Of a DNA stretch of 64,000 nt, positions 1 through 64,000 are shown piece by piece (the first letter of the stretch is position 1; every line of letters starts with the position of its first letter). Source of the DNA: Okeania sp. SIO2B3 (GTDB lineage: Bacteria; Cyanobacteriota; Cyanobacteriia; Cyanobacteriales; Microcoleaceae); assembly GCF_010672525.1 (NCBI RefSeq), contig NZ_JAAHGH010000001.1:197097-261096 (forward strand), in the 5' to 3' direction. The notes beneath the pieces are model-generated. The model made no database searches. It was not told the DNA's origin and saw only the letters and a program-made list of their open reading frames with translations. Made by a program: the position numbers and the translations under genes.

Positions 1-450
1 AGTGCAGCAAGAGTAGTTAGAAGTTATGGAAATACTAAATAGTTTGATGTTAAAAATGGTTATTATCAGAAGGCAACAGACAACATGAAAGGGATTGTGG
101 GTACGTTAATACTTGGGTTTTTTTATCTCTCTCTACTTAGGAAATAGCTTGGGCTAATATAAATTGATATTGGATGAGTTTCTATTGTTACAGATTTGCT
201 TACCTTGTAAGTTATTAAAAGAAGTAAGGAGGGAAAATGTGACTTGATTTATTATCAGTATCTATGGTTAAAAATTTGCTAATTTTACCGAAAAATTGTG
301 GGTATGTGCCTCCTTTTTTAAAGGGATAAAAAGCGGTCGATCTTCGTAGCTTCCCGTAGGGAGGGATGGCGAGGTCTCCGCGCCATATCCAATCAATTGA
401 CTAAGAGAAAAGAGACTATTCCTGATTTTAACCCTCCTGATTGAAGAGGT

Positions 451-477
451 ACTGATAACTGATAACTGATAACTGAA
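451..477. repeat. TGATAAC heptad repeat
   Basis: Three to four tandem copies of the 7-mer TGATAAC, preceded by AGAGGTAC. The same module, with the same left boundary, recurs near 9497, 12410, 12690, 12975, 13525, 39397 and 49254. This copy ends in CTGAATCC rather than the usual CTGAAATGAC. Confidence 0.85.
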
Positions 478-624
478 TCCTTACATGACAACTATATAAA
501 CAGCAATACTAATATGATAATATGATCTGAAAAAAATCTATATGTGCTGGATGATTCTAGGAGGAACAATATTTGATAGTCCTGCATGGTAATGGTAGGA
601 TACATATTCTTTAATTTCTCTCAT

Positions 625-686
625 ACTCCCCATCTCCCCATCTCCCCATCCCCCCATCTCCCCATCTCCCCATCTCCCCACACTCC
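625..686. repeat. C-rich tandem repeat (CCCATCTC)
   Basis: About seven tandem copies of CCCCATCT or close variants. Similar purine/pyrimidine-biased minisatellites are common in intergenic DNA of large filamentous cyanobacteria. No function is inferred. Confidence 0.85.
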
Positions 687-716
687 TTTACCATTACTAT
701 GCACCACCACCCAATA

Positions 717-872
717 TTTTTTATGGTTAAACCCCTGAAAGATAGTTGGCAGCAATTTAGAAAAATTCGTATTAGCGAGTTTGGGGTAGTTGATGTGGAT
801 TTGGCTATCGCTTTTGTTGTCACAATAATGGCTTATATCTGGCCTGGAGGAGTCTGGATAAATCATTACAAA
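717..872 (+). pseudogene. fragment of a UPF0104-type membrane protein gene
   Basis: The translation reads FFMVKPLKDSWQQF...KIRISEFG and continues to a GGVWI segment. It aligns with residues about 19-67 of the intact protein encoded at 3290-4204 (FFLAKTLKDQWEQV...EIRISDSG). Only this N-terminal part remains; the frame then runs into unrelated sequence and stops. It therefore looks like a decayed partial duplicate about 2.5 kb upstream of its intact relative, with the GT39-like gene between them. Confidence 0.75.
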
Positions 873-1052
873 AATCCTATGCATCCGGAAATGATATAAT
901 AGGATGGGCAATAATTATTTAAGCTTTAAATCTAGTCAATTTCTGGTCTGAGGATATCAATAGTTTCTATCAGTTGGCGAGCATTTCTACAAAACAAACA
1001 TACTCTTTAAGAAATTGTAGAACCTAATTTTTGAATTCAGGAAATATAGTTT

Positions 1053-2531
1053 ATGTTAAATGCTTTTCAGAGGTTTATTTACTCTATAAAACGAAAAGAA
1101 AGTTTCCCTATTTTGTTGATTCTTGTCTTAGGGTGTTTTTTGTACTTTTACAAAATAAATTTTCGAGGTCTATGGATAGATGAATTTTTCAGTATTAGGG
1201 ATGGAATGCGGATGGCTTTTAATAAGGGTAGGTTACTCTACTATGCTCTTTTAAATCCATGGATTAACATTTCTGATAATGAGGTATGGTTGAGAGTTCC
1301 AGCTATTATTTTTGCATTGTTATCTGTCTATATAATTTATAGATTAGGTAATGACTTTTTTAGCAAAAAAGTTGGTCTTCTTGCCGCATTTTTACTAACT
1401 ATTTCTCCATTATTTATCAATCATGCTCAAGAAATTAGATACTATACAATGAGTGTTTGCCTAGGGCTTTGTGGCTGTCTTGGTATTGCACATTCTCTGC
1501 AGCAACCAGATAAAAAATTTCCACGATTCATCTGGGTTATAGGTAGAATTTTATCCTTTTACACTACACCTTTAAATGCAGCTTTTTTAGTACCAGATAT
1601 TCTGATTTTATGGCTTAAGTTTAGGTTTAAAATTTCCAGATTAATCAGTTATCTGATTCTATATTTAACAATAATTCTTGCTAGTATTCCTGTGGCTATT
1701 TCTGTAAAAAGGTATTCAGGTTCACACCGAGTAAATTTGCCAATTCCTGGTGTGAGAGAAATCTTCCGAGAACTAAGAGTAATGACTGTATTTGCTCACA
1801 GTCCCCCACCACCTTATATACCATTATTGATTCAAGTTGTAGCTTTAATTGTTGCTACAGTTATTCTGGTTGCAATTCTTCAAAAACCTCGTACTCAGGA
1901 AGTTGTATGGGTAGCTTCATGGGGAATTATACCTGCTGCATCCATTTTTGTTTTTTCTAATGTATTCTACTCGATCTGGAATAGTCGTTACCTAATCATT
2001 TCTCAGCCATACTTTATATTACTGGTTGCAATTGGCTTTTTTAAGATTTTGGATTGGCAAAAAATAATAGGAGTTGTGCTAGCTGTAATATATATGTTGG
2101 CCGTTAGTTTAGGTTTGGTAACTTATTATACAAGCTCGAAACGATACATGGGAGCATTAGACCACTACAAACCAGTAGCACAATTGATTGAAAGTCAAGA
2201 TAGAGAAGGCGACATAATCATGTACTCTACATATCATGCTAATTCTTTCCCTATAAATGGCGGCTCTTTTCCTCTGACTTACTATTATCAAGGTTCTGCG
2301 CCCATATATGTCGATCAGAAAGAAAAAACAGATAAATCAAATCTTCCAACTCATTTAAAAAATTGGGTTGAAAGTTTACCTCCTACAGCTTCACGTATAT
2401 GGTTTATCTATTACGGAGGAGATATGAAAATTTTTAAGTCTGTATTTGCAGAGCAATTTACAATTGAATCACAGGAAATTATTGGTAATGCAAATATATT
2501 ATTGCTGATTCCTAAGTTGGATAAAAAATGA
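1053..2531 (+). CDS. GT39-like membrane glycosyltransferase
   Basis: 492 aa with about ten hydrophobic segments. After the first membrane span comes LWIDEFFSI (residues about 40-48), the acidic DE motif typical of the first outer loop of GT39/PMT_2 enzymes, followed by a HAQEIRYYTM motif near residue 127. Enzymes of this family move a sugar from a polyprenyl-phosphate carrier to an acceptor on the periplasmic side of the membrane. The C-terminal ~120 residues are soluble and probably periplasmic. The ATG is chosen because it gives a normal cytoplasmic start before the first span. The next intact gene, 3290-4204, is also a multi-span membrane protein of a class often found near surface-glycan genes. 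The acceptor is unknown. Confidence 0.8.
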   Translation: MLNAFQRFIYSIKRKESFPILLILVLGCFLYFYKINFRGLWIDEFFSIRDGMRMAFNKGRLLYYALLNPWINISDNEVWLRVPAIIFALLSVYIIYRLGNDFFSKKVGLLAAFLLTISPLFINHAQEIRYYTMSVCLGLCGCLGIAHSLQQPDKKFPRFIWVIGRILSFYTTPLNAAFLVPDILILWLKFRFKISRLISYLILYLTIILASIPVAISVKRYSGSHRVNLPIPGVREIFRELRVMTVFAHSPPPPYIPLLIQVVALIVATVILVAILQKPRTQEVVWVASWGIIPAASIFVFSNVFYSIWNSRYLIISQPYFILLVAIGFFKILDWQKIIGVVLAVIYMLAVSLGLVTYYTSSKRYMGALDHYKPVAQLIESQDREGDIIMYSTYHANSFPINGGSFPLTYYYQGSAPIYVDQKEKTDKSNLPTHLKNWVESLPPTASRIWFIYYGGDMKIFKSVFAEQFTIESQEIIGNANILLLIPKLDKK

Positions 2532-3289
2532 CTACTAGGATCTTAATATCTGGACAACAAACAAATAAACTTCCTAAGGATTAAGCGATGGAATAGTGTT
2601 TGTAAAGCAAAGATTAATACCGCTAGACCGCTTAATTTTCAGTATTTTAGGCGGGTTATGGCAGGTAGTTCAGAGTTTGGAGGTAAGAATATTTATTACC
2701 TTCTTTTTCCTAGGTTATGCTCCGCAAATATGTTGCGCTTTTCATACCCACCCTAAACCAAAATTTAATATTCCTTTAACAAAAAGTATCTGAGCACTTA
2801 CCCATAAGCTTTGAGAAAAAAATTTTAATTTTAGCTCAATTTATTAATTGCTTTTGGATGAATTAAAAGCAATATCTGTTGGCTTATAGCTGACTGCTGA
2901 ATATTGACTTACTTAGACCAATTCATAAGCATTAATGCTATACTTAGGTAACACTTCAATTATTAAGTAATTAACACAAGCTGAATCACCTTTTTGCTAA
3001 TTAAAAGCCCAGTTAATGTTAATTATTCTGATGTTTATTTCTCTGTACTGACGTTGGATGCAACGTCCTATACGGGCGTTAACGATAGTTATACGAAGCT
3101 AACAGCCGTTTGCCTTCCGCAAAGCTCCGCTTTATATGTCGCGGAGCGTTAACTTAGTTGTGCCCTAGCAAAACGCCCCTACTCCCCGGATCGAGAAAAT
3201 GTAGAAAAGTTTTTGAGAAATGGTATTACACAGTTTAGAGGGGAAAGGCAAAAAGTTAGCAATTATTAACCAAATCAGTTTTATACTTT
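2532..3289. other. gene-free stretch with decayed repeats
   Basis: A 65-codon frame at 2596-2793 has no recognisable family and overlaps degraded repeat sequence, so I do not call it. Around 2880-2905 lies GACTGCTGAATATTGACTT, a weak remnant of the GTAAGCATTCAGC repeat end. At 3050-3180 there is a GC-rich imperfect palindrome cluster. The rest is AT-rich with no visible structure. Confidence 0.5.
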
Positions 3290-4204
3290 ATGAAAAAAGT
3301 TTTATCGAGGTTGAAATCCTATCTGGGCTGGATTATTTTAGGAGGGACTTTATTTTTTCTAGCTAAAACTCTCAAAGACCAATGGGAACAAGTGTTAGAA
3401 ATTAGGATTAGTGATTCTGGGTGGGTAAGTTTAGGAACTGCTTTTATCGTCACAACAATAGCTCATTTATGGTCTGGATGGGTATGGTTTTGGATTATTA
3501 AAGAATTTAATCAATCAGTTAATCTACGATGGGCTATTAGAGTCTATCTCCTCACAAATGTTGCTAAGTATTTACCAGGAAATATATGGCATTTTTATGG
3601 TCGGATTTCTGCAATAAAACAAGCGGGAGTACCCTTTGAAATTGCAATTTTAACTGTGTTAATAGAACCACTTTTAATGGCAGCGGCAGCTTTAGGAGTC
3701 GCTTTAGTCGGTTCTACTCAAGAAAGTTGGTTTTTACAATTTTTGTGTTTTTTGGCAGTCATTTCTATTATTCATCCACGCATTTTAAACCTAGTAATTA
3801 AGTATTTAGTTAAACTCAAATTAAAAGTTAAAAAATATGATTTGGAGCCAGCTACTGAATTAAAATTAGAACGCTATCCCATCAAGCCTTTTCTCGGAGA
3901 AATTTGTTTTGTGCTGCTTCGAGGTTCTGGATTTTTGTTGACCATGTTGGCGTTCAATTCTATTGAATTTAATCAAATTTTATTAATATTTAGTGTGTTT
4001 AGTTTAGCATGGCTATTAGGTTTAGTTGTGCCAGGAGCGCCTGGAGGTGTTGGGATATTTGAAGCAACTGTTTTGGCTTTACTGGAGCAAAAATTTTCTC
4101 CTGGTATTGTATTAAGTGCTGTTGCATTTTATCGCTTGATTAGTGTTTTAGCTGAAACTTTTGCTACTGGTTTAGCTTGGTTGGAGCAACAAAATCAAAA
4201 GTAA
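3290..4204 (+). CDS. UPF0104 / LPG-synthase-TM-like membrane protein
   Basis: 304 aa with about eight membrane spans. The diagnostic motifs are KYLPGNIWHFYGR (about residues 97-109) and PGAPGGVGIFEATVLALL (about 249-266), both hallmarks of the UPF0104 family, which includes the membrane domain of lysylphosphatidylglycerol synthases and AglD-like proteins. The length fits a stand-alone membrane domain without the catalytic aminoacyl-transferase part, so lipid modification is not implied; a role in lipid-linked glycan export or flipping is commonly suggested for such proteins. A decayed copy of its N-terminus is at 717-872. The ATG lies directly after an AT-rich leader with no strong ribosome-binding site. 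Confidence 0.8.
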   Translation: MKKVLSRLKSYLGWIILGGTLFFLAKTLKDQWEQVLEIRISDSGWVSLGTAFIVTTIAHLWSGWVWFWIIKEFNQSVNLRWAIRVYLLTNVAKYLPGNIWHFYGRISAIKQAGVPFEIAILTVLIEPLLMAAAALGVALVGSTQESWFLQFLCFLAVISIIHPRILNLVIKYLVKLKLKVKKYDLEPATELKLERYPIKPFLGEICFVLLRGSGFLLTMLAFNSIEFNQILLIFSVFSLAWLLGLVVPGAPGGVGIFEATVLALLEQKFSPGIVLSAVAFYRLISVLAETFATGLAWLEQQNQK

Positions 4205-4385
4205 AAGGAAGAAGCAAGAAGGAAAAAGGGAGGAAGAAGGTTGATTATTTATATTTCCTTGTTTTAGATACTCTATGAGTCAATAGTAGTCATGGAAGTT
4301 GCTATACAATTAATTTTGCTCATACCAATCTAAAAAGGCGAAAACCTTTATCTGCAAATGCTTTGATATTTAGTCAGCAAGCCCT

Positions 4386-4663
4386 AAATAGGGCTTGCGT
4401 ATGGAAAGTATGAGTGGTAGGGGTAGGAGACAGGAGACAACCCACCCGCGGGGCCCGACCGTGGAGGGGAAGACAGGAGAAATGGGAATGAGTAAAGAGG
4501 TAGGAGCGGGCGTTTTGTCCTCAGATTTTTCTGTCCGAAGGTTTGCCTTTTATGCGTGCCTTTTTGAGGGTTTTAGACTAAAACCAACGCTCCTTTGGGG
4601 AATCAAAGAAGGCTCAAACCTTTACTTGTCAATGCTTTGATATTTAGTCAGCAAGCCCTAAAT
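4386..4663. mobile_element. MITE-like repeat, GGGCTTGCTGA family, copy 1
   Basis: Begins AAATAGGGCTTGC and ends TCAGCAAGCCCTAAAT, so the termini are inverted repeats. The interior has the GC-rich, purine-biased stretch (GGAGACAGGAGACAACCCACC and a GAGGGGAAGACAGGAG stretch) seen in the other copies. A second, truncated end (4331-4390) abuts its left side, suggesting two copies once lay in tandem. No reading frame resembles a transposase, so it would depend on another element for movement. Confidence 0.7.
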
Positions 4664-5138
4664 AAATGTTACTGCCATAATTCTCAAGATATATCAAATT
4701 AATACACCAGTTTTTGAGTCGATTGGGTACAAAGTTTTATGCTTTTAGGGAATAGCGGTGCAACCCCACGTCGGCGGTAGACGCAAGCGGTCGGAACCCG
4801 GCGTTAGCGGAGCGTGGCTCTTTCATTAATTGATAATGGATAATTGATAATTACCTCGGGTTTTAACCGCTACGGAATTGAATATAAGGAATATTTTCTT
4901 TTCTTGGTCGATGGTCGGACAGGGCAGGTTTCGGAGCCATCCCACCCTACGGGAAAGCTGTGAAGAGAGAACTCCGTTCCGCTGTCGCGTTTCGCGTCAG
5001 CGTTGCGTTACGCCAGTTTTGCGAAGCAAAAGCAAACGACCGCTGTCTTGGTCGATTGGATATGGCGCAGGTTTCGGAGCCATCCCTCGACCGCTTTTTT
5101 TCCCTTAAAAGGGTCGGCTTCAAGGCGCGAATTATTTA

Positions 5139-5362
5139 ATTAGGGTTTGCGCTCAAAAGTCTGATGGTGATTATAGGCAACAGCTCCGGAAAGCAACAGG
5201 CAACAGTTTAGACTATCTGCTACGGCTAAATTTTCTGATCGCCAGGGGAAAAATATTAGCATTTTTAGACTAATTGAGCAAAAATCTTGTACTTTTTCAG
5301 GAGAAAAAACCATGAAAGCCTTTACAGGTATTGATTACAATTTTATTCAGCAAGCCCTAATT
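5139..5362. mobile_element. MITE-like repeat, GGGCTTGCTGA family, copy 2
   Basis: Starts AATTAGGGTTTGC and ends TCAGCAAGCCCTAATT, the same inverted ends as the other copies, but its interior has diverged and lacks the GC-rich block. It contains no gene. Confidence 0.6.
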
Positions 5363-5960
5363 ATTAATTATTAATTATTCGGTAAGAGCGGGTCTCCTCG
5401 CCATGGGAATGCCGAGCAAGAGAGGGAATGCGCGCTAACAGAGGGAACAGAGAATGAATAAAAATTATAGATTCGTCTTGAACTTTACCTCACGCTTCCT
5501 GAAATTTGCTGTAAGTCTACCTCCAAATATTAAAAAACTTCCCATAGGTATTTTATAGATATCTGAACAGTTTTAATTATAGGTTTTAGTTTTTAATTTA
5601 AAAAATCAAAATATTGTCATCAATCCCTGACAAAAAAACATCAAAAAATTCCTGAATCAACTCACGAAATTTCAAAACTTTCAGAGCTTTTTCTCAATTA
5701 TGTGATATTATCAAAAATAGTATAATCTTGAGCTATTTATAACTTAATAGCAAAACAAAGCTGCAAATACCTATTATGTCGTTATTTTTGTAGCGATCGC
5801 CCTTAATTTTTACTAGCACAGCAAACTAATTTTCTTTACCCTCCTTAAGCACTAATTGACAAATATATAGCCATAGTGCTATTTAGAAACATTCAAGCAA
5901 GCAAATTTTAACAATCTGTCACAAAATATATGAATACAAGTTATTCAGAGTCAATTAACA

Positions 5961-7220
5961 GTGAAAGTATTCCGAACACTTGAGCCTCAAAACCAGCGCA
6001 GTCTAATGATGTTATTCATTGCAGGTTTATTATTTTGGTCAAGTATAACCACCTTACTACCCACCTTACCTCTTTACATAAATTTTATTGGAGGTACAAA
6101 ACAACAAATTGGCCTGGTAATGGGCTGCTTTGCTGTGGGACTATTATTATCACGATTTTTTCTAGGACCATTAGCTGATACCAGAAGTCGAAAGTTAGTC
6201 CTAATAATTGGCATGAGTGTAGCAGCGATCGCCCCACTCGGTTACTTACTACTAAAGTCTTTTCCTTTACTAATGGGAGTTCGTGCTTTTCACGGTATTA
6301 GTCTTGCTGGAGTTACTATTGGCTATAGTGCTTTGGTCGCTGACTTGTCTCCTCCCGGTCGTAGGGGAGAATTAATTGCCTATATGAGTTTAGCAACTCC
6401 TATAGGTATGGGAATAGGCCCAGCAATAGGTGGTTTTTTAGCAGAGGCGAGTGGTTATGTGGCTTTATTTATCCTTTGCTCTGCTCTGGGAGTTATGAGT
6501 TTATTATGTGCTTCTTTTGTTAAGGAACAAAACACCATAGTAGAAAAAAATCAAGCCGAGCTAAATCCTGTTTTCAATGAGTTACAGCAACAAAAATTCT
6601 GGCAGATATTAGGGAGTCGTAGGGTTTTAGTTCCTAGTTTTGTGATGTTAATAGTGGGTTTAGTATTTGGCACAACAGACACTTTTGTGCCACTTTTCAT
6701 TCAAGAAAGTGGAATTGCTCTGAACGCAGGACTTTTTTATACAGTCAGAGCGATCGGTAGTTTTATCATCCGCTGTTTTACTGGACGAGGTTCAGATAGA
6801 TTTGGTCGTGGCATTTTTATCTGTGGAGGTCTAGTCTGTAGTTTGTTGGATATGTTAACTTTATGGACAGCAAATAGCAGTAACAGCATTTTACTCGCAG
6901 CTATTCTCGGAGGGACTTCTAGTGGCTTGGTTCTTCCTATGATGATTACTTTAATCACAGACCGATGTCTTCCTAGTCAAAGAGGTAAGTTTTTCTCTCT
7001 TTGTATTGGTGGGTTTGATTTAGGTTTGGCTTTAGCTGGTCCTTGTTTTGGTCTGGTGGCAGAGCAATTTAGTTTTAGTTATAGAAGTATGTTTGCTCTA
7101 GATGCTTGTCTTGTTTGTTTAGCACTAGCTACATTTATCACTATGTCAAACAAAGATTTGCCCCATTCCATCAGATTTGCTTCTGGTCAGGGACAAGATA
7201 CTTATGCTATTAATTCTTGA
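5961..7220 (+). CDS. MFS transporter
   Basis: 419 aa with about twelve hydrophobic segments in two halves. The loop after the second span carries LADTRSRKLVL (about residues 73-83), the major-facilitator motif A, and a weaker equivalent FTGRGSDRFGRG follows in the second half. These are secondary transporters or proton-coupled exporters of the inner membrane; the substrate cannot be read from the sequence. The first codon is GTG at 5961; an ATGATG at 6006-6011 would remove about 15 residues and start closer to the first span. The gene is followed after 2 bp by the 3' end of the oppositely oriented tRNA-Arg. Confidence 0.8.
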   Translation: MKVFRTLEPQNQRSLMMLFIAGLLFWSSITTLLPTLPLYINFIGGTKQQIGLVMGCFAVGLLLSRFFLGPLADTRSRKLVLIIGMSVAAIAPLGYLLLKSFPLLMGVRAFHGISLAGVTIGYSALVADLSPPGRRGELIAYMSLATPIGMGIGPAIGGFLAEASGYVALFILCSALGVMSLLCASFVKEQNTIVEKNQAELNPVFNELQQQKFWQILGSRRVLVPSFVMLIVGLVFGTTDTFVPLFIQESGIALNAGLFYTVRAIGSFIIRCFTGRGSDRFGRGIFICGGLVCSLLDMLTLWTANSSNSILLAAILGGTSSGLVLPMMITLITDRCLPSQRGKFFSLCIGGFDLGLALAGPCFGLVAEQFSFSYRSMFALDACLVCLALATFITMSNKDLPHSIRFASGQGQDTYAINS

Positions 7221-7222
7221 TA

Positions 7223-7295
7223 CGGGCCTGGAGGGATTCGAACCCCCGACCTCATGGTCCGTAGCCACGCACTCTATCCACTAAGCTACAGGCCC
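7223..7295 (-). tRNA. tRNA-Arg(ACG)
   Basis: Read on the minus strand, the 7-bp acceptor stem GGGCCTG/CAGGCCC, a D-arm, an anticodon arm CGTGG-CTACGGA-CCATG with anticodon ACG, and a T-arm GGGGG-TTCGAAT-CCCTC fold as a full cloverleaf. The discriminator base is G and CCA is not encoded. The anticodon arm closely resembles chloroplast trnR-ACG. Deamination of A34 to inosine would let it read CGU, CGC and CGA. Confidence 0.95.
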
Positions 7296-7377
7296 CCGTT
7301 ATCTTTAGTGCTGGATTAAGCTTAATTAAATAGCTTTTCTTCCGCACTAATAATAAATAATAGCACACTTGAACAAA

Positions 7378-7944
7378 ATGACAAGAGATTTTTTTAAATT
7401 CGAGCAAAGTTTAACTCATCTGGACGAAGAGGGGGAAGCTCGAATGGTTGATGTATCTGCTAAAGTGCCTACTGTGCGGCAAGCTGAGGCTGGTGGACAA
7501 GTAAGGATGTCAAGAGAAACATTTGAGGTTATTCAAGCTGGTAATGCGCCAAAAGGTGATGTTTTGGGAACTGCTAAGTTGGCTGGTATTATGGCGGCCA
7601 AGCAAACTGCCCAACTTATTCCTTTATGTCATCCTTTGCCCTTACAAAAAATAGATGTTCGGTTAATTGCCGATCCACAACTCCCTGGATATCAAATTCG
7701 GGCCATGGTGAAAACTAAGGCGGAAACTGGAGTGGAGATGGAAGCTTTGACGGCGGTTTCTATAGCTGCTTTGACTTTGTACGATATGGCGAAGGGTTTG
7801 GAAAAGTCTATTTGTATTGAGTTGATTCGTCTGTTGAGTAAGAGTGGGGGTAAGTCTGGGGACTATAGCGCTACGCGCAAATCAGAAGTCAGTAGGGGCG
7901 AATGGCATTCGCCCGTACAGAAGTCAGAAGTAATCCCTGACTAA
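7378..7944 (+). CDS. moaC: cyclic pyranopterin monophosphate synthase MoaC
   Basis: MoaC converts the MoaA product (3',8-cyclo-GTP) to cyclic pyranopterin monophosphate in molybdenum cofactor synthesis in the cytoplasm. The protein has the family start [16 protein letters not shown], the core [18 protein letters not shown] and the later [14 protein letters not shown] segment, which carry the conserved active-site residues. I start it at ATG 7378; an in-frame TTG at 7369 is less likely. The last ~25 residues (after GGKSGDYS) run into repeat-like sequence and extend past the normal ~160-residue end, so the stop has probably been displaced by an insertion. No other moa gene is in the window. Confidence 0.92.
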
Positions 7945-8226
7945 CTTTGAACATTTATAAATGTCCGCGCCCTATTTGCGTAGTGCTGTATCAATTAAGT
8001 TAAAAGTTAGTGCTTGATATATTCTCCGTCAACCACGAAGATTCTCCTGAAAATAGGAGTCAGTGGTTTACGTTCCACAAGGCTACGCCAACATTAAGTC
8101 CACTTAAATTAAACACCTTGCGATATTGCTCTCCAGAGTGTGTTTACCAAATAATCTCCAGATTGATTGTTAGATTCCTTATTATAATATTTTTAATAAT
8201 TGTGAATAAAAGAGTTATCAAGTATT

Positions 8227-8484
8227 ATGCCTCCTCGTTGGCCTCGTAAACCTGACCGTAATGACCCAGAGTTCCGCAAGTTGGACGACCGAATGAATTT
8301 TGCTATTCATGTGGCTATTTTTGCAGCCAGTAATTCTGGAATATGGTTTTTCCGTAATCTCACAGCAGCATCTTGGCCTTGGGCTATCTGGGTAACAGGT
8401 GTTTGGATATTATTATTGTTAGTTCACGGGATTTATATTTTCGCACTGGCAGATTATTCATCTACTACTGAGGATTCTGTGTAA
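8227..8484 (+). CDS. small 2TM-domain membrane protein
   Basis: 85 aa. A charged N-terminus (RWPRKPDRNDPEFRKLDDR) is followed by two hydrophobic helices at about residues 27-48 and 52-73, the second rich in Trp, Val and Leu. This is the pattern of the 2TM domain family, small inner-membrane proteins of unknown function. The gene lies only 49 bp upstream of the DUF3181-like gene in the same direction, so the two may be co-transcribed. Confidence 0.65.
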   Translation: MPPRWPRKPDRNDPEFRKLDDRMNFAIHVAIFAASNSGIWFFRNLTAASWPWAIWVTGVWILLLLVHGIYIFALADYSSTTEDSV

Positions 8485-8533
8485 AAGAATTTTAGTGATT
8501 CTGTGGGTAAAAAAATTAGGTTTTATTGTTCTT

Positions 8534-8842
8534 ATGAGTAATGGTAGTACAACACAAATAATTGAAGGTTTAGCAGCAGAAATTGGGGATAAGGTTTACA
8601 TTGATATTGTTGGTTGGCATCTCTATTTATCTGATGCGAAGCTACATACTACTTTGGCAGAAAAGTTTTATCCTATTCTGACAGAGGAAGTACCTTCGGA
8701 AGGTCAAGTTGTGGAAATATTACAAGGAATTCCTGTTAAGTTAGGTGGTGGTAGAAAGGAGCTTCCTCTGATTGATTTGTTGCCGATGCAGTGTCAGACT
8801 GAGTTGATAGAAGTTTTAGCAGATTTTAGACAACAAATTTAA
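8534..8842 (+). CDS. DUF3181-like cyanobacterial protein
   Basis: About 102 aa, soluble and acidic, with the segment IGDKVYIDIVGWHLYLSDAK and a C-terminal PLIDLLPMQCQTELIEVL. I recognise it as the small DUF3181-type family conserved in cyanobacteria, with unknown function. I choose ATG 8534; the longer frame from 8495 would add a hydrophobic stretch (ILWVKKLGFIVL) outside the conserved part. A rho-independent terminator follows at 8881-8927. Confidence 0.65.
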   Translation: MSNGSTTQIIEGLAAEIGDKVYIDIVGWHLYLSDAKLHTTLAEKFYPILTEEVPSEGQVVEILQGIPVKLGGGRKELPLIDLLPMQCQTELIEVLADFRQQI

Positions 8843-8880
8843 TTTGAAAAAATACTTTAGTCTATAGAAATAAGAATAAC

Positions 8881-8927
8881 TAGGTTGTCTATTCAAGCTT
8901 ACTGCCATAGACAACCTAATTTTTTTA
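8881..8927 (+). terminator. rho-independent terminator
   Basis: The stem TAGGTTGTCT pairs perfectly with AGACAACCTA across an 18-nt loop and is followed by a run of seven T. It closes the 8227-8842 pair. Confidence 0.85.
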
Positions 8928-9496
8928 TCGACCTAAATAAATATTGATATTTGTAGGGCGAAAGCAACAAATTTAATATAAAAATTGGCGAATTTAAGGA
9001 AAAATCTGGCTTTGTCTAAGTTTTAAGCTTTTGATTAGTCAAATAAAGTAATGGCTATTGTCATATTATGAAATGGTACAACAAATCAATGTAAGCATTC
9101 AGCTATTAGCTATCAACTATTGATGAGAGAAGGAAGTAAAAGTAATTGATAAATAGAGGGAGAATTAAAATTTATTTACTGCCAAAGTAAGCTCTTTTAG
9201 CATTAAAAGGAATTATTTATTATTTGCTTATAGCTGCTAAAAGCTGTTTGCGAAGTATTCCGCAGGAAATGCTTACGAATCAATTGGTAAAACTATCGAT
9301 AAATCTCAGGAAAATCTCAGCATTAATTAGAATAATACTAAGTAAAAAATTATAGTATATCTTTAGTTCTGTTAATTAAGTTGAAATTAGTATATATAAC
9401 TAACTATGACAAAAAAATAGGGTCAATAGCCTTTCCTTGAAAGTGGATAAAAAAAGTAAACTTTAGTATTTCAAGCCTCTAACTTTAACCGGAGGT
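8928..9496. other. gene-free stretch upstream of the glycosyltransferase
   Basis: Holds the IS66-type MITE at 9091-9276 and otherwise AT-rich sequence with no gene. The segment around 9005-9035 (GCTTTGTCTAAGTTTTAAGC) is repeated near 33550 and, inverted, near 37410. Confidence 0.5.
9091..9276. mobile_element. IS66-type MITE, copy 1
   Basis: Left end GTAAGCATTCAGC; right end decayed (AGGAAATGCTTAC, expected GCTGAATGCTTAC). The flanks AAATCAAT (9083-9090) and GAATCAAT (9277-9284) agree at 7 of 8 positions, a target duplication of the length made by IS66-family transposases, whose ends begin GTAA. No gene inside. Confidence 0.75.
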
Positions 9497-9530
9497 ACTG
9501 ATAACTGATAACTGATAATTGATAACTGAA
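9497..9530. repeat. TGATAAC heptad repeat abutting a start codon
   Basis: Four to five TGATAAC units preceded by GGAGGTAC and ending CTGAA, directly followed by ATGACT, the start of the glycosyltransferase gene. The gene's leader and start context therefore come from the repeat. Confidence 0.85.
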
Positions 9531-11789
9531 ATGACTACCTCGAATATAACTAAAAAAAAGTTCAAAAGCCGTATAAATACTCTGAATTTTGGTCAACGCA
9601 ATTTAACAAAATTATTGCTGATAGGATTAGTCACACTATTAACAATTATTTTTCTTGCTTGGTTAGCAGAAATAGATCAAATAGACAGATTTTTTGCTCA
9701 AATTCATTACTTTCAAGAAAATCCGCCAATGTGGGTAGAAGCACCAACAAAAAAGAGTCAATATTTACTATTACCGACAATATTACTATTTTTAATAGCT
9801 CAAGGGATTATGAGAATTTCTCCTACTCCCAAAAATTGGTCGCGCATTTTGGTAGTAGGGATTTTATTAGGTTTAACTATTCGTTATTTATCTTGGCGAT
9901 CGCTCTCTACTTTAAACTTAGTCGATCCGGTAAATGGTGTATTTAGTCTAGGTTTATTTGGTCTAGAATTTGTGACAATAAGTAGTAGTATCCTGGGTTT
10001 ATTTTTGATGCTAAGAGTCAAAAATCGTCACAAGGAAGCAGACTATTTTTCTCAGGCAATTTTAGACAAAAGTTTTCAGCCATCAGTGGATATTTTAATT
10101 CCTACTTATGATGAACCAGAGTTTATTTTGGAACGTACTATTATTGGGTGTCAAGCTCTAGATTATGCCAACAAAAAAGTTTATTTACTAGATGATACTA
10201 ATCGACCGGGGGTGAAAAAATTAGCAGCAAAATTAGGTTGTGAATATATCACTAGATTTGATAATACTCATGCTAAGGCTGGAAATCTCAATCATGCCAT
10301 TGCTCAAACAAACAGTGAATTTATTGTTGTTTTTGATGCTGATTTTATTCCTACAAAAAACTTTTTAACTCGGACTTTAGGATTTTTCCAAAATGAACAA
10401 GTTGCTCTAGTACAAACTCCTCAAACATTTTATAATATCGACCCCATTTCTAGAAATTTAGGTTTAGAAAATATCTTAACTCCAGAAGAAGAAATATTTT
10501 ACCGACAAATTCAACCAATAAAAGATGGTGCAGATGGAGTTTTGTGTGCAGGAACTTCTTTTTTAGTTATGCGCAAAGCTTTAGAGTCAGTAGGAGGGTT
10601 TGTGACAGAATCAATTTGTGAAGATTGTTTTACAGGAGTTCTTTTATCATCTAAAGGCTATAGATCGGTTTATTTAGAAGAAAAATTAAGCGCTGGTTTA
10701 GCTGCTGAAAATATTTCCTGTTATGCTACTCAAAGATTAAGATGGGCAAGAGGAACTTTTCAAGGATTTTTTATTAATTCAAATCCTCTTACAATTCCTG
10801 GATTACGTCCTATCCAAAGATTGGCATATTTAGAAACATTTTTACATTGGTTTACTAATGCTAGTCATATCGGTTTTTTGTTCATGCCATTAGCTTATGT
10901 TTTTTTTGATGTGATTCCCATTAAAGCTTCTGCTGCTGAATACTTATATTTTTTTGTGCCTTATTATTTTGTAAATTTAACTGTATTTTCTTGGCTAAAT
11001 TATCATTCCCAGTCATTATTTTTGTCATGTTTTAATCATGTGCTTTTAGCTTTTCCCAAAGCAATAACAATAATTCAAACTTTACTCAATCCATTCTCAA
11101 AAGGATTTAAGGTTACACCAAAAGGAACTAGAAGCGATCGCTACTATTTTAACTGGAAGTTGGCTTTGCCTTTAGTTATATTTTTAGGGCTTAATATCAT
11201 AAGTTTATGCTTGGGTTTATCTCAATATATGAGTCATAGTTGGGAAGTGATGGAAAAAACAAAATATTTTAATTTGGGGTTATTTTGGAGTGGGTATAAT
11301 ATATTGATGACTTGGGTGGCATTATTAGCATTAATTGATGTACCGAAGCAAGACATATATGAATGGTTTAATCTGCGAAGGGTGGTTAAATTAGAAATTA
11401 ATGACCAGATATTATGGGGTATTACTACACAAATATCGGAAGTAGGTGCAAAGATAGAAGTTAATCAGAAAATTCCTTTTAATTTAGTAGGAGAGACTTT
11501 GCCAGTAAAGTTGAAAATTATTGAAGAAAAAATTTGTTTAGCAGGAAAAATTACTAATCTACAGATGAATGGAGAATTTCCTTGTATGGAGGTAATATTT
11601 GAAAAGGTAAATTTATCTGAGAAGCGACAATTAATAGAATTATTATTCTGTCGTCCCGGACAATGGCAACGACGAGAAGCACCAAGTGAATTAAAATCTT
11701 TATGGTTATTATTACAAGTATTGTTAAAACCAAGATTTATTTTTGAAAGAAAACCAAAAGAGAAAGCGATGGAAGTTGGTCAGATTTAA
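9531..11789 (+). CDS. cellulose-synthase-like glycosyltransferase (GT2) with PilZ domain
   Basis: About 752 aa. Membrane spans near the N-terminus are followed by a GT2 catalytic domain with LDDTNRPGVKKLA, the DxD-type FDADF, a TESICEDC segment in place of the TED motif, and QRLRWARGT (the QxxRW signature of processive beta-glycan synthases). More spans follow, then a C-terminal ~110-residue region that fits a PilZ cyclic-di-GMP-binding domain. The family polymerises glucose from UDP-glucose and exports the chain. Cyanobacterial homologues act in cell aggregation, motility or sheath formation. I start at ATG 9531; the upstream TTG at 9519 lies inside the heptad repeat. No bcsB or accessory gene follows, so the exact polymer is uncertain. 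Confidence 0.88.
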   Translation: MTTSNITKKKFKSRINTLNFGQRNLTKLLLIGLVTLLTIIFLAWLAEIDQIDRFFAQIHYFQENPPMWVEAPTKKSQYLLLPTILLFLIAQGIMRISPTPKNWSRILVVGILLGLTIRYLSWRSLSTLNLVDPVNGVFSLGLFGLEFVTISSSILGLFLMLRVKNRHKEADYFSQAILDKSFQPSVDILIPTYDEPEFILERTIIGCQALDYANKKVYLLDDTNRPGVKKLAAKLGCEYITRFDNTHAKAGNLNHAIAQTNSEFIVVFDADFIPTKNFLTRTLGFFQNEQVALVQTPQTFYNIDPISRNLGLENILTPEEEIFYRQIQPIKDGADGVLCAGTSFLVMRKALESVGGFVTESICEDCFTGVLLSSKGYRSVYLEEKLSAGLAAENISCYATQRLRWARGTFQGFFINSNPLTIPGLRPIQRLAYLETFLHWFTNASHIGFLFMPLAYVFFDVIPIKASAAEYLYFFVPYYFVNLTVFSWLNYHSQSLFLSCFNHVLLAFPKAITIIQTLLNPFSKGFKVTPKGTRSDRYYFNWKLALPLVIFLGLNIISLCLGLSQYMSHSWEVMEKTKYFNLGLFWSGYNILMTWVALLALIDVPKQDIYEWFNLRRVVKLEINDQILWGITTQISEVGAKIEVNQKIPFNLVGETLPVKLKIIEEKICLAGKITNLQMNGEFPCMEVIFEKVNLSEKRQLIELLFCRPGQWQRREAPSELKSLWLLLQVLLKPRFIFERKPKEKAMEVGQI

Positions 11790-11795
11790 GTGTGC

Positions 11796-13560
11796 TTAAA
11801 AAAGTTTTAAATTGCCTTCTTCTCCATAAAATTCTACTACTCTAAATTTTCCATCAGCAATTCCCAGTAATAAAACAACTCTAGTTTCAACTAATAAATA
11901 ATCTGCTAGTTTTTCACAACTTATTGGCAGTTGTTTAATATTTGAGAAAAATATCAATTGCACCAGGAGGTCTTCCATAGTCAATATATTCAATAGAATT
12001 TAATTCCTCAAAAATTACATCACATCTCCAACCCAGAAAATTTTACTACTCCAAATTTTCCAGCAGCAATTCCCAGTAATAAAACAACTCCAGTTTCAAC
12101 TAATAAATAATCTGCCAGTTTCTCACAACTTACCCAGAAAATTTGACTATTCAAATAGAATTTCTATAGTTGAGGGGTCGCTTTTTTGACCAGACTAATA
12201 TCTGAGCGAATATTTTCAATGGAATTTATATAAAACAACCTCAAATATCCGTCTCTAAATTTTCCATCAGCAATTCCCAGTAATAAAACAACTCCAGTTT
12301 CAACTAATAAATAATCTGCCAGTTTTTCACAACTTATTGGCAGTTATTTAATATGTAGGAAAAATCATCAAAGCACCAAAGAGTTTTCCACAATTAATAT
12401 CTTCTATATTGACAACTGATAACTGAAATGACTTTCAATCACTTAACTAAATTTTTCAACAGCTATTTTCATCCGACTAATACCTTCTCGAATATTCCCA
12501 ATGGAATTTACATAAAACAACCTCAAATATCCATCTCTAAATTTTCCATCAGCAATTTCCAGTAATTAAACAACTCCAGCTTCAGCTAATAAATAATCAG
12601 TCAGTTTTTCACAACTTATTGGCAGTTATTTAATATGTAGTAAAAATCATCAAAGCACCAAAGAGTTTTCCACAATTAATATCTTCTATATTGACAACTG
12701 ATAACTGATAACTGATAACTGATAACTGAAATGATCTTCAACCACTTAACTAAATTTTTCAACAGCCATTTTTATCCGACTAATACCTTCTCGAATATTC
12801 TCAATGGAATTAGCATAAGACAACCTGAAATATCCATCTCCAAAATTTCCATAAGCAGTTCCCCACAATAAAACAACTCCACCTTCAGCTAATAAATAAT
12901 CTGCCAGTTTTTCACAACTTATCGGTAGTTATTTAATATTTAGGAAAAATCAGCAATTAGTATCTTCTATATTGACAACTGATAACTGATAACTGAAATG
13001 ACCTTCAACCACTTAACTAAATTTTTCAACAGCCATTTTTATCCGACTAATATCTGAAGGAATATTTTCCATGAAATTTATATCAGACAACCTCAAATAT
13101 CCGTCTCTAAATTTTCCATAAGCAGTCCCCGGCAACAAAACAACTCCAGCTTCGATCCATAAATAATTTGCCAGTTTCTGACAATCTATTGGCAGTTATT
13201 TAATATTTGGGAAAAATCATCAGAACACCAAATAATTTTCCACAGTTAATACCTTATATACTTACCTTCAACCACTTAACTAAATTTTTCAACCGCCATT
13301 TTTATTCGACCAATATCTGAGAAAATATTTTCCATGGAATTTACATCAGATAACCTCAAATATCCGTCTCTAAATTTTCCAGAAGTAGCCCAGAAACAAA
13401 ACAACTCCAGATTCAAGTAATAAATAATTTGCCAGTTTATCACAACCTATCAGCAGTTGTTTAATATTTAGGAAAAATCATCAAAGCACCAAAGAGTTTT
13501 CCACAATTAGTATCTTCTATATTGACAACTGATAACTGATAACTGATAACTGAAATGACC
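11796..13560 (-). repeat. tandem decayed copies of the 3' end of the aminotransferase gene
   Basis: About seven imperfect units (near 11809-11990, 12027-12140, 12150-12420, 12431-12727, 12732-13000, 13001-13265 and 13266-13555) each match the final ~200-280 bp of the intact aminotransferase gene at 13570-14736. Shared landmarks are TTTTTCAACAGCCATTTT, ATACCTTCTCGAATATTC, AACTCCAGCTTCAG and CAGTTTTTCACAACTTAT. Most units are separated by ATTGACAACTGATAACTGA followed by AAATGACC. All carry stops and frameshifts. The frame at 11796-11993 is part of one unit and is not a gene. Confidence 0.85.
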
Positions 13561-13569
13561 TTCAACCGC

Positions 13570-14736
13570 TTAACTAAATTTTTCAACCGCCATTTTCATC
13601 CGACTAATACCTTCTCGAATATTCTCAATGGAATTAGCATAAGACAACCTCAAATATCCATCACCAAATTTTCCATAAGCAGTTCCCGGCAACAAAGCAA
13701 CTCCAGCTTCAGATAATAAATAATCAGCCAGTTTTTCACAACTTATCGACAGTTGCTTCACATTGGGGAAAGCATAAAAAGCACCTGCGGGTTTTCCACA
13801 ATTAATTCCTCCAATAGAATTTAAACCTTCGACAATAACATCGCGTCGTTCCTTAAATTCTGCAAACATTTCCTTGACAAACTCCTGAGAATTTTTAATT
13901 GCTTCAATGCCAGCTATTTGAGTAAATGAACAAGCACAGGAATTAGAATTTAACATCAACTGGTCTAACTTTTCAGCTATTGCTTTAGGAGAAACAGAAT
14001 AACCTAGACGCCACCCAGTCATAGCATAAGTTTTTGAATGCCCATCTAATAAAATTGTGCGTTCTTTCATACCAGGAAAACTGATAATACTGGAAAAATT
14101 TGAGTCATAGACTAAATGGGAGTAAATTTCATCAGAAAGGATGTAAAAATTATGTTGAATTGCCAGTTTAGCTATAGCTTCCAAATACTCAGAAGTTAAT
14201 ACACTTCCAGTTGGGTTATGGGGAGAATTGAGAATTAATAATTTTGTCCGTTCAGAAATAGAATTAATCAAATTATCCAGACTAAATTGAAAGTCTAATT
14301 CCTCCAACAAAGGTAATGGAATTGGTTTGCCTCCCACCAAATTAATCACTGATTCATAAACAGGAAATCCAGGGTTAGGATAAATCACTTCATCCCCAGA
14401 ATTTATTAATGCTAAAAGAGTAAAAAATATGACTGGTTTGGCCCCTGGCATTACTACAACTTCATCAGGATTAACTAATATATTGCGAGTTTGAGAAATA
14501 TGTTCTGCTATTACTTCCCTTAACTCCAATAAACCTGCTGCGGGAGTATAAGTTGTATAACCATTATTCATGGCTTGAAAAGCAACTTCGCGAATATTTT
14601 GAGGAGTCTGAAAATCAGGTTGACCAATTTCTAAATGAATAATATTTCGACCTTGAGATTCTAAATATTTTGCCTTAGTAAAAACCTCAATAGCAGCATC
14701 GCCACCTAAACCATTCATTCTAGTTGCAAAGTTCAT
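13570..14736 (-). CDS. class I/II pyridoxal-phosphate aminotransferase
   Basis: 388 aa with the fold-type I motifs: NSPHNPTG (about residues 168-175), SDEIYSHLVYD (about 200-210), and HSKTYAMTGWRLGY (about 233-246), where the Lys binds PLP, followed by the C-terminal GYLRLSYANS with the substrate-carboxylate Arg. Length and motif spacing fit the aspartate / branched aminotransferase group that moves the amino group of Glu or Asp to a 2-oxo acid; the exact substrate is not readable. The ATG gives a start (NFATRMNGLGGDAA) typical of the group. Downstream, its 3' end is repeated about seven times in decayed form, so the locus has undergone repeated partial duplication. Confidence 0.88.
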   Translation of the reverse strand: MNFATRMNGLGGDAAIEVFTKAKYLESQGRNIIHLEIGQPDFQTPQNIREVAFQAMNNGYTTYTPAAGLLELREVIAEHISQTRNILVNPDEVVVMPGAKPVIFFTLLALINSGDEVIYPNPGFPVYESVINLVGGKPIPLPLLEELDFQFSLDNLINSISERTKLLILNSPHNPTGSVLTSEYLEAIAKLAIQHNFYILSDEIYSHLVYDSNFSSIISFPGMKERTILLDGHSKTYAMTGWRLGYSVSPKAIAEKLDQLMLNSNSCACSFTQIAGIEAIKNSQEFVKEMFAEFKERRDVIVEGLNSIGGINCGKPAGAFYAFPNVKQLSISCEKLADYLLSEAGVALLPGTAYGKFGDGYLRLSYANSIENIREGISRMKMAVEKFS

Positions 14737-15135
14737 AATTAATATAGATGATATTTTATGGATAATTTTACTATAGTAATCACCGAATCAAATGTGAGAA
14801 TTTTAGTATTCTCTAAAAGTATAGAAAATAGCCGCTTAAGGATTAATGTATATTAGTTTTTTCTTTGTTATCTGTTCCCTATACCCTATTCTCTACCCCC
14901 TAAAAGTCTATAATATCTCACAACTCAAATAATTTTACTATAGTAATTAGTTACTTAACTACAATATAAGTTATAAAATTAGTTATATAGCAATCACCGA
15001 ATGATTTATGAGATATTGTAAGATATTTAACATGAATCAAAATTCTTTTATCTTCCGAAGGACGTGACTCTCAATTAACCCTAATTAACTAATTACTAAA
15101 AAATTAGGCGATCGCTACTTCATGAGAGTTTTTTC
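14737..15135. other. gene-free promoter-side region with repeats
   Basis: Contains related short motifs: CTATAGTAATCACCGAATC (about 14771) and TATAGCAATCACCGAATG (about 14985), plus AATATCTCACAACTCAAATA (about 14911), which recurs near 33404. They look like ends of another small dispersed repeat. No gene is seen. One HIP1 octamer lies near 15108. Confidence 0.4.
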
Positions 15136-15320
15136 GTAAGCATTCAGCCATCAGCTATCAGCTATCAGCTATTAATTCATTGCCTTGAGAGCAGGAATTA
15201 GTATTAAAAAATGCAAGGAGAATTATAAAGTATTGGAAAGAAACTGACCTTAACATTAGCAGTGTATATACATTATCTATGAAACAGCTAAAAGCTGACC
15301 GCTAATAGCTGAATGCTTAC
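15136..15320. mobile_element. IS66-type MITE, copy 2
   Basis: Perfect 13-bp terminal inverted repeats GTAAGCATTCAGC / GCTGAATGCTTAC, with sub-terminal TCAGCTATCAGCTATCAGC, and perfect 8-bp flanking direct repeats GTTTTTTC (15128-15135 and 15321-15328). The interior is similar along its length to the copy at 42635-42818, has no gene, and is about 185 bp long. Confidence 0.9.
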
Positions 15321-15565
15321 GTTTTTTCATCAAGGCAGTTGAGCCAGAAAAATATATCCTTATGCTAAGTAGATTGATTGAATTTTTGGTTAAATAGGAA
15401 TTAAGATTAAAAAAGCTGAAAACTTCTGAGTAACTGCTTTATAGCTTCATTTTCAGATTATTCATTTTAATTTGTATTTATAGCTACCTGCTTAATTTGT
15501 GATTATGATTTAAAGTTTTTAGTAGTTTAGGGTAAGTATCTTAGTTAAAAAAGGAATATTTAGTT

Positions 15566-16148
15566 ATGCCTAAAACTAGTTTTAGTGTGGGAGAGCATGA
15601 ATTAGAGTTAATTTGTGAATCGAGTGGTAAAGAATATATCATTTACGATAATCAAATAATTTCTGAACAACAAAATTCGCTAACTTTATCTTCTATTCAT
15701 AATTTTGAAGTTAGTGAAAGTGCCGAAGTAGCTAACTATAGTGTCAGTTTTAAAAGTACTATTTCAGGTTTAATAAAATACAATGTGAAAAAGTACTATT
15801 TCAGGTTTAATAAAATACAATGTGAACCGGAATAATATACAAATAAAAAAGGGTGTAATGAGTTCAATAACACTGGGTTTGCTGAGAATATTTTTTTTCT
15901 GCATAGGTTTAGTTTTTATAGGTAATGTAGGGTTATTTATAATAGTAAGAAATTATATAGAATATGGAAGATCAACATATAGTGTCAATGAGTTAATCGG
16001 TTTCTATATCGGACTAGGAATTGAGCTAATTTTTGGATTTTTCTTTCTGATATTTGCTTTTTGGTTAAAGAGAATTCTCTTGAAACTACCAAAAATGATA
16101 ACTACAGTATTATGGATACGAATAGGAATGATGTTAGTTACCGAATAA
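15566..16148 (+). pseudogene. membrane-anchored protein gene split by a 37-bp tandem duplication
   Basis: Two frames, 15566-15835 (89 aa) and 15822-16148 (108 aa), are parts of one gene. A 37-bp segment is present twice in tandem (15752-15788 and 15789-15825); since 37 is not a multiple of three, the second copy shifts the frame. Removing one copy joins the frames into one protein of about 181 aa: a soluble N-terminal part (about 75 residues, PKTSFSVGEHELELICESSG) followed by two membrane helices. I do not recognise the family. The start has the weak Shine-Dalgarno-like AAAGGAAT upstream. The duplication may be fixed, or it may switch by slippage between on and off states. Confidence 0.8.
15752..15826. 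repeat. 37-bp tandem duplication inside a gene
   Basis: Two identical adjacent copies containing AGTACTATTTCAGGTTTAAT. It is the sole reason the gene at 15566-16148 is out of frame. Confidence 0.95.
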
Positions 16149-16252
16149 TTAATAATTAATAATTAAATAATTAAATAATTATGGTTAAAAGCCTCCCCTT
16201 TCAAGTGGAAAAAAATAAATTTTTCCTTTTAGTCAATCCTCTCCCTAAAAGG

Positions 16253-16296
16253 GAGAGGTAATTATCAATTATCCATTATCAATTATCCATTAATGA
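16253..16296. repeat. ATTATCA / ATTATCC heptad module
   Basis: GAGGTAATTATC followed by tandem heptads (AATTATC, CATTATC) and ending CATTAATGAA. The same architecture occurs at 18024-18053 and, inverted, at 20337-20368 and about 4825-4856. Here the terminal ATG opens a 48-codon frame. Confidence 0.8.
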
Positions 16297-16439
16297 AAAC
16301 GCCTTTTTTATTCTGGAATTCTATACAAGAACAGACTTTTTCGCCTTGGTTAATATTGAGAATTTTATTTATTTGGCTGTATTGGTTTCTGTTAGAAAAT
16401 TGTAAAGCTATGTCTCAAGAACTTAAATTACAACCATAG
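16293..16439 (+). CDS. possible 48-aa membrane peptide
   Basis: The frame starts at the ATG that ends the heptad module. It encodes a 48-residue peptide with one hydrophobic helix (ILRILFIWLYWFLL) and a polar tail. It has no independent ribosome-binding site. It may be the remnant of a longer gene whose 5' part was replaced by the heptad repeat, or a chance frame. No family is recognised. Confidence 0.25.
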   Translation: MKTPFLFWNSIQEQTFSPWLILRILFIWLYWFLLENCKAMSQELKLQP

Positions 16440-16688
16440 TTGCACAGTAAAAAATTAATCTAGCTAGTATAGCAAATACTTTTTTTTATCAAAATCTTGA
16501 ATGCTATAGCAATCCTAAATAGGTTGTAAAATCTTATCGTAGTTTGGTCTTCAAACCCAAGCCAAAATGGGATTGATATGATCAAACTCCCGACAGTTTT
16601 TTTCAGGAATCATTTCATATTACTACAAAACGGAAAATTTAATTTTTTTCTGTTACTGTAAAGATCAAATTATTTTAAATATTTAACT
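16440..16688. other. intergenic region upstream of the Uma2 gene
   Basis: AT-rich sequence with no gene, repeat or terminator that I can support. Confidence 0.4.
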
Positions 16689-17279
16689 ATGATTGCTTCT
16701 CCCCAAAATTTTAATATCACACCCGAAGAATATCTTCAAATGGAAGATAAAAGCCAAATTAAACATGAATATATTGATGGAGAAATTTATGCAATGGCTG
16801 GAGCTAGTGATGCTCATGTTACAATATCTCTTAATTTAGCAGCATTGCTCCGTAGTCACGTTAGAGGTCGTGGTTGTCGAGTTTATATTTCTGACATGAA
16901 AGCTAGAATTGAAACTAAGAATAAGAATAAATTCTATTATCCTGATGTGATGGTAACTTGTGACAAACGAGACCAAGAAACTACTAATTATAAAAGTTTT
17001 CCTTGTTTAATTGTAGAGGTTCTTTCTGATTCTACAGAAGCTTTTGATAGAGGAGATAAATTTGCTGATTATCAAACTTTAGAAAGTCTACAAGAGTACG
17101 TTTTAATTAATCCAAAATCTCAGAGAGTAGAATGTTTTCGGCGTGGGGAAGATGGTTTGTGGATATTGGAATTTTACACGGCAGAAAAATCTGTATTTCA
17201 ACTGAAAAGTGTTGAATTTGAAGGCAGTTTAGCCGACCTTTATGAAGATGTCTCTTTTGAATTAGAATCGGAAATTTAG
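16689..17279 (+). CDS. Uma2 family endonuclease (DUF820)
   Basis: 196 aa. The order SPQNFNITPEEYLQMEDKS, YIDGEIYAMAGASDAHV, FYYPDVMVTC, CLIVEVLSDSTEAFDRGDKF and LQEYVLINP is diagnostic for the Uma2 family, which has a PD-(D/E)xK nuclease fold (Asp in YPDV, Glu in VEVLS) and is greatly expanded in cyanobacterial genomes. The biological substrate is unknown; many copies travel with mobile DNA. All motifs are present, so this copy looks intact. It stands alone between repeat-rich regions. Confidence 0.88.
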   Translation: MIASPQNFNITPEEYLQMEDKSQIKHEYIDGEIYAMAGASDAHVTISLNLAALLRSHVRGRGCRVYISDMKARIETKNKNKFYYPDVMVTCDKRDQETTNYKSFPCLIVEVLSDSTEAFDRGDKFADYQTLESLQEYVLINPKSQRVECFRRGEDGLWILEFYTAEKSVFQLKSVEFEGSLADLYEDVSFELESEI

Positions 17280-18029
17280 CCATAAATAATCCAGAGGCTA
17301 ATTAACTTAATTAACTACTCAAAAAATTAGGCGATCGCTACTAAATTCAAAGCATTAAAATTTCTTGATCAATATAACTGAGAAAGAAAAAATACATCTC
17401 TAATCTCGTTCTTGATTTTTTGCTTGTGATTGAAAATGTTGAGCATCTTAGTAAAAAAAAAGGAAGTTTTAGGCATAACTAAAACTCGCTTTAGTGTTGA
17501 TGTTTCTTGAGAATCACAGAAAGTTTATTTCTATATTTTATAAAGGCGAGCGTAACTCAGGGCAAAATTTTTCAGGGTACTGAATGTCGTGAGCGATCGC
17601 GGACTTTCTCTGTCGGATTAAATATATTTTTCTACTTCTATTTATTGACCGAATAATTAATAATTAATAATTAGGGTTTGCTGAAAAAGTCTTATGGGTC
17701 AGGGTAGGAGATAGGAGACAGGAGATAACCCACCCCTCGCCCCTCCCCCTCCCAGGAGGGGAGGGGAAGACAGGAGTCAGGGGAATTATAGAGGAGGTAG
17801 GAGGAAGAATAATCAAGGGATTATTCTGCGCAACTATGCGCCTAAAATGCTAATTTTTTGAACCATTACGACCATTAAGCTTGGACTTTTTCTCACTAAA
17901 AAATGCGCTCAACCTTTATATGTGAATGCTTTTAGATTTAATCAGGTTAAAACGCGGACCAAATAAAGGTGAAAAAAAGAAATAATATTTCCTTATATTC
18001 AATTCCGTTACGGTTTTAACCAGAGGTAA
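17280..18029. other. gene-free stretch with a MITE-like repeat
   Basis: No gene. A segment near 17295-17342 (TTAACTACTCAAAAAATTAG then GCGATCGC) resembles 15075-15120. Contains copy 3 of the GGGCTTGCTGA element and, at its right edge, a heptad module that reads into the end of the sulfotransferase gene. Confidence 0.5.
17671..17945. mobile_element. MITE-like repeat, GGGCTTGCTGA family, copy 3
   Basis: Begins TTAGGGTTTGCTGAAAAAGT, carries the GC-rich block (CCCTCCCAGGAGGGGAGGGG), and ends in a decayed AGATTTAATCAGG. Orientation is opposite to the copies at 29873 and 39061. No gene. Confidence 0.65.
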
Positions 18030-18956
18030 TTATCCATTATCCATTAATGAATAATCTTCTAGGGTAATTCCTAAAATAGATTCATCCCAATAATCTTTAA
18101 ATTTAGAGTCAGACATTTTTTTTGTATATAGATCATTGAAACGTTGATTTTGTTCATCTGTAAAATAATTACGCCAGTCTCCTACTATTCCTTTTCTTAA
18201 ATGTGGAGCTTCATTTTGATTAATTATCATCCAATTACAATTAGCTTTATCATTTTTTTTCATCTCATCTAATCTACTGCCAATTGCTACTTTATCTATA
18301 ACTTCTTCTGAAACTTTAATTTCCAAAAAAACTGCTAATTGACGCAAATAAGTTTTGATATTTTTATGCAATTCTTCGTATGTAAGGTATAAGACTTGTT
18401 GACGAGATGATAAAAATTTTTCCCAATGCAAGTGAAAATCAAACCAACTTCCATAATGAACTTGACCTGATAAATATAATTCAAAAAACTCATCCCAATT
18501 TCCCTGATAAGATATACTCTTTTTTGCTCTCAAATGATGGTACATAGAAATAGCAACATCTTTAGGATTTCTAAGTAGAAATATGTATTTTGTATTTGGC
18601 ATTCCTGTGGGTATTAAATGAGGCCAGCCATGAAAAGTTAAAATTCGAGGGGATGGGAGAGATTCAAAATATTCGTAAGAATGTTCTCTAGCAGGATCTA
18701 GACATGGAGGTAAACAAAGTTCTAGCCAGGGAAAAGCCTCCATCATAGTTAAATTAGGTTGATTGCCGTCATGAGTTAAAAGTAACAAAATCTGCTTTAG
18801 CCAAGTATTGCCAGATTTTATGTAAGAAACAAAAAAAATATCTTCATTTCTGGTTTTGAAGCGAGTCAGCATAGTATTTACTTTTTCTTCAGTAACAAAT
18901 TGAGGATATACTATGCCATCTACCATGCAATACCAAGAAGAATCTTGAGTTTTCAT
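18030..18956 (-). CDS. PAPS-dependent sulfotransferase (cytosolic type)
   Basis: 308 aa. FFVSYIKSGNTWLKQIL (about residues 41-57) is the 5'-phosphosulfate-binding loop, normally YPKSGTTW; PNTKYIFLLRNPKDVAISMY (about 119-138) is the 3'-phosphate-binding segment; and RKGIVGDWRNYFT near 259-271 matches the C-terminal RKGxxGDWK signature. The catalytic base would be the His of TFHGWPHL. The family moves sulfate from PAPS to a hydroxyl or amine on a small molecule. The final residues and stop are supplied by a heptad repeat module (18024-18053), so the C-terminus may have been altered. It is divergent from the MFS gene at 19021 with only 64 bp between, suggesting shared control and possibly export of a sulfated metabolite. 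Confidence 0.85.
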   Translation of the reverse strand: MKTQDSSWYCMVDGIVYPQFVTEEKVNTMLTRFKTRNEDIFFVSYIKSGNTWLKQILLLLTHDGNQPNLTMMEAFPWLELCLPPCLDPAREHSYEYFESLPSPRILTFHGWPHLIPTGMPNTKYIFLLRNPKDVAISMYHHLRAKKSISYQGNWDEFFELYLSGQVHYGSWFDFHLHWEKFLSSRQQVLYLTYEELHKNIKTYLRQLAVFLEIKVSEEVIDKVAIGSRLDEMKKNDKANCNWMIINQNEAPHLRKGIVGDWRNYFTDEQNQRFNDLYTKKMSDSKFKDYWDESILGITLEDYSLMDNG

Positions 18957-19020
18957 TTGAACGACCTGAATAAGTGAATTTTTTGATAGTAAAAAAAATG
19001 CTTAATTTTATAGCTTTAAG

Positions 19021-20184
19021 ATGAATAAAAAACAAATGTTAGCCCTTGGTTTACATCGACTTGCAGTAGCTATGGTAGCTAGAGGTTTATCTCCTCTATT
19101 ACCAGTATATGCAATATATTTAGGTGCTAATTCCCAATTAGTAGGTTACTATATGTCTTTTTTGCAAATTGTTTTAATTAGTGGGAATTTTTTGGGTGGT
19201 TGGTTAGGAGATAAACTCGGAAATAAAAAAATTTTGCTTATTGTTAGTACGGTAGCTAGTATTCCAGCTCTCTGGTTGATGGGTCAAGTCAATAATATTT
19301 GGCAACTTACTACGTTGACAGCTATTGTTTGGTGTTTTTATCTCGGTATTGGCATTAATCTTAATCTTACTCTAGTCGGTTTATTGAGCCTACCAGAGGA
19401 AAGAGGAAAAGTATTTGGCATATTTTCTGTTATAGCAGCTTTGGCTGGATTATTAGCAGGTTTAACATTTGGTCCTATTGCCGATCTATGGGGTTATTCG
19501 ACTATGTTTAAATTTGTCTGTTTATTTTCCTGCTTTTTTGCTTTATCGGAATTATTTTTGGAGGATAAACCTCTCTCTAATATTCCCTTACCAGAAACAA
19601 TAACTAAACAGTCAACAAAAAAATGGTCGAAAGAATTTTTATTGATGCTAATAGCAACTTTAATAATGGGGTTGGTTTCTTTTGGGGGTAATTTAGGTAT
19701 TTCTTTGGCAATGAACCAGCAAGGTTTTCTGTTGAGACATATCTCTTTTGTGATGGGTTTCAGTGCTAGTATTTCTTTTTTCTTCTCCCCTCTCAGTGGT
19801 TGGATGAGCGATAAATTTGGTCACAAACCAATATTAATTTCATGTTATTTAATAGGTGCATTGGGTATTTTCTCTCTTGCAAGTGCGGTATCTCTATGGC
19901 AATTTTATTTAGCTGCTTGTGGAATATCTTTCTTGTCTTATGTTGCTTTAGGTCCTAGTTTTGCTCTAATAACAGATTTAGTTGCTCCAGATTTTTTGGG
20001 AAGAGGTATTTCTTTGTTTAGGACTGCATTCCGAGTCGGAGGAATTCTTGGCTTTATTTTAACTGGTAGTCTGATTGAAAAAATGGGAATAAGTTTAATA
20101 TTTGTTTTGGAAGGATTAATTTTAATTGTTGCAATTGGTTTGTTAATTCCTCATTTTCCTGAGCGGGGGAGTAGGGGAGTGTAG
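19021..20184 (+). CDS. MFS transporter
   Basis: 387 aa, about twelve membrane spans. Motif A occurs in both halves: GGWLGDKLGNKK (about residues 59-70) and GWMSDKFGHKP (about 260-270). The length fits a drug- or metabolite-export type MFS. It is transcribed away from the sulfotransferase gene across a 64-bp gap, the tightest promoter region in the window, so I infer co-regulation. The last residues (ERGSRGV) derive from a G-rich repeat (GGGGGAGTAGGGGAGT), so the native stop may have been lost. Confidence 0.8.
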   Translation: MNKKQMLALGLHRLAVAMVARGLSPLLPVYAIYLGANSQLVGYYMSFLQIVLISGNFLGGWLGDKLGNKKILLIVSTVASIPALWLMGQVNNIWQLTTLTAIVWCFYLGIGINLNLTLVGLLSLPEERGKVFGIFSVIAALAGLLAGLTFGPIADLWGYSTMFKFVCLFSCFFALSELFLEDKPLSNIPLPETITKQSTKKWSKEFLLMLIATLIMGLVSFGGNLGISLAMNQQGFLLRHISFVMGFSASISFFFSPLSGWMSDKFGHKPILISCYLIGALGIFSLASAVSLWQFYLAACGISFLSYVALGPSFALITDLVAPDFLGRGISLFRTAFRVGGILGFILTGSLIEKMGISLIFVLEGLILIVAIGLLIPHFPERGSRGV

Positions 20185-20485
20185 GGATGTTGCATAACAA
20201 AAAGGGGAACGTCCGTACAGGAGAAGTAAACATAATAAAAATTAACCCGTTCCTAGTTAATAATTATCAAAAAGTTTAAAAAGATTGTGTTAGTTACTTA
20301 ATAATTGAAGTGTCACCTAAGCATAGCATTCTTTTCATTAATGGATAATGGATAATGGATAATTACCTTTCCCTAAAAGGAAGAGGATTGACTAAAAGGA
20401 AAAGATTTATTTTTTTCCCCTTGAAAGGGGAGGCTTTAAACCTAAATTATCTAATTATTTAATTGTTTAATTATTAATTATTTCG
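20185..20485. other. intergenic region with heptad modules
   Basis: No gene. Contains the inverted heptad module CATTAATGG(ATAATGG)nATAATTACC at 20337-20368 and an AATTA-rich heptad tract before the MITE. Confidence 0.5.
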
Positions 20486-20770
20486 GTAAGCATTCAGCAG
20501 TCAGCTAGCCTCTTACCTCCTGCGGAGGAGCTGCGCTTTTCATGTCGCGTAGCGAAACATAGGAGCTGCGCTTTTTCGTATAGGGAATGCTCCGCAAAAA
20601 TGTCGCGTAGCAAAACAGCTATCAGCTTTTAGTTATTAACTCCCAGGGAAGGAGGAAGTAGTCTTTCCAGTAGAATTAAAAGTTATGGATGAAATTGTTA
20701 AACTAACTAATTTTAGTAACTTATTATATTCATCCATCTGAATGCTAAATGCTAATAGCTGAATGCTTAC
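20486..20770. mobile_element. IS66-type MITE, copy 3 (rearranged)
   Basis: Ends GTAAGCATTCAGC and GCTAATAGCTGAATGCTTAC match the family, but the interior (about 285 bp) contains an extra GC-rich palindromic stretch (GCGGAGGAGCTGCGC, TGTCGCGTAGC) and the flanks do not form an 8-bp duplication. Probably a copy that took a second insertion or recombined. Confidence 0.7.
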
Positions 20771-20816
20771 GCATTATTTTTTCACACTTGGTATTAGTTG
20801 ATAGGAGAAAGCATAG

Positions 20817-22325
20817 TTGAAATATTTAAAGTTTATCCAAATAAAATCCATGAAAATATTCTCTATTCCACGAATAATTAAATTTTTCATCTTAATAATA
20901 TTTGTACTAATTATGATTATTATTTTTTCTTCGAGAGCAGCTTTTAAGGAAATAGATATTCAACCTAAACTGCCGGAGTTGAGATCAGCTAATACCTTAC
21001 AACCTGAACGTAGTGAAAGTATATTAAATCTACCTGTAAGAATTCCTTTGACTAATATTCAAAAAGCATTAAATTTGAATATTTCCCAGACATTTTCTGG
21101 CACAGAGGCTGACCCTACAGATTTGCTTTCTAATGATACTCTTACCTACGAAATTAATCGCAAAGATTTGAGTATTGGGACTCAAAATAATCTGATAACT
21201 TTTTCAGTACCAATATCAGGAACTGCAAGAATAAAAGGTAAAGTTAATTTAGGTTTTACGAAAATTCCAGTTAGTGCGCGGACAAATATTGCAGGTACAA
21301 TTTTTGGCGATCTTTCTTTAGGAATAGATAATGAATGGAATATTCAACCGAATCTAAATGTATCGACTAATTTAACTAAAGCAGATGTACCAATAAAAAA
21401 TGTTGGCACGATTAGTATTCGTAGTATTCTGAAAAAACAGGTGGATAAGGCTATTAATAAAGAGAAGCCTAAATTAATTGCAGAACTTGTTGAAAAGTTA
21501 AACTTAAAGACAGAAGTAACAAAACAATGGAATAATTTGCATTTGTCAGAAAGGGTAAATCAAGACCCTTCAATTTGGATTAAAACTGAACCACAAAGTG
21601 TTAGTTTTAAAGAGTTTGATTTGAGTGATGGTGAAAATGTTCAGTCTGGAATTGCTATTAAGATGTTTGTGGATACTTGTATATGTAAAGAAGCTCCTGT
21701 TGTTAATTTTAAGCCGTTGCCTAATCTTATTATTCAAGACCGGATAATAGATAAGTTTTTAATAAGTTTGCCTGTGCAAGTTTCTGTTGATGAATTGAAT
21801 AATACTCTTGAATCTGAGGTTAGGGGTAAGTCTTTGTCTGTTGATGAAAATTTGAAGGTTATTGTTAATGAAATTAATTTATCGCCATTGGGTGAAAAAA
21901 TTCTTGTTAAGGTTGATTTTAAGACTGATAAAGGCAGTTTGCTTCAGGGAGCAAAAGGAATATTATATCTTTGGGGTAAGATTTTTTATGATCAAGAGTC
22001 TAATAATCTGAAAGTGGTTGAACTGGATTATGATGTTGATACAAAAAATGCTTTATTATCAACAGCAGATTCGCTTTTGAAACCTGTTTTGCTTCAGCAA
22101 ATTGAAGAACGTCTTTCTTTTCCTTTAGACAAAGAATTGAATCGAGCTAAAGATGAAGCTAATAAATATATTCAGCAGATAAAGTTGCCTCCTGAAATTG
22201 ATGCAAATATTGAAGTTAAAAAAATTGAAGTTGAAAAGGTTGTTGTGACAAATAATGATATTTTTCTTGTTTTATTAGCAGATGGAAATATGGCTGCTAT
22301 TTTAAATTTAGGGAGTAGGGAGTAG
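20817..22325 (+). CDS. DUF4403 family membrane-anchored protein
   Basis: About 502 aa. One N-terminal membrane anchor (IIKFFILIIFVLIMIIIFSS, about residues 20-39) is followed by a long beta-rich, repetitive polar region (LPVRIPLTNIQKALNLNISQ, TYEINRKDLSIG, and similar). The layout fits the DUF4403 family, exported proteins of unknown role related to lipid-binding barrel proteins. The TTG at 20817 has a well-placed AGGAG upstream (about 20803); ATG at 20850 is the alternative and would still keep the anchor. The C-terminal NLGSRE runs into a G-rich repeat, so the end is not certain. Confidence 0.6.
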   Translation: MKYLKFIQIKSMKIFSIPRIIKFFILIIFVLIMIIIFSSRAAFKEIDIQPKLPELRSANTLQPERSESILNLPVRIPLTNIQKALNLNISQTFSGTEADPTDLLSNDTLTYEINRKDLSIGTQNNLITFSVPISGTARIKGKVNLGFTKIPVSARTNIAGTIFGDLSLGIDNEWNIQPNLNVSTNLTKADVPIKNVGTISIRSILKKQVDKAINKEKPKLIAELVEKLNLKTEVTKQWNNLHLSERVNQDPSIWIKTEPQSVSFKEFDLSDGENVQSGIAIKMFVDTCICKEAPVVNFKPLPNLIIQDRIIDKFLISLPVQVSVDELNNTLESEVRGKSLSVDENLKVIVNEINLSPLGEKILVKVDFKTDKGSLLQGAKGILYLWGKIFYDQESNNLKVVELDYDVDTKNALLSTADSLLKPVLLQQIEERLSFPLDKELNRAKDEANKYIQQIKLPPEIDANIEVKKIEVEKVVVTNNDIFLVLLADGNMAAILNLGSRE

Positions 22326-22344
22326 AGAGTAGGAAAGAAAAAAT

Positions 22345-22372
22345 AGTGTATCTCATTAATATGAGATACACT
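22345..22372 (-). terminator. rho-independent terminator (minus strand)
   Basis: The stem AGTGTATCTCAT pairs perfectly with ATGAGATACACT around a 4-nt loop. On the minus strand it is followed by ATTTTTTCTTT, so it ends the 22474-23196 gene; it lies between two convergent genes and may serve both. Confidence 0.8.
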
Positions 22373-22446
22373 ATAAAAGTAAAAAAATCTATATTAGTTC
22401 TTTTGGCAAAATTAATAAATTAATAGCTTATTGCTGAGAGTTGACT

Positions 22447-22459
22447 GCTGAATGTTTAC
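22447..22459. repeat. solitary IS66-type MITE end
   Basis: GCTGAATGTTTAC differs by one base from the family right end, preceded by the sub-terminal-like AGTTGACT. I see no matching left end nearby, so it is a remnant. Confidence 0.5.
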
Positions 22460-22473
22460 CTAAACTTTTATCT

Positions 22474-23196
22474 CTATCTACCCTCTCTTATCTTCTCTAA
22501 AATTCTATTTTCCTTAACTATCTCTTCTACTTTCGAGGTCAAATCACTTATATTTGTTCTTTTGATGAGATATCCTGTATCAATGAATCCTATGATGTAA
22601 GATAAAACTCCTCTAGCTGGCCGAAAAGAATAATTAATTATTTTTGTTGTCGTTTCAGTTCTTCCTCTAAGCAAACTATCAGATACATCCATTTGATAAT
22701 AGATATACCCTCCATAGTTTCTTCTTAGACCTTTCATTTTTTCCTCTTTTTTCCATTCTACTTGGAGTAATATGTGCAATTGATTCTTCAAAACTCCAAT
22801 TTTGGCATCATGTGTCCAAACCTTATTATGATCGGTTCTCTTTAAATCAACTCCCTCAAAGTATTCTGAGTATTCTGGATAGAGTGTTACATATTGGTTA
22901 ATATTGATTTCTTTAGTGGGAAAAGCACTAAATAAAATGCTTTCTAATAACATTATAGATATCAAACTTACTAATGCTATTTTACTCCAATCAATATCCA
23001 GTTTCTGCAATAAATAGTTGAAAATTATTGGAGTAATTAATATAAAAAATGCTGTACTAATGGTTTTATATTGTTTAATTGCTACTACACCTGGTTGAAA
23101 ATAGTTAACTATTAAAGCTGTAATAAAATTAGTTAAAATTCCAGCAATTATCCCTAAAGTAATGTTTTCTAAAATTTTACCAAGTTCTGTGTTCAT
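22474..23196 (-). CDS. membrane protein of unknown function
   Basis: 240 aa. Three hydrophobic segments lie in the first ~95 residues (ILENITLGIIAGILTNFITA, a region near 45-62 and one near 75-92), followed by a polar domain of about 140 residues with many charged residues. No motif or family is recognised. The reading frame is intact, begins with ATG, and is followed by a strong terminator, which supports it being a gene. It stands alone, facing the DUF4403 gene. Confidence 0.55.
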   Translation of the reverse strand: MNTELGKILENITLGIIAGILTNFITALIVNYFQPGVVAIKQYKTISTAFFILITPIIFNYLLQKLDIDWSKIALVSLISIMLLESILFSAFPTKEININQYVTLYPEYSEYFEGVDLKRTDHNKVWTHDAKIGVLKNQLHILLQVEWKKEEKMKGLRRNYGGYIYYQMDVSDSLLRGRTETTTKIINYSFRPARGVLSYIIGFIDTGYLIKRTNISDLTSKVEEIVKENRILEKIREGR

Positions 23197-23611
23197 ATCT
23201 ACTTTTGATTTGATATTTAACTATTGACATCATAACAAATCCTAAATTCTAGGAGTCGGTATTTAGGAAGAGAAATAGTTATGTGATTTTATTTAATTTC
23301 TTTGGTGATTTTTGGTTGAGTTGTTGATTTTTCTGGATGGGATAGTAAGTTAAATTTGAACAGGGGTGTCGGGAGTAGAGTTGAACACTGACTCACTACT
23401 CCCTGCTTCTTATGACGGCTGATACATAGAAGTTACTTGACAAAAAAAGTTTTATATGGTATAAATTATATAATGGAAAAGGTGCGCTCATATATACTCG
23501 TTCTAGGCCACTGCAAAATATTGTGTTGAGGATATTTTGGTATCTTTCTTAGTTCCTCTTGAATGAAAAAGGATAGTTTAAGGTTTTTCTGTCTTCTGGT
23601 TCTCAACCTTT
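23197..23611. other. intergenic region
   Basis: No gene. A poorly conserved AT-rich region leading into the 74-bp tandem array. Confidence 0.4.
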
Positions 23612-24525
23612 TCTACTATTGCGTATAGAGAAATAGTGATTTCATTCTCTGAAGCACTCCATTTCAGAGATGAGTTGTGAAATTTCCGACTATTGCGTAT
23701 AGGGAAATAGTAGCTTCAGGGAATAAAAAATTCCCACTCAGGGAGTAGTTGTGAAATTTCTGACTATTGCGGATATAGAAATAGTAATTTCATTTTATGA
23801 AGCACTCCATTTCAGAGGTGAGTTGTGAAATTTCCGACTATTGCGTATAGGGAAATAGTAGTTTCATTCTCTGAAGCACTCAATCTCAGAGGTGAGTTGT
23901 GAATTTTTGACTGTTGCCTATGGGGAAGTAGTAATTTCATTCTCTGAAGCACTCAGTCTCAGAGGTAAGTTGTAAATTTCTGACTATTGCCTATGGGGAA
24001 GTAGAAGCTTCAGGAAATGAAAAATTCCGACTCAGAGAGTAGTTGTGAAATTTCTGACTATTGCGTATAGAGAAATAGTAGTTTCATTCTCTGAAGCACT
24101 CAATCTCAGAAGTGAGTTGTGAATTTTTGACTGTTGCCTATGGGGAAGTAGTAATTTCATTCTCTGAAGCACTCAGTCTCAGAGGTAAGTTGTAAATTTC
24201 TGACTATTGTCTATAGGGAAGTAGAAGCTTCAGGAAATGAAAAATTCCGACTCAGAGAGTAGTTGTAAATTTCTGACTATTGCGGGTAGAGAAATAGTAA
24301 CTTCATTTTATAGAGAACTCCGACTGTGAGATGAGTTGTGAAATTTCTGACTATTGCGTATAGGGAAATAGTAATTTCATTCCCTTAAGCACTCAGGAGA
24401 TGAGTTGCGAAATTTCTGACTATTGTCTATAGGGAAATAGTAATTTCATTTTGTTGAGCACTCCGGAGGTGCGTGGTAAATTTTTGACTATTGCGTATAG
24501 AGAAATAGTAATTTCATTTTCTCAA
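23612..24525. repeat. 13-unit tandem array, unit about 74 bp
   Basis: Units begin near 23613, 23689, 23762, 23838, 23911, 23985, 24058, 24130, 24204, 24277, 24351, 24419 and 24486. Each starts GACTATTGCGTATAGGGAAA followed by TAGT, which contains the short inverted repeat CTATT...AATAG, and continues with either a TTCATTCTCTGAAGCACTC type or a CTTCAGGAAATGAAAAATTCC type of second half. The two types recur in order, so a ~220-bp higher-order unit (23900-24050 versus 24120-24270) has itself been duplicated. There is no open frame. It lies just downstream of murJ. Confidence 0.92.
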
Positions 24526-24656
24526 GGAAAGGTTTCTGTCAGAAAGACTTAGTTAAAAATACCTTTAACTTTTAACTTTTGACTTATGGGTAATAGTTGA
24601 ACTGACGATCGCTTTATTAGTCGAGAAAAAAAGATAAAAGCTAGGAGGATATCAAG

Positions 24657-26276
24657 TCAAATTCCCAATTTCTGTCTAATTCGAGTAACAAAAATATCTA
24701 CTTCTGGCAAATTCATTTTCATTACTATCAAACCAAAGATACCTAACCCCGAAAAACTTGCTAAACCAAGTTCCAATAACTGTACAAAAAATCCCTCAGT
24801 TCCCAACACCAACTGACTACCCCAAAGCACACTCCAACAAATTAAACCTGTCGCTAAAGTTCCAGTAATTAAACCAGCAAAAAGTATCAACCATTTTCCC
24901 CAAGGTAAACCACCGAGTTTCCTATCTAATAACCAGAGAAAAATTACCATTGAAATTAAATTTACTCCCACAGTTGCCAATACTAAACCAGGAGCGCCAA
25001 AAGCATTAATTAACAAATAATCTAACAGCACATTCAGAAAAATATTAAAGACACTAACCTTAAAAGGAGTTTCTCCATCTCCCAAAGCATAAAAAACCCT
25101 AACTAAAACATCCCTTCCTAAATAAAAAAACATTCCTACTGCATAAGCCATCAATACAGAAGCGACAAATTTTGAAGCTGATAAATCAAAAGCATAACGC
25201 TCATAAACTACCCTAACAATAGGCAAAGCTAATGTCACCATAATTGCACTCAAAGGCAACATTGTAATTCCTGTTAATACCAAAGCTTGGCGAATTCTAT
25301 ATTTTAAATCTTGCCAATTTTCCGGTGCAGCTAATCGAGAAAATATTGGTAAAAATGGAACTAAAATAACATTAGAAATAATTCCCAAAGGTGTTTGTAC
25401 TAATAAACCAGAATAAGCTAATGAAGCAGCAGCTTGGGGAATATAAGAAGCAAAAAATAAGTCTGTATAAACATTAATATGTAACATTCCAGAAGATAAG
25501 GTTGCGGGTATCATTACTTTGGTAATTTCCTGTACTCCTGGGTGTCGAAAATTAAATCTTAAACGTAATTTTCCTAAACCTGCTCGCCACAATGCGGGAA
25601 CTTGAATTAACCATTGTAATATTGCTCCGATGAGGGTACCCCAGGCTAAAATTAAACCTCCTCTCATGGCATTTTCTGGTTGAATAATTTTTTCCCCTAA
25701 TTGTAGGGCTAAGATAAAAATTCCTCCTATTAAAGCTACGCTAGAAAATAGTGGGCTAATGGAAGGTAGCCAATATATATCTGCAGCATTAAGGGCGCCA
25801 AAACCAATACCTATTAATCCTGCTAATAAAGCCATTGGAGCCATAATTTGAAATTGTTGAATGGCGATCGCTCGAATTTCTAGACCTGTTGTTGTTTGGC
25901 TTAAACCTGGTGCTACTAAGTCAATTAAAGGATCGGCAAAAAAAATTAGACCTACTGTGACTAATAGTAGGACTCCACCGACTAAGGTTGTGATGGTTTC
26001 TATTAGTGGTGCTGCTTCTGAGTTATCCCGTTTTGCTAAGACGCTTACTATGGCACTATGAAATGGTCCGTTTATTCCTCCTAATAGGACTAATAGGAAA
26101 CCCGGGATGACGTAAGCGTAGTTATAGGCGTCCACTGCGGCACCTACTCCAAAGGCGGCGGCGATCGCTTGTTGACGTACTAGGCCAAATATTTTACTTA
26201 TTAATGTGGCTACTGCTACGATACCTGCTATTCCTGCTAGGGAACGAGAAGATTTTTGTGATTCTGATTTAGACAC
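24657..26276 (-). CDS. murJ: lipid II flippase MurJ (MviN family)
   Basis: 539 aa with about fourteen membrane spans. The N-terminal ISKIFGLVRQQAIAAAFGVG (about residues 23-42) is the most diagnostic MurJ/MviN stretch, and AYNYAYVIPGFLLVLLGG follows with the conserved pattern of the first half. MurJ moves lipid-linked peptidoglycan precursors from the cytoplasmic to the periplasmic face for cell-wall synthesis. The start codon is GTG at 26276; I see no better internal start. The 74-bp repeat array lies directly downstream of the stop. Length and span number are normal for the family. Confidence 0.92.
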   Translation of the reverse strand: MSKSESQKSSRSLAGIAGIVAVATLISKIFGLVRQQAIAAAFGVGAAVDAYNYAYVIPGFLLVLLGGINGPFHSAIVSVLAKRDNSEAAPLIETITTLVGGVLLLVTVGLIFFADPLIDLVAPGLSQTTTGLEIRAIAIQQFQIMAPMALLAGLIGIGFGALNAADIYWLPSISPLFSSVALIGGIFILALQLGEKIIQPENAMRGGLILAWGTLIGAILQWLIQVPALWRAGLGKLRLRFNFRHPGVQEITKVMIPATLSSGMLHINVYTDLFFASYIPQAAASLAYSGLLVQTPLGIISNVILVPFLPIFSRLAAPENWQDLKYRIRQALVLTGITMLPLSAIMVTLALPIVRVVYERYAFDLSASKFVASVLMAYAVGMFFYLGRDVLVRVFYALGDGETPFKVSVFNIFLNVLLDYLLINAFGAPGLVLATVGVNLISMVIFLWLLDRKLGGLPWGKWLILFAGLITGTLATGLICWSVLWGSQLVLGTEGFFVQLLELGLASFSGLGIFGLIVMKMNLPEVDIFVTRIRQKLGI

Positions 26277-26605
26277 GACTACAATATAGTAATGTTGCTT
26301 AAATTAAGTTTAATCACGATTCGGTATTAATTGATAGGAAACCGGAGATATCTATTGTGTATAAAGTAAATTTTCAGACATAGACTAGCTAGAAGTTCCA
26401 GAGGAATTAAAATTATTAGGATTAGCAAACATTTTTTTAGTTTCTACTACCTAGACTTCTAGTGAAGTTAACTTTTACTACGAGAAATGCAGAGCTGTAA
26501 TGTATCACTTTTCTTGATTTTAATTGGGAAGCTAGTTAGTCAAAAGTAAATTTCGGCTATTAGAAAAAAACTCTGATTTTTGACAGTGATTTTAGCTATT
26601 TTTTA
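26277..26605. other. intergenic region upstream of murJ
   Basis: No gene or clear repeat; it presumably holds the murJ promoter. Confidence 0.4.
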
Positions 26606-26956
26606 TCAAGTAATAATTAAGCTATTCCTATTTTTAAATCTGTCAAAATAATCTACAATATCTTGCGATTGTTTCTGAATATCTTCTATTTCTGATTTAG
26701 TAATTTCAGAAAATGGTATACTAAATAATTATTTATACATAAATATACCTGTTTCATAACTAAGACCAGTTAAATTTGGGTGTGCTCCTAGTATTAATTT
26801 CATTAAAGTAGTCCCGCTTCTAGGAGCACCAAACACAAATATATGTCTTTGATGAGATTTTGATTTAGGAAAATGTCAGATAACATTTTTAGGTAGGCGA
26901 GAAGGATTTTTGAGTAATGTACTGATTGTTTCTGTGGCAGTCATAAAAAGATTCAT
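26606..26956 (-). pseudogene. truncated sulfotransferase pseudogene
   Basis: On the minus strand ATG at 26956 begins a frame MNLFMTATETISTLLKNPSR, then an in-frame TGA, then IFVFGAPRSGTTLMKLILGA (the PAPS-binding P-loop of the sulfotransferase family), HPNLTGLSYETGIFMYK, a TAA, and about 30 further residues before TGA at 26606. The catalytic C-terminal half is absent. The P-loop is of the Sulfotransfer_3 / membrane-type pattern (GAPRSGTT), unlike the cytosolic type at 18030, so it is a different gene and not a recent copy. Confidence 0.8.
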
Positions 26957-27257
26957 ATTTTTCAATTTTTTTTACAAACAATAATATGCTAGATTTTTCA
27001 TATCTATACATATTGACGAAATCATAATTATCGACTTAATTATCAAAATACAATATTAGGATATTACTATATTATGAGATATGATAAATTCTTCAGGAAT
27101 ATTTATTAATATAGTTGTTTAACTTAAAAATGAGACGTTTTTTCGTCTGAAACTCTCTTATACCAAGAAAGCTTTGTCTCAATCTAAAGTTAAATGACTA
27201 TAACCTGTTTTTTTATTCCCATAGTAACCTGATTGACAATTTATAATCAATTTTTTC

Positions 27258-27463
27258 GTAAGCATTCAGCCGTCAGCTATCAGCGCTTCCCTGCGGGATG
27301 CTACGCAAATAGGTATTGCTTTTAGTTTACGATCAAAGCTTTATTAATTGTCTTACTACAAAAGTTGGCTCCCTTGCCCTTAAAGTCTATATTAATTTAA
27401 AAACTATCCTTAAGGAGAGACTCTTGTTGCGCTTGAGCTGACAGCTAATAGCTGAATGTTTAA
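27258..27463. mobile_element. IS66-type MITE, copy 4
   Basis: Left end GTAAGCATTCAGC, right end GCTGAATGTTTAA (two changes), with perfect 8-bp flanking repeats ATTTTTTC (27250-27257 and 27464-27471). The sub-terminal TCAGCTATCAGC is present. No gene. Confidence 0.85.
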
Positions 27464-27507
27464 ATTTTTTCCCGATTAAAATTCAGGTAATTTATCACTA
27501 AATCATT

Positions 27508-28239
27508 ATGAATAATTCTCAAATTTTTTCTTACAATTACCCACCACTTGAATCTGGTATTTTGATTAAACGTTATAAAAGGTTTCTGGCAGATATAGAG
27601 TTAAAGTCTGGGGAAATTATTACTGCTCACTGTGCAAATACAGGTCCGATGAAAGGAGTTTGTGCTTCTGGTAGTCCTGTGATGGTTTCTCATAGTAATA
27701 ATCCTAAACGGAAGTTGGCTTATACTTGGGAATTAATTCAAGTAATGGATAATGAACCGACTTGGGTGGGAATTAATACGGCTTTACCTAATCGAATTAT
27801 TAAGTTAGCTTTGGCAGAATATTTATTTCCTGAATTGGGAGATTATTGTGAAGTTAAACCAGAAGTTGTTTATGGAAAAGATAAAAAAAGTAGGGTAGAT
27901 TTTAAGTTAATTAGCGATAGTCAAAATATTTATCTTGAGGTAAAAAATACGACTTGGGCAAATCAAAGACTTGCTTTATTTCCAGACACTGTTACAGAAA
28001 GAGGGCAAAAGCATTTGCGAGAATTAATTGAAGTAGTAAAAGAAGGGGAAAGGGCGGTATGTTTATTTTTTATAAATCGTGGTGATTGTTATCAGTTTTC
28101 CCCGGGAGATATTGCTGACCCTGATTATGGTGAAATATTGAGAGAAGCTGTTAAAGAAGGGGTAGAAATTTTGCCCTGTAGATTTGAAGTTACTCCTCAA
28201 GAAATTCGCTATTTAGGTATGGCGGAATTTATTAATTAG
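27508..28239 (+). CDS. sfsA: SfsA family protein
   Basis: 243 aa, the normal family length. The motifs AHCANTGPMKGVC (about residues 41-53), SRVDFKL (about 130-136), IYLEVKNTTW (about 142-151), FPDTVTERGQKHLREL and the C-terminal ILPCRFEVTPQEI are those of SfsA, named for stimulation of maltose metabolism in E. coli and described there as DNA-binding. The conserved D-x-ExK pattern fits a PD-(D/E)xK nuclease-like fold. The cellular role in cyanobacteria is not established. ATG at 27508 starts close to the conserved region. No operon partner. Confidence 0.92.
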   Translation: MNNSQIFSYNYPPLESGILIKRYKRFLADIELKSGEIITAHCANTGPMKGVCASGSPVMVSHSNNPKRKLAYTWELIQVMDNEPTWVGINTALPNRIIKLALAEYLFPELGDYCEVKPEVVYGKDKKSRVDFKLISDSQNIYLEVKNTTWANQRLALFPDTVTERGQKHLRELIEVVKEGERAVCLFFINRGDCYQFSPGDIADPDYGEILREAVKEGVEILPCRFEVTPQEIRYLGMAEFIN

Positions 28240-28623
28240 GGTGTTTTATATTGATTAATTAATTTATCTTTGATTTTGCTGGTTTAGTATCCCACCGTCA
28301 TTTCAATTATCAGTTATCAGTTGTCAACGGGGTTGTTTAAAATTCTGTGGGGTTTGTAGACACGAAGTGCCGTGTAGAATACTATCCATAAGCAATTTTC
28401 CCTTCTGCCTTCTTCCCTCTTCAATTATGAACCAAAACATTTCAATACTGATTAAAACCTGTAATCATCTAGGCTATGAACATGAAATTCTACATGAATC
28501 TGAAAATTTATAAGTAATTAACAATTTTTCTTAGTATTTACTACTCCCCTACTCCCCTACTCCCTCACTCCCCTGCTCAAGTCTATCTTTCAGAAAAAAA
28601 ATTTTTATTGATCGACCAAACAA
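28240..28623. other. intergenic repeat-bearing region
   Basis: No gene. The stretch 28255-28407 (TTAATTTATCTTTGATTTTG..., TATCCCACCGTCA, GGGGTTTGTAGACACGAAG, ACTATCCATAAGCAATTTTC) is repeated at 34065-34193; this copy is interrupted by the heptad TCAGTTATCAGTTGTCAAC. A C-rich run (CTCCCCTACTCCC) follows near 28545. Confidence 0.6.
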
Positions 28624-29433
28624 ATGTTAATTTCACCAAAAAAACTTACTATTTTAATCACAATACTTTTACTTACACTTGCCAGTGGATGTTCTCTACT
28701 GTTAAAACCTTCTCCTAAAGTTCATATAACTCTAGGAAATCCAAGTAATGCCATATCTTCTATCGAAAATACGGATAATTATTTAATAGAAAAACCTCAA
28801 TATGTATTGTCATATAACCGAGATAAAGGAACAGCTAATTGGGTAAGTTGGCAACTGAATAAATCTTGGCTAGGAAATGTAGAAAGACAGGATGATTTTC
28901 GCCCTGATAATAGTTTACCTGAAGACTGGTATCAGGTCAGACCTAGTGATTATCGAAATAGTGGTTATGACCGAGGACATTTAATTCCTTCCGCAGACCG
29001 TACCGCTAATGAAAAAGATAATTCAGCCACATTTTTAATGACAAATATAATTCCTCAGAGTCCAGATAATAATCGTGTAACTTGGCGGGGATTAGAACAA
29101 TATTCCCGCGAACTTGTACAACAAGGAAATGAACTTTATATTATTGCTGGAGGATACAGAAAAAAAGCAACTCTTGCCGGAGGTAAAGTAACTATTCCTA
29201 ATAGTACATGGAAAATTATAGTAGTAGTAAAACCTGGTTCTGGAGTGAGAGGAGTTAATAAAAATACCAGAGTTATTGCAGTAGATATGCCTAATTTCAA
29301 TGGGATTAGAAGTGACTGGAAAGCTTACCGAGTTTCAGTCGATAAAATTGAAGCAGCTACTGGTTATGATTTTCTTTCAAAAATTCCTAAAGAAATTCAA
29401 GATGTAATTGAAAGCAGAGTTGATAACCAATAG
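28624..29433 (+). CDS. DNA/RNA non-specific endonuclease lipoprotein (NucA type)
   Basis: 269 aa. The N-terminal signal peptide ends in LASGC, a lipobox with Cys at about residue 23, so the enzyme should be a membrane-anchored periplasmic or cell-surface lipoprotein. The catalytic core has YDRGHLIPSADRT (about residues 115-127), the DRGH motif whose His is the general base, and NIIPQSPDNNRVTW (about 141-154) with the Mg-binding Asn. These define the beta-beta-alpha-metal nuclease family of Serratia nuclease and Anabaena NucA. It probably degrades external nucleic acids for phosphate, nitrogen or uptake control. A gene resembling its specific inhibitor NuiA lies at 30370-30780, facing this one. 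Confidence 0.9.
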   Translation: MLISPKKLTILITILLLTLASGCSLLLKPSPKVHITLGNPSNAISSIENTDNYLIEKPQYVLSYNRDKGTANWVSWQLNKSWLGNVERQDDFRPDNSLPEDWYQVRPSDYRNSGYDRGHLIPSADRTANEKDNSATFLMTNIIPQSPDNNRVTWRGLEQYSRELVQQGNELYIIAGGYRKKATLAGGKVTIPNSTWKIIVVVKPGSGVRGVNKNTRVIAVDMPNFNGIRSDWKAYRVSVDKIEAATGYDFLSKIPKEIQDVIESRVDNQ

Positions 29434-29872
29434 ATAAGTTAAAATTAATAGGTTCAAAATTTACTTTAATAAGCTAGTAGGTTGTAGGTTGTAAATTAAA
29501 AATTTTGGTAGTCCTAAATATCTCAGGATATTGATTAGTAAATCCTTTTGATGTTCAGGAGGTAATCTGTAAAGTTATTACTTGTTTACCACTACTATTA
29601 CTTGTTTACCACTACCAAAAATTTCGAGTATATATATAGTTTCCAGATAAGTTGTTAAACTAGATAAGATAAAAGAAAATAGGCAAAAGTAGTAAAAATA
29701 TTTCCCTGTCTATTGAGCATTATTAGTCTACGTTTTAACCAACTCTTTCCTGTGCTGTAAATTATAATTTTTTTCTGTTGCCAAAAATTTTATCTGTAGA
29801 AAAAAATTGCCTAATTTGAAATTAACTTTCCCATACTAAAAAATTCTCAAAATCTTATATGTAGACATTTTA
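29434..29872. other. gene-free stretch
   Basis: Between the nuclease and the GGGCTTGCTGA-family MITE there is AT-rich DNA with a short duplicated segment TTACTTGTTTACCACTACTA (29577-29616). No gene. Confidence 0.4.
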
Positions 29873-30139
29873 AATAGGGCTTGCTGATTAAATATCAAAG
29901 CATTGACTGATATTGGTTTGCTGCCTTTTTTTGCCTTGAAAAAGTGCAAGCTTTTCGGTTGCTCAAGCTCATGCATGCTAGTATTTTGGGGCGATTATGG
30001 CAGAACAATCTTGGGACAATAATTCCTCCTACCTCCTCTACATTCCCATTTCTCCTGTCTTCCCCTCCTGGGAGGGGTTAGGGGTGGGTTGTCTCCTGTC
30101 TCCTTCCCCAACAAAAAGACTTTTTCAGCAAACCCTAAA
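29873..30139. mobile_element. MITE-like repeat, GGGCTTGCTGA family, copy 4
   Basis: The most complete copy. Left end AATAGGGCTTGCTGA, right end TCAGCAAACCCTAAAT; shared internal markers are AAATATCAAAGCATTGAC, GCTCATGCATGCTAGTATTT and a GC-rich block CCCCTCCTGGGAGGGG. No gene. Confidence 0.8.
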
Positions 30140-30369
30140 TAGGTAATGTACATCAAAAAAATTTGAGTTAAGTTTTAGATGTACTTTACTCAGACTATCC
30201 CAGATAATATCATCTCCGAAGGCAATAGTTTGTGTAAGCCCAAGGGTGAATATCTAGAAGAAATTGAAGTTTTTTCAGGCTTTTAAACCTTCTTCCTTCT
30301 TCCCTCTTCCTTCTTTCTTCTTTCTTCTTCTCCTAGAAACTACCTATCTCTAATCATTTTTTCCTAAAT

Positions 30370-30780
30370 TCAAGTTTCAATAGAAACTGTAGCTACACCT
30401 GCATAATCTCCTGTATTTGTCTTACCAACTATATAAACATCTTTTCTAACCTCACCCACCTTATAAACCTTTAAATCACTCAAATATTGCTTCATGATAC
30501 TGACAAGTTTTTGATATTTCCTTACCACTTCAGACTCTTGTGCGTTATGCCAATCTTTTGCTGTAATTACCAATCTAAAAAAAACTTCAAATTCTATTAC
30601 TTTAACTGTAGTCTCTAGAGAATGTTTAGTAATTTTCAAAACAATTTCATTATTTAATGAAATTCTCTCTCCAAATTCCCAAATAAAAACTTCAAAAGGA
30701 TAATCAGATTCACTCATCCATAGTAAACCTTTTACCACTTCATCTAATTGCTCAAAAATTTCTAAATTAGTTAAAGCCAT
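30370..30780 (-). CDS. nuclease A inhibitor-like protein (NuiA family)
   Basis: 136 aa, the family length. The sequence GLLWMSESDYPFEVFIWE (about residues 18-35) and the C-terminal VGKTNTGDYAGVATVSIET (about 117-135) match what I know of Anabaena NuiA, which binds the nuclease NucA tightly and blocks its active site. It lacks a signal peptide, so it would protect the cytoplasm from nuclease not yet exported. The nuclease gene 28624-29433 is 0.9 kb away and convergent; the GGGCTTGCTGA MITE has inserted in the gap, so any former closer linkage may have been stretched. No clear ribosome-binding site precedes the ATG. Confidence 0.85.
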   Translation of the reverse strand: MALTNLEIFEQLDEVVKGLLWMSESDYPFEVFIWEFGERISLNNEIVLKITKHSLETTVKVIEFEVFFRLVITAKDWHNAQESEVVRKYQKLVSIMKQYLSDLKVYKVGEVRKDVYIVGKTNTGDYAGVATVSIET

Positions 30781-31621
30781 TGTAATTAATGCTCAAATTA
30801 CTAATACATTTATAGACTATTGAGGTGAAATATCTAATCCTTGTTTACCTCCCCATAGGCCAACACATCAATAATAGGTGTTGCTGAGGGGCGGGATGAA
30901 ACTTTTGGGAGAAGGTACATCCCATGCGCGTGTTTTTTATACTTCCTGTGTTCGAGAGCCTAAAATTCATCCCCCACTCTATGCAACGCCATATATTTAC
31001 TCATCTAGAAGCGATGTAGCTACCGCAGTTGCTTTGCTAACGCAATATTCACAAATCCAGAAAATTATCATCCTGTGAAGCACCAAAAAAACGGCAAGGA
31101 TTTTCCCCTTGCATTCTCAAAAAAATCATAGTAGTATGTAATTATTGGGTGTTATTCGTACCTACGCATGACTTTTTATTCAACCCAAAAACAGCATATC
31201 CTGACTGAATACATATAGAAGGCATACTCACACAATCAAAGCAGAGAAAACTATCATCCGCTGAAGCACTTCAATAATAAAGAAATGACAAGAAGTAGCG
31301 ACACCGAAAAATTTTCACCCCATCAACACATCCATACATTGACTCATGCAGAAGCGATGTAACTAACGCACTTGCTCCGCCAACGCTATCTTCACAAATG
31401 CAAGACACCATCTTGTGAAGCACCAAAAAAACGGCAAGGATTTTCCCCTTGCATCCTCAAAAAAATCATAGTAGTATGTAATTATTGGGTGTTACTCGTA
31501 CCTACGCATGACTTTTTATTCAACCCAAAAACAGCATATCCTGACTGAATACATATAGAAGGCATACTCACACAATCAAAGCAGAGAAAACTATCATCCG
31601 CTGAAGCACTTCAATAATAAA
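30781..31621. other. gene-free stretch carrying a duplicated ~343-bp repeat
   Basis: No gene. Two long copies of a repeat occupy 30985-31622 (see that entry). The 66-codon frame at 30878-31078 shows no family and lies in the left edge of the first copy. Confidence 0.6.
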
Positions 31622-31622
31622 G
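30985..31622. repeat. two direct copies of a ~340-bp repeat
   Basis: Copy 1 (about 30985-31279) and copy 2 (about 31328-31622) share AGAAGCGATGTA (31007 and 31350, 343 bp apart), GAAGCACCAAAAAAACGGCA and a near-identical 200-bp tail ending CTTCAATAATAAAG. The tail contains the inverted repeat GGCAAGGATTTTCCCCTTGC. The right edge of copy 2 coincides with the truncated start of the epimerase-like pseudogene. The segment ACTAACGCACTTGCTCCGCC resembles the left part of the array element at 48010-48060. Confidence 0.85.
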
Positions 31623-32044
31623 TTATTTTGCGGATTGGTATTGTACTGGGTATGGGGGGTACTGTCTCAAAAATGCTCACTCCGTTTAAGTTATTTGCTG
31701 GTGGACCTATTGGTAGTGGTAAGCAATGGTTTTCTTGGGTACATATTGATGATTTGGTTGGTTTGATTTTACATTCTCTGCGCCACCCAGAAATAGAAGG
31801 TAATTTCAATGGTACTTCTCCTAATCCTGTACGAATGGGAGAATTTTGTCAAGATTTAGGATTAGCTTTAAATCGACCTTCTTGGTTACCTGTGCCAGAT
31901 TTTGCCATTGAATTGTTATTAGGAGATGGTGCGGTGGTGGTATTGGAAGGTCAAAAGGTCTTACCAAAACAGACTCAAGCTTCTGGCTTTGAGTATCAAT
32001 ATCCAACTGCTAAGTCTGCTCTGAAAAATATTTTAGCTCCTTGA
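31622..32044 (+). pseudogene. C-terminal half of a TIGR01777 / epimerase-family gene
   Basis: The frame VILRIGIVLGMGGTVSKMLT, WFSWVHIDDLVGLILHSL, FNGTSPNPVRMGEFCQDLG matches the second half of the TIGR01777 (YfcH / SulA-like) NAD-dependent epimerase family. The N-terminal ~150 residues with the GxxGxxG nucleotide-binding loop are missing. Homology starts at the right edge of the second ~340-bp repeat copy, so the gene has been cut by insertion of, or recombination at, that repeat. I find no trace of the N-terminal part elsewhere in the window. Confidence 0.85.
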
Positions 32045-32217
32045 CATAACTCCCGGCGGTACACATAGACAACACCACGGGATTCTTCAACTCAAAAAAG
32101 AGTTGCGGTTTATACACCAGGTCATGCCCTCCCCCTGTTTGTTTTCTATTATAAAATGGATGGCTATCATCCCGTCTCTTACAGGAGAGTGCGGGACTTC
32201 CCGCTATGGGAGTTAAA
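32041..32217. mobile_element. IS200/IS605-type remnant (short)
   Basis: Left part TTGACATAACTCCCGGCG followed by CACGGGATTCTTCAACTC, and right end GCGGGACTTCCCGCTATGGG, then AGTTAAAA. These sub-terminal hairpins and end sequences match those at 40096-40476 and are typical of IS200/IS605 elements in cyanobacteria, which move as single strands via such hairpins. No tnpA or tnpB reading frame is left. Confidence 0.65.
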
Positions 32218-32226
32218 AAAAAATCA

Positions 32227-32251
32227 AGCTGCCTTAAATTTCAAGGCAGCT
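32227..32251 (-). terminator. rho-independent terminator (minus strand)
   Basis: AGCTGCCTT / AAGGCAGCT stem with a 7-nt loop; read on the minus strand it is followed by GATTTTTTTT. It ends the 72-aa gene at 32291-32509. Confidence 0.8.
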
Positions 32252-32290
32252 CTATCGAATAATTTTTAAACCTATAGGTAGTTAAAATCT

Positions 32291-32509
32291 TTATTTCTGA
32301 GCAGTTACGGATTCTTTCATTAATTCTTTAACTTGTTCCAAGTTATCTGGATCAACATAATGACATACTGCGTCATCTAGGCAAATTAAAGCCCAACCAG
32401 ACTCATCTATGCTCATTAGTTTATAATCTCCTTGCTGTATAAAAAATCCTTTGTGATTACGAGTTTCTGGCTTTAAACTAACTTCTTTATTGTTGTTATT
32501 AATTGTCAT
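32291..32509 (-). CDS. small soluble protein of unknown function
   Basis: 72 aa, mildly acidic (HKGFFIQQGDYKLMSIDESG, ALICLDDAVCHYVDPDN), with no membrane segment and no recognised family. It is well supported as a gene by an AAAGGAG ribosome-binding site just upstream of the ATG and by a terminator 40 bp after the stop. No neighbour suggests a function. Confidence 0.6.
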   Translation of the reverse strand: MTINNNNKEVSLKPETRNHKGFFIQQGDYKLMSIDESGWALICLDDAVCHYVDPDNLEQVKELMKESVTAQK

Positions 32510-33655
32510 TGTATTTCAACTCCTTTGTATTATCTAAAAATTAGGTTTCACTCTCTCAATAGAGACTTTTACTAAAGACTAAACAAGTGGTTAAGTTTTC
32601 CCAGACTTGCTTGTGTATATACTAGGTACAGCCTCACACTCTAAACATCTTTTTCTGAATTTATTTGTGCTTTAACTACCTATTCATTTTTTTATTGCTT
32701 AGTGTTTGTTATTGTTTGACTTTCAGCAATTTTTGTAGCTCATAATAGGCTATTAACTAAGACATTTTATCTATGTCTTAGGGTTGTACAGATAATTTGC
32801 CCCTATCCTCATTTATGCAGACAACTTTATGATATTATTTGGGTAAATATCTTTAGGAAGTCAAGGTTTAGCTGAAATTTTACGTAATGCCAAAATTAGC
32901 ATTCTTCAAGTTTTCGCTAGATCGTTTAGAGGTAGTTCCTAGAGCTAGATGCTCTTATGGGATTTTCTCAATTTACAACGATTAAGTAATCTCTTAAAGT
33001 TCTAAAAATCATAACATGATTTTCTTGGATATTTCATAAAGTTTCTATATGAATTATTAAGTTTTTTAAACTTATATATTTATGCTTCTTAAATAAGTGA
33101 GGAGTAGTTGAATTAGGGAAAGGAAAAAAGATTTAATGTTGACCATTTATGCGAGTTCTATATCTTTGAAAAATAGCTTTTACTGTTTTGCTTAATCTAT
33201 ACAGTTATCAACATCTAGTTATTAGCTTTTGTGATAATTTTATTGCTTTGGTGTTGATTATTCCCTGTTGCCTATTTCCTCTCTTGGTGTGCGTTCCCTC
33301 TCTTGGTCTTATGGATATGGCAAGGGAACCTCGCCATCCCTCGACCCCTTGCTACTGTAGTCGTCGCGGGGTCGCACCGCTATTACCTATTCCCTAAAAT
33401 TTACAATATCTCACAACTCAAATAAGATTGCTATATCTTAGAAGTTTATGGATTTTATAACACTGTTTATTTATAGTATATATTTGACATTTGAGGTGTG
33501 ATAGCAGAAGAAATAAGTAAGAAGAAAAGACCGAAGTTGAAAAAATATTGCTTTGTCTGAGTTTTAAGCTTTTGATATGTCCGCGCCCTTTCCTTCAACT
33601 GCTATAAATAGATAATAAAATGCTTCAAAAAAAAGCTTACCTTGATCAAAGTAAT

Positions 33656-33784
33656 ACCAGTTTTATATGAGGTTGCATAGAATGATGAAATTCATTAAAT
33701 CGATCTATATTTATCTACGCTTACCTATGGTCAATTATGCTTTAAATATTATTCTATGCAGCTTCATTTCAATTTGGTATAACA
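33656..33784. mobile_element. small MITE with TATACCA-type ends
   Basis: About 128 bp, left end ATACCAGTTTTATATGAGGT and right end ATTTCAATTTGGTAT, imperfect inverted repeats that continue inward to GCATAGAAT / ATTCTATGC. A related copy is at 42358-42470. TA at the outer edge would fit an IS630/mariner-type target, but this is inference. No gene. Confidence 0.6.
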
Positions 33785-34064
33785 GGTAATTAAAGAATGA
33801 CAATCTAGTTTTCCATCTCATCTAGAAAAACTATAGCAATTCATGTAGAACCATAGCGAAACCCAGAATATAGAGAATAAAGTCTGAAACCCTTACTAAT
33901 ATAACTATGCCCTAATTCCAGGAAATTTTATACACAATCTAAATAACTATACTATATAGATAGTAGATAGTGTGTTTCGGAATTATGAGATATGATTTTT
34001 CTTCTTTATTTATTTGTTCCCTGTTTCCTATCAGTATGAGGATTGCTATAGCAATTATTTAATT

Positions 34065-34193
34065 TATCTTTTATGAATGCGGGTTTAATACCCCACCGTC
34101 AATGGGAGTGCTTAAAATTGCTTGGGGTTTGTAGACACGGAGTGGCCGATCGTTGACTATCCATAAGCAATTTTCCCTTCAGAATAGCTGCCT
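34065..34193. repeat. dispersed repeat, second copy of the 28255-28407 type
   Basis: Shares AATACCCCACCGTCA, GGGGTTTGTAGACACGGAG and ACTATCCATAAGCAATTTTC with the copy at 28255-28407; the other copy carries an inserted heptad tract. Confidence 0.75.
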
Positions 34194-34200
34194 TCTTCAA

Positions 34201-34623
34201 TTAAACATCGAATAACCAACTCTTAACTCGACTCAAACTAGGCCAATCAGCTCTTCTCTCAAAACCATCCTGAATATTACCTTTAATTTCCTCCAGCCAA
34301 TCTGAGTCAGCCATAATCATTTGCTGTGCCCTTTCTACATGAATTCTTACACCCTTTTCTCCCATTTCCAGCATTGCTAAAGCTAAATTAATTCTCCCTT
34401 GTGGATCGTCTGGATTAAGTTTAACTCCTGTCTTTGCTGCTTTGTAAGCTGATTTAGGTTTTTTCTCTAATAGATATAACCATGATAAACTTATCCAACT
34501 ACTACTACTTTTAGGAGAACGATTTGTAATATCTTTAAATACTGGAATTAACGTTTTGGCTTCTTCTCCAGCTTTATATCTTTCTAATCCTTCTTGATAT
34601 AATTCTTCAGGTGTCTGAGTCAT
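34201..34623 (-). CDS. tetratricopeptide-repeat protein
   Basis: 140 aa. Two to three TPR-like helical pairs are visible: residues about 5-32 (PEELYQEGLERYKAGE), about 37-70 (SSSWISLSWLYLLEKKPKSAYKA) and about 71-105 (GVKLNPDDPQGRINLALAML). TPRs mediate protein-protein contacts; no partner is evident. The gene is separated by about 210 bp from the IscA-type gene in the same direction, so they could share a transcript. The first ATG is used because the first helix starts directly after it. Confidence 0.7.
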   Translation of the reverse strand: MTQTPEELYQEGLERYKAGEEAKTLIPVFKDITNRSPKSSSSWISLSWLYLLEKKPKSAYKAAKTGVKLNPDDPQGRINLALAMLEMGEKGVRIHVERAQQMIMADSDWLEEIKGNIQDGFERRADWPSLSRVKSWLFDV

Positions 34624-34835
34624 AATATTCGATATTTTCTAGTTGAAAAAATTAATGACAATAAGTAAGTTTAAGATTGTACATTAATATAATCAATTTA
34701 CATAGGATAGGGGCACAATCAATACTGTACCCCTACTCTCTAGTTTGCCTATTATTAAGCAGTTGTATTTACAGAAGTTCTAGGGAATACTAGACCTAGA
34801 TAGCTTCTCACAAATATAATTTGATTTGATTAATT

Positions 34836-35192
34836 TTAGGCAGAAAAGGAACTACCACAACCACAGGTTTGAGTTGCATTGGGATTACTAAATTGAAACC
34901 CACCCCCAATTAAAGCATTACTATAGTCAAGTACTAAACCGTAGAGATATAGAATACTCTTGCGATCGCAAACCACCTTAAATCCATCATAATCATAAAC
35001 TTCATCATCTTCTCTAATAGTATTAGGGTCAGCAAAATCCATCATATAGGACATTCCAGAACATCCACCTTGACGCACCCCTACTCTGAGGCACAGGTCT
35101 TTCCCTTCTTTCTCTCTCAGAGAATTAACCTGAGCTAAAGCAGCTTCGCTCATCATTATACCTTTTTGCTGAGACTGAGTAGCTTGTGTCAT
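34836..35192 (-). CDS. HesB/IscA family iron-sulfur cluster carrier
   Basis: 118 aa. The three conserved cysteines of A-type carriers are present: [12 protein letters not shown] (about residues 42-53) and TCGCGSSF near the C-terminus. The N-terminal [10 protein letters not shown] and the later [13 protein letters not shown] segments are also family-typical. Such proteins accept and deliver Fe-S clusters or iron in the SUF pathway. A ribosome-binding AAGGAG lies upstream of the ATG. I cannot separate SufA from the IscA types by sequence alone. Confidence 0.9.
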
Positions 35193-35640
35193 TTTTCTTT
35201 CTAGCTCCTTGTACTATTACTTTAAAATAGTAATTCCTTACTATTTTATTCTATTTCATATTTATATTTCTAGATAAAGATTGTAACTATACTTTTTGAA
35301 TAGTATCCTCAGTAAAAAATCATCATTTTTAAAAATCTGGCCTTATTGTGGTTTCATACTTTAATATATAGGTATCAAAAACTTAAAGACTGTCGTTAAT
35401 AATGTTAAAATGATCAAAATTATAGATAGAGAATTATATAGTAAGTCTATATATTTTTATGTTAATTATGATTCATCGCTCAATTGCTCTGAGCAGTCAT
35501 TAAGATAGTAGAAAATAAAATTCCCGTCACATTAGCAAAGCTGTATAGAGAAAAATGTATATCAAAATACATTAATCATATGGCTTAATGCAACAAGGAA
35601 AGAATATTTACCAATTGCTTCACTTTTACAGGCTTAGTCT
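35193..35640. other. intergenic region between divergent genes
   Basis: AT-rich, with no gene. It should contain the promoters of the IscA-type gene (minus) and of the 542-aa gene (plus), but I cannot point to clear -35/-10 boxes. Confidence 0.4.
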
Positions 35641-37269
35641 ATGGCAGCTCTTAATCCTTCAACAATTCGTAGGTTACAAAAATTACAACAAGTTCCAAGT
35701 GTGTGGGAAGGCGATCGTCGCCCTATATACTCAGACTCAAGCTCTACCCCAGAGTTAGAGGCAGAGACAACAAATGAATGTATTCTCTGGGTCGATGGCT
35801 CCCATGGAATGGTACGAGCAATGGACATGGTAACATCAGACATTGGCCCAGAAGCAATTGTTCGGACACTGCTGCGAGCAATGGAAAATCCTCAAAGTCC
35901 AGCTCCAGCAATTAGACCCCAAAAAATAGTAGTCAAAGACCGAGAAATTCAATTTTTTCTGAGGGGAGTTTTACAAGACCTAGGAATTACCATTGATTAT
36001 GTCCCAGATTTACCTCTAATTGATGAAATATTTCAAGGACTACAGGAAGTAGCAGAAAATCGTCCTCCTAACTTACCTCCTGAGTATGCGGAAGCTTTAG
36101 TTGAAAAAGCATATCAAGTTTGGGATGATGCGCCATGGGAAATATTAGGAGAGCATCAAATTATTTCCATAGAACTTAATCAATGGGATATCAAAAATCT
36201 CTACGTCTGTGTCTTAGGTAAGTTAGGTATGGACTATGGCATTTTACTATATCGTTCTTTAGATTCTCTCAAAAGGTTTCGGCAACGAGTAGCTTATGAA
36301 AAATCTTATGAAAATTTAGAAGAAGCTTTTTTGGGACAAGATTGTTTGTTTATCACTTACGACAATTTTCAAGAAGAAGACGATGAGAGCGAGGAGATCG
36401 ACCTCCAAAATTTATCTGCATCAGAAATTAAGCCCAATTTTGGTAATCTACATCCTCTAGAAGGTTTAAGGTCTGTTCTATATGAAGAAGAAGCAGTTAC
36501 AACATTAGTGGCGATAGAGGCACTCCATCGTTTTTTACGTTCTTACCGCAAAAAGATTACAGGTAATAAGTTTCCTAGCATCAATAGTCGCTACCGTATC
36601 CCTATACCAGAATCTGAACAAGTAATTTCAGTCAAAGTGGCTACAATGCCAGAAGTGGCAGAAGAATTATATGAAATGGCTGCCGAGGCCGATCTTGAGG
36701 GAGATGAAGAATTAGAAATTGAAATGCCCATGCTGAAGAATGATTTGGTCCCGGCTAATTCTTTCTTGAGTTTAGGAGTGGTACCTTGGGATACAGTGGC
36801 ATATCTACGAGACAATACCAAACTATACCAGGCAGCGGAAGTAGATATTAAATCATTAGGAGAAGGTTTACCAATAGTTTTGATTCAAACTTCTCTGCCA
36901 AAAGCAACTAAATTGATAGATGATTTACAAGAAGCTCAAGGACTTCATGGTATCGGGTTTAACATAGGAGAAGACCCCATGGAAGAAACAAGCTACGATT
37001 TGGGCATATTTAAAACTCATGATGGTGTGCTTCATTTATTTGGTGAATTTGTGCAGAATGACCCAGCACACAAGAAAGCTAAACAAAAATGGGACAAGCG
37101 TTGCCAGGCTACTGATGGTTGGTGTGGTTTAATTATTGCTAGGGGTATTACAGGCGCTTCTCGTGGTCAACCAGATTTTAAGGATATGATGGCTTTGTTT
37201 GAGGTGCGCTTTCTCTCAACTCAAGAATTGGGGATAGGGCCATTACAATTAATGCCAGTATCTTTTTAA
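35641..37269 (+). CDS. conserved cyanobacterial protein of unknown function (DUF6930-like)
   Basis: 542 aa, soluble and acidic. The N-terminal part has IRRLQKLQQVPSVWEGDRRP and WVDGSHGMVRAMDMV; a conserved-looking alpha/beta region follows, then an acidic stretch (EAADLEGDEELEIEMP, about residues 344-360) and a C-terminal region with GIGFNIGEDPMEETSYDLG and WCGLIIARGITGASRGQPDF. I believe this is the DUF6930-type family common in cyanobacteria, but I cannot confirm it. It lies 260 bp upstream of crtQ in the same direction; the gap holds only MITE debris (37262-37380). Confidence 0.6.
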   Translation: MAALNPSTIRRLQKLQQVPSVWEGDRRPIYSDSSSTPELEAETTNECILWVDGSHGMVRAMDMVTSDIGPEAIVRTLLRAMENPQSPAPAIRPQKIVVKDREIQFFLRGVLQDLGITIDYVPDLPLIDEIFQGLQEVAENRPPNLPPEYAEALVEKAYQVWDDAPWEILGEHQIISIELNQWDIKNLYVCVLGKLGMDYGILLYRSLDSLKRFRQRVAYEKSYENLEEAFLGQDCLFITYDNFQEEDDESEEIDLQNLSASEIKPNFGNLHPLEGLRSVLYEEEAVTTLVAIEALHRFLRSYRKKITGNKFPSINSRYRIPIPESEQVISVKVATMPEVAEELYEMAAEADLEGDEELEIEMPMLKNDLVPANSFLSLGVVPWDTVAYLRDNTKLYQAAEVDIKSLGEGLPIVLIQTSLPKATKLIDDLQEAQGLHGIGFNIGEDPMEETSYDLGIFKTHDGVLHLFGEFVQNDPAHKKAKQKWDKRCQATDGWCGLIIARGITGASRGQPDFKDMMALFEVRFLSTQELGIGPLQLMPVSF

Positions 37270-37530
37270 ATAGCTATCAGCATTTCAGCATTTTAGCGGT
37301 CAGCTCCGTAAACACATACCATTACATAAGCACTACCTTTTTAGGCTGATAGCTGATAGCTAGTAGCTAGTTATAGCAGTCGAAGCAAAGGCTAGGACAG
37401 GTCAAAAGATTAAAACTCAGACAACGTAATACTTTTCCTTCTTCCTTCTTTCTTCTGCTGTAAGTCAAAAGTGAAAATTTGGAGGTAGAATTATTAAGAA
37501 TTGTAAAAAAAATGAGTAAGGAAGTAAATA

Positions 37531-39000
37531 ATGCGAGTCGCGATCGCAGGTGCAGGATTAGCAGGCATGGCCACAGCCGTAGAATTGGCCGATGCTGGAC
37601 ATCAAGTAGAAATTTTTGAATCTCGCCCGTTTGTTGGGGGCAAAGTTGGTAGTTGGGTAGATGGGGATGGAAATCATGTAGAGATGGGTTTGCACGTTTT
37701 CTTTGGTTGCTACTACCAATTGTTTGAATTAATGAAAAAAGTAGGAGCTTTTGAGAATCTCCGCCTCAAAGAACATACTCACAATTTTATCAATAAGGGG
37801 GGTAAAACAGGTTCGCTAGATTTTCGCTTTTTGACTGGAGCGCCTTTTAATGGCTTAAAAGCTTTCTTTACCACATCTCAGTTATCTGTGCAAGATAAGC
37901 TACAAAATGCGATCGCTCTAGGCACAAGTCCCATAGTTAGAGGGTTGGTAGATTTTGATGGGGCGATGAAAACTATTCGCGATTTGGATAAAGTTAGTTT
38001 TGGAGAATGGTTTCGTGGCCAAGGTGGGTCTGATGGAAGTATCAAGAGAATGTGGAACCCTATTGCCTACGCTCTAGGATTTATTGATGCAGATAATATT
38101 TCTGCTCGATGTATGTTGACAATATTCCAATTATTTGCTGCTAAAACAGAAGCATCGGTGCTGCGGATGTTGGAAGGGTCTCCTTACGAATATCTCCACA
38201 AACCAATTGTTGAATATTTGGAGGCCAGGGGGACAAAAATTTATACCAGGAGACGAGTCAGAGAAATTCAGTTTACGGAGAATTATGGGGAAACTCGTGT
38301 CAGTGGGATAGTTGTCGCTAGTGGGGAGACTGAAGAAACTATTACTGCTGATGCTTATGTGTTTGCCTGTGATGTACCGGGTATTCAGCGCATTTTGCCT
38401 GAAACTTGGCGCAAATGGCCAGAATTTGACAAAATCTATAAATTAGATGCAGTACCAGTAGCAACGGTACAGCTTAGGTTTGATGGTTGGGTGACAGAGT
38501 TACACGATAAAAACCAACGTGAACAATTAGATCGTGCTGCTGGTCTTGATAATTTACTTTATACTCCAGATGCGGACTTTTCCTGTTTTGCGGATTTAGC
38601 ATTAACAAGTCCAGGAGATTATTATCGACAAGGACAAGGTTCTTTATTACAGTTGGTGTTAACACCAGGAGACCCTTTTATTAAGGAGAATAATGAGGCG
38701 ATCGCTCATCATGTCTTAAAGCAAGTCCATGAATTGTTTCCTTCCTCACGGGAATTAAATATGACTTGGTATAGTGTGGTGAAATTGGCTCAGTCTTTGT
38801 ATCGGGAAGCTCCTGGTATGGACTTATATCGCCCTAACCAGCAAACACCAGTGCCTAACTTTTTTCTGGCAGGTAGTTATACTCAACAGGATTATATTGA
38901 CAGTATGGAGGGGGCAACTATTTCTGGAAAGCAAGCTGCTCAGAAAATTTTGGCAAATGTGGAACATATTTTGGGGCGAACTCCAGTGACCGCTAGTTAA
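37531..39000 (+). CDS. crtQ: 9,9'-di-cis-zeta-carotene desaturase CrtQ
   Basis: 489 aa. The enzyme adds two double bonds to zeta-carotene to give lycopene precursors in the cyanobacterial and plant-type poly-cis carotenoid pathway, at the membrane. The N-terminal [20 protein letters not shown] is the FAD-binding Rossmann loop, followed by GGKVGSW and [16 protein letters not shown]; the C-terminal [20 protein letters not shown] is the second FAD motif of plant-type desaturases. The length fits the family. A good AAGGAAG ribosome-binding site precedes the ATG. An SRPBCC gene lies downstream, an arrangement I know from other cyanobacteria, though here a MITE separates them. Confidence 0.93.
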
Positions 39001-39060
39001 AATTAAGTGGGGGAGAGTTTAATAATTAATAATTAATAATTAATAATTAATAATTAATAA
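39001..39060. repeat. TAATTAA heptad tract
   Basis: Five to six copies of the 7-mer AATTAAT leading directly into the MITE at 39061. Similar tracts are at 16145-16175, 39935-39965 and 17655-17673, three of which abut a copy of an element or heptad module. Confidence 0.8.
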
Positions 39061-39369
39061 TTAGGGCTTGCTGATTAAATATCAAAGCACTGACAGATAT
39101 TGGTTTGCTGCCTTTTTTTGCCTTTAAAAAGTGCGCCTTTTTTCGGTCTAAAAAGCTCATGCATGCTAGTATTTTGGGATGATTATGGCAGAAAAATCAC
39201 TCTTACAATTTTTACGACTATCTCCTCTATAATTTCCATTTCTCCTGTATTTCCCTCCACCGGAGGGGCTAGGGAGTGGGTTGTCTCCTGTCTTCCCCTC
39301 CTGGGAGGGGGAGGGGCGAGGGGTGGGTTCCTACCCCTACCAAAAAACTTTCCATAAGCAAACCCTAAT
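39061..39369. mobile_element. MITE-like repeat, GGGCTTGCTGA family, copy 5
   Basis: Left end TTAGGGCTTGCTGATTAAAT, right end AAGCAAACCCTAAT, with the internal markers AAATATCAAAGCAC, GCTCATGCATGCTAGTATTT and a doubled GC-rich block. Longest copy in the window (about 309 bp). It separates crtQ from its SRPBCC neighbour. The frame at 39100-39357 lies inside it and is not a gene. Confidence 0.8.
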
Positions 39370-39396
39370 TATCTCTCCTTGAAAACAGGTAGAGGT

Positions 39397-39444
39397 ACTA
39401 ATAACTGATAACTAATAACTAATAACTGATAACTGATAACTGAA
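39397..39444. repeat. TGATAAC heptad repeat abutting a start codon
   Basis: AGAGGTAC followed by six heptads (TAATAAC or TGATAAC) and ending CTGAA, immediately before the ATGACT that starts the SRPBCC gene; the last ~17 bp plus ATGACT are identical to those at the start of the gene at 9531. Confidence 0.9.
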
Positions 39445-39903
39445 ATGACTAATTGGCTAGAACATAGCGTACAAATAGAGGTAGCTGTTCCAATTGATTT
39501 AGTATGGAATCTTTGGTCAGATTTAGAACAAATGCCTCAATGGATGAAGTGGATAGAATCTGTTAAAGTTTTGGAAGATAATCCTGATTTATCTCAATGG
39601 AAATTAGCCAGTGGTAATTTCCAATTTAGTTGGCTTTCTCGGATACAAAGGGTAGTTCAGCATCAAATTATTCAGTGGGAGTCTGTAGATGGCTTACCAA
39701 ACCGGGGCGCAATTCGTTTCTACGACCGCCATGGTAGTAGTATAGTTAAGTTAACTGTAGCTTATGGAGTTCCAGGATGGTTAATTAAGATTATGGATAA
39801 CTTATTTTTAGGTAGGATAGTAGAATCTACTTTGATGGCAGATATGGAAAGATTTCGTGATTATGCTGTTGCTATAAAGCAGAAGGAAGAAGGAAAAATT
39901 TAA
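39445..39903 (+). CDS. SRPBCC / polyketide-cyclase-like protein
   Basis: 152 aa. LEHSVQIEVAVPIDLVWNLW, LEQMPQWMKWIESV and the later IKIMDNLFLGRIVESTLMADM fit the START-like SRPBCC fold (COG2867-type), which holds a hydrophobic ligand in a deep cavity. In other cyanobacteria this gene follows crtQ, suggesting a part in carotenoid or membrane-lipid handling; that is inference from the neighbourhood. The start codon is provided by a heptad repeat module whose GAGGT lies about 45 bp upstream, so translation initiation may depend on the repeat. Confidence 0.8.
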   Translation: MTNWLEHSVQIEVAVPIDLVWNLWSDLEQMPQWMKWIESVKVLEDNPDLSQWKLASGNFQFSWLSRIQRVVQHQIIQWESVDGLPNRGAIRFYDRHGSSIVKLTVAYGVPGWLIKIMDNLFLGRIVESTLMADMERFRDYAVAIKQKEEGKI

Positions 39904-40559
39904 CTATAGTGATGGATGTGTAATTTTTCAACAATTAATTATTAATTATTAATTATTAATTATTACCTCTTCTTGAAAAGAAGAGGATTGACACGGAGCG
40001 TGAAAATTTTTTCTTCTCTTGGTTGATTGGAGGACAGCGAGGAGGCCTCGCCATGCCTCGACCGCTTTTTTCTCCTTTAAAGGAAGGAGAGGCTTTGACA
40101 TACTCCCGACGTTGCGCTAACGCGACAACGCGGGATTCGTCTCTCAGAAAAAAAAGCTGACTGCTGTTTATACAGAGGTGATGTCCTCCCCCTGTGTTTA
40201 GAACAATTAAAATCTATTTATTTGTAATTGTCAATAGCTATCAATGCACATACTACAATACAATATGTATGCTACAAAGAGAAAATCCCCTCAGAACAAC
40301 ACAGATATAGCAATGTGCGCTGGCATATTTACACATTATTTTTTGTACACCTTTTCGCTTACTGCACTTTGAACTGGACATTGTAAATACTTGAGCGCTC
40401 ATTGCTATAACGCCCGGCTTTCCCATACGGCGCTCCCCTCCAGGAGAGCGCGGGACTTCCCGCCGGGGGAGTTAAAAGTAGTTTAGTTGAGAAAATTAGC
40501 AGAATATAAAGCTCAACAATCAACAGAAAGAGGATTCCGTTTTCTGAAAGACCCCTATG
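39904..40559. other. gene-free stretch with transposon debris
   Basis: Holds a TAATTAA heptad tract, a palindrome module (40030-40090) and the IS200/IS605-type remnant. No gene. Confidence 0.5.
40096..40476. mobile_element. IS200/IS605-type remnant (long)
   Basis: Left: TTTGACATACTCCCGACG with the hairpin GTTGCGCTAACGCGACAAC, then CGGGATTCGTCTCTC and GTGATGTCCTCCCCCTG. Right: CGCTCCCCTCCAGGAGAGCG, GGGACTTCCCGCCGGGGG, AGTTAAAA. The same motifs bound the shorter copy at 32041-32217. About 380 bp, with no transposase frame; it must have moved by use of another element's TnpA, or it is an internal deletion. Confidence 0.7.
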
Positions 40560-42302
40560 TTAGCTTTTAGCGTCACTTTGCTCGCCATTGCTACTTAATT
40601 GCACTACAGAATTACTATTTTTTTGAGGTTTCAAAGATAATGAGGTAGACTCTTGAAAACGAATATCTTGCTGGGGAATAGGAATCTCTATTCCTGCTTG
40701 AACAAATCGTTCCTGAATCTGATGAAGAGTTTCATTATATACTCGCCAGTAATCTGAAGTTTTAGTCCATCCTCCTACATACAGATCGACGAAATACTCT
40801 TCAAATTTCCATGCAAATGTACTCGGTCCTGGTTGGTCTAATACTAAAGGATGAGATTTAAAAACATCCAAAAGTAATTGCTCAACTTTAGACAAATTCT
40901 CACTATAACCAACCCGAATTTGCAAACTAACGCGACGAGTATCTCTGGCACTATGATTAACCACCACACTATTCAAAACTAAGTTATTGGGAATTGTAAC
41001 AATCTGACCAGTCCAACCTTTGACTTTTGTATTAGCGAGAGTGATAGAATCAATGTAGCCCCATGTCCCAGATAATTCTACTTCATCGCCTACGTTAAAT
41101 GGGTTATAGATCATAATCATTAGACCACTAGCCAAATTTCCAATATTGGTTTGTAAAGCAAATGCCAAGATGAAGCTAGTACCACCAACTAAGGCGAGAA
41201 TTGGACCAAGATTTATTTCCAAAGCTGTCAATGCTAATAAGACGCCAACACCAACAGTTGTTTGCCACACAGTTCTGACCAATAATTGACGCAAAGGGTC
41301 AGAAACTCCCCCTACAATTCGCAGACTCCTATTAGTAAGAAAGCCTAAAATTGCAGCCACAATTACAGAAGTAACCACAATTGCAGAAAAGATACCAATA
41401 TTTTGGCCCCAACGTAAACCACCTTCTTCTGATTTGAGCCAACCAGCTATCCTTAACCACAAACCTTCAGTATCGCTTACATCAATCTCGACACCACTAA
41501 CAGATTCAATATATTGCCGGAAAGATTCAGCTTTGCCCCCTTTACTCTCAAATTCATCCAAAACAGTATCAAAGCGATCGGCAAGAGCAGTTTGTTCCTG
41601 TTGCAGCTCAGTGACACCAACGACTAATTGAGTCTTGACTTCCGATGCTTCTTCACTAGAATCTTCGAGTTGTTGTGATAATGCTTCTAATTGTTCTTCT
41701 TTCTCTGCTAATTCCTGTTGACTATCGATATTATCTGTATTACTAACTTCATCTTGGATCGCTTCTGCTACTACTTCTAGATTTTGGGTAGCTTCCTCAG
41801 TTCCTTCACTTTGCTTTTTAACCTCAACAGCTTCCTCAACTGCTTCTTGAGCTTTGGCGAGTTCTTTTTGTGCCACTTCTAGATTTTTTTCAGCTTCTTC
41901 TGCTTCTGGAGAACTAGGAGATGCACTCTTTTTTCCTGCTTCTGCTTCCTCAAGAGATTTTTGAGCTTTTTCTATAGCATCAACTGCTTCTTCAGATTTT
42001 CGGGTTTCCCTATTCTTGCGTTTGATGGCAATTTCAGCATCGCTAATTTCCTGAACTTTGGCTTTGAGCAAATTCTGCCAAGCTTTGGCTTCGACTTCTA
42101 ATTCCTGCTGAGTCAAAGGTTTAAGCAAAAGCTTCAGCTCATCGACAGGAATTTCTGGTTCTTCAGTAGTAGTTGCTGCAATTTCTGTTTCTGATTCTTG
42201 GGAACTAACTGGAGAGACCCATAGCGTTAGAGTACAAGCAATTACTGTTAGGCAAAATGCTTGCCATTTATGGCTAAAAATTGATTTTTTTCTTTTTTTC
42301 AT
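40560..42302 (-). CDS. MscS-type mechanosensitive channel with N-terminal coiled coil
   Basis: 580 aa. A signal-anchor (about residues 11-32), a long Glu/Ala/Lys-rich coiled coil (about 60-260, ELEVEAKAWQNLLKAKVQEI, many heptads), three spans (about 300-400), then the MscS core: NIGNLASGLMIMIYNPFNVG, ELSGTWGYIDSITLANTKV, IVTIPNNLVLNSVVVNHS. These match the pore helix and beta-domain of MscS channels, which open under membrane tension to release solutes on osmotic downshift. The long periplasmic coiled coil makes it resemble the larger MscK/YbdG-type proteins. The gene stands alone. Confidence 0.88.
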   Translation of the reverse strand: MKKRKKSIFSHKWQAFCLTVIACTLTLWVSPVSSQESETEIAATTTEEPEIPVDELKLLLKPLTQQELEVEAKAWQNLLKAKVQEISDAEIAIKRKNRETRKSEEAVDAIEKAQKSLEEAEAGKKSASPSSPEAEEAEKNLEVAQKELAKAQEAVEEAVEVKKQSEGTEEATQNLEVVAEAIQDEVSNTDNIDSQQELAEKEEQLEALSQQLEDSSEEASEVKTQLVVGVTELQQEQTALADRFDTVLDEFESKGGKAESFRQYIESVSGVEIDVSDTEGLWLRIAGWLKSEEGGLRWGQNIGIFSAIVVTSVIVAAILGFLTNRSLRIVGGVSDPLRQLLVRTVWQTTVGVGVLLALTALEINLGPILALVGGTSFILAFALQTNIGNLASGLMIMIYNPFNVGDEVELSGTWGYIDSITLANTKVKGWTGQIVTIPNNLVLNSVVVNHSARDTRRVSLQIRVGYSENLSKVEQLLLDVFKSHPLVLDQPGPSTFAWKFEEYFVDLYVGGWTKTSDYWRVYNETLHQIQERFVQAGIEIPIPQQDIRFQESTSLSLKPQKNSNSVVQLSSNGEQSDAKS

Positions 42303-42357
42303 TGATCTATTTCACTAATAATAGGTGTTAGGTATTAGGTTTTAGGTATTGGGTATT

Positions 42358-42470
42358 ATACCAATTTTACGTGAGGTGGCATAGAGTTATGAAATTTATT
42401 AACTTGTCTATCTCGATCTACAGTCAACTCTGATTAAAATATTATTCTATGCAACTTAGAAATTAATTTT
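42358..42470. mobile_element. small MITE with TATACCA-type ends, second copy
   Basis: ATACCAATTTTACGTGAGGT and the internal GCATAGAGTTATGAAATTTA and ATTATTCTATGCAACTT match the copy at 33656-33784 (interior and ends similar, the right end decayed to TTTTGTA). Confidence 0.6.
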
Positions 42471-42634
42471 GTATTCGTGAATTTCTCTAAATAAATATTT
42501 CTAATTTGAGCATAAATTTTTCATAGATTTGCCGATGATTGGACTCTTATTTGCAGAATATGAAAATTAATATATCTAGGAAAAATACTCCCATATCTCC
42601 TACTTTCTATCTCCCCATACAGTAATCAGGAATT

Positions 42635-42818
42635 GTAAGCATTCAGCACTCAGCTATCAGCTATCAGCTATTAATTTATTACTTTTTGAGCAGGAATTAG
42701 TATTGATAGATTTAAGGAGAATTAAAAGTATGGAAAAAAACTGACTAGGACGAGAGAGACTGTATATTCATTATTTATGAAACATCTAAAAGTTGAGTGC
42801 TAATAGCTGAATGCTTAC
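42635..42818. mobile_element. IS66-type MITE, copy 5
   Basis: Perfect inverted ends GTAAGCATTCAGC / GCTGAATGCTTAC and a perfect 8-bp target duplication CAGGAATT (42627-42634 and 42819-42826). Length 184 bp; along its length it is close to the copy at 15136-15320 (shared GAGCAGGAATTAGTATTG..., TAAGGAGAATTA, TATGAAACA). No gene. Confidence 0.92.
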
Positions 42819-43192
42819 CAGGAATTAATCATTGAAGCACTAATAAAAGCAATCATTCAAAACAACACCTCAGTTTTTTTTGAAACATTTACTTGATGAT
42901 CAAGCAGTATTATTAGTACTATTATTCATAATAATTACGACCGAACAGGAAAATCCATACTATATTTTTTTAAATCTTCTCTTCCAGTAGTTGTGTTGGT
43001 CCAGTAGGGTGCGTTAGTGATAGCGTAACGCACCATTCCATTCTGTAACATTAGACATATCCAGATAAAGAGAGAGTAGGGAGTAAGAGAAAAAAATTGA
43101 TAATTTATGTGCTATAATTGATTTTATTTTTTCTTATTGGAGATGTCTATTAAACATAATTTAGCTTGATTCTTATAGCTATTAGAAAGATA

Positions 43193-44344
43193 TTAATTTT
43201 GATTTTCTAAAAGTTCTAAAAATTCATCTACAACTTTATTTGGTTCTGTATAACATTTTTGGGAGTCAAACCGATAAACCCTCACACCATTCTGCTCAAA
43301 ATATTTTTCTATTTCTTGTTCTTTTACTCGTCTTTCAGGTGTATGAGATAAACCATCAATTTCGAGTATTCCCCACTTAAGTCCTTTGGCAGTTTTATAG
43401 CAAATTAGAAAATCTGGTTCTTGATTTTCTCTTCCGTTTATTGCGGTAAGACGGGCGATACTATTGGGAAAAAAAAGTAAGCCTCTTGCGTCAAGTACTT
43501 GGGCTATATTAACTTCTGATTCAAAGCGAAAAAGCAGATTTTCCCATGTAATGGTATTGTCTCTCTTTATATTTTTTAACCTGCTGTTATTTAATGATAA
43601 TAATTCGAGCATAGTACCTTTAATTTTAGCATTATCTAATCTAGCTCTCGTTAAATTTACACCTGCTAGATTAGCATAGGTTAAATCAGCATTAGTTAAG
43701 TTAGCTCCTTCAAGGTCAGCCCAAGATAGATTTGCTTCGCATAATTCTGTATTTTCAAGGTATGAACCTCTAAGCTTGGCATCACATAAAAAAGCACAAG
43801 AGAGTTTAGCATTAGTTAAGTCGGCGTTAGTTAAGTCGGCATAACTCAAATTAGCTCCAGTCAAATTTGCATCACTCAAATTTGCTTCACTAAAGTTTGT
43901 ATGGGCACTAAGGAACCTTGTACCGACACTAAACAAGTTGGCATACATCAAGTTAGCACCATGTAAGTTGGCCTCCGTAAGATTTACCGACCTCAAGTTG
44001 GCATACATCAAGTTAGCACCACTCAAATTAGCTTCCTCTAAGCCAGCATCACTCAAGTTGGCATACATCAAGTTGGCATACATCAAGTTGGCTTCACACA
44101 AAATTGCATTACTCAAGTTGACATTACTCAAGTTAGCACCACTCAAATTGGCTTCATACAAAATTGCATTACTCAAGTTGACATTACTCAAATTGGCGTT
44201 ACTCAAGTCTGCTTCATCTAAGTCGGCTTTACTCAAATTAGCACTACTCAAATTGGCATTACTCAAGTTAGCATTGCTTAACTCAACACCCCTAAAATTT
44301 CTCTCCCCACTGTTATAATGCTTCAAAAGTTCCTCAGCATCCAT
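43193..44344 (-). CDS. pentapeptide-repeat protein fused to a C-terminal nuclease-like domain
   Basis: 383 aa. Residues about 15-245 are pentapeptide repeats of the A(N/D)LSN type (units such as SNANL, SGANL, YANLM, TNADL), which form a right-handed beta helix. The last ~115 residues carry NGRENQEPDFLICYKTAKG, LKWGILEIDGLSHTPERRVK and GVRVYRFDSQKCYTEPNKVV. The PD...EID(G)...H pattern fits a PD-(D/E)xK restriction-endonuclease-like fold (DUF559-like). Pentapeptide repeats are usually scaffolds; the fusion suggests a DNA- or protein-directed nuclease with the repeat as a targeting or DNA-mimic arm. There are no neighbours in an operon. Confidence 0.82.
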   Translation of the reverse strand: MDAEELLKHYNSGERNFRGVELSNANLSNANLSSANLSKADLDEADLSNANLSNVNLSNAILYEANLSGANLSNVNLSNAILCEANLMYANLMYANLSDAGLEEANLSGANLMYANLRSVNLTEANLHGANLMYANLFSVGTRFLSAHTNFSEANLSDANLTGANLSYADLTNADLTNAKLSCAFLCDAKLRGSYLENTELCEANLSWADLEGANLTNADLTYANLAGVNLTRARLDNAKIKGTMLELLSLNNSRLKNIKRDNTITWENLLFRFESEVNIAQVLDARGLLFFPNSIARLTAINGRENQEPDFLICYKTAKGLKWGILEIDGLSHTPERRVKEQEIEKYFEQNGVRVYRFDSQKCYTEPNKVVDEFLELLENQN

Positions 44345-44614
44345 ATCAAATCTCAGATTATTAACAACTACTATATTATAATTACAAAAGCCAAACGAAT
44401 AATAGTTTAATTTTTAGAGCGATCGCTCAGACAAAACTATAAAGTTTGAGTAAAATAACGATGCCAACCAAAGCGTCATTTATGACTCCTAATATTTCCA
44501 ATTAATTCATAGTATAATAATCTTAGTAAAACTTGTGAATAGCAAAAAAAATTGAGCATACAATTTTTCTGTTTTTACCTAAACAGTGATGTTGAATTAA
44601 CAAATTAAAGAGAA
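44345..44614. other. intergenic region
   Basis: AT-rich, with one HIP1 octamer near 44421. No gene. Confidence 0.4.
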
Positions 44615-44881
44615 CTTCATATTACTGAAAAACACCCAGATTTAGGTAGAGGATATCAACAGCTAATTGCTGATACCTTACTTTATCCTAATTAAGTTAG
44701 ATGTGATGTACGGTTTGAAAATACAATCTTATTATCAAGGTGGTATCCTAATATTCGTAAAGGCAGGTATATTGTGGTAGCTGTTGTCACTGATACTGTT
44801 CCAGAAGAACGCAATTGGATTGTAACTGCTTACCTCACTCTCAAAATTACTCAAGGAGAAGTTATATGGACTCGAAATTAA
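44615..44881 (+). pseudogene. degraded gene upstream of a DUF2283 gene
   Basis: One frame reads HITEKHPDLGRGYQQLIADT, then an in-frame TAA, then RFENTILLSRWYPNIRKGRY, IVVAVVTD, RNWIVTAYLTLKI. I know pairs in which a small protein of this kind (ending in a WTRN-like tail) precedes a DUF2283 gene in cyanobacteria. The N-terminus is missing and there is a stop near 44694, so this copy is dead. Its function is not established; a toxin-like nuclease fold has been suggested for similar proteins, which I cannot check here. Confidence 0.6.
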
Positions 44882-45104
44882 CTTTTGAATATGACCGTAT
44901 TGGAGATATTTTTATATCAATAAATGCACTCCATATCCAGAACAAGAATCAACAGAAATTGACTATGGAGTTGTTGCTCGTTTCAACCCGGAAACAAATG
45001 AAATTGAAAATTTGGAAGTAATGTTTTTCTCAAAAAGACTATCGGAAAAAAACTGGTTTGAATTGCCCATTAATGCGGATTTTAGTTTGGTAGGATTAAG
45101 CTAA
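44866..45104 (+). pseudogene. DUF2283 family gene with a frameshift
   Basis: ATG 44866 begins MDSKLTFEYDRIGDI; the expected continuation (YINKCTPYPEQESTEIDYG, VVARFNPETNEIENLEVMFF) is in the next frame, so one base has been lost in the T-run near 44908. The gene overlaps the end of the upstream pseudogene by 16 bp, the normal arrangement for the pair. The single-base loss in a homopolymer could also be a sequencing error. Confidence 0.75.
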
Positions 45105-45464
45105 AAAAATAAGGTGTTATCGGAATTTGATAAATTTTTGCTACAAATAGCCAGGATATTTATTAGGAGTCAACCCACCCCTCGCCCCTACCCCTCCCAG
45201 GAGGGGAGGGGAAGTCAGGAGTCAGGAGTCGTATGGGAATGGCTTCAATACCATTTTTGACCTAGGAAATTCTCTTTTTTGTCAAAGGGACATCTCCTTT
45301 AAAATCTTTTAATCATGCTTATTATTCGTAACATTCTTTTGTCAAAATTTTATTACTCAATGTATACAATAATTTTGTCAAATATCATAGTGATTTTTTT
45401 GACCTTTGAATTCCATCTATTGTAAACTTTACCCACAATAACGAAGGAAACCAAACTATTATCA
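45105..45464. other. intergenic region upstream of xseA
   Basis: No gene. Near 45172-45225 a GC-rich stretch (CCCTCCCAGGAGGGGAGGGG) matches the middle of the GGGCTTGCTGA element but without its ends. The final ~150 bp are AT-rich and should hold the xseAB promoter. Confidence 0.5.
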
Positions 45465-46649
45465 ATGACTCTCAATCTTTCCAATCAATTCATAGAAGAA
45501 TCTCCCTTATCAGTTGCAGGAATTACCTTTTATATCAAAGATATTTTAGAAGAAGATTACCAACTTCAAAAAATATCAGTTATCGGAGAAGTCTCTAGCG
45601 CCAAGCTCAATTCAGGGAACTTATATTTCACACTTTCTGAACCAGATAATTCTGCCTCTCTTCCCTGTGCTATTTGGAGAAATACTCTCAAAAATATTCA
45701 TCATCAACCTGAAAAAGGAGAACAAATAATTGTCACAGGTAGAATTAGTCTCTATCCTCCTAGAGGGGACTATAAATTAATAGTTAATACTGTCTCCCTT
45801 GCTGGAGAGGGAATACAAAATCTCCGCTATTTACAACTTCGTTCCCGTCTAGAAAAAGAAGGTTTATTTGACCAAGAAAATAAACTAAATCTCCCCAAAT
45901 TTCCTAAAATAATTGCCGTAGTTACCTCGGATACTGCTGCTGCCTGGGGAGATATTCAACGGACAATTAAACAACGTTATCCTCTGGTAAAAGTTTTATT
46001 GTCGCCAACTTTTGTACAAGGAGAATTTGCTCCTATTGCCATAGTTGAAGCTATAAAAAAAGTTGAATTAGACGGACGTGCTGAAGTAATAATTTTAGCT
46101 AGAGGTGGTGGAGCGGTAGAAGATTTATCCTGTTTTAATGATGAAAGAGTTGTCAGAGTTATTGCTGATTGTCAAATTCCAATTATTACGGGTATTGGTC
46201 ATCAAAGAGATGAAACTTTAGCAGATTTAGTGGCAGATTATTCTGCTCATACTCCCACCGCAGCAGCAGAAAAAGTTGTGCCAGACCAAAATCAACTTTA
46301 TGAAGAACATTGTCAAAGAGTTGAAATAATTATTGATGCTTTGAGAACTAAGTTTAATGAAGAAAAGGCAAGTTTAAACTCTCTCAAAAATCGTCTGAAA
46401 AATATTCATCAAACTTCCAAAACTTTAGACAAAGCAAATTTTAAATGTCAGATATTAAGGCAAAAGTTAGCGGCACTTGACCCTAAAGCAGTTTTATCTA
46501 GAGGTTATGCAGTGGTGCAAAAAAATAATGGTAAGTTAGTAAATTCAACGTCGGATTTAATGGCATACCAAGAATTGATTATTCAGTTAAATAGTGGTAA
46601 GGTAAAAGTTAAAATTATGGATATTTTTGAATCTGAGAGTATGGAGTAA
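45465..46649 (+). CDS. xseA: exodeoxyribonuclease VII large subunit
   Basis: 394 aa. The N-terminal OB-fold part (about residues 15-105) has [20 protein letters not shown] and [13 protein letters not shown]; the catalytic part has [37 protein letters not shown] and [20 protein letters not shown] followed by AHTPTAAAE. These are the conserved blocks of XseA. With several XseB subunits it makes exonuclease VII, which degrades single-stranded DNA from both ends in mismatch repair. ATG at 45465 follows an AAGGAAACC-type ribosome-binding sequence. It ends 4 bp before xseB, so the two are translationally coupled. Confidence 0.95.
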
Positions 46650-46653
46650 AAAA

Positions 46654-46851
46654 ATGGAATTTGATTATGAGGAAACTGTCATTAATATTGAAAATATTAT
46701 TGCTGAAATTGAATCGGGAGAATTAACATTAGAGGAAGTATTTGAAAAATTTTCTCTTGCTGTGGCAGATTTGCAAAAATGTGAAGCTTTTCTCGCTCAA
46801 GGTCAACAACAAATGAATTTATTAATTGAAACTTTAGAAGATGATTTTTAG
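46654..46851 (+). CDS. xseB: exodeoxyribonuclease VII small subunit
   Basis: 65 aa, helical: [60 protein letters not shown]. This is the three-helix XseB pattern (about 60-80 aa). I use ATG 46654, 4 bp after the xseA stop; the upstream TTG at 46627 would overlap xseA. It assembles around the XseA coiled coil. Confidence 0.93.
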
Positions 46852-47236
46852 GAGGTCTGGCACACAAGGATTTTGCTACGGATATCACACAAGGATTTGG
46901 CCTCGGATATACGGATTAATATGGATAAATATTTGGAGTCGGGAGTCGGGAGTCTGGTTTCATACTTTAAATTGACTTTAGCAATTATCAGATTATTGTT
47001 AGATTTTTTGGCAAAAGTTTTCTAATCGTGAAGGATAATAAAAAAGTTATAGCTTAAGAAAAAATCAACTCATCAAATATCGTTTTTTTGACTTTTATGG
47101 TTGATAGCTAAACCTATTCGATAAAATTCTTTCACTGCATTAGGGCTGATTCATCTCATTGAACGTTTATATGATTAATTTGCACTAGAACCCACTCCTA
47201 CTATTGCAACATTTTAACTGATATCGCTAATAATTA
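46852..47236. other. intergenic region downstream of xseAB
   Basis: Contains a short duplication (CACACAAGGATTTTGCTACG followed by GATATCACACAAGGATTTGG, 46861-46905) and AT-rich sequence. No gene. Confidence 0.4.
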
Positions 47237-47842
47237 TCAAAATGAAAATTTACCGTTAATTAGTAATTTTTCCTCATCCCCTTTCTGAATTTCAAAATTT
47301 CCAAAAGACTCTTCTTTTAATATTGGAGAAATTAATACTACATCAGTAAATTGATTTAAAGACAAATCTTTTTCACAAGACAACCCCCTGTTTATAGGAT
47401 AAAATTCCTCTTTTGTACTGTTATTTACTTCCAGGAAAAATATCGCAGGCATTTCTGGATTTGTGAAATAGGAACCGTGCATATAGATAATGAAACTTTT
47501 ACCATACAAATTGTATTTAGGTTGATATAATTCAAACTCTTTTTTCTCTATCTCTGAAAGTTTACCTCTAAAAGCTATTCCATAAGGGGAACCAGATTTA
47601 TTTCTGAAATTATCCACCCTTTGATGAAATTTAACAAAGTTATTCTGGGATTCTTCTCTACTTCTAAGATATATTAGTTCTAAATAATTTTTCTCAAAAA
47701 AAATAAACCTTGAACTGGTTCCTTGTCCAGTATGCTCCCTCATTTCAGAAGGAGAAAAACCTAGTGATGATATTTTATTTATCGCATCCGCATCATCTTC
47801 AACTATTCTAAAAATATGGTCTACTTCCAGATTTTCATACAT
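47237..47842 (-). CDS. VOC / glyoxalase-like superfamily protein
   Basis: 201 aa. The N-terminal LEVDHIFRIVEDDADAINKI, LGFSPSEMREHTGQGTSSRF and IFFEKNYLELIYL follow the order of the glyoxalase-like (VOC) family in which PGQGT-R-FFF-N-LEL is diagnostic. These proteins have a beta-alpha-beta-beta-beta metal-binding fold with varied reactions (isomerase, dioxygenase, resistance); the metal ligands cannot be fixed with certainty. The His of VDHIF and the Glu of LEL are candidates. It stands alone; the function is unknown. Confidence 0.7.
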   Translation of the reverse strand: MYENLEVDHIFRIVEDDADAINKISSLGFSPSEMREHTGQGTSSRFIFFEKNYLELIYLRSREESQNNFVKFHQRVDNFRNKSGSPYGIAFRGKLSEIEKKEFELYQPKYNLYGKSFIIYMHGSYFTNPEMPAIFFLEVNNSTKEEFYPINRGLSCEKDLSLNQFTDVVLISPILKEESFGNFEIQKGDEEKLLINGKFSF

Positions 47843-47993
47843 ATTTTCAATCCTCTTTCCTCTTGAAAGTTTTAGTAGTAGTATAAGCGATCGCTAAGAA
47901 AAAATCAATTCCTCAAATATCGGTTTTTTTTACTTTTATGGTTGATCGTTCCCACACTTTCTCAATGCACTACCAAATATTTAATTTTAATTC
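47843..47993. other. intergenic region
   Basis: AT-rich; contains TCAATTCCTCAAATATCGGT, a partial repeat of a stretch near 47070, and a HIP1-like site near 47888. Confidence 0.4.
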
Positions 47994-49146
47994 GGCTTTG
48001 TTGCATGAAAGTATATAACTACCGCACTTGCTCTGCATATGTACTTAATAACGCGCGGAAACTGCTGTAACTATTGTCCAATAGTTAAATCGAAAATATC
48101 AGTTTGACATAAAAGGTTGAAACTTTTACCTGTAAAAGCTTTGAGGTTTAATCAGTAGTTCGATAACTATTGGACAATAGATAAATCGAACATCAATAAT
48201 CGTGAAACAGTGCGATTAAGCTGCCGCCACCATCCTCCGCCAACGCTTTCTCAGCAGAGCAATAACTATTGTCCAATAGTTAAATCGAAAATATCAGTTT
48301 GACATAAAAGGTTGAAACTATTATCTGTAAAAGCTTTGAGGTTTAATCAGTAGTTCGATAACTATTGGACAATAGATAAATCGAACATCAATAATCGTGA
48401 AACAGTGCGATTAAGCTGCCGCCACCATCCTCCGCCAACGCTTTCTCAGCAGAGCAATAACTATTGGACAATAGATAAATCGAAAATATCAGTTTGACAT
48501 AAAAGGTTGAAACTATTATCTGTAAAAGCTTTGAAGTTTAATCAGTAGTTCGATAACTATTGGACAATAGATAAATCGAACATCAATAATCGTGAAACAG
48601 TGCGATTAAGCTGCCGCCACCATCCTCCGCCAACGCTTTCTCAGCAGAGCAATAACTATTGGACAATAGATAAATCGAAAATATCAGTTTGACATAAAAG
48701 GTTGAAACTATTATCTGTAAAAGCTTTGAGGTTTAATCAGTAGAACGATAACTATTGGACAATAGATAAATCGAACATCAATAATCGTGAAACAGTGCGA
48801 TTAAGCTGCCGCCACCATCCTCCGCCAACGCTTTCTCAGCAGAGCAATAACTATTGGACAATAGATAAATCGAAAATATCAGTTTGACATAAAAGGTTGA
48901 AACTATTATCTGTAAAAGCTTTGAGGTTTAATCAGTAGAACGATAATAACTATTGGACAATAGATAAATAGAACATCAATAATCGTGAAACAGTGCGATT
49001 AAGCTGCCGCCACCATCCTCCGCCAACGCTTTCTCAGCAGAGCAATAACTATTGGACAATAGATAAATCGAACATCAATAATCGCGAAACAGAACGATAT
49101 AGCTGCGGAATGGATGTTAAGAACACTACTTTCATGCAACAAAGCC
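47994..49146. mobile_element. transposon-like element with IS903-like ends enclosing a tandem array
   Basis: The left end GGCTTTGTTGCATGAAAG (47994-48011) and the right end CTTTCATGCAACAAAGCC (49129-49146) are a perfect 18-bp inverted repeat. I know IS903 of the IS5 family to begin GGCTTTGTTGAATAAATC, so these termini are of that type. The 1.1 kb between them contains no transposase frame, only a 195-bp direct-repeat array. I see no clear target duplication (TTTTAATTC left, ATGTAAAGT right), so insertion may be old or followed by rearrangement. Confidence 0.75.
48068..49080. repeat. tandem array with a 195-bp unit (five full copies)
   Basis: Units begin at about 48068, 48262, 48456, 48651, 48846 and a partial at 49044, with a spacing near 195 bp. 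Each unit carries ACTATTGGACAATAG twice (or ACTATTGTCCAATAGTT in the first two), the palindrome CTATTG-NN-CAATAG, plus AAGCTGCCGCCACCATCC and CTTTCTCAGCAGAGC. Divergence is low, so expansion looks recent. There is no open reading frame. Confidence 0.95.
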
Positions 49147-49253
49147 ATGTAAAGTAGTCAAGTGAACAAAAAATAATGTCTCAAGTCTCCCCCTTTTAAA
49201 GAGATAAAAAAATTTCCATTGTATTCAAAGTTCCCATAGCTTCAGCCAGAGGT

Positions 49254-49275
49254 ACTGATAACTATAAACTGAAAT
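49254..49275. repeat. degenerate TGATAAC module
   Basis: AGAGGTACTGATAACTATAA ending CTGAAATGAC, downstream of the kinase gene end. It fits the conserved module boundaries (GAGGTAC to GAAATGAC) but here ends in no useful frame. Confidence 0.7.
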
Positions 49276-49287
49276 GACTCCTGAATC

Positions 49288-50808
49288 CTACCACTTATCC
49301 AACTTTTTCGCCATCGCCTCTGCATGACTCCACCACTTCTGACCTCCTGACCAAATTCGTGAAGGTAAATGACCAACTGGTGCCCAATTTCTAAACTTAA
49401 ATCCGCGATCGCGAAAATGCAAATTATAAGTCAACCAACCTACCTGACTACAAAACTCCCCATAATCTTCATCCACACTTTCATAAATCTGTTTTTGCAC
49501 GCTAAACCCAAACTTCCCCTGACTGTACTTCACCCAAAGGCGATCGATAGTCAGCAAATCTTCACAAGGCAAATTATCAATATCATCCTGAAACAAATAA
49601 CTTTTTCTCCTCTTCCCCAAAACTTCACATAAAACTGCCCATGTTTCCATATCCGCTTCCCGCCACTTTTGCACTGCCAACAAATACTGCAATTTCCCAT
49701 ACTCTACCCCCACTGCCGAAATTAACTCATTTTCATCTAGTGTTAAAACTTGCGGAATAAACCTCCCTACCAAACTCTGAACCGATGGCAACACAGACAA
49801 CTTTTGATTTACCAACGCCAAAGACTCTATATTTTTCACAGGTTGCCTGACAATACTTGACCTAGACTCCAACGCTTGCAAAACTTGTTCCGCCGTCTGA
49901 TAGCGTTGACTCACAGAATTTTGCAATAACTTATCTAATATATTGCCGAGACCTTGACTAACACTACTACCACTCGGCAAAAAATCTCGCCATCTCCAAC
50001 AGTCATTAACAACATCAAACATATCCCACGGCGCAACATTCGTCAGTAAATGAATGCAAGTTACACCCAAACTAAACAAATCACTTGCTGGTAATACTTT
50101 CCCTCTGGTTTGCTCCGGTGCCATATATTCCGGACTACCAATAACAGTACCAGTACGAATTAAAGCAGTACCTGTCAACAACTTCGCCACGCCAAAATCA
50201 ATTAATACAAATTCTCCCACTTTTCCTAATTTTTCCCCTGCTCTATTTTCTCCTGGTAGGTAGGGTGGTTTTTGATAGTTAATAGGTGGGGAGGTACGAC
50301 GAATAATATTTTCTGGTTTAATATCCCGATGAATAATTTGATGTTGATGAATAAAGCGCAATACTGGCAGTAACTCCCGCAAAAATTGCCATATTTGTTC
50401 TTCGTTGAAGAGACCTTGTTGTAATTCTTGCTTTAATGTCAAACCTTGAATATATTCCTGCACCAAATACAAATTTTGATTGTATTGAAAATGGGCTAAA
50501 AGCAGAGGAATTTGTGGATGTTGTCCCAACTGCCCTAACCTCATTACCTCTTGCCGAAATAATCTAGCTGTTGTGTGATGACTTTCGGGGTCGAGGGTGG
50601 AAAATGATATTTGCTTGAGAATACATGGGAGCTTCAGAGGATGTTGTTCGTCTACGCCCAAAAATGTTTTGCCAAAGCTTCCCTGACCAACTTTTTTCAG
50701 GAGACGATAGCGCCTGTGGAGGAGTAGGGGCGATCGGCAACTCTGACAATAGGTTGCTGTATCTGGATTTTCAGGATTGGGACATAGAGAATTAACGCAA
50801 TAACTCAT
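49288..50808 (-). CDS. serine/threonine protein kinase with C-terminal GUN4 domain
   Basis: 506 aa. N-terminal Cys motif (YCVNSLCPNPENPDTATYCQSC, trimmed: C-x(4-5)-C...C-x2-C, about residues 3-24) suits a small zinc ribbon. The kinase domain follows: GQGSFGKTFLG (about 41-51), HRDIKPENI (about 160-168), VLIDFGVAKLL and YMAPEQTRG. Beyond about residue 350 comes LQYLLAVQKWREADMETWAV, DIDNLPCEDLLTIDRLWVKY and FKFRNWAPVGHLPSRIWSGG: a GUN4 domain, which binds Mg-porphyrin and protoporphyrin and stimulates Mg-chelatase. The fusion suggests a tetrapyrrole-sensing kinase. Start ATG at 50808; the gene stands alone upstream of tRNA-His. Confidence 0.92.
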   Translation of the reverse strand: MSYCVNSLCPNPENPDTATYCQSCRSPLLLHRRYRLLKKVGQGSFGKTFLGVDEQHPLKLPCILKQISFSTLDPESHHTTARLFRQEVMRLGQLGQHPQIPLLLAHFQYNQNLYLVQEYIQGLTLKQELQQGLFNEEQIWQFLRELLPVLRFIHQHQIIHRDIKPENIIRRTSPPINYQKPPYLPGENRAGEKLGKVGEFVLIDFGVAKLLTGTALIRTGTVIGSPEYMAPEQTRGKVLPASDLFSLGVTCIHLLTNVAPWDMFDVVNDCWRWRDFLPSGSSVSQGLGNILDKLLQNSVSQRYQTAEQVLQALESRSSIVRQPVKNIESLALVNQKLSVLPSVQSLVGRFIPQVLTLDENELISAVGVEYGKLQYLLAVQKWREADMETWAVLCEVLGKRRKSYLFQDDIDNLPCEDLLTIDRLWVKYSQGKFGFSVQKQIYESVDEDYGEFCSQVGWLTYNLHFRDRGFKFRNWAPVGHLPSRIWSGGQKWWSHAEAMAKKLDKW

Positions 50809-50903
50809 TGAAGGGTTAGTTTTATATTTTAGATTTTTGCCTAGGGGGTTTACAAATATGATTTAGTAATGCTATATTAGTTTACTGTAAGAAAAATATG
50901 TAT

Positions 50904-50977
50904 GGCGAGCGTGGCCAAGTGGTTAAGGCAGTGGTTTGTGGTTCCACCATTCGTGGGTTCGAGTCCCATCGTTCGCC
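50904..50977 (+). tRNA. tRNA-His(GTG)
   Basis: Encoded G(-1) pairs with C73, the His identity element. Acceptor GCGAGCG/CGTTCGC, D-arm GCC/GGC, anticodon loop TTGTGGT with anticodon GTG, T-arm GTGGG-TTCGAGT-CCCAT. It matches chloroplast trnH-GUG strongly. The anticodon stem GTGGT / TCCAC has a T-T mismatch at its loop-closing pair (positions 31/39), where the chloroplast gene has A-T. The last base and one more C (50978) could be the first base of CCA. The foreign-looking region begins immediately downstream. Confidence 0.95.
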
Positions 50978-51045
50978 CTTTGTCAAGTTATGGAGTCTTA
51001 AGCATCCAAACCTAGAAGGATGAAAGAGAAGCGTTGATTTTACTC

Positions 51046-51094
51046 ACTTTTTACTCAATTAAGTCTAGCATGATGGGATGATTGAGTAAAAAGT
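51046..51094. repeat. 14-bp inverted repeat downstream of tRNA-His
   Basis: ACTTTTTACTCAAT (51046-51059) and ATTGAGTAAAAAGT (51081-51094) are perfect inverted copies around a 21-nt loop. No T-run follows on either strand, so it is not a classic terminator. The left arm together with upstream TTACTCAC resembles the inverse of the 17-bp direct repeat at 63085-63124, so it may be a recombinase or replication-protein site. Confidence 0.6.
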
Positions 51095-51282
51095 CAAAAC
51101 TTTCACGAGGAAGATAGGTCAGATTATTCGCGATCGCGAATAAAATCATGGCCAATAAAAATCTATAAATGGCCTAATTAACACCATTAACTGCTTATAT
51201 CATTTCTTGTACTATAAAATTATGTAAGTAAATTATGTAATAAAAAATATTCTGCATCCGACTATGGGTAAAAAAATGAAAG

Positions 51283-51312
51283 TTGACAAAATAATATTCT
51301 ATTTTGTATACT
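51283..51312 (+). promoter_or_regulatory. strong sigma-70-type promoter
   Basis: TTGACA (51283-51288) and TATACT (51307-51312) separated by 18 bp: a perfect -35 box and a -10 box one base from consensus. It faces the ORF-free region that ends at the terminator near 51506, with no start codon and ribosome site in between. Confidence 0.8.
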
Positions 51313-51318
51313 AAAAAT

Positions 51319-51511
51319 GTTCGACTTCCTGCTACGACTTTTATCGTAGTGCCGTTGGTCAATAATCAGGATATAAGTGACTATGCCAGCTAGAGGGATC
51401 ATAACGTAGCGACCGGAGGTAGCTTCACTCTAGTTAAATTCTCCAAAAAAAATAACGCTAGCCTGGGATTGCTATAAGGTAATATTTTCCAGTGACTAGC
51501 GTTATTTTTTT
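51319..51511 (+). ncRNA. putative small non-coding RNA
   Basis: Inferred from the promoter (51283-51312) and terminator (51451-51512): a transcript of about 190 nt. It contains the hairpin CTACGACTTTTATCGTAG (51334-51351) and a region with GTAGCGACCGGAGGTAGC. No long reading frame or ribosome-binding site with a start is present. It does not resemble tmRNA, 6S RNA (ends do not pair), Yfr1 or any ribozyme I know. As it lies at the left edge of the element it might be an antisense or copy-control RNA; this is inference. Confidence 0.6.
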
Positions 51512-51512
51512 A
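51451..51512 (+). terminator. rho-independent terminator with long stem
   Basis: AATAACGCTAG (51451-51461) pairs with CTAGCGTTATT (51496-51506), followed by a T-run; an inner CTGG/CCAG pairing extends the structure. Flanking A and T runs make it active in both orientations. Confidence 0.85.
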
Positions 51513-51637
51513 TACAAGTAAATTATACAAGTAAATTATTGTATAAAGAAAATGATGCACGTCAAGCACTCTATGTTTGAGCTTGAATTGCGAAGGGCAA
51601 ATTGAAGAATGACTCACGACTACTCAGAATCATCCTC

Positions 51638-51850
51638 TTAAGGCAGCTCTCTCCAAGAGTATTCGATATACTCAGACAAAAACTCTTCAGCAGCTTCATA
51701 CATAAGCTCTTCTTTCTCTTTCTCTGTCATTCCATCCCACCATTCTTTCACAGACAATGTTACTTCAGGGGGAACCAAGTTTTCAAGGGGAACAATCTAT
51801 GATTGTTCAGCGTTACATAGCCCTATGGTAAGTTTAAATTCAATGTCCAT
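51638..51850 (-). pseudogene. small element gene interrupted by an in-frame amber codon
   Basis: ATG at 51850 has a strong AAGGAAGGAA ribosome-binding site. The frame encodes MDIEFKLTIGLCNAEQS, then TAG (51797-51799), then continues open for 52 residues: IVPLENLVPPEVTLSVKEWW, DGMTEKEKEELMYEAAEEFL, SEYIEYSWRELP and a TAA. The downstream part has sensible composition (acidic helices), which says it was or is coding. Either the TAG inactivates it, or the element reads through TAG. The family is unknown. Confidence 0.65.
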
Positions 51851-51929
51851 GCTTAATTCCTTCCTTTTGTAAAATAAATTAGATGAAGATGAGAGGGGGT
51901 ATATAGTATATACCCCCGTGTTTTTACAG

Positions 51930-53744
51930 CTACTCGCCAGTATAGCGGTAATAATAGCGGTTATTAACCTTAATAAACTCCCATCCAAGCAAGCTCATTA
52001 CTTGATTACGTTTACTAGCATTTGCTTTTGGGAATAGTCCACTAACAGTCGCTTGTTTAAAGTAGGCGATCGCCTCTGTTGACGATATCATCGCGTCAAT
52101 GAGAGGCTCGTTGTTAGAGAGCCGTTTTAAATTGACTAGATGAACCTGGTGGAGAATTCTCTCCATGATTGGTTTCATATACTTTAGCTCGACAAAGTAG
52201 TCTTGAGCGGGGTATGATAGAGACATAGCATGATGCAATACTTCAGGTTTAGCTACTGCAAACTTGGGCGCAGACTGGTTTTCCGGCTCTTGCGCCTTTT
52301 CTGCCGAAGAAGTTTGGTAGCCTCCAGTTTTGCGGATACTAGGTAAAACTTCTGAAGTAACCCATTTCCGGAAGACCTTCGCTTGTGGTTTACGAGATTT
52401 TAAAACTAAAGAATACATACCAGACTCTGAAACTATTGATACGTCTCGGTTTTGGCCTGATACAAATAGTGTTTGTATCAGCTTTTCATCATCATCCAGT
52501 CGTTTTAATGACATAGAAACATCAGATAATTCTAGCACGTCACACAAATCCTTAGCGACGAACCAAGGTTCACCCTCTATAAGGACTACCCTGACGTCAT
52601 GCCCTTTAAAATCGAACGGCGTAACAGAATCATCAGTTAACACCTCTGCGATCGTCCCATCTGGGCTGGTCGTTGTAGCCTGAACTTCAGGGTCTCTTTT
52701 GGGAGTATCAAAAGATTCAAGGAAATTATCAAGAGTCGTAATTTCCATATCCTCTGACTTAGATCCAGTCGAGCTATTGACTCTTTGAATCTCCGCTGGC
52801 TTTTTTGATTCTTCTGTAACAGGTAAAACTGATGTATATTCAAGGTCACAATTCATAGCTTTTTCGGCGATCCAATCCTGGAGGCTCGTTGTAGAGAAAG
52901 AACGATAAGTCTTTCTCGCAATGTCAGTACGATGCTTTCCAGCTCCGAACGCGTAATATTCAATTATTAAAGATGCTGCAACAACTGGAATTCCTTTCTT
53001 TTTCCAGATAAGGAACTCATCACGGTCTATCCCCCCAGACACAAGACTTTGAACCAGCCTTGGGAAAAAGGAATATTTTTTCTCTTCTAGCGAAACCTCT
53101 AACAACGCAATTAAATCCTCATGGTCTATCCCACATAATTCCGCTACCCCAGGAAAAGAGCAGCGCCCCTCTCCGGACTTATCAATCCAAAAATCATTAT
53201 TCATAATAGGTGAATTATCTACTTCAAGGGTGGTAATTTCAACACTGGATGATTCAACAGCTTCTTGTGATACTTCAGTATTTTTCTCGCTTAGTTCCTC
53301 CTGGTCTGCTGTAATGGCGTGGATGCCTTTCTCATCTAGTGAGCTTAACCATTCAAGTAAATCTTTTGCCCAATTTTTCCGTGAGCGACGGGCGATCTCC
53401 ATTGCCCCTGCCAGCGAAACAACTAAATAAGGCCTTTTCCTTCCTTTAGCGTCTTCAAAATGTATAAAAACTGGGTTTTCAGAGGAGAGTCTCTTATGTG
53501 CAACGCTGGTTCCAGTTAAATCTATAGCAGAGCATATATCTCTCGCTACAAACCAGCGATCGCCCTCAACTATTGCAGTTCTAATCTGCTTAAACCCCCT
53601 AAACATTAGCGTTTCTCTTGAAATGTCTGAAGAATAATTTTGCGGTTTCATTTGCCTTGATTTTATTGAGTAAATTACAATTTCTGAGATCATTTTAGTG
53701 AACCCAGATGATTGCAATTTGTTTTCAGGCTGAATAAACGACAT
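51930..53744 (-). CDS. double BRO-N domain protein, antirepressor-like
   Basis: Up to 604 aa. Two BRO-N domains are visible: the first at about residues 48-140 (FRGFKQIRTAIVEGDRWFVA, RDICSAIDLTGTSVAHKRL) and the second at about 373-475 (DFKGHDVRVVLIEGEPWFVA, KDLCDVLELSDVSMSLKRL, SEVLPSIRKTGGYQ). BRO-N is a DNA-binding domain of phage antirepressors and viral Bro proteins. Between them lies a charged region with FWIDKSGEGRCSFPGVAELC (190-210) and later SFPRLVQSLVSGGIDRDEF; the C-terminus is basic. The first ATG is shown; ATG 53651 (preceded by CAAGGC) is a plausible later start, just before the first domain. It is the only gene of the element here that ends in TAG. Confidence 0.82.
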   Translation of the reverse strand: MSFIQPENKLQSSGFTKMISEIVIYSIKSRQMKPQNYSSDISRETLMFRGFKQIRTAIVEGDRWFVARDICSAIDLTGTSVAHKRLSSENPVFIHFEDAKGRKRPYLVVSLAGAMEIARRSRKNWAKDLLEWLSSLDEKGIHAITADQEELSEKNTEVSQEAVESSSVEITTLEVDNSPIMNNDFWIDKSGEGRCSFPGVAELCGIDHEDLIALLEVSLEEKKYSFFPRLVQSLVSGGIDRDEFLIWKKKGIPVVAASLIIEYYAFGAGKHRTDIARKTYRSFSTTSLQDWIAEKAMNCDLEYTSVLPVTEESKKPAEIQRVNSSTGSKSEDMEITTLDNFLESFDTPKRDPEVQATTTSPDGTIAEVLTDDSVTPFDFKGHDVRVVLIEGEPWFVAKDLCDVLELSDVSMSLKRLDDDEKLIQTLFVSGQNRDVSIVSESGMYSLVLKSRKPQAKVFRKWVTSEVLPSIRKTGGYQTSSAEKAQEPENQSAPKFAVAKPEVLHHAMSLSYPAQDYFVELKYMKPIMERILHQVHLVNLKRLSNNEPLIDAMISSTEAIAYFKQATVSGLFPKANASKRNQVMSLLGWEFIKVNNRYYYRYTGE

Positions 53745-53811
53745 TCCAGCCCCAGGAAGAGGAGGGAGGTCATAATTACTGGCGCTACCCCCCCCCTCTT
53801 GATTAGACTTT

Positions 53812-54005
53812 TTAATCTAATGGTTCTGAATCAGCTAGCTCTAAACGCCCAGGGGCGATGTCTTCTTCTATAGCGTCTTCATTTATTCCTTCAACCAAAA
53901 TAACTCTATCAACTTCCGCCTAGCTTCCTCTTCGCTCTCGGCGACGATGGGAGAAAAGAATTGGTATCCACAAATTTCCCTTTGGAAATAATACTTGTAC
54001 TTCAT
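53812..54005 (-). pseudogene. small element gene with a frameshift
   Basis: ATG at 54005 follows an AAGGAGAA ribosome site and starts MKYKYYFQREICGYQFFSPI, then VAESEEEARRK and a stop soon after. In the next frame the sequence continues as VDRVILVEGINEDAIEEDIA, PGRLELADSEPLD, ending in TAA at 53812-53814. The two halves look like one ~64-residue protein with a frameshift near 53915. Family unknown. Confidence 0.55.
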
Positions 54006-54042
54006 AATTCTCCTTGTTTTCTATTTGTTCCCACTTTTATCA

Positions 54043-54648
54043 TTAATTTATTTCTTCAATTTTTTCTGCGATTGAGCACTCGTAGGATTTGATGAGCTGA
54101 AAGGTTTTACCCTCACTCTTTACGAAACATCCTACGATACCAGCTAAGACCCTCAAGTAGATATCAGCTTTAGCTCTGTTTCTGATAGCTATCAAACCAT
54201 CAGTTTTCTTAGCTAGTTCATTGGCCTTCCTGAGAAATTTCTGTAGGTCTTTATCCTTCGGTACAAGCTCTTTGTCTTCAACTAGCTCCCATGGAAGTTG
54301 TACGGCTAAATTTCTTAGTTCAATTAGTAACTCACGAACGATTTCATCAGGCGATCGCTTAAATTTTACTAAGTCACGAAGGATTGATTTGACTCTATTT
54401 GAGTTACTTGTTGACCAATGCCTTGAGCCATGTGGATGGGATTTCAGTTTTTCAATTTTTACTGATATGCCGTCAGAGAGAATCGCGAAGTAATCGCCTT
54501 CCCAATGGTCATACGTGCTATCAAATTCATCCTTAACGGATTGATAACTGTCAACCTGCTTCCTGGACGCTGTAATTATATAGTTCAAGCAATAATTACA
54601 ACCAATGCAGCTGTTGATTGTATCCTCAGTTTTTAATAGACAGAACAT
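54043..54648 (-). CDS. element protein with a Cys cluster, unknown
   Basis: 201 aa. The N-terminus carries C-x2-C-x2-C (SCIGCNYCLNYI, about residues 14-24); the rest is charged and helical (NRVKSILRDLVKFKRSPDEI, NRAKADIYLRVLAGIVGCFV). A metal-binding (zinc) N-terminus is suggested by sequence only. No family is recognised. It lies between the two broken or regulatory genes of the element's left arm and is transcribed with them on the minus strand. Confidence 0.5.
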   Translation of the reverse strand: MFCLLKTEDTINSCIGCNYCLNYIITASRKQVDSYQSVKDEFDSTYDHWEGDYFAILSDGISVKIEKLKSHPHGSRHWSTSNSNRVKSILRDLVKFKRSPDEIVRELLIELRNLAVQLPWELVEDKELVPKDKDLQKFLRKANELAKKTDGLIAIRNRAKADIYLRVLAGIVGCFVKSEGKTFQLIKSYECSIAEKIEEIN

Positions 54649-54726
54649 TTTCCCTCGTAAATAGACAGGTTCTAGATAGTTTTTTATATATCTAGAAGAC
54701 TGCTATTTTTCAGGTGAGGGTTGTTA

Positions 54727-54750
54727 AAAGTGAGCTATATAGCTCACTTT
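54727..54750 (-). terminator. palindromic terminator
   Basis: AAAGTGAGCTATATAGCTCACTTT is a perfect 24-bp palindrome; on the minus strand it is followed by TTAACAACC, with the T-run formed by the stem end. It ends the 54773-55030 gene and may also act on the other strand. Confidence 0.7.
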
Positions 54751-54772
54751 GTTTCTTGCAGAGGGAATTTTG

Positions 54773-55030
54773 TTACGTGTTGAGAACAATATATTTTATT
54801 GCTCTTATCTTCCCTTTATAAGATAGTTCGTTGAACGAACTCATAATTGACACTACCTTGTTGAAATTCACATCTGCGCCATTTTTTAAATACGTTGTTT
54901 CTAAATACATTGACATATATTTGATTAGGTACGTTTTTTCATCCTGCGAAAAGTTCAGCAATTCTAATGCTTCCAGAAAATCAGCGTCAAACTCTCTTTT
55001 GTCTTTCATTTTCTTTATCAATATTTTCAA
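54773..55030 (-). CDS. small element protein, unknown
   Basis: 85 aa, charged and helical (MKILIKKMKDKREFDADFLE, LLNFSQDEKTYLIKYMSMYL). No family is recognised. Its start lies just beyond the palindrome at 55081-55106, so it is divergently transcribed from the regulator gene at 55218 and could be controlled by it. A terminator is just downstream. Confidence 0.45.
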   Translation of the reverse strand: MKILIKKMKDKREFDADFLEALELLNFSQDEKTYLIKYMSMYLETTYLKNGADVNFNKVVSIMSSFNELSYKGKIRAIKYIVLNT

Positions 55031-55080
55031 GTTGAGTATTATGTGACTGTATACTTGTGCATATTTTGTCTCTTGTATAA

Positions 55081-55106
55081 TTTATATAAGTAATTACTTA
55101 TATAAA
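55081..55106. promoter_or_regulatory. palindromic operator candidate 1
   Basis: TTTATATAAGTAATTACTTA TATAAA forms a perfect 26-bp palindrome (centre between 55093 and 55094) in the gap between the divergent genes 54773-55030 and 55218-55400. Its 19-bp right side is identical to operator candidate 2. Such palindromes bind dimeric regulators. Confidence 0.75.
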
Positions 55107-55217
55107 AATTGTAATGCTTGCTGACAGGCGATCCTGGACGATCGCCCTCCTTCGTCTGGCCTAAATTAATGTTAGACTAGGGGATTGTTTAGTTTAAAGA
55201 CGAGGAGTTAGGATATT

Positions 55218-55400
55218 ATGCCTAGAGGCGGTCATAGATCAGGATACCCCTATGGAGTGCCAGATCGCGAAAAAACTACTATCAAAATACCAAAAGAGAT
55301 AAAAGAAGAAGTTGAAGAGGCTGCGCACGAAATATGGAAGAAGCGCAAGCGATCGCAGCTTCTTGACGATAACAAGTTGCCAGACACTGACGATAGTTAA
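55218..55400 (+). CDS. ribbon-helix-helix-like regulator
   Basis: 60 aa. After a Gly/Arg-rich start (PRGGHRSGYPYGVPDREKT) come TTIKIPKEIKEEVEEAAHEI, the strand (TTIKIP) and two helices expected for a ribbon-helix-helix DNA-binding fold, followed by a basic helix end and acidic tail. The GAGGAGTTAGGAT leader contains a strong ribosome-binding site. A terminator follows at 55446-55478. It probably controls the two palindromic sites flanking it. It could equally be an antitoxin; the size does not decide. Confidence 0.65.
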   Translation: MPRGGHRSGYPYGVPDREKTTIKIPKEIKEEVEEAAHEIWKKRKRSQLLDDNKLPDTDDS

Positions 55401-55445
55401 TAAATAGATTGAGCATCGTTAATACTTTTATTTTTTAGTTAATTA

Positions 55446-55478
55446 CTGTTAGTGACTATTGATCACTAACAGTTTTTT
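55446..55478 (+). terminator. rho-independent terminator
   Basis: CTGTTAGTGA / TCACTAACAG perfect 10-bp stem with a 7-nt loop, then TTTTTT. It ends the regulator gene. Confidence 0.9.
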
Positions 55479-55486
55479 CTTTGCAG

Positions 55487-55702
55487 TTAAAAATACTTTA
55501 TCACTTTTCTTAGGAAGAATTTTTCAAGCATTATATAGATCCGTCTTATAATATTAAAATTACTTATATTTATTATAATAAAATATAATATAAAAAGCCT
55601 TGTGCTTTTATGCCGTATACGGCTATAGTAAGCACATAGCAAAGAAAAAAACATAAACAAGACAGGCAACCAGAAAAAGGCCGTGAAGGTTCCGAGTATC
55701 AT
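55487..55702 (-). CDS. small membrane protein of the element
   Basis: 71 aa with two hydrophobic segments (about residues 5-25, FTAFFWLPVLFMFFSLLCAY, and about 36-56, LFILYFIIINISNFNIIRR) and a basic C-terminus. No family is recognised; it could be a holin-like or toxin-like peptide. It faces the regulator and lies next to operator candidate 2, with divergent transcription of the helicase on the other side. Confidence 0.45.
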   Translation of the reverse strand: MILGTFTAFFWLPVLFMFFSLLCAYYSRIRHKSTRLFILYFIIINISNFNIIRRIYIMLEKFFLRKVIKYF

Positions 55703-55756
55703 AAGTTGCTTCTCTGTAAAATAAGTTTTGCTCTATTGCTTATATCCTCGCTTGAG

Positions 55757-55795
55757 TTTATATAAGTCTTTTATGCAAGTAATTACTTATATAAA
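55757..55795. promoter_or_regulatory. palindromic operator candidate 2
   Basis: A half-site TTTATATAAGT (55758-55768) followed by AAGTAATTACTTATATAAA (55777-55795), which is identical over 19 bp to operator candidate 1. It lies between the minus-strand small membrane gene and the plus-strand helicase gene, so the same regulator could act on both. Confidence 0.75.
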
Positions 55796-55933
55796 CCTTG
55801 ATCTGAGGCGAATTTCGACTAAATCTATCCATATTCGCAAGGCTTTTCTCCGTATGAGTTGTGTGGGGGGGGAGAGGAAGCGGAAGCAGGTAGAACAATT
55901 GTTTTAAGTACCTTGAAAACGGAATAGAGAAAT

Positions 55934-57532
55934 GTGGAATTAACCATCAAGATAGAACTCTCGCCAGAAGCAGAAGCAAGATTGAGTCTAGAGTCTGAAG
56001 ACTATTTTATTTCAGACTTAAAGCTCATACTTCTTGACGTAGGCGAAATCCTAGAGTATGACCTCAAGGATGAAGACTTATCTCATTTTGATGAGATATG
56101 CAAAAGAGTCCAGGATTTTTTTGAGGGAGAAATAGTGCCCATCCCCCTAAACGAGGTGATTCCTGGATATCTTGAGATATCCAGTCAGACGCCAAACGAC
56201 CTGAATGAAGACCAGGAAAAAGCTGTTAACGAGCTAGGAAACTGGTATTGTAACGGATTCAAAGCTATTATCCTCACAGGAGGAGGAGGCACGGGAAAAA
56301 CTTATACGATAGCAAAATGGCTATCGATGCAGACAGAAGCTGCCCCTACCTTTTTAACCCCTACTCACGAAGCCAAGAAAGTGTTAGAAACTGCTCTCCA
56401 GAAGAATTATCTTGATTTTCTGGAAGTCAATACAGTGGCTCAATTTTTAGGTAAGCAACCTATTGTAGATGAAAAGACTGGTAAGCAAACATTTAGGCGA
56501 TCTAAAATCGTTGATATCGAAGAATTAGCGATTTGTGATGAATCCTCTATGATTTCGGAGGAAGATTACCAAGAGATTCTTCTTAATTGCAAAAGAGTCA
56601 TTTTTGTAGGGGACCGGGCGCAATTACCCCCGGTCGGAAAAAGAATTAGCCCTATATTTGAGTCTGATTTTTCTCAGATTTGCTTGAACAGAGTAATGCG
56701 GTCAAGCGGTCATCTTTCTAAAGAAGTGACCAAATCAAGAGAGGCTTCTTTAGAGGGGCGACAGTATATCCCGATCGAAGGAGAGGACGTTGAGTATATA
56801 TCGTTAAGAAAAGCGATATCTCTTGGAGAAGACCTTTTTAGGAGTGAGGAATACAAAGATAGGTCAAACTTTTGTAGGTTTCTTGCCTTCACGAATAAAG
56901 CTGTAGATAGCTTAAATAATAGCTTCAGGAAAGCATTAGGCCTCCCATCAATGTTTGTAGAAGGGAATAAGTTGAAGTGCTACAAGCCTGTCACTCGCGT
57001 TATGGTAGCGGGGTCTCTGTATCGATCTTTTGAACCTCAATTTGACATCTTGGCAAATAACAGCGAAATAATTGAAGTTCGATCTAGTCCGGTTATTTCC
57101 TCTGTAGAGGATATTGCGGAAAAATTTGGTGGCATTCTAGGATACGATACAGCGCACCCTTTTGTCTCCCTTTTGCCTGGAAAATCTATTAGGTTCCAGG
57201 CACTAACTCCAGACAATATCAGGTATGAAGCAATAGTGCTATCACCTGGAACTATACTCTCAAAAGAAGATTTGATTACCAAGTTCCGCAAAGAACTAAA
57301 GGGATCTGGTCGGCGAAAGGATACTAAGTCTATGCTTAAGTGCTTGTACAATCTTGGTGATCTATACAAAGACTTGTATGCGTCTACAGTACACAAATCC
57401 CAGGGTAATTCTATCGAGCATTGCTTTGTCCTCTTGAATGATCTATTGGGAGCTGGAGACATAACTCCTGCTTTGCTATACACGGCTTTTAGTCGAGCGT
57501 CAAAAAAATTGTACATCATCAACAAAGATTAA
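55934..57532 (+). CDS. SF1 helicase, Dda/RecD2-like
   Basis: 532 aa. After an N-terminal acidic region (about residues 1-85) come the helicase motifs: LTGGGGTGKTYT (Walker A, about 115-126), LAICDESSM (Walker B, about 200-208), FVGDRAQLPPVG (motif III), and C-terminal STVHKSQGNS (motif V) and LLYTAFSRAS (motif VI). This order is that of SF1B Dda/RecD2 enzymes, which unwind DNA 5' to 3' during phage and plasmid replication. The start is GTG at 55934; the ribosome site is weak. It is transcribed away from the minus-strand operon and from operator candidate 2, consistent with early expression. Confidence 0.9.
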   Translation: MELTIKIELSPEAEARLSLESEDYFISDLKLILLDVGEILEYDLKDEDLSHFDEICKRVQDFFEGEIVPIPLNEVIPGYLEISSQTPNDLNEDQEKAVNELGNWYCNGFKAIILTGGGGTGKTYTIAKWLSMQTEAAPTFLTPTHEAKKVLETALQKNYLDFLEVNTVAQFLGKQPIVDEKTGKQTFRRSKIVDIEELAICDESSMISEEDYQEILLNCKRVIFVGDRAQLPPVGKRISPIFESDFSQICLNRVMRSSGHLSKEVTKSREASLEGRQYIPIEGEDVEYISLRKAISLGEDLFRSEEYKDRSNFCRFLAFTNKAVDSLNNSFRKALGLPSMFVEGNKLKCYKPVTRVMVAGSLYRSFEPQFDILANNSEIIEVRSSPVISSVEDIAEKFGGILGYDTAHPFVSLLPGKSIRFQALTPDNIRYEAIVLSPGTILSKEDLITKFRKELKGSGRRKDTKSMLKCLYNLGDLYKDLYASTVHKSQGNSIEHCFVLLNDLLGAGDITPALLYTAFSRASKKLYIINKD

Positions 57533-57561
57533 CAATGGATATATTTCACTGGTCAGAATCT

Positions 57562-57813
57562 TTATTTGAAGCGAGCGATCGCCCTACCAACGATGACCGC
57601 AGCTATGGCAGTAACAATTGACATGCCCACGGGTGACTTCTTACTGCCATATTTAGGACATTTGAGAGTATTCTCTTCATCATTCTCGCCCTCTTCATCA
57701 TTCTCGCTTGAGTTAACCAGAGCAATTGTTCCCTGCTCCAGCTTTAAAGTTTTTGATTTGTAATTCGTTGAAAGCATGGGTGCATTCTTGGGTGCGTTGT
57801 CAACGTCTTTCAC
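57562..57813 (-). CDS. membrane-anchored protein of the element, unknown
   Basis: 83 aa. Acidic N-terminal and central region (SENDEEGENDEENTLKCPKY) with one hydrophobic helix at the C-terminus (PVGMSIVTAIAAVIVGRAIA). Its start overlaps the stop of the upstream gene by four bases (57810-57813, GTGA), so it is translationally coupled to the 106-aa gene. It is the last gene of the operon. No family is recognised. Confidence 0.5.
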   Translation of the reverse strand: MKDVDNAPKNAPMLSTNYKSKTLKLEQGTIALVNSSENDEEGENDEENTLKCPKYGSKKSPVGMSIVTAIAAVIVGRAIARFK

Positions 57814-58130
57814 CTTTTTCTTCTGTCGAAAGAATCTGTGTGGACGCTAACAGGGTCGAAGTTGTGATTAGTCTCTAAAAACTGCTCAATACTATTAATT
57901 CTGATTTGCGATGTATTGTGAGAATTTCCGATGTATGTTAGTGACTCATGCACTTGTCTTGAATCTGCTTTTATCTCTCCAACGTCGTTTTCTAATCTTT
58001 CGGCTCGGCGTTGATTCCGCTCAACCAATGCCTGAAGGCGACCGATGTAGAAGAAAACACTTACTACGCTGCCACCGATAGAGATAGCAGCGACAATTAT
58101 CTCTATTGTACTTAATATCATGCCTGCCAA
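57810..58130 (-). CDS. one-span protein with a coiled coil, unknown
   Basis: 106 aa. One N-terminal hydrophobic helix (ILSTIEIIVAAISIGGSVVS) followed by a coiled coil (LQALVERNQRRAERLENDVG). The size and pattern resemble small phage membrane proteins of the holin/spanin type, but I cannot assign one. The start overlaps the preceding gene by 13 bases. Confidence 0.5.
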   Translation of the reverse strand: MAGMILSTIEIIVAAISIGGSVVSVFFYIGRLQALVERNQRRAERLENDVGEIKADSRQVHESLTYIGNSHNTSQIRINSIEQFLETNHNFDPVSVHTDSFDRRKR

Positions 58131-58489
58131 CTCTGAATATTCATTTGTACTTGCGGGTCAGGATGAATGTATCTATATTTCCAGTATAGTATCTTTTTGA
58201 CTTCTACTGTATAATACACCATTGACTCCTGGTAACTTTTAGGGATGACCATTTCAATTATTTGTGGTTCCACAGAAGGATATAAATAATTTGCTTTCTC
58301 CACAATCTTTCTACCATTAGTATCAGAAAACCTCCTCCTTAATAGGTATCTAAAATCTAATGGTTCTGTGATATTTAAAAACTCTATTTTTAGGGTGGAT
58401 TCCGAAAGATTACCGCCTAATTGGAATCCTTTCCAATCTTCGATAACACCCATCCCCCAAAAATCAACCGTCCCCAGGCTTCTCCACAT
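58118..58489 (-). CDS. element protein, unknown (beta-rich)
   Basis: 123 aa in the longest form; a start at 58453 (MGVIEDWKGFQLGG) is preceded by GGGGG and lies 10 bp after the previous stop, so it may be the true one. The sequence is mixed polar and aromatic (LRRRFSDTNGRKIVEKANYL) with no recognised family. It is part of the coupled operon. Confidence 0.5.
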   Translation of the reverse strand: MWRSLGTVDFWGMGVIEDWKGFQLGGNLSESTLKIEFLNITEPLDFRYLLRRRFSDTNGRKIVEKANYLYPSVEPQIIEMVIPKSYQESMVYYTVEVKKILYWKYRYIHPDPQVQMNIQSWQA

Positions 58490-58775
58490 CTCTACCTTCT
58501 GTTAAAGCCAACCATTCATCATAGTCAATATATTCATCATCATCGTCGGGTGATACAATTTCAGATAGCCGAAGTTCGTATTCACCACCAAAAACGTATT
58601 CCCTAGCTACCGATGAATGGACGCATTCCATCAACCCACTTCCATCTGCATGCACAATATAATTATACTCGCCAGAGGATTTGTGCTTGACAATCTCCTT
58701 ATCTGGCGGTGGTGGTAGCGATTGCAGGCAGGCATCAAATAATGGAGTGCCGGGTAATATTAAATATTCACTCAT
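58464..58775 (-). CDS. element protein, acidic, unknown
   Basis: 103 aa from ATG 58775 (MSEYLILPGTPLFDACLQSL); I prefer this to the longer frame because its start overlaps the stop of the upstream gene as TAATG. The middle has a Cys/Pro-rich part and the C-terminal half is acidic (VSPDDDDEYIDYDEWLALTE). Function unknown. Confidence 0.5.
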   Translation of the reverse strand: MSEYLILPGTPLFDACLQSLPPPPDKEIVKHKSSGEYNYIVHADGSGLMECVHSSVAREYVFGGEYELRLSEIVSPDDDDEYIDYDEWLALTEGRDVEKPGDG

Positions 58776-59461
58776 TACGGAATTACATAACCTTTGATGA
58801 TTTGAGGTTTTGATTTCGTCGTCCATCCAGCGTTAGCTGCTGTCGTGGCAGACGCATCGCTGTAGAAAGTACTCAAGACTCCTGTGCCTCCACCACTAGC
58901 ACCCGCCAACTCCTGATAGGCTTTTCTAGCTCTGCCAGGTTTTGGAGCATTCAACCCAAAGAGAGCTTTCTCAATAGGAACCTCTGTATCTGCAATTTCT
59001 GTAATTCCCAACTCAGCCAATCCTGCTGGAGTCATTGCAGTGTACTGATATAAGGGCATCGCCCACCCATAGGGAATATTGGTTGCGCCTACCTTAGTTT
59101 CGATATAGACCAATTTACTTCTAGCAGAACGTGGTGGATTTTTATATTTAGGAGCCTGGATTGTCCATCCAGCAGCCTTCGCTGTAGCAATCTGAGCATC
59201 TGAGATGAAGCTGCTCTCACTTCCCTGGGTTCCAGCAAGGTCTTTCGTCGCTCGAAAAGGTTTTGGCGCGTTGCATCCAATTACGACCCCTGGGAGAAGC
59301 ACGTTACTTGTGCCTTCCGTCGCAACAGCCAGACCTAAAGCTCCTAAAGTAGTTCCATCTATGTTTGTAGGAAAGCCGTATTTTACGACTGAAGCTGTAC
59401 TACCTAGCTTCATGTTGCAGTACAACAGCCTATTTTCTGCTGCATAAGGATTTTGTGCCAT
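58775..59461 (-). CDS. duplicated-domain element protein
   Basis: 228 aa made of two tandem halves. Half 1 (about residues 11-108) has RLLYCNMKLGSTASVVKYGF, VIGCNAPKPFRATKDLAG and DAQIATAKAAGWTIQ. Half 2 (about 116-222) has KLVYIETKVGATNIPYGWAM, LFGLNAPKPGRARKAYQELA and DASATTAANAGWTTK. The common pattern K(L)VY/LLY..KxGa, xGxNAPKPxRA and (A)xxAGWT shows internal duplication. The family is unknown; its moderate size and repeat structure would suit an abundant structural protein, but that is speculation. It is coupled to the next gene via TAATG. Confidence 0.6.
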   Translation of the reverse strand: MAQNPYAAENRLLYCNMKLGSTASVVKYGFPTNIDGTTLGALGLAVATEGTSNVLLPGVVIGCNAPKPFRATKDLAGTQGSESSFISDAQIATAKAAGWTIQAPKYKNPPRSARSKLVYIETKVGATNIPYGWAMPLYQYTAMTPAGLAELGITEIADTEVPIEKALFGLNAPKPGRARKAYQELAGASGGGTGVLSTFYSDASATTAANAGWTTKSKPQIIKGYVIP

Positions 59462-59492
59462 ATTTTTAGTTTAATAAATATTTTCAAAGGAA

Positions 59493-59828
59493 TTAAGCTA
59501 AGTTCGGAATAAACGAGGATACTTGTATCCGTTCGGTGTATCCGATCGTCCGAGCTACTGGGGTGACGGTTACCAATGTACCGCTGCCGGGTGGGTACTC
59601 TCGCTCCTCAGTAATCCCTCTGCCAGTAGCAGATATTATATTAACATCCGCTCCCTCCGTAGCATCTGCGTTCTGTTTTAACTGTGCTTCTCTCAGAGAA
59701 TCTAGAATATCATTCACAAGCTTTAAACAACTTTGGGTATCAGGATAAGTTGTTGTATCAGTTGGGTCTACTCCATTAGCTGTCAGCTTTTCCCGGAAAT
59801 CAGCATTAGTCAATATGAAATCTGCCAT
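59493..59828 (-). CDS. element protein, unknown
   Basis: 111 aa, soluble (MADFILTNADFREKLTANGV, TGRGITEEREYPPGSGTLVT). A GAGGTAG ribosome site lies upstream of the ATG. Its position just before the duplicated-domain protein in an operon is like a small structural partner. No family is recognised. Confidence 0.5.
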   Translation of the reverse strand: MADFILTNADFREKLTANGVDPTDTTTYPDTQSCLKLVNDILDSLREAQLKQNADATEGADVNIISATGRGITEEREYPPGSGTLVTVTPVARTIGYTERIQVSSFIPNLA

Positions 59829-60001
59829 CTTTTACTACCTCAATTGAAAACTGTCTAATCTATTCTTAGCAGATATGCATCGTTATTGTCTCGTCTTTTT
59901 TCTTGATTTTCACCCGCGAAGGGAGTAGGGGGTTAGTCGGAAAGTTTAAACTTTACGAAAAAGTTGGTTGGGGTGTTAAGGAGTAAAAAATTTTCTCAAA
60001 A

Positions 60002-61180
60002 TTAATTAAGCAGCCGCTCATCAACTGGACTCCACTTACTTCGAGATACTAAATTTATTTTTTTCTTACTGAAAGGCAAGTACGCATAAGCTCTCCAAAA
60101 TTCAAGAGTGACCTTACGATATCTTTGCGGAAGTTTCACTGTTTCGTCCAGAATCTTAACTTCCTTTGAGCTTTCGTAGATCGCCTTAGCTCCAATACTA
60201 ATTCTTGCTTCGTTAAAAATATCTCCTTTGATTTGAACTAATCTTTGATATAAATTATAAGCTGCTGATTTACTGGCGAAAGCACACCAGTTAGCATAAC
60301 CAAATCGCCAATCATTGTAAGAGTAAATTTCTCTGCCACGTTCAAGTTTAAAAACTTCCGGAACAAGAAAAAGTTCCTCGATCTTGTTGGCAAATTGTTT
60401 AAGTTTGGATATAGTCAAGACTTCGTCATTATAGTTATTAGAAAATTCAGAGTATCCAGTCAGGTTTATTGTTAGCTCTGTTTCCAGGGCGGTTTTTTGG
60501 TCTGATTGCAAAGATTCTCTTTGCCTGAAAATCAAGCCAATAAGTGGCCACCCGCTAAGAACTTTTTTGGAAAAAGTACCACCACCACTCGCAGCTTCTG
60601 CCTCCATCCTCCCGGCTTCATACTGTTCGATTTTCCAGATAATCTGCCAGTCCGAACCAGTGAACCTAACAGAGGTTTGAGGCGATGAGAACCCATCAGG
60701 AAAATACTCAATCGCCCGCGCTCCAAGTTTAGCCGAAGGATCTTCGTACTCTATATATTGAGGCAAGCCATCTTTGTCGTCCTGCCCCCTGATAGGAAAA
60801 TTCGTCTTTAACCGTTTATCGGTAGCAGGTCGGTTAATCGAGGTGGGAAAATTTCTTTGCCATTGACTCCACCAATTTTCAAAAGTTTGGTTAAATCCCA
60901 ACTCCTTGCCAAGTATTTGATACTCAGCTTGTAACTGAGAACTTTGGCTGAAAATGCTCCACTCAGGTCCCGATAAATAAGTTTTTGGCAAGCCTAAATC
61001 CTTAGCTTCTTTGCGGAAACGATTTGACGGTGCGAACTCATAAACATCAAATCGTGAGTGCAAGTCGTCACGTCTCCGTGTAGGCTTTTCCGAGGTAACT
61101 GTTACCGCTTCATCCTCTCGTGATATTTTTTGTAACAAGTAAGTTTGGAAATCTCGCTGTTGCTTTTTTCCTGCCATCAA
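60002..61180 (-). CDS. element protein, unknown, 392 aa
   Basis: 392 aa, soluble, rich in Phe, Tyr and Trp (EFAPSNRFRKEAKDLGLPKT, WWSQWQRNFPTSINRPATDK, IYSYNDWRFGYANWCAFASK). Basic N-terminus (AGKKQQRDFQTYLLQKISRE). Start ATG at 61180 overlaps the stop of the upstream gene (ATGA), so it is coupled. I do not recognise a portal, protease or terminase in it. Confidence 0.55.
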   Translation of the reverse strand: MMAGKKQQRDFQTYLLQKISREDEAVTVTSEKPTRRRDDLHSRFDVYEFAPSNRFRKEAKDLGLPKTYLSGPEWSIFSQSSQLQAEYQILGKELGFNQTFENWWSQWQRNFPTSINRPATDKRLKTNFPIRGQDDKDGLPQYIEYEDPSAKLGARAIEYFPDGFSSPQTSVRFTGSDWQIIWKIEQYEAGRMEAEAASGGGTFSKKVLSGWPLIGLIFRQRESLQSDQKTALETELTINLTGYSEFSNNYNDEVLTISKLKQFANKIEELFLVPEVFKLERGREIYSYNDWRFGYANWCAFASKSAAYNLYQRLVQIKGDIFNEARISIGAKAIYESSKEVKILDETVKLPQRYRKVTLEFWRAYAYLPFSKKKINLVSRSKWSPVDERLLN

Positions 61181-62193
61181 GTATACCTCATTGTTACGCC
61201 GTCACCGACTCCCTGCCAAAATCCACTAATGAACTCGCGCACGAATGCTTGAACTCTTTTGTCTTCAATTTTCTCTACCTTTTTGTTTACGCTTTGCTCA
61301 ATACTCCAGCTTTCACCACCTTTCCCCCACTTTTCAATATTTTTGCTAATACCGGGAAATTGACTTTCTATGAATTTTTTCTGTGCGGACGAAGCATTCT
61401 TATATAATGCTTTGATTCCTTTCCTGCCCTGAATTAGCATCCGCTTAATTGTGATAGTTCTAAAGGCGTTAAGACCAATCTGGGCAAAATTACTCACATT
61501 TTGTAAGATTTCATTTATCAACTCAGGAGCAAGCCTCCATTGAATCGCAAGTGTTCGCACGTTTATCTCAACTTTCGGTGGAGAGAAAATGCTGCCAATA
61601 GTCAGGCCTGCAATGCTCCGTCCAAGAAACTCCCCCGTATTGCCATAAAGCGCATCGATAGCGCTTTTTATCTGTTCGTTTAGTTGTTTGTCTGATATAT
61701 TGAAATCAAACTCGTAAACCGTCTCAGCCAAATTCAGACTCCCCTGTATCAAGTCACCGTCGCCAACCTGGAAAGCTAGAGAAGCAACGCCCAAGCCTCC
61801 AATAAGTAGTTCGGCTGTATTTTGCAAAGGCTTCTCTAGAAATCCTGTAAACACTTCACCAGATTTTTTTTTCAAAAATCCGGTAACATTGCCTCCCAAT
61901 TCTTTCTCAGAAAAAATCCCTAGAAATAATCGGCCGAACCCGCCTCCTAATCCAAAAATAGCCCTGTTTTTAAAAAAGTTCCAGGCATCGCCTCTTAGTT
62001 TATTGAAAAAATTAGGTGATTTTCCTTCCGACTTTTTAGCTAAATGTTCTGCGAGCTTTTGCTTGTCAGGGGCTGCCGTTATAGTTCTTTTGACATTTTT
62101 TAGCTTACTGGTTTGCCATGCAGAACCTAAACCTACTCCGGGTAACGATAAAGCTGTAGCTAAATCGCTAGACTCTATTACTGCTGTTGTCAT
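61177..62193 (-). CDS. element protein with hydrophobic glycine-rich region, unknown, 338 aa
   Basis: 338 aa. A charged part (residues about 30-62), then a Gly/Phe-rich hydrophobic region (AIFGLGGGFGRLFLGIF, about 78-94) and another (LLIGGLGVASLAFQVGDGDL, about 126-145), then a helical polar C-terminal half (NASSAQKKFIESQFPGISKN). The pattern of amphipathic hydrophobic segments suggests membrane contact or an internal virion protein. It overlaps both neighbours by 4 bases. Confidence 0.55.
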   Translation of the reverse strand: MTTAVIESSDLATALSLPGVGLGSAWQTSKLKNVKRTITAAPDKQKLAEHLAKKSEGKSPNFFNKLRGDAWNFFKNRAIFGLGGGFGRLFLGIFSEKELGGNVTGFLKKKSGEVFTGFLEKPLQNTAELLIGGLGVASLAFQVGDGDLIQGSLNLAETVYEFDFNISDKQLNEQIKSAIDALYGNTGEFLGRSIAGLTIGSIFSPPKVEINVRTLAIQWRLAPELINEILQNVSNFAQIGLNAFRTITIKRMLIQGRKGIKALYKNASSAQKKFIESQFPGISKNIEKWGKGGESWSIEQSVNKKVEKIEDKRVQAFVREFISGFWQGVGDGVTMRYT

Positions 62194-62639
62194 TTTTTCT
62201 TAGATTTATTAGACGATTTTCCGGGACTGCGACCATACAACATATCATCAAGAATTTGCTTACGGTCTTTGTAGCTGATATATGTCTCTTGATTTTCTTT
62301 CTCAAGATATTGCTGCTCTTCCCTCCCCTCAGTTTTTTTGGCCAACATTAGTTGGTAGTTATTGCGAAACTCTTCCAAAAATGGAGAGGGGTCTCCAACT
62401 CCCAAAACTTGTCTGATGTCACGTCGAAGTTGTGCTGATTCCATCTCCAGTCGAATAACGTAAGCAGACAACTCTGCCGCCAAGTCAGTAGCTATCATCT
62501 GAGCTTCCTCAGTAGCTGTTTTAGGCTTCCGCTTTGTGTATCTATCTCTGTTGGCTGGCTCCTTTAAAGCCTGTTTTGAATTGGCTCTACCAGCCCGTCC
62601 CCTTTTACCCATAAAAAGTTTGCTGTATAATAGGACCAT
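62190..62639 (-). CDS. basic coiled-coil element protein, unknown, 149 aa
   Basis: 149 aa at most; MGKRGRAGRANSKQALKEPA at 62612 is a possible later start, and neither start has a good ribosome site. Very basic at both ends (C-terminal SPGKSSNKSKKK) with a helical middle (MIATDLAAELSAYVIRLEME). Such features fit a DNA-binding or scaffold protein. First gene of the coupled operon; its stop overlaps the next start (ATGA). Confidence 0.5.
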   Translation of the reverse strand: MVLLYSKLFMGKRGRAGRANSKQALKEPANRDRYTKRKPKTATEEAQMIATDLAAELSAYVIRLEMESAQLRRDIRQVLGVGDPSPFLEEFRNNYQLMLAKKTEGREEQQYLEKENQETYISYKDRKQILDDMLYGRSPGKSSNKSKKK

Positions 62640-62778
62640 TACACAGCGGCCTAGTTGTGAGAAACAAAGCTGAAATGTTAAAAATTTCAGCTTTTAAATT
62701 TACATTTCAGCGATTTTGGTTTCCACCCATTTTTGCAGGCAGGAATCTTTATAGAAAAATTCTAGAATATTAAACACC

Positions 62779-62886
62779 ATGCTAATAGTAAAATTATGCA
62801 TAAGTGCTGGTATCTTTTTCGCATCATTTGCACTTAAGATTTTCAGTATTGGCTATTGGCTCAAAAAAAACGTTGAACTTTTATAA
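62779..62886 (+). CDS. possible 35-aa hydrophobic peptide
   Basis: MLIVKLCISAGIFFASFALK continues to a basic end. One membrane helix with Lys near the ends, on the plus strand opposite an otherwise gene-free gap in the element. It could be a type I toxin-like peptide or a chance frame; no ribosome-binding site is clear. Confidence 0.2.
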   Translation: MLIVKLCISAGIFFASFALKIFSIGYWLKKNVELL

Positions 62887-63084
62887 AGATAATTTTCATG
62901 TTCTTAATGATTTATATTTTTACGCTAGTAAAACATCAAAACCTTTATTGGTCTATATCTAATTCTAACCTTGCTACATAATCATCTATTTCTGCTTTAA
63001 GTCGTTTTGCTATTTCTCTTCTTAATCTATCATTATGCTTATCGCTATCTTGCTCGACTTTCTTGACTTTTTTTTTTATGGTGT

Positions 63085-63124
63085 GAGTAAAGTGTGAGTG
63101 ATTCTGCGAGTAAAGTGTGAGTGA
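63085..63124. repeat. 17-bp direct repeats (iteron-like)
   Basis: GAGTAAAGTGTGAGTGA occurs at 63085-63101 and 63108-63124, 23 bp apart (about two helical turns). The spacing suits binding sites for a replication or partition protein, or recombinase arm sites. No replication gene is adjacent. Confidence 0.75.
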
Positions 63125-63152
63125 GGCTGGCAGACTTGTTGATTATTATACA

Positions 63153-63899
63153 TCATTCAAAATCAATTTTCCTGTTTTGTATTGAGTCAAAAACTGACTC
63201 AACTTCATTGTTAAACTCTTCATAATTAATTATTAAATAAGTTTCAGCAATCAGTCGAGACAATAACTCTTTTTGGGGGTTTGATGCTTTAGATATTTCC
63301 TTTTTCATTTTGGCGATTTGTGATTCTAATTCCTCATGGGTAGGTTCCTCAGTATCTCCTTCTTTAAAACCTTTCTTGTCTTTTTTGCAAGCAGCATAAG
63401 CACCAAGCGAAGGGTCTATTGATGATGGAATCTTAGCCGTAACAGAAGTGGCTGGGAATCCTAAGAAGTCACCAATTTCTGTTAGTTGAAACCCGTTTTT
63501 TGCTGAGTTTCTGTAAGCTCCTAGCAATAACTTGGCCATCGCTATTAACAATGGCAATAAATCATTATTCGAGTCGTTAGACTCTTGTATTTTGCTATTG
63601 CTTTCTATTAGCGACTTAATAGCTAAAGTTCCAGTAGGATAATATTTTTCTATTTCTCCATCGTCATCTAAGTCAAGAGCAATTTCTCCAATCCCTACTT
63701 TTTCTAGATGCTTTTGGGTGGCAACCCATAAGTCTTTATAATTAAAATAAGGTGCTGTTTGAGCTTTGGGGTCTTCTCCAGGAAGCAATAAATGTTTAGG
63801 AAAAGTAATCCCGTTACTTAAGTTCAAACTATCTAATGCTTGCATATTTAAGTACAGCATTAAGCGATCGTATTCAGTAAAGCAACACTCTTGATTCAT
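63153..63899 (-). CDS. element protein, unknown, 248 aa
   Basis: 248 aa, soluble, with an acidic middle (ALDLDDDGEIEKYYPTGTLA), an Asn/Ser-rich stretch (SNSKIQESNDSNNDLLP) and a Lys/Glu-rich C-terminal half (ELESQIAKMKKEISKASNPQ). An AAGGA ribosome site precedes the ATG. It is read in the same direction as the operon but separated from it by about 510 bp. No family is recognised. Confidence 0.5.
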   Translation of the reverse strand: MNQECCFTEYDRLMLYLNMQALDSLNLSNGITFPKHLLLPGEDPKAQTAPYFNYKDLWVATQKHLEKVGIGEIALDLDDDGEIEKYYPTGTLAIKSLIESNSKIQESNDSNNDLLPLLIAMAKLLLGAYRNSAKNGFQLTEIGDFLGFPATSVTAKIPSSIDPSLGAYAACKKDKKGFKEGDTEEPTHEELESQIAKMKKEISKASNPQKELLSRLIAETYLIINYEEFNNEVESVFDSIQNRKIDFE

Positions 63900-64000
63900 G
63901 GCTTCGTCCTTGTTATTATATTTACTATCTTCTGAATTGAATTGATTCTGGTGATTTTCACTGTTATAGGTGGGATACCAGGATTTATCGGCTCTAATGA
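63900..64000. other. window end, upstream of the last gene
   Basis: AT-rich sequence; no gene start can be supported and the element continues past the window. Confidence 0.4.

Follow-up and report, generated by a model that had tools for sequence, protein, structure and literature searches.

The window analysed here is the whole stretch of 64,000 nucleotides, which comes from a genome of 10 Mb in 249 contigs (hereafter G000) with 14 matches to phycobilisome families, which mark it as cyanobacterial. Within it, an intact gene for a class I/II aminotransferase of 388 amino acids lies on the minus strand at 13570..14736 (Pfam PF00155, E 2.3e-71), and a cellulose-synthase-like glycosyltransferase with a PilZ domain is encoded on the plus strand at 9519..11789 (Pfam PF13641, PF03552 and PF07238). 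The two genes are convergent, and the gap between them, whose far border is the glycosyltransferase gene, is the site of a repeat array. The initial annotation had described this array as seven decayed tandem copies of an aminotransferase gene's 3' end, and a search by nhmmer with a profile built from 12 orthologous aminotransferase gene ends bears this out: seven units follow each other directly head to tail from 11840 to 13519, with E-values from 1.4e-19 to 1.5e-54, and they match the end of the gene at 13570-14736. The units are 86-240 bp long and all come from the last 280 bp of the gene, and tandem repeats finder (TRF) reports an array of 282-bp period at 12193-13754.

All seven units lie on the minus strand and are numbered outwards from the gene. 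U1 (13283..13519, nhmmer E 2.5e-45), the nearest to the gene, has one in-frame stop and U2 (13020..13259, E 2.9e-48) has three; U3 (12753..12947, E 1.5e-54) is the most gene-like unit at 90%, U4 (12450..12687, E 1.1e-51) is a mosaic, and U5 (12166..12406, E 6.7e-52) is almost wholly unit-like and carries another, older-type ending. Beyond them lie the short fragment U6 (12049..12134, E 1.4e-19) and the outermost unit U7 (11840..12027, E 9.6e-36). U1 to U5 extend to the stop region, while U6 and U7 stop about 90 bp short of it, at profile position 191 of 280. Taken as wholes, the units do not show the claimed steady loss of similarity to the gene with distance: on 84 shared columns the identities from U1 to U7 are 0.81, 0.81, 0.89, 0.85, 0.85, 0.83 and 0.82 (Spearman 0.29, p 0.53), and over the full overlaps the correlation of identity with distance is -0.29 (p 0.53). 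An order is seen in the last 24 bases alone, which in U1 are those of the present gene, in U2 and U3 are one base off it, in U4 are two bases off the gene of the window and identical to the gene of the relative G004, and in U5 form another ending that resembles the neighbouring genus. This order fits growth of the array next to the gene, on a handful of sites.

Regarding the situation in relatives, compared as one genome per species, the same locus carries from 0 to 16 copies of the gene end with varied unit extents, as had been suggested as a check on the array. Behind the gene or its orthologue there are seven copies in G000, seven in G001 and six in G004, where the array has a 337-bp period. 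G016 has 16 copies, of which 15 do not exceed about 55 bp; G025 has six, its contig ending inside the array; G021 has one; and G034 has one together with further shorter repeats found by blastn. G002 also has one copy, in a contig that ends 98 bp past the stop. By the profile search no copy was found in the gap of G028 and G031, nor in the 32 bp from the stop to the contig end in G010, nor in G011, where the glycosyltransferase gene was not found within the 14 kb fetched. Relative to the stop, the units reach approximately from -56 to +116 in G016 (172-bp period), from about -172 to +104 in G025 and from -39 to +82 in G034. The gap itself measures 114 bp in G031 and 368 bp in G028; that of G001, at 3.7 kb, additionally holds other, unrelated-looking sequence. 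The motif GCGATCGC, which we take to be HIP1, was seen near the stop in relatives and counted.

Orthologues of the aminotransferase, with 89-99% amino acid identity, are present in 11 of the 58 other genomes searched, and one further genome of the 58 has a partial relative at 69%; in the same search G003, a member of the genus of the window, gave no close orthologue, its best match being at 35%. The glycosyltransferase gene adjoins the orthologue in G004, G001, G021, G016, G028 and G031. The aminotransferase is thus patchily present in relatives, and its best matches, at 64-65% identity, are in Candidatus Poribacteria, in a contig database possibly without near records; horizontal transfer would fit both observations. 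G002 is filed under the genus of the window, yet its gene end is 95% like that of G034, from another genus, and 85% like that of the window. The last residues of the aminotransferase differ from genus to genus, and the last 88 columns of the gene are only moderately less conserved than those before them, with 0.884 and 0.823 in two windows of alignment vs 0.877-0.978 in the six preceding ones.

The history of the units was then read from a tree. The profile search gave 45 units in total, of which 27 were long enough for alignment and 22 entered the tree together with the 12 gene ends, five units of fewer than 110 columns being left out. The units of G000, G001 and G004, U3 excepted, form one clade apart from the genes (support 99/100), in which U7 groups with its orthologues G001_U4 and G004_U5 (100/96) and U1 is the sister of G001_U1 (92/90). 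Four units of G004 are recent, near-identical copies (99/98). A single clade of the G000 units is rejected (p-AU 2e-12). U3 falls among the genes, next to those of G000, G004 and G001 (82/73), though the data do not reject a tree that puts it with the remaining units (p-AU 0.33). With units orthologous across species, the array for the most part predates the split of G000, G001 and G004 and has been re-amplified since; most of it was hence not newly spun off from the gene of the window within its own lineage. A single origin of all units in both genera was also considered and is weakly rejected (p-AU 0.037, or 0.049 without U3), which suggests at least two origins at the locus, or else exchange with the gene that blurs the tree.

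The units have lost the mark of a coding sequence. Between the genes of the two groups the differences by codon position are 0.074/0.038/0.271, whereas among the units they are 0.171/0.152/0.176, and from this near-evenness we conclude that the units are without coding constraint of their own. In-frame stops occur in five of the seven units of the window, and gaps or insertions of 1-2 nt likewise in five of seven. The orthologous set U7, G001_U4 and G004_U5 gives 0.114/0.075/0.178, with about 120 cells each, and between a unit and its own gene the values are 0.181/0.182/0.249. Both sets lean to the third position, which is not a clean neutral pattern; for units against their gene such a lean would follow where the gene's own divergence contributes to the differences.

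Exchange between units and gene was assessed in seven units by a maximum chi-square permutation test on 29 sites at which genes and units can be told apart, with p-values given uncorrected, the tail being counted either as one site or with all its sites. U4 is unit-like on its left and gene-like on its right, with the break between positions -67 and -55 from the stop of the gene, and its p-value is 2e-4 when the tail is one site and 5e-5 when all sites count; it alone is a firm mosaic that would survive correction for seven tests. For the gene-like tract of G001_U1 the two values are 0.008 and 0.11, and for U3, which is suggestive as a mosaic, they are 0.09 and 0.04. U1 (0.69 and 6e-4) and U2 (0.85 and 0.005) become significant solely through their gene-like tails, and neither U5 (0.33 and 0.29) nor G004_U3 (0.19 and 0.14) is significant in either way of counting. 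A mosaic that is a unit on the left and the gene on the right is the look of the expanding product when a unit and the gene end exchange unequally, though the mosaic of U4 could also have come about through gene conversion rather than crossing-over.

Taken as a whole, we consider tandem duplication, unequal exchange and neutral decay the explanation of the array, at a probability of roughly 0.78. Tandem duplication with unequal crossing-over is a general process in bacteria. At this locus, a tandem duplication running from a breakpoint within the aminotransferase gene to a second one in its 3' flank would leave the gene intact and put a promoterless copy of its 3' end behind it. Because the gene end and the copies would remain homologous, unequal crossing-over or replication slippage could continue, and exchange among the units and with the gene end would add, remove and recombine units in each lineage, while the copies would decay without coding constraint in a convergent gap that would tolerate the growth of the array. 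This explanation builds on the observed homology and orientation, the differences in copy number and extent, the orthologous units, the lost coding constraint and the one clear mosaic; we infer the route of recombination, be it RecA-dependent crossing-over, slippage or gene conversion, as well as neutrality. A purely random process does not explain why so many lineages are hit in this gap. With the known cases of tandem duplication with unequal crossing-over and of long-unit intergenic repeats the array shares the head-to-tail copies, the species-specific number and the mosaic unit; it differs in having a unit that takes in part of an intact gene, namely its end, and in the persistence of orthologous decayed units across species.

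An alternative cause of the duplications was seen in the heptad repeats at the edges of the units, TGATAAC in tandem being the TAACTGA repeat in another phase. The spacers of the window hold direct tandem repeats of TAACTGA in three tracts of two or more: at 13523..13553 between the gene and U1 (found by TRF), at 12973..12993 between U2 and U3, and at 12692..12729 between U3 and U4 (again by TRF); a single heptad of the same module lies at 12410..12425 between U4 and U5. The initial annotation had placed the module after each unit, but it is present in these four of eight intervals, and no heptad was found in the window array between U1 and U2, U5 and U6, or U6 and U7, or from U7 to the end. 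The view that these heptads, by slippage or recombination, were the driver of the duplications gains from their presence in half of the intervals and from the frequency of tandem heptad tracts in the genus of the window, which in the genome samples is 48.8 and 61.2 per Mb (G000 and G003) vs 12.5 and 0 in G015 and G019. In addition, TAACTGA heptad repeats have been reported in a range of cyanobacteria (PMC4679880), and this 2015 source announces a consideration of their roles in genome rearrangement. Elsewhere in the window's genome the heptad part of the query is matched at 45 or more sites, a minimum obtained with 40 of 529 candidates scored. The module is the same as the one in the four intervals, but here it is part of some spacers and not the repeat unit, and it is absent or single in most sister arrays.

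The sister arrays speak against a role of the heptads. No heptad occurs in the examined stretches of the same locus in G004, G021, G025 and G034, the stretches of G004 and G025 each including a 100-base N run; G016 has three single heptads and no tandem pair, and G001 has one tandem pair, adjoining the gene. In a second gene-end array elsewhere in the genome, described below, the heptad is matched six times, each time singly and never as a tandem pair. Since sister arrays do without heptads or tandem pairs, heptads are not needed for such arrays. Moreover, the intervals past U5, which hold old units shared across species, have no heptads, and the heptad-less spacer between U1 and U2 is of a type that is found in G004 too. 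Because a heptad spacer is common to G000 and G001 and a heptad-less one to G000 and G004, both types are probably old within the genus. Of the proposal that heptads promoted repeated unequal duplication, the unequal duplication is supported, by the mosaic unit and the differences in copy number and extent, while the causal part of the heptads, weakened by the heptad-less sister arrays, is quite improbable.

Another possibility is that the units persist as a conserved non-coding RNA, a terminator or a regulatory element of the convergent gene pair. Such a role would agree with the persistence of certain units across species; promoter-like matches number 16, where shuffles give 9.8 +- 3.8, and are for the most part one or two sites recurring in several units, and the unit consensus folds at -4.6 vs -0.1 +- 0.3 kcal/mol in column shuffles. 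As a fold energy this is nevertheless tiny, the opposite strand yields 0.0, and over the same columns the 12 gene ends fold at -29.1, a comparison that favours the genes as they are more alike. The z-score of -18 obtained for the column-shuffled unit consensus was set aside, as it refers to -4.6 kcal/mol, dinucleotides were not kept and the gene ends fold better. For the array, Rfam and the consensus folds yielded neither a match to a curated family of structured RNA nor a well-supported conserved fold; terminator-like sites number one vs 0.7 expected, and G028 and G031 have the two genes without any array. We hold a function of this kind to be quite improbable.

Partial promoterless copies adjoining one intact gene also call to mind a store of silent cassettes, from which variants would be fed into the gene end by gene conversion; pilE/pilS is a silent-cassette system with the same likenesses to, and differences from, the array as vlsE/vls. 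The tandem promoterless partial copies by an intact gene and the exchange with that gene, here seen in the mosaic, are likenesses to vlsE/vls (PMC2632889, PMC11499132), and the last residues of the gene vary between genera as the cassette reading would have it. The copies of the window are, however, broken and unconstrained, the enzyme gene is conserved, and there is no sign of selected variation, in contrast with vlsE/vls. The recipient gene end shows strong codon-position constraint (the 0.074/0.038/0.271 above) and not hypervariability or diversifying selection, with its last 88 columns just moderately less conserved, and the product is an aminotransferase. Nor do the copies keep an open frame in register, and given their stops and indels conversion would mostly break the enzyme, so that we regard such a store as highly improbable. 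An assembly artefact or a collapsed repeat, brought to mind by related contigs that end or have N runs here (G002, G010, G004 and G025), can scarcely be credited, for the units of the window differ by 6-27% from each other in a gap without N and other genomes carry arrays with orthologous units.

To place this locus in the context of the genome, gene ends were surveyed for non-coding copies lying no more than 3 kb away, in two genomes of the genus of the window (G000 and G003) and two of other genera (G015 and G019), with a simple longest-ORF caller and with neighbouring genes counted as independent. Local non-coding copies were found for 14 of 385 3' ends in G000 (860 kb) and 12 of 195 in G003 (392 kb); the figures for G015 and G019 are 3 of 259 and 1 of 207, so that the pooled comparison is 26/580 vs 4/466 (Fisher p 3e-4). 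For 5' ends the pooled counts are 16/555 vs 1/448 (Fisher p 8e-4), and for mid-gene pieces 1/234 vs 1/192. Three or more hits are seen for six 3' ends vs none, and arrays number five vs none; among the loci counted, L208 is a tangled repeat region whose three-copy row represents three hits on one place, and one copy at L196 counts for two genes. Tandem repeats of period 60 or more take up 5.9 and 4.6% of non-coding bases in G000 and G003 vs 1.7 and 0.6% in the other pair, and in the surveyed sample of the window's genome 60% of the bases lie in long ORFs. The excess of gene-end copies in this genus speaks for the duplication account but is suggestive only, with two genomes per side and more non-coding DNA in the first pair.

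A second large array lies behind the gene of a TPR-sulfotransferase at L160 6961-9240, the last ~205 bp of which are matched 12 times there, one match being cut by an N run; gene and array together occupy L160 6961-11766 (G000:C184 from 186961). Matches to its unit occur in 9 of 35 genomes including the window's own, in differing numbers, with many in G003 and G002. Other repeats were also seen, namely tandem arrays in the window at 48068-49072 (195-bp units, 5.1 copies, 98% matches) and at 23610-24526 (73-bp units, 12.6 copies), and at L149 11222-16233 the first ~72 bp of a gene in four copies upstream of it. Arrays of gene ends were not found described in the titles and abstract openings of the open-licence literature, which is no proof of absence.

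For Trichodesmium, 40% non-coding DNA is stated in the abstract of PMC4649490. The likeness to the present case, going by the available parts of PMC4649490 and PMC3141437, is low coding density, and many pseudogenes are reported in Trichodesmium; it is pseudogenes and introns that are named in those parts, not tandem copies of gene ends. One may tentatively go further and suppose that throughout the genomes of this genus and its neighbour gene ends are constantly being re-duplicated in tandem, making intergenic DNA, that growth close to the gene layers older states of the last codons, and that low coding density comes partly from the genomes' own gene ends; we consider this possible, with the odds against it. 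The array by itself most likely does nothing. It is a clear case of an already known kind of process, with a genome-wide context, and it looks less like a working device than like one of the routes by which non-coding DNA builds up. Here such DNA can be followed back to the end of the neighbouring gene, with orthologous decayed copies across species, and the TPR-sulfotransferase locus looks alike. Traceable gene-end arrays would thereby offer a testable source for cyanobacterial non-coding DNA as well as a relative order of the duplications.
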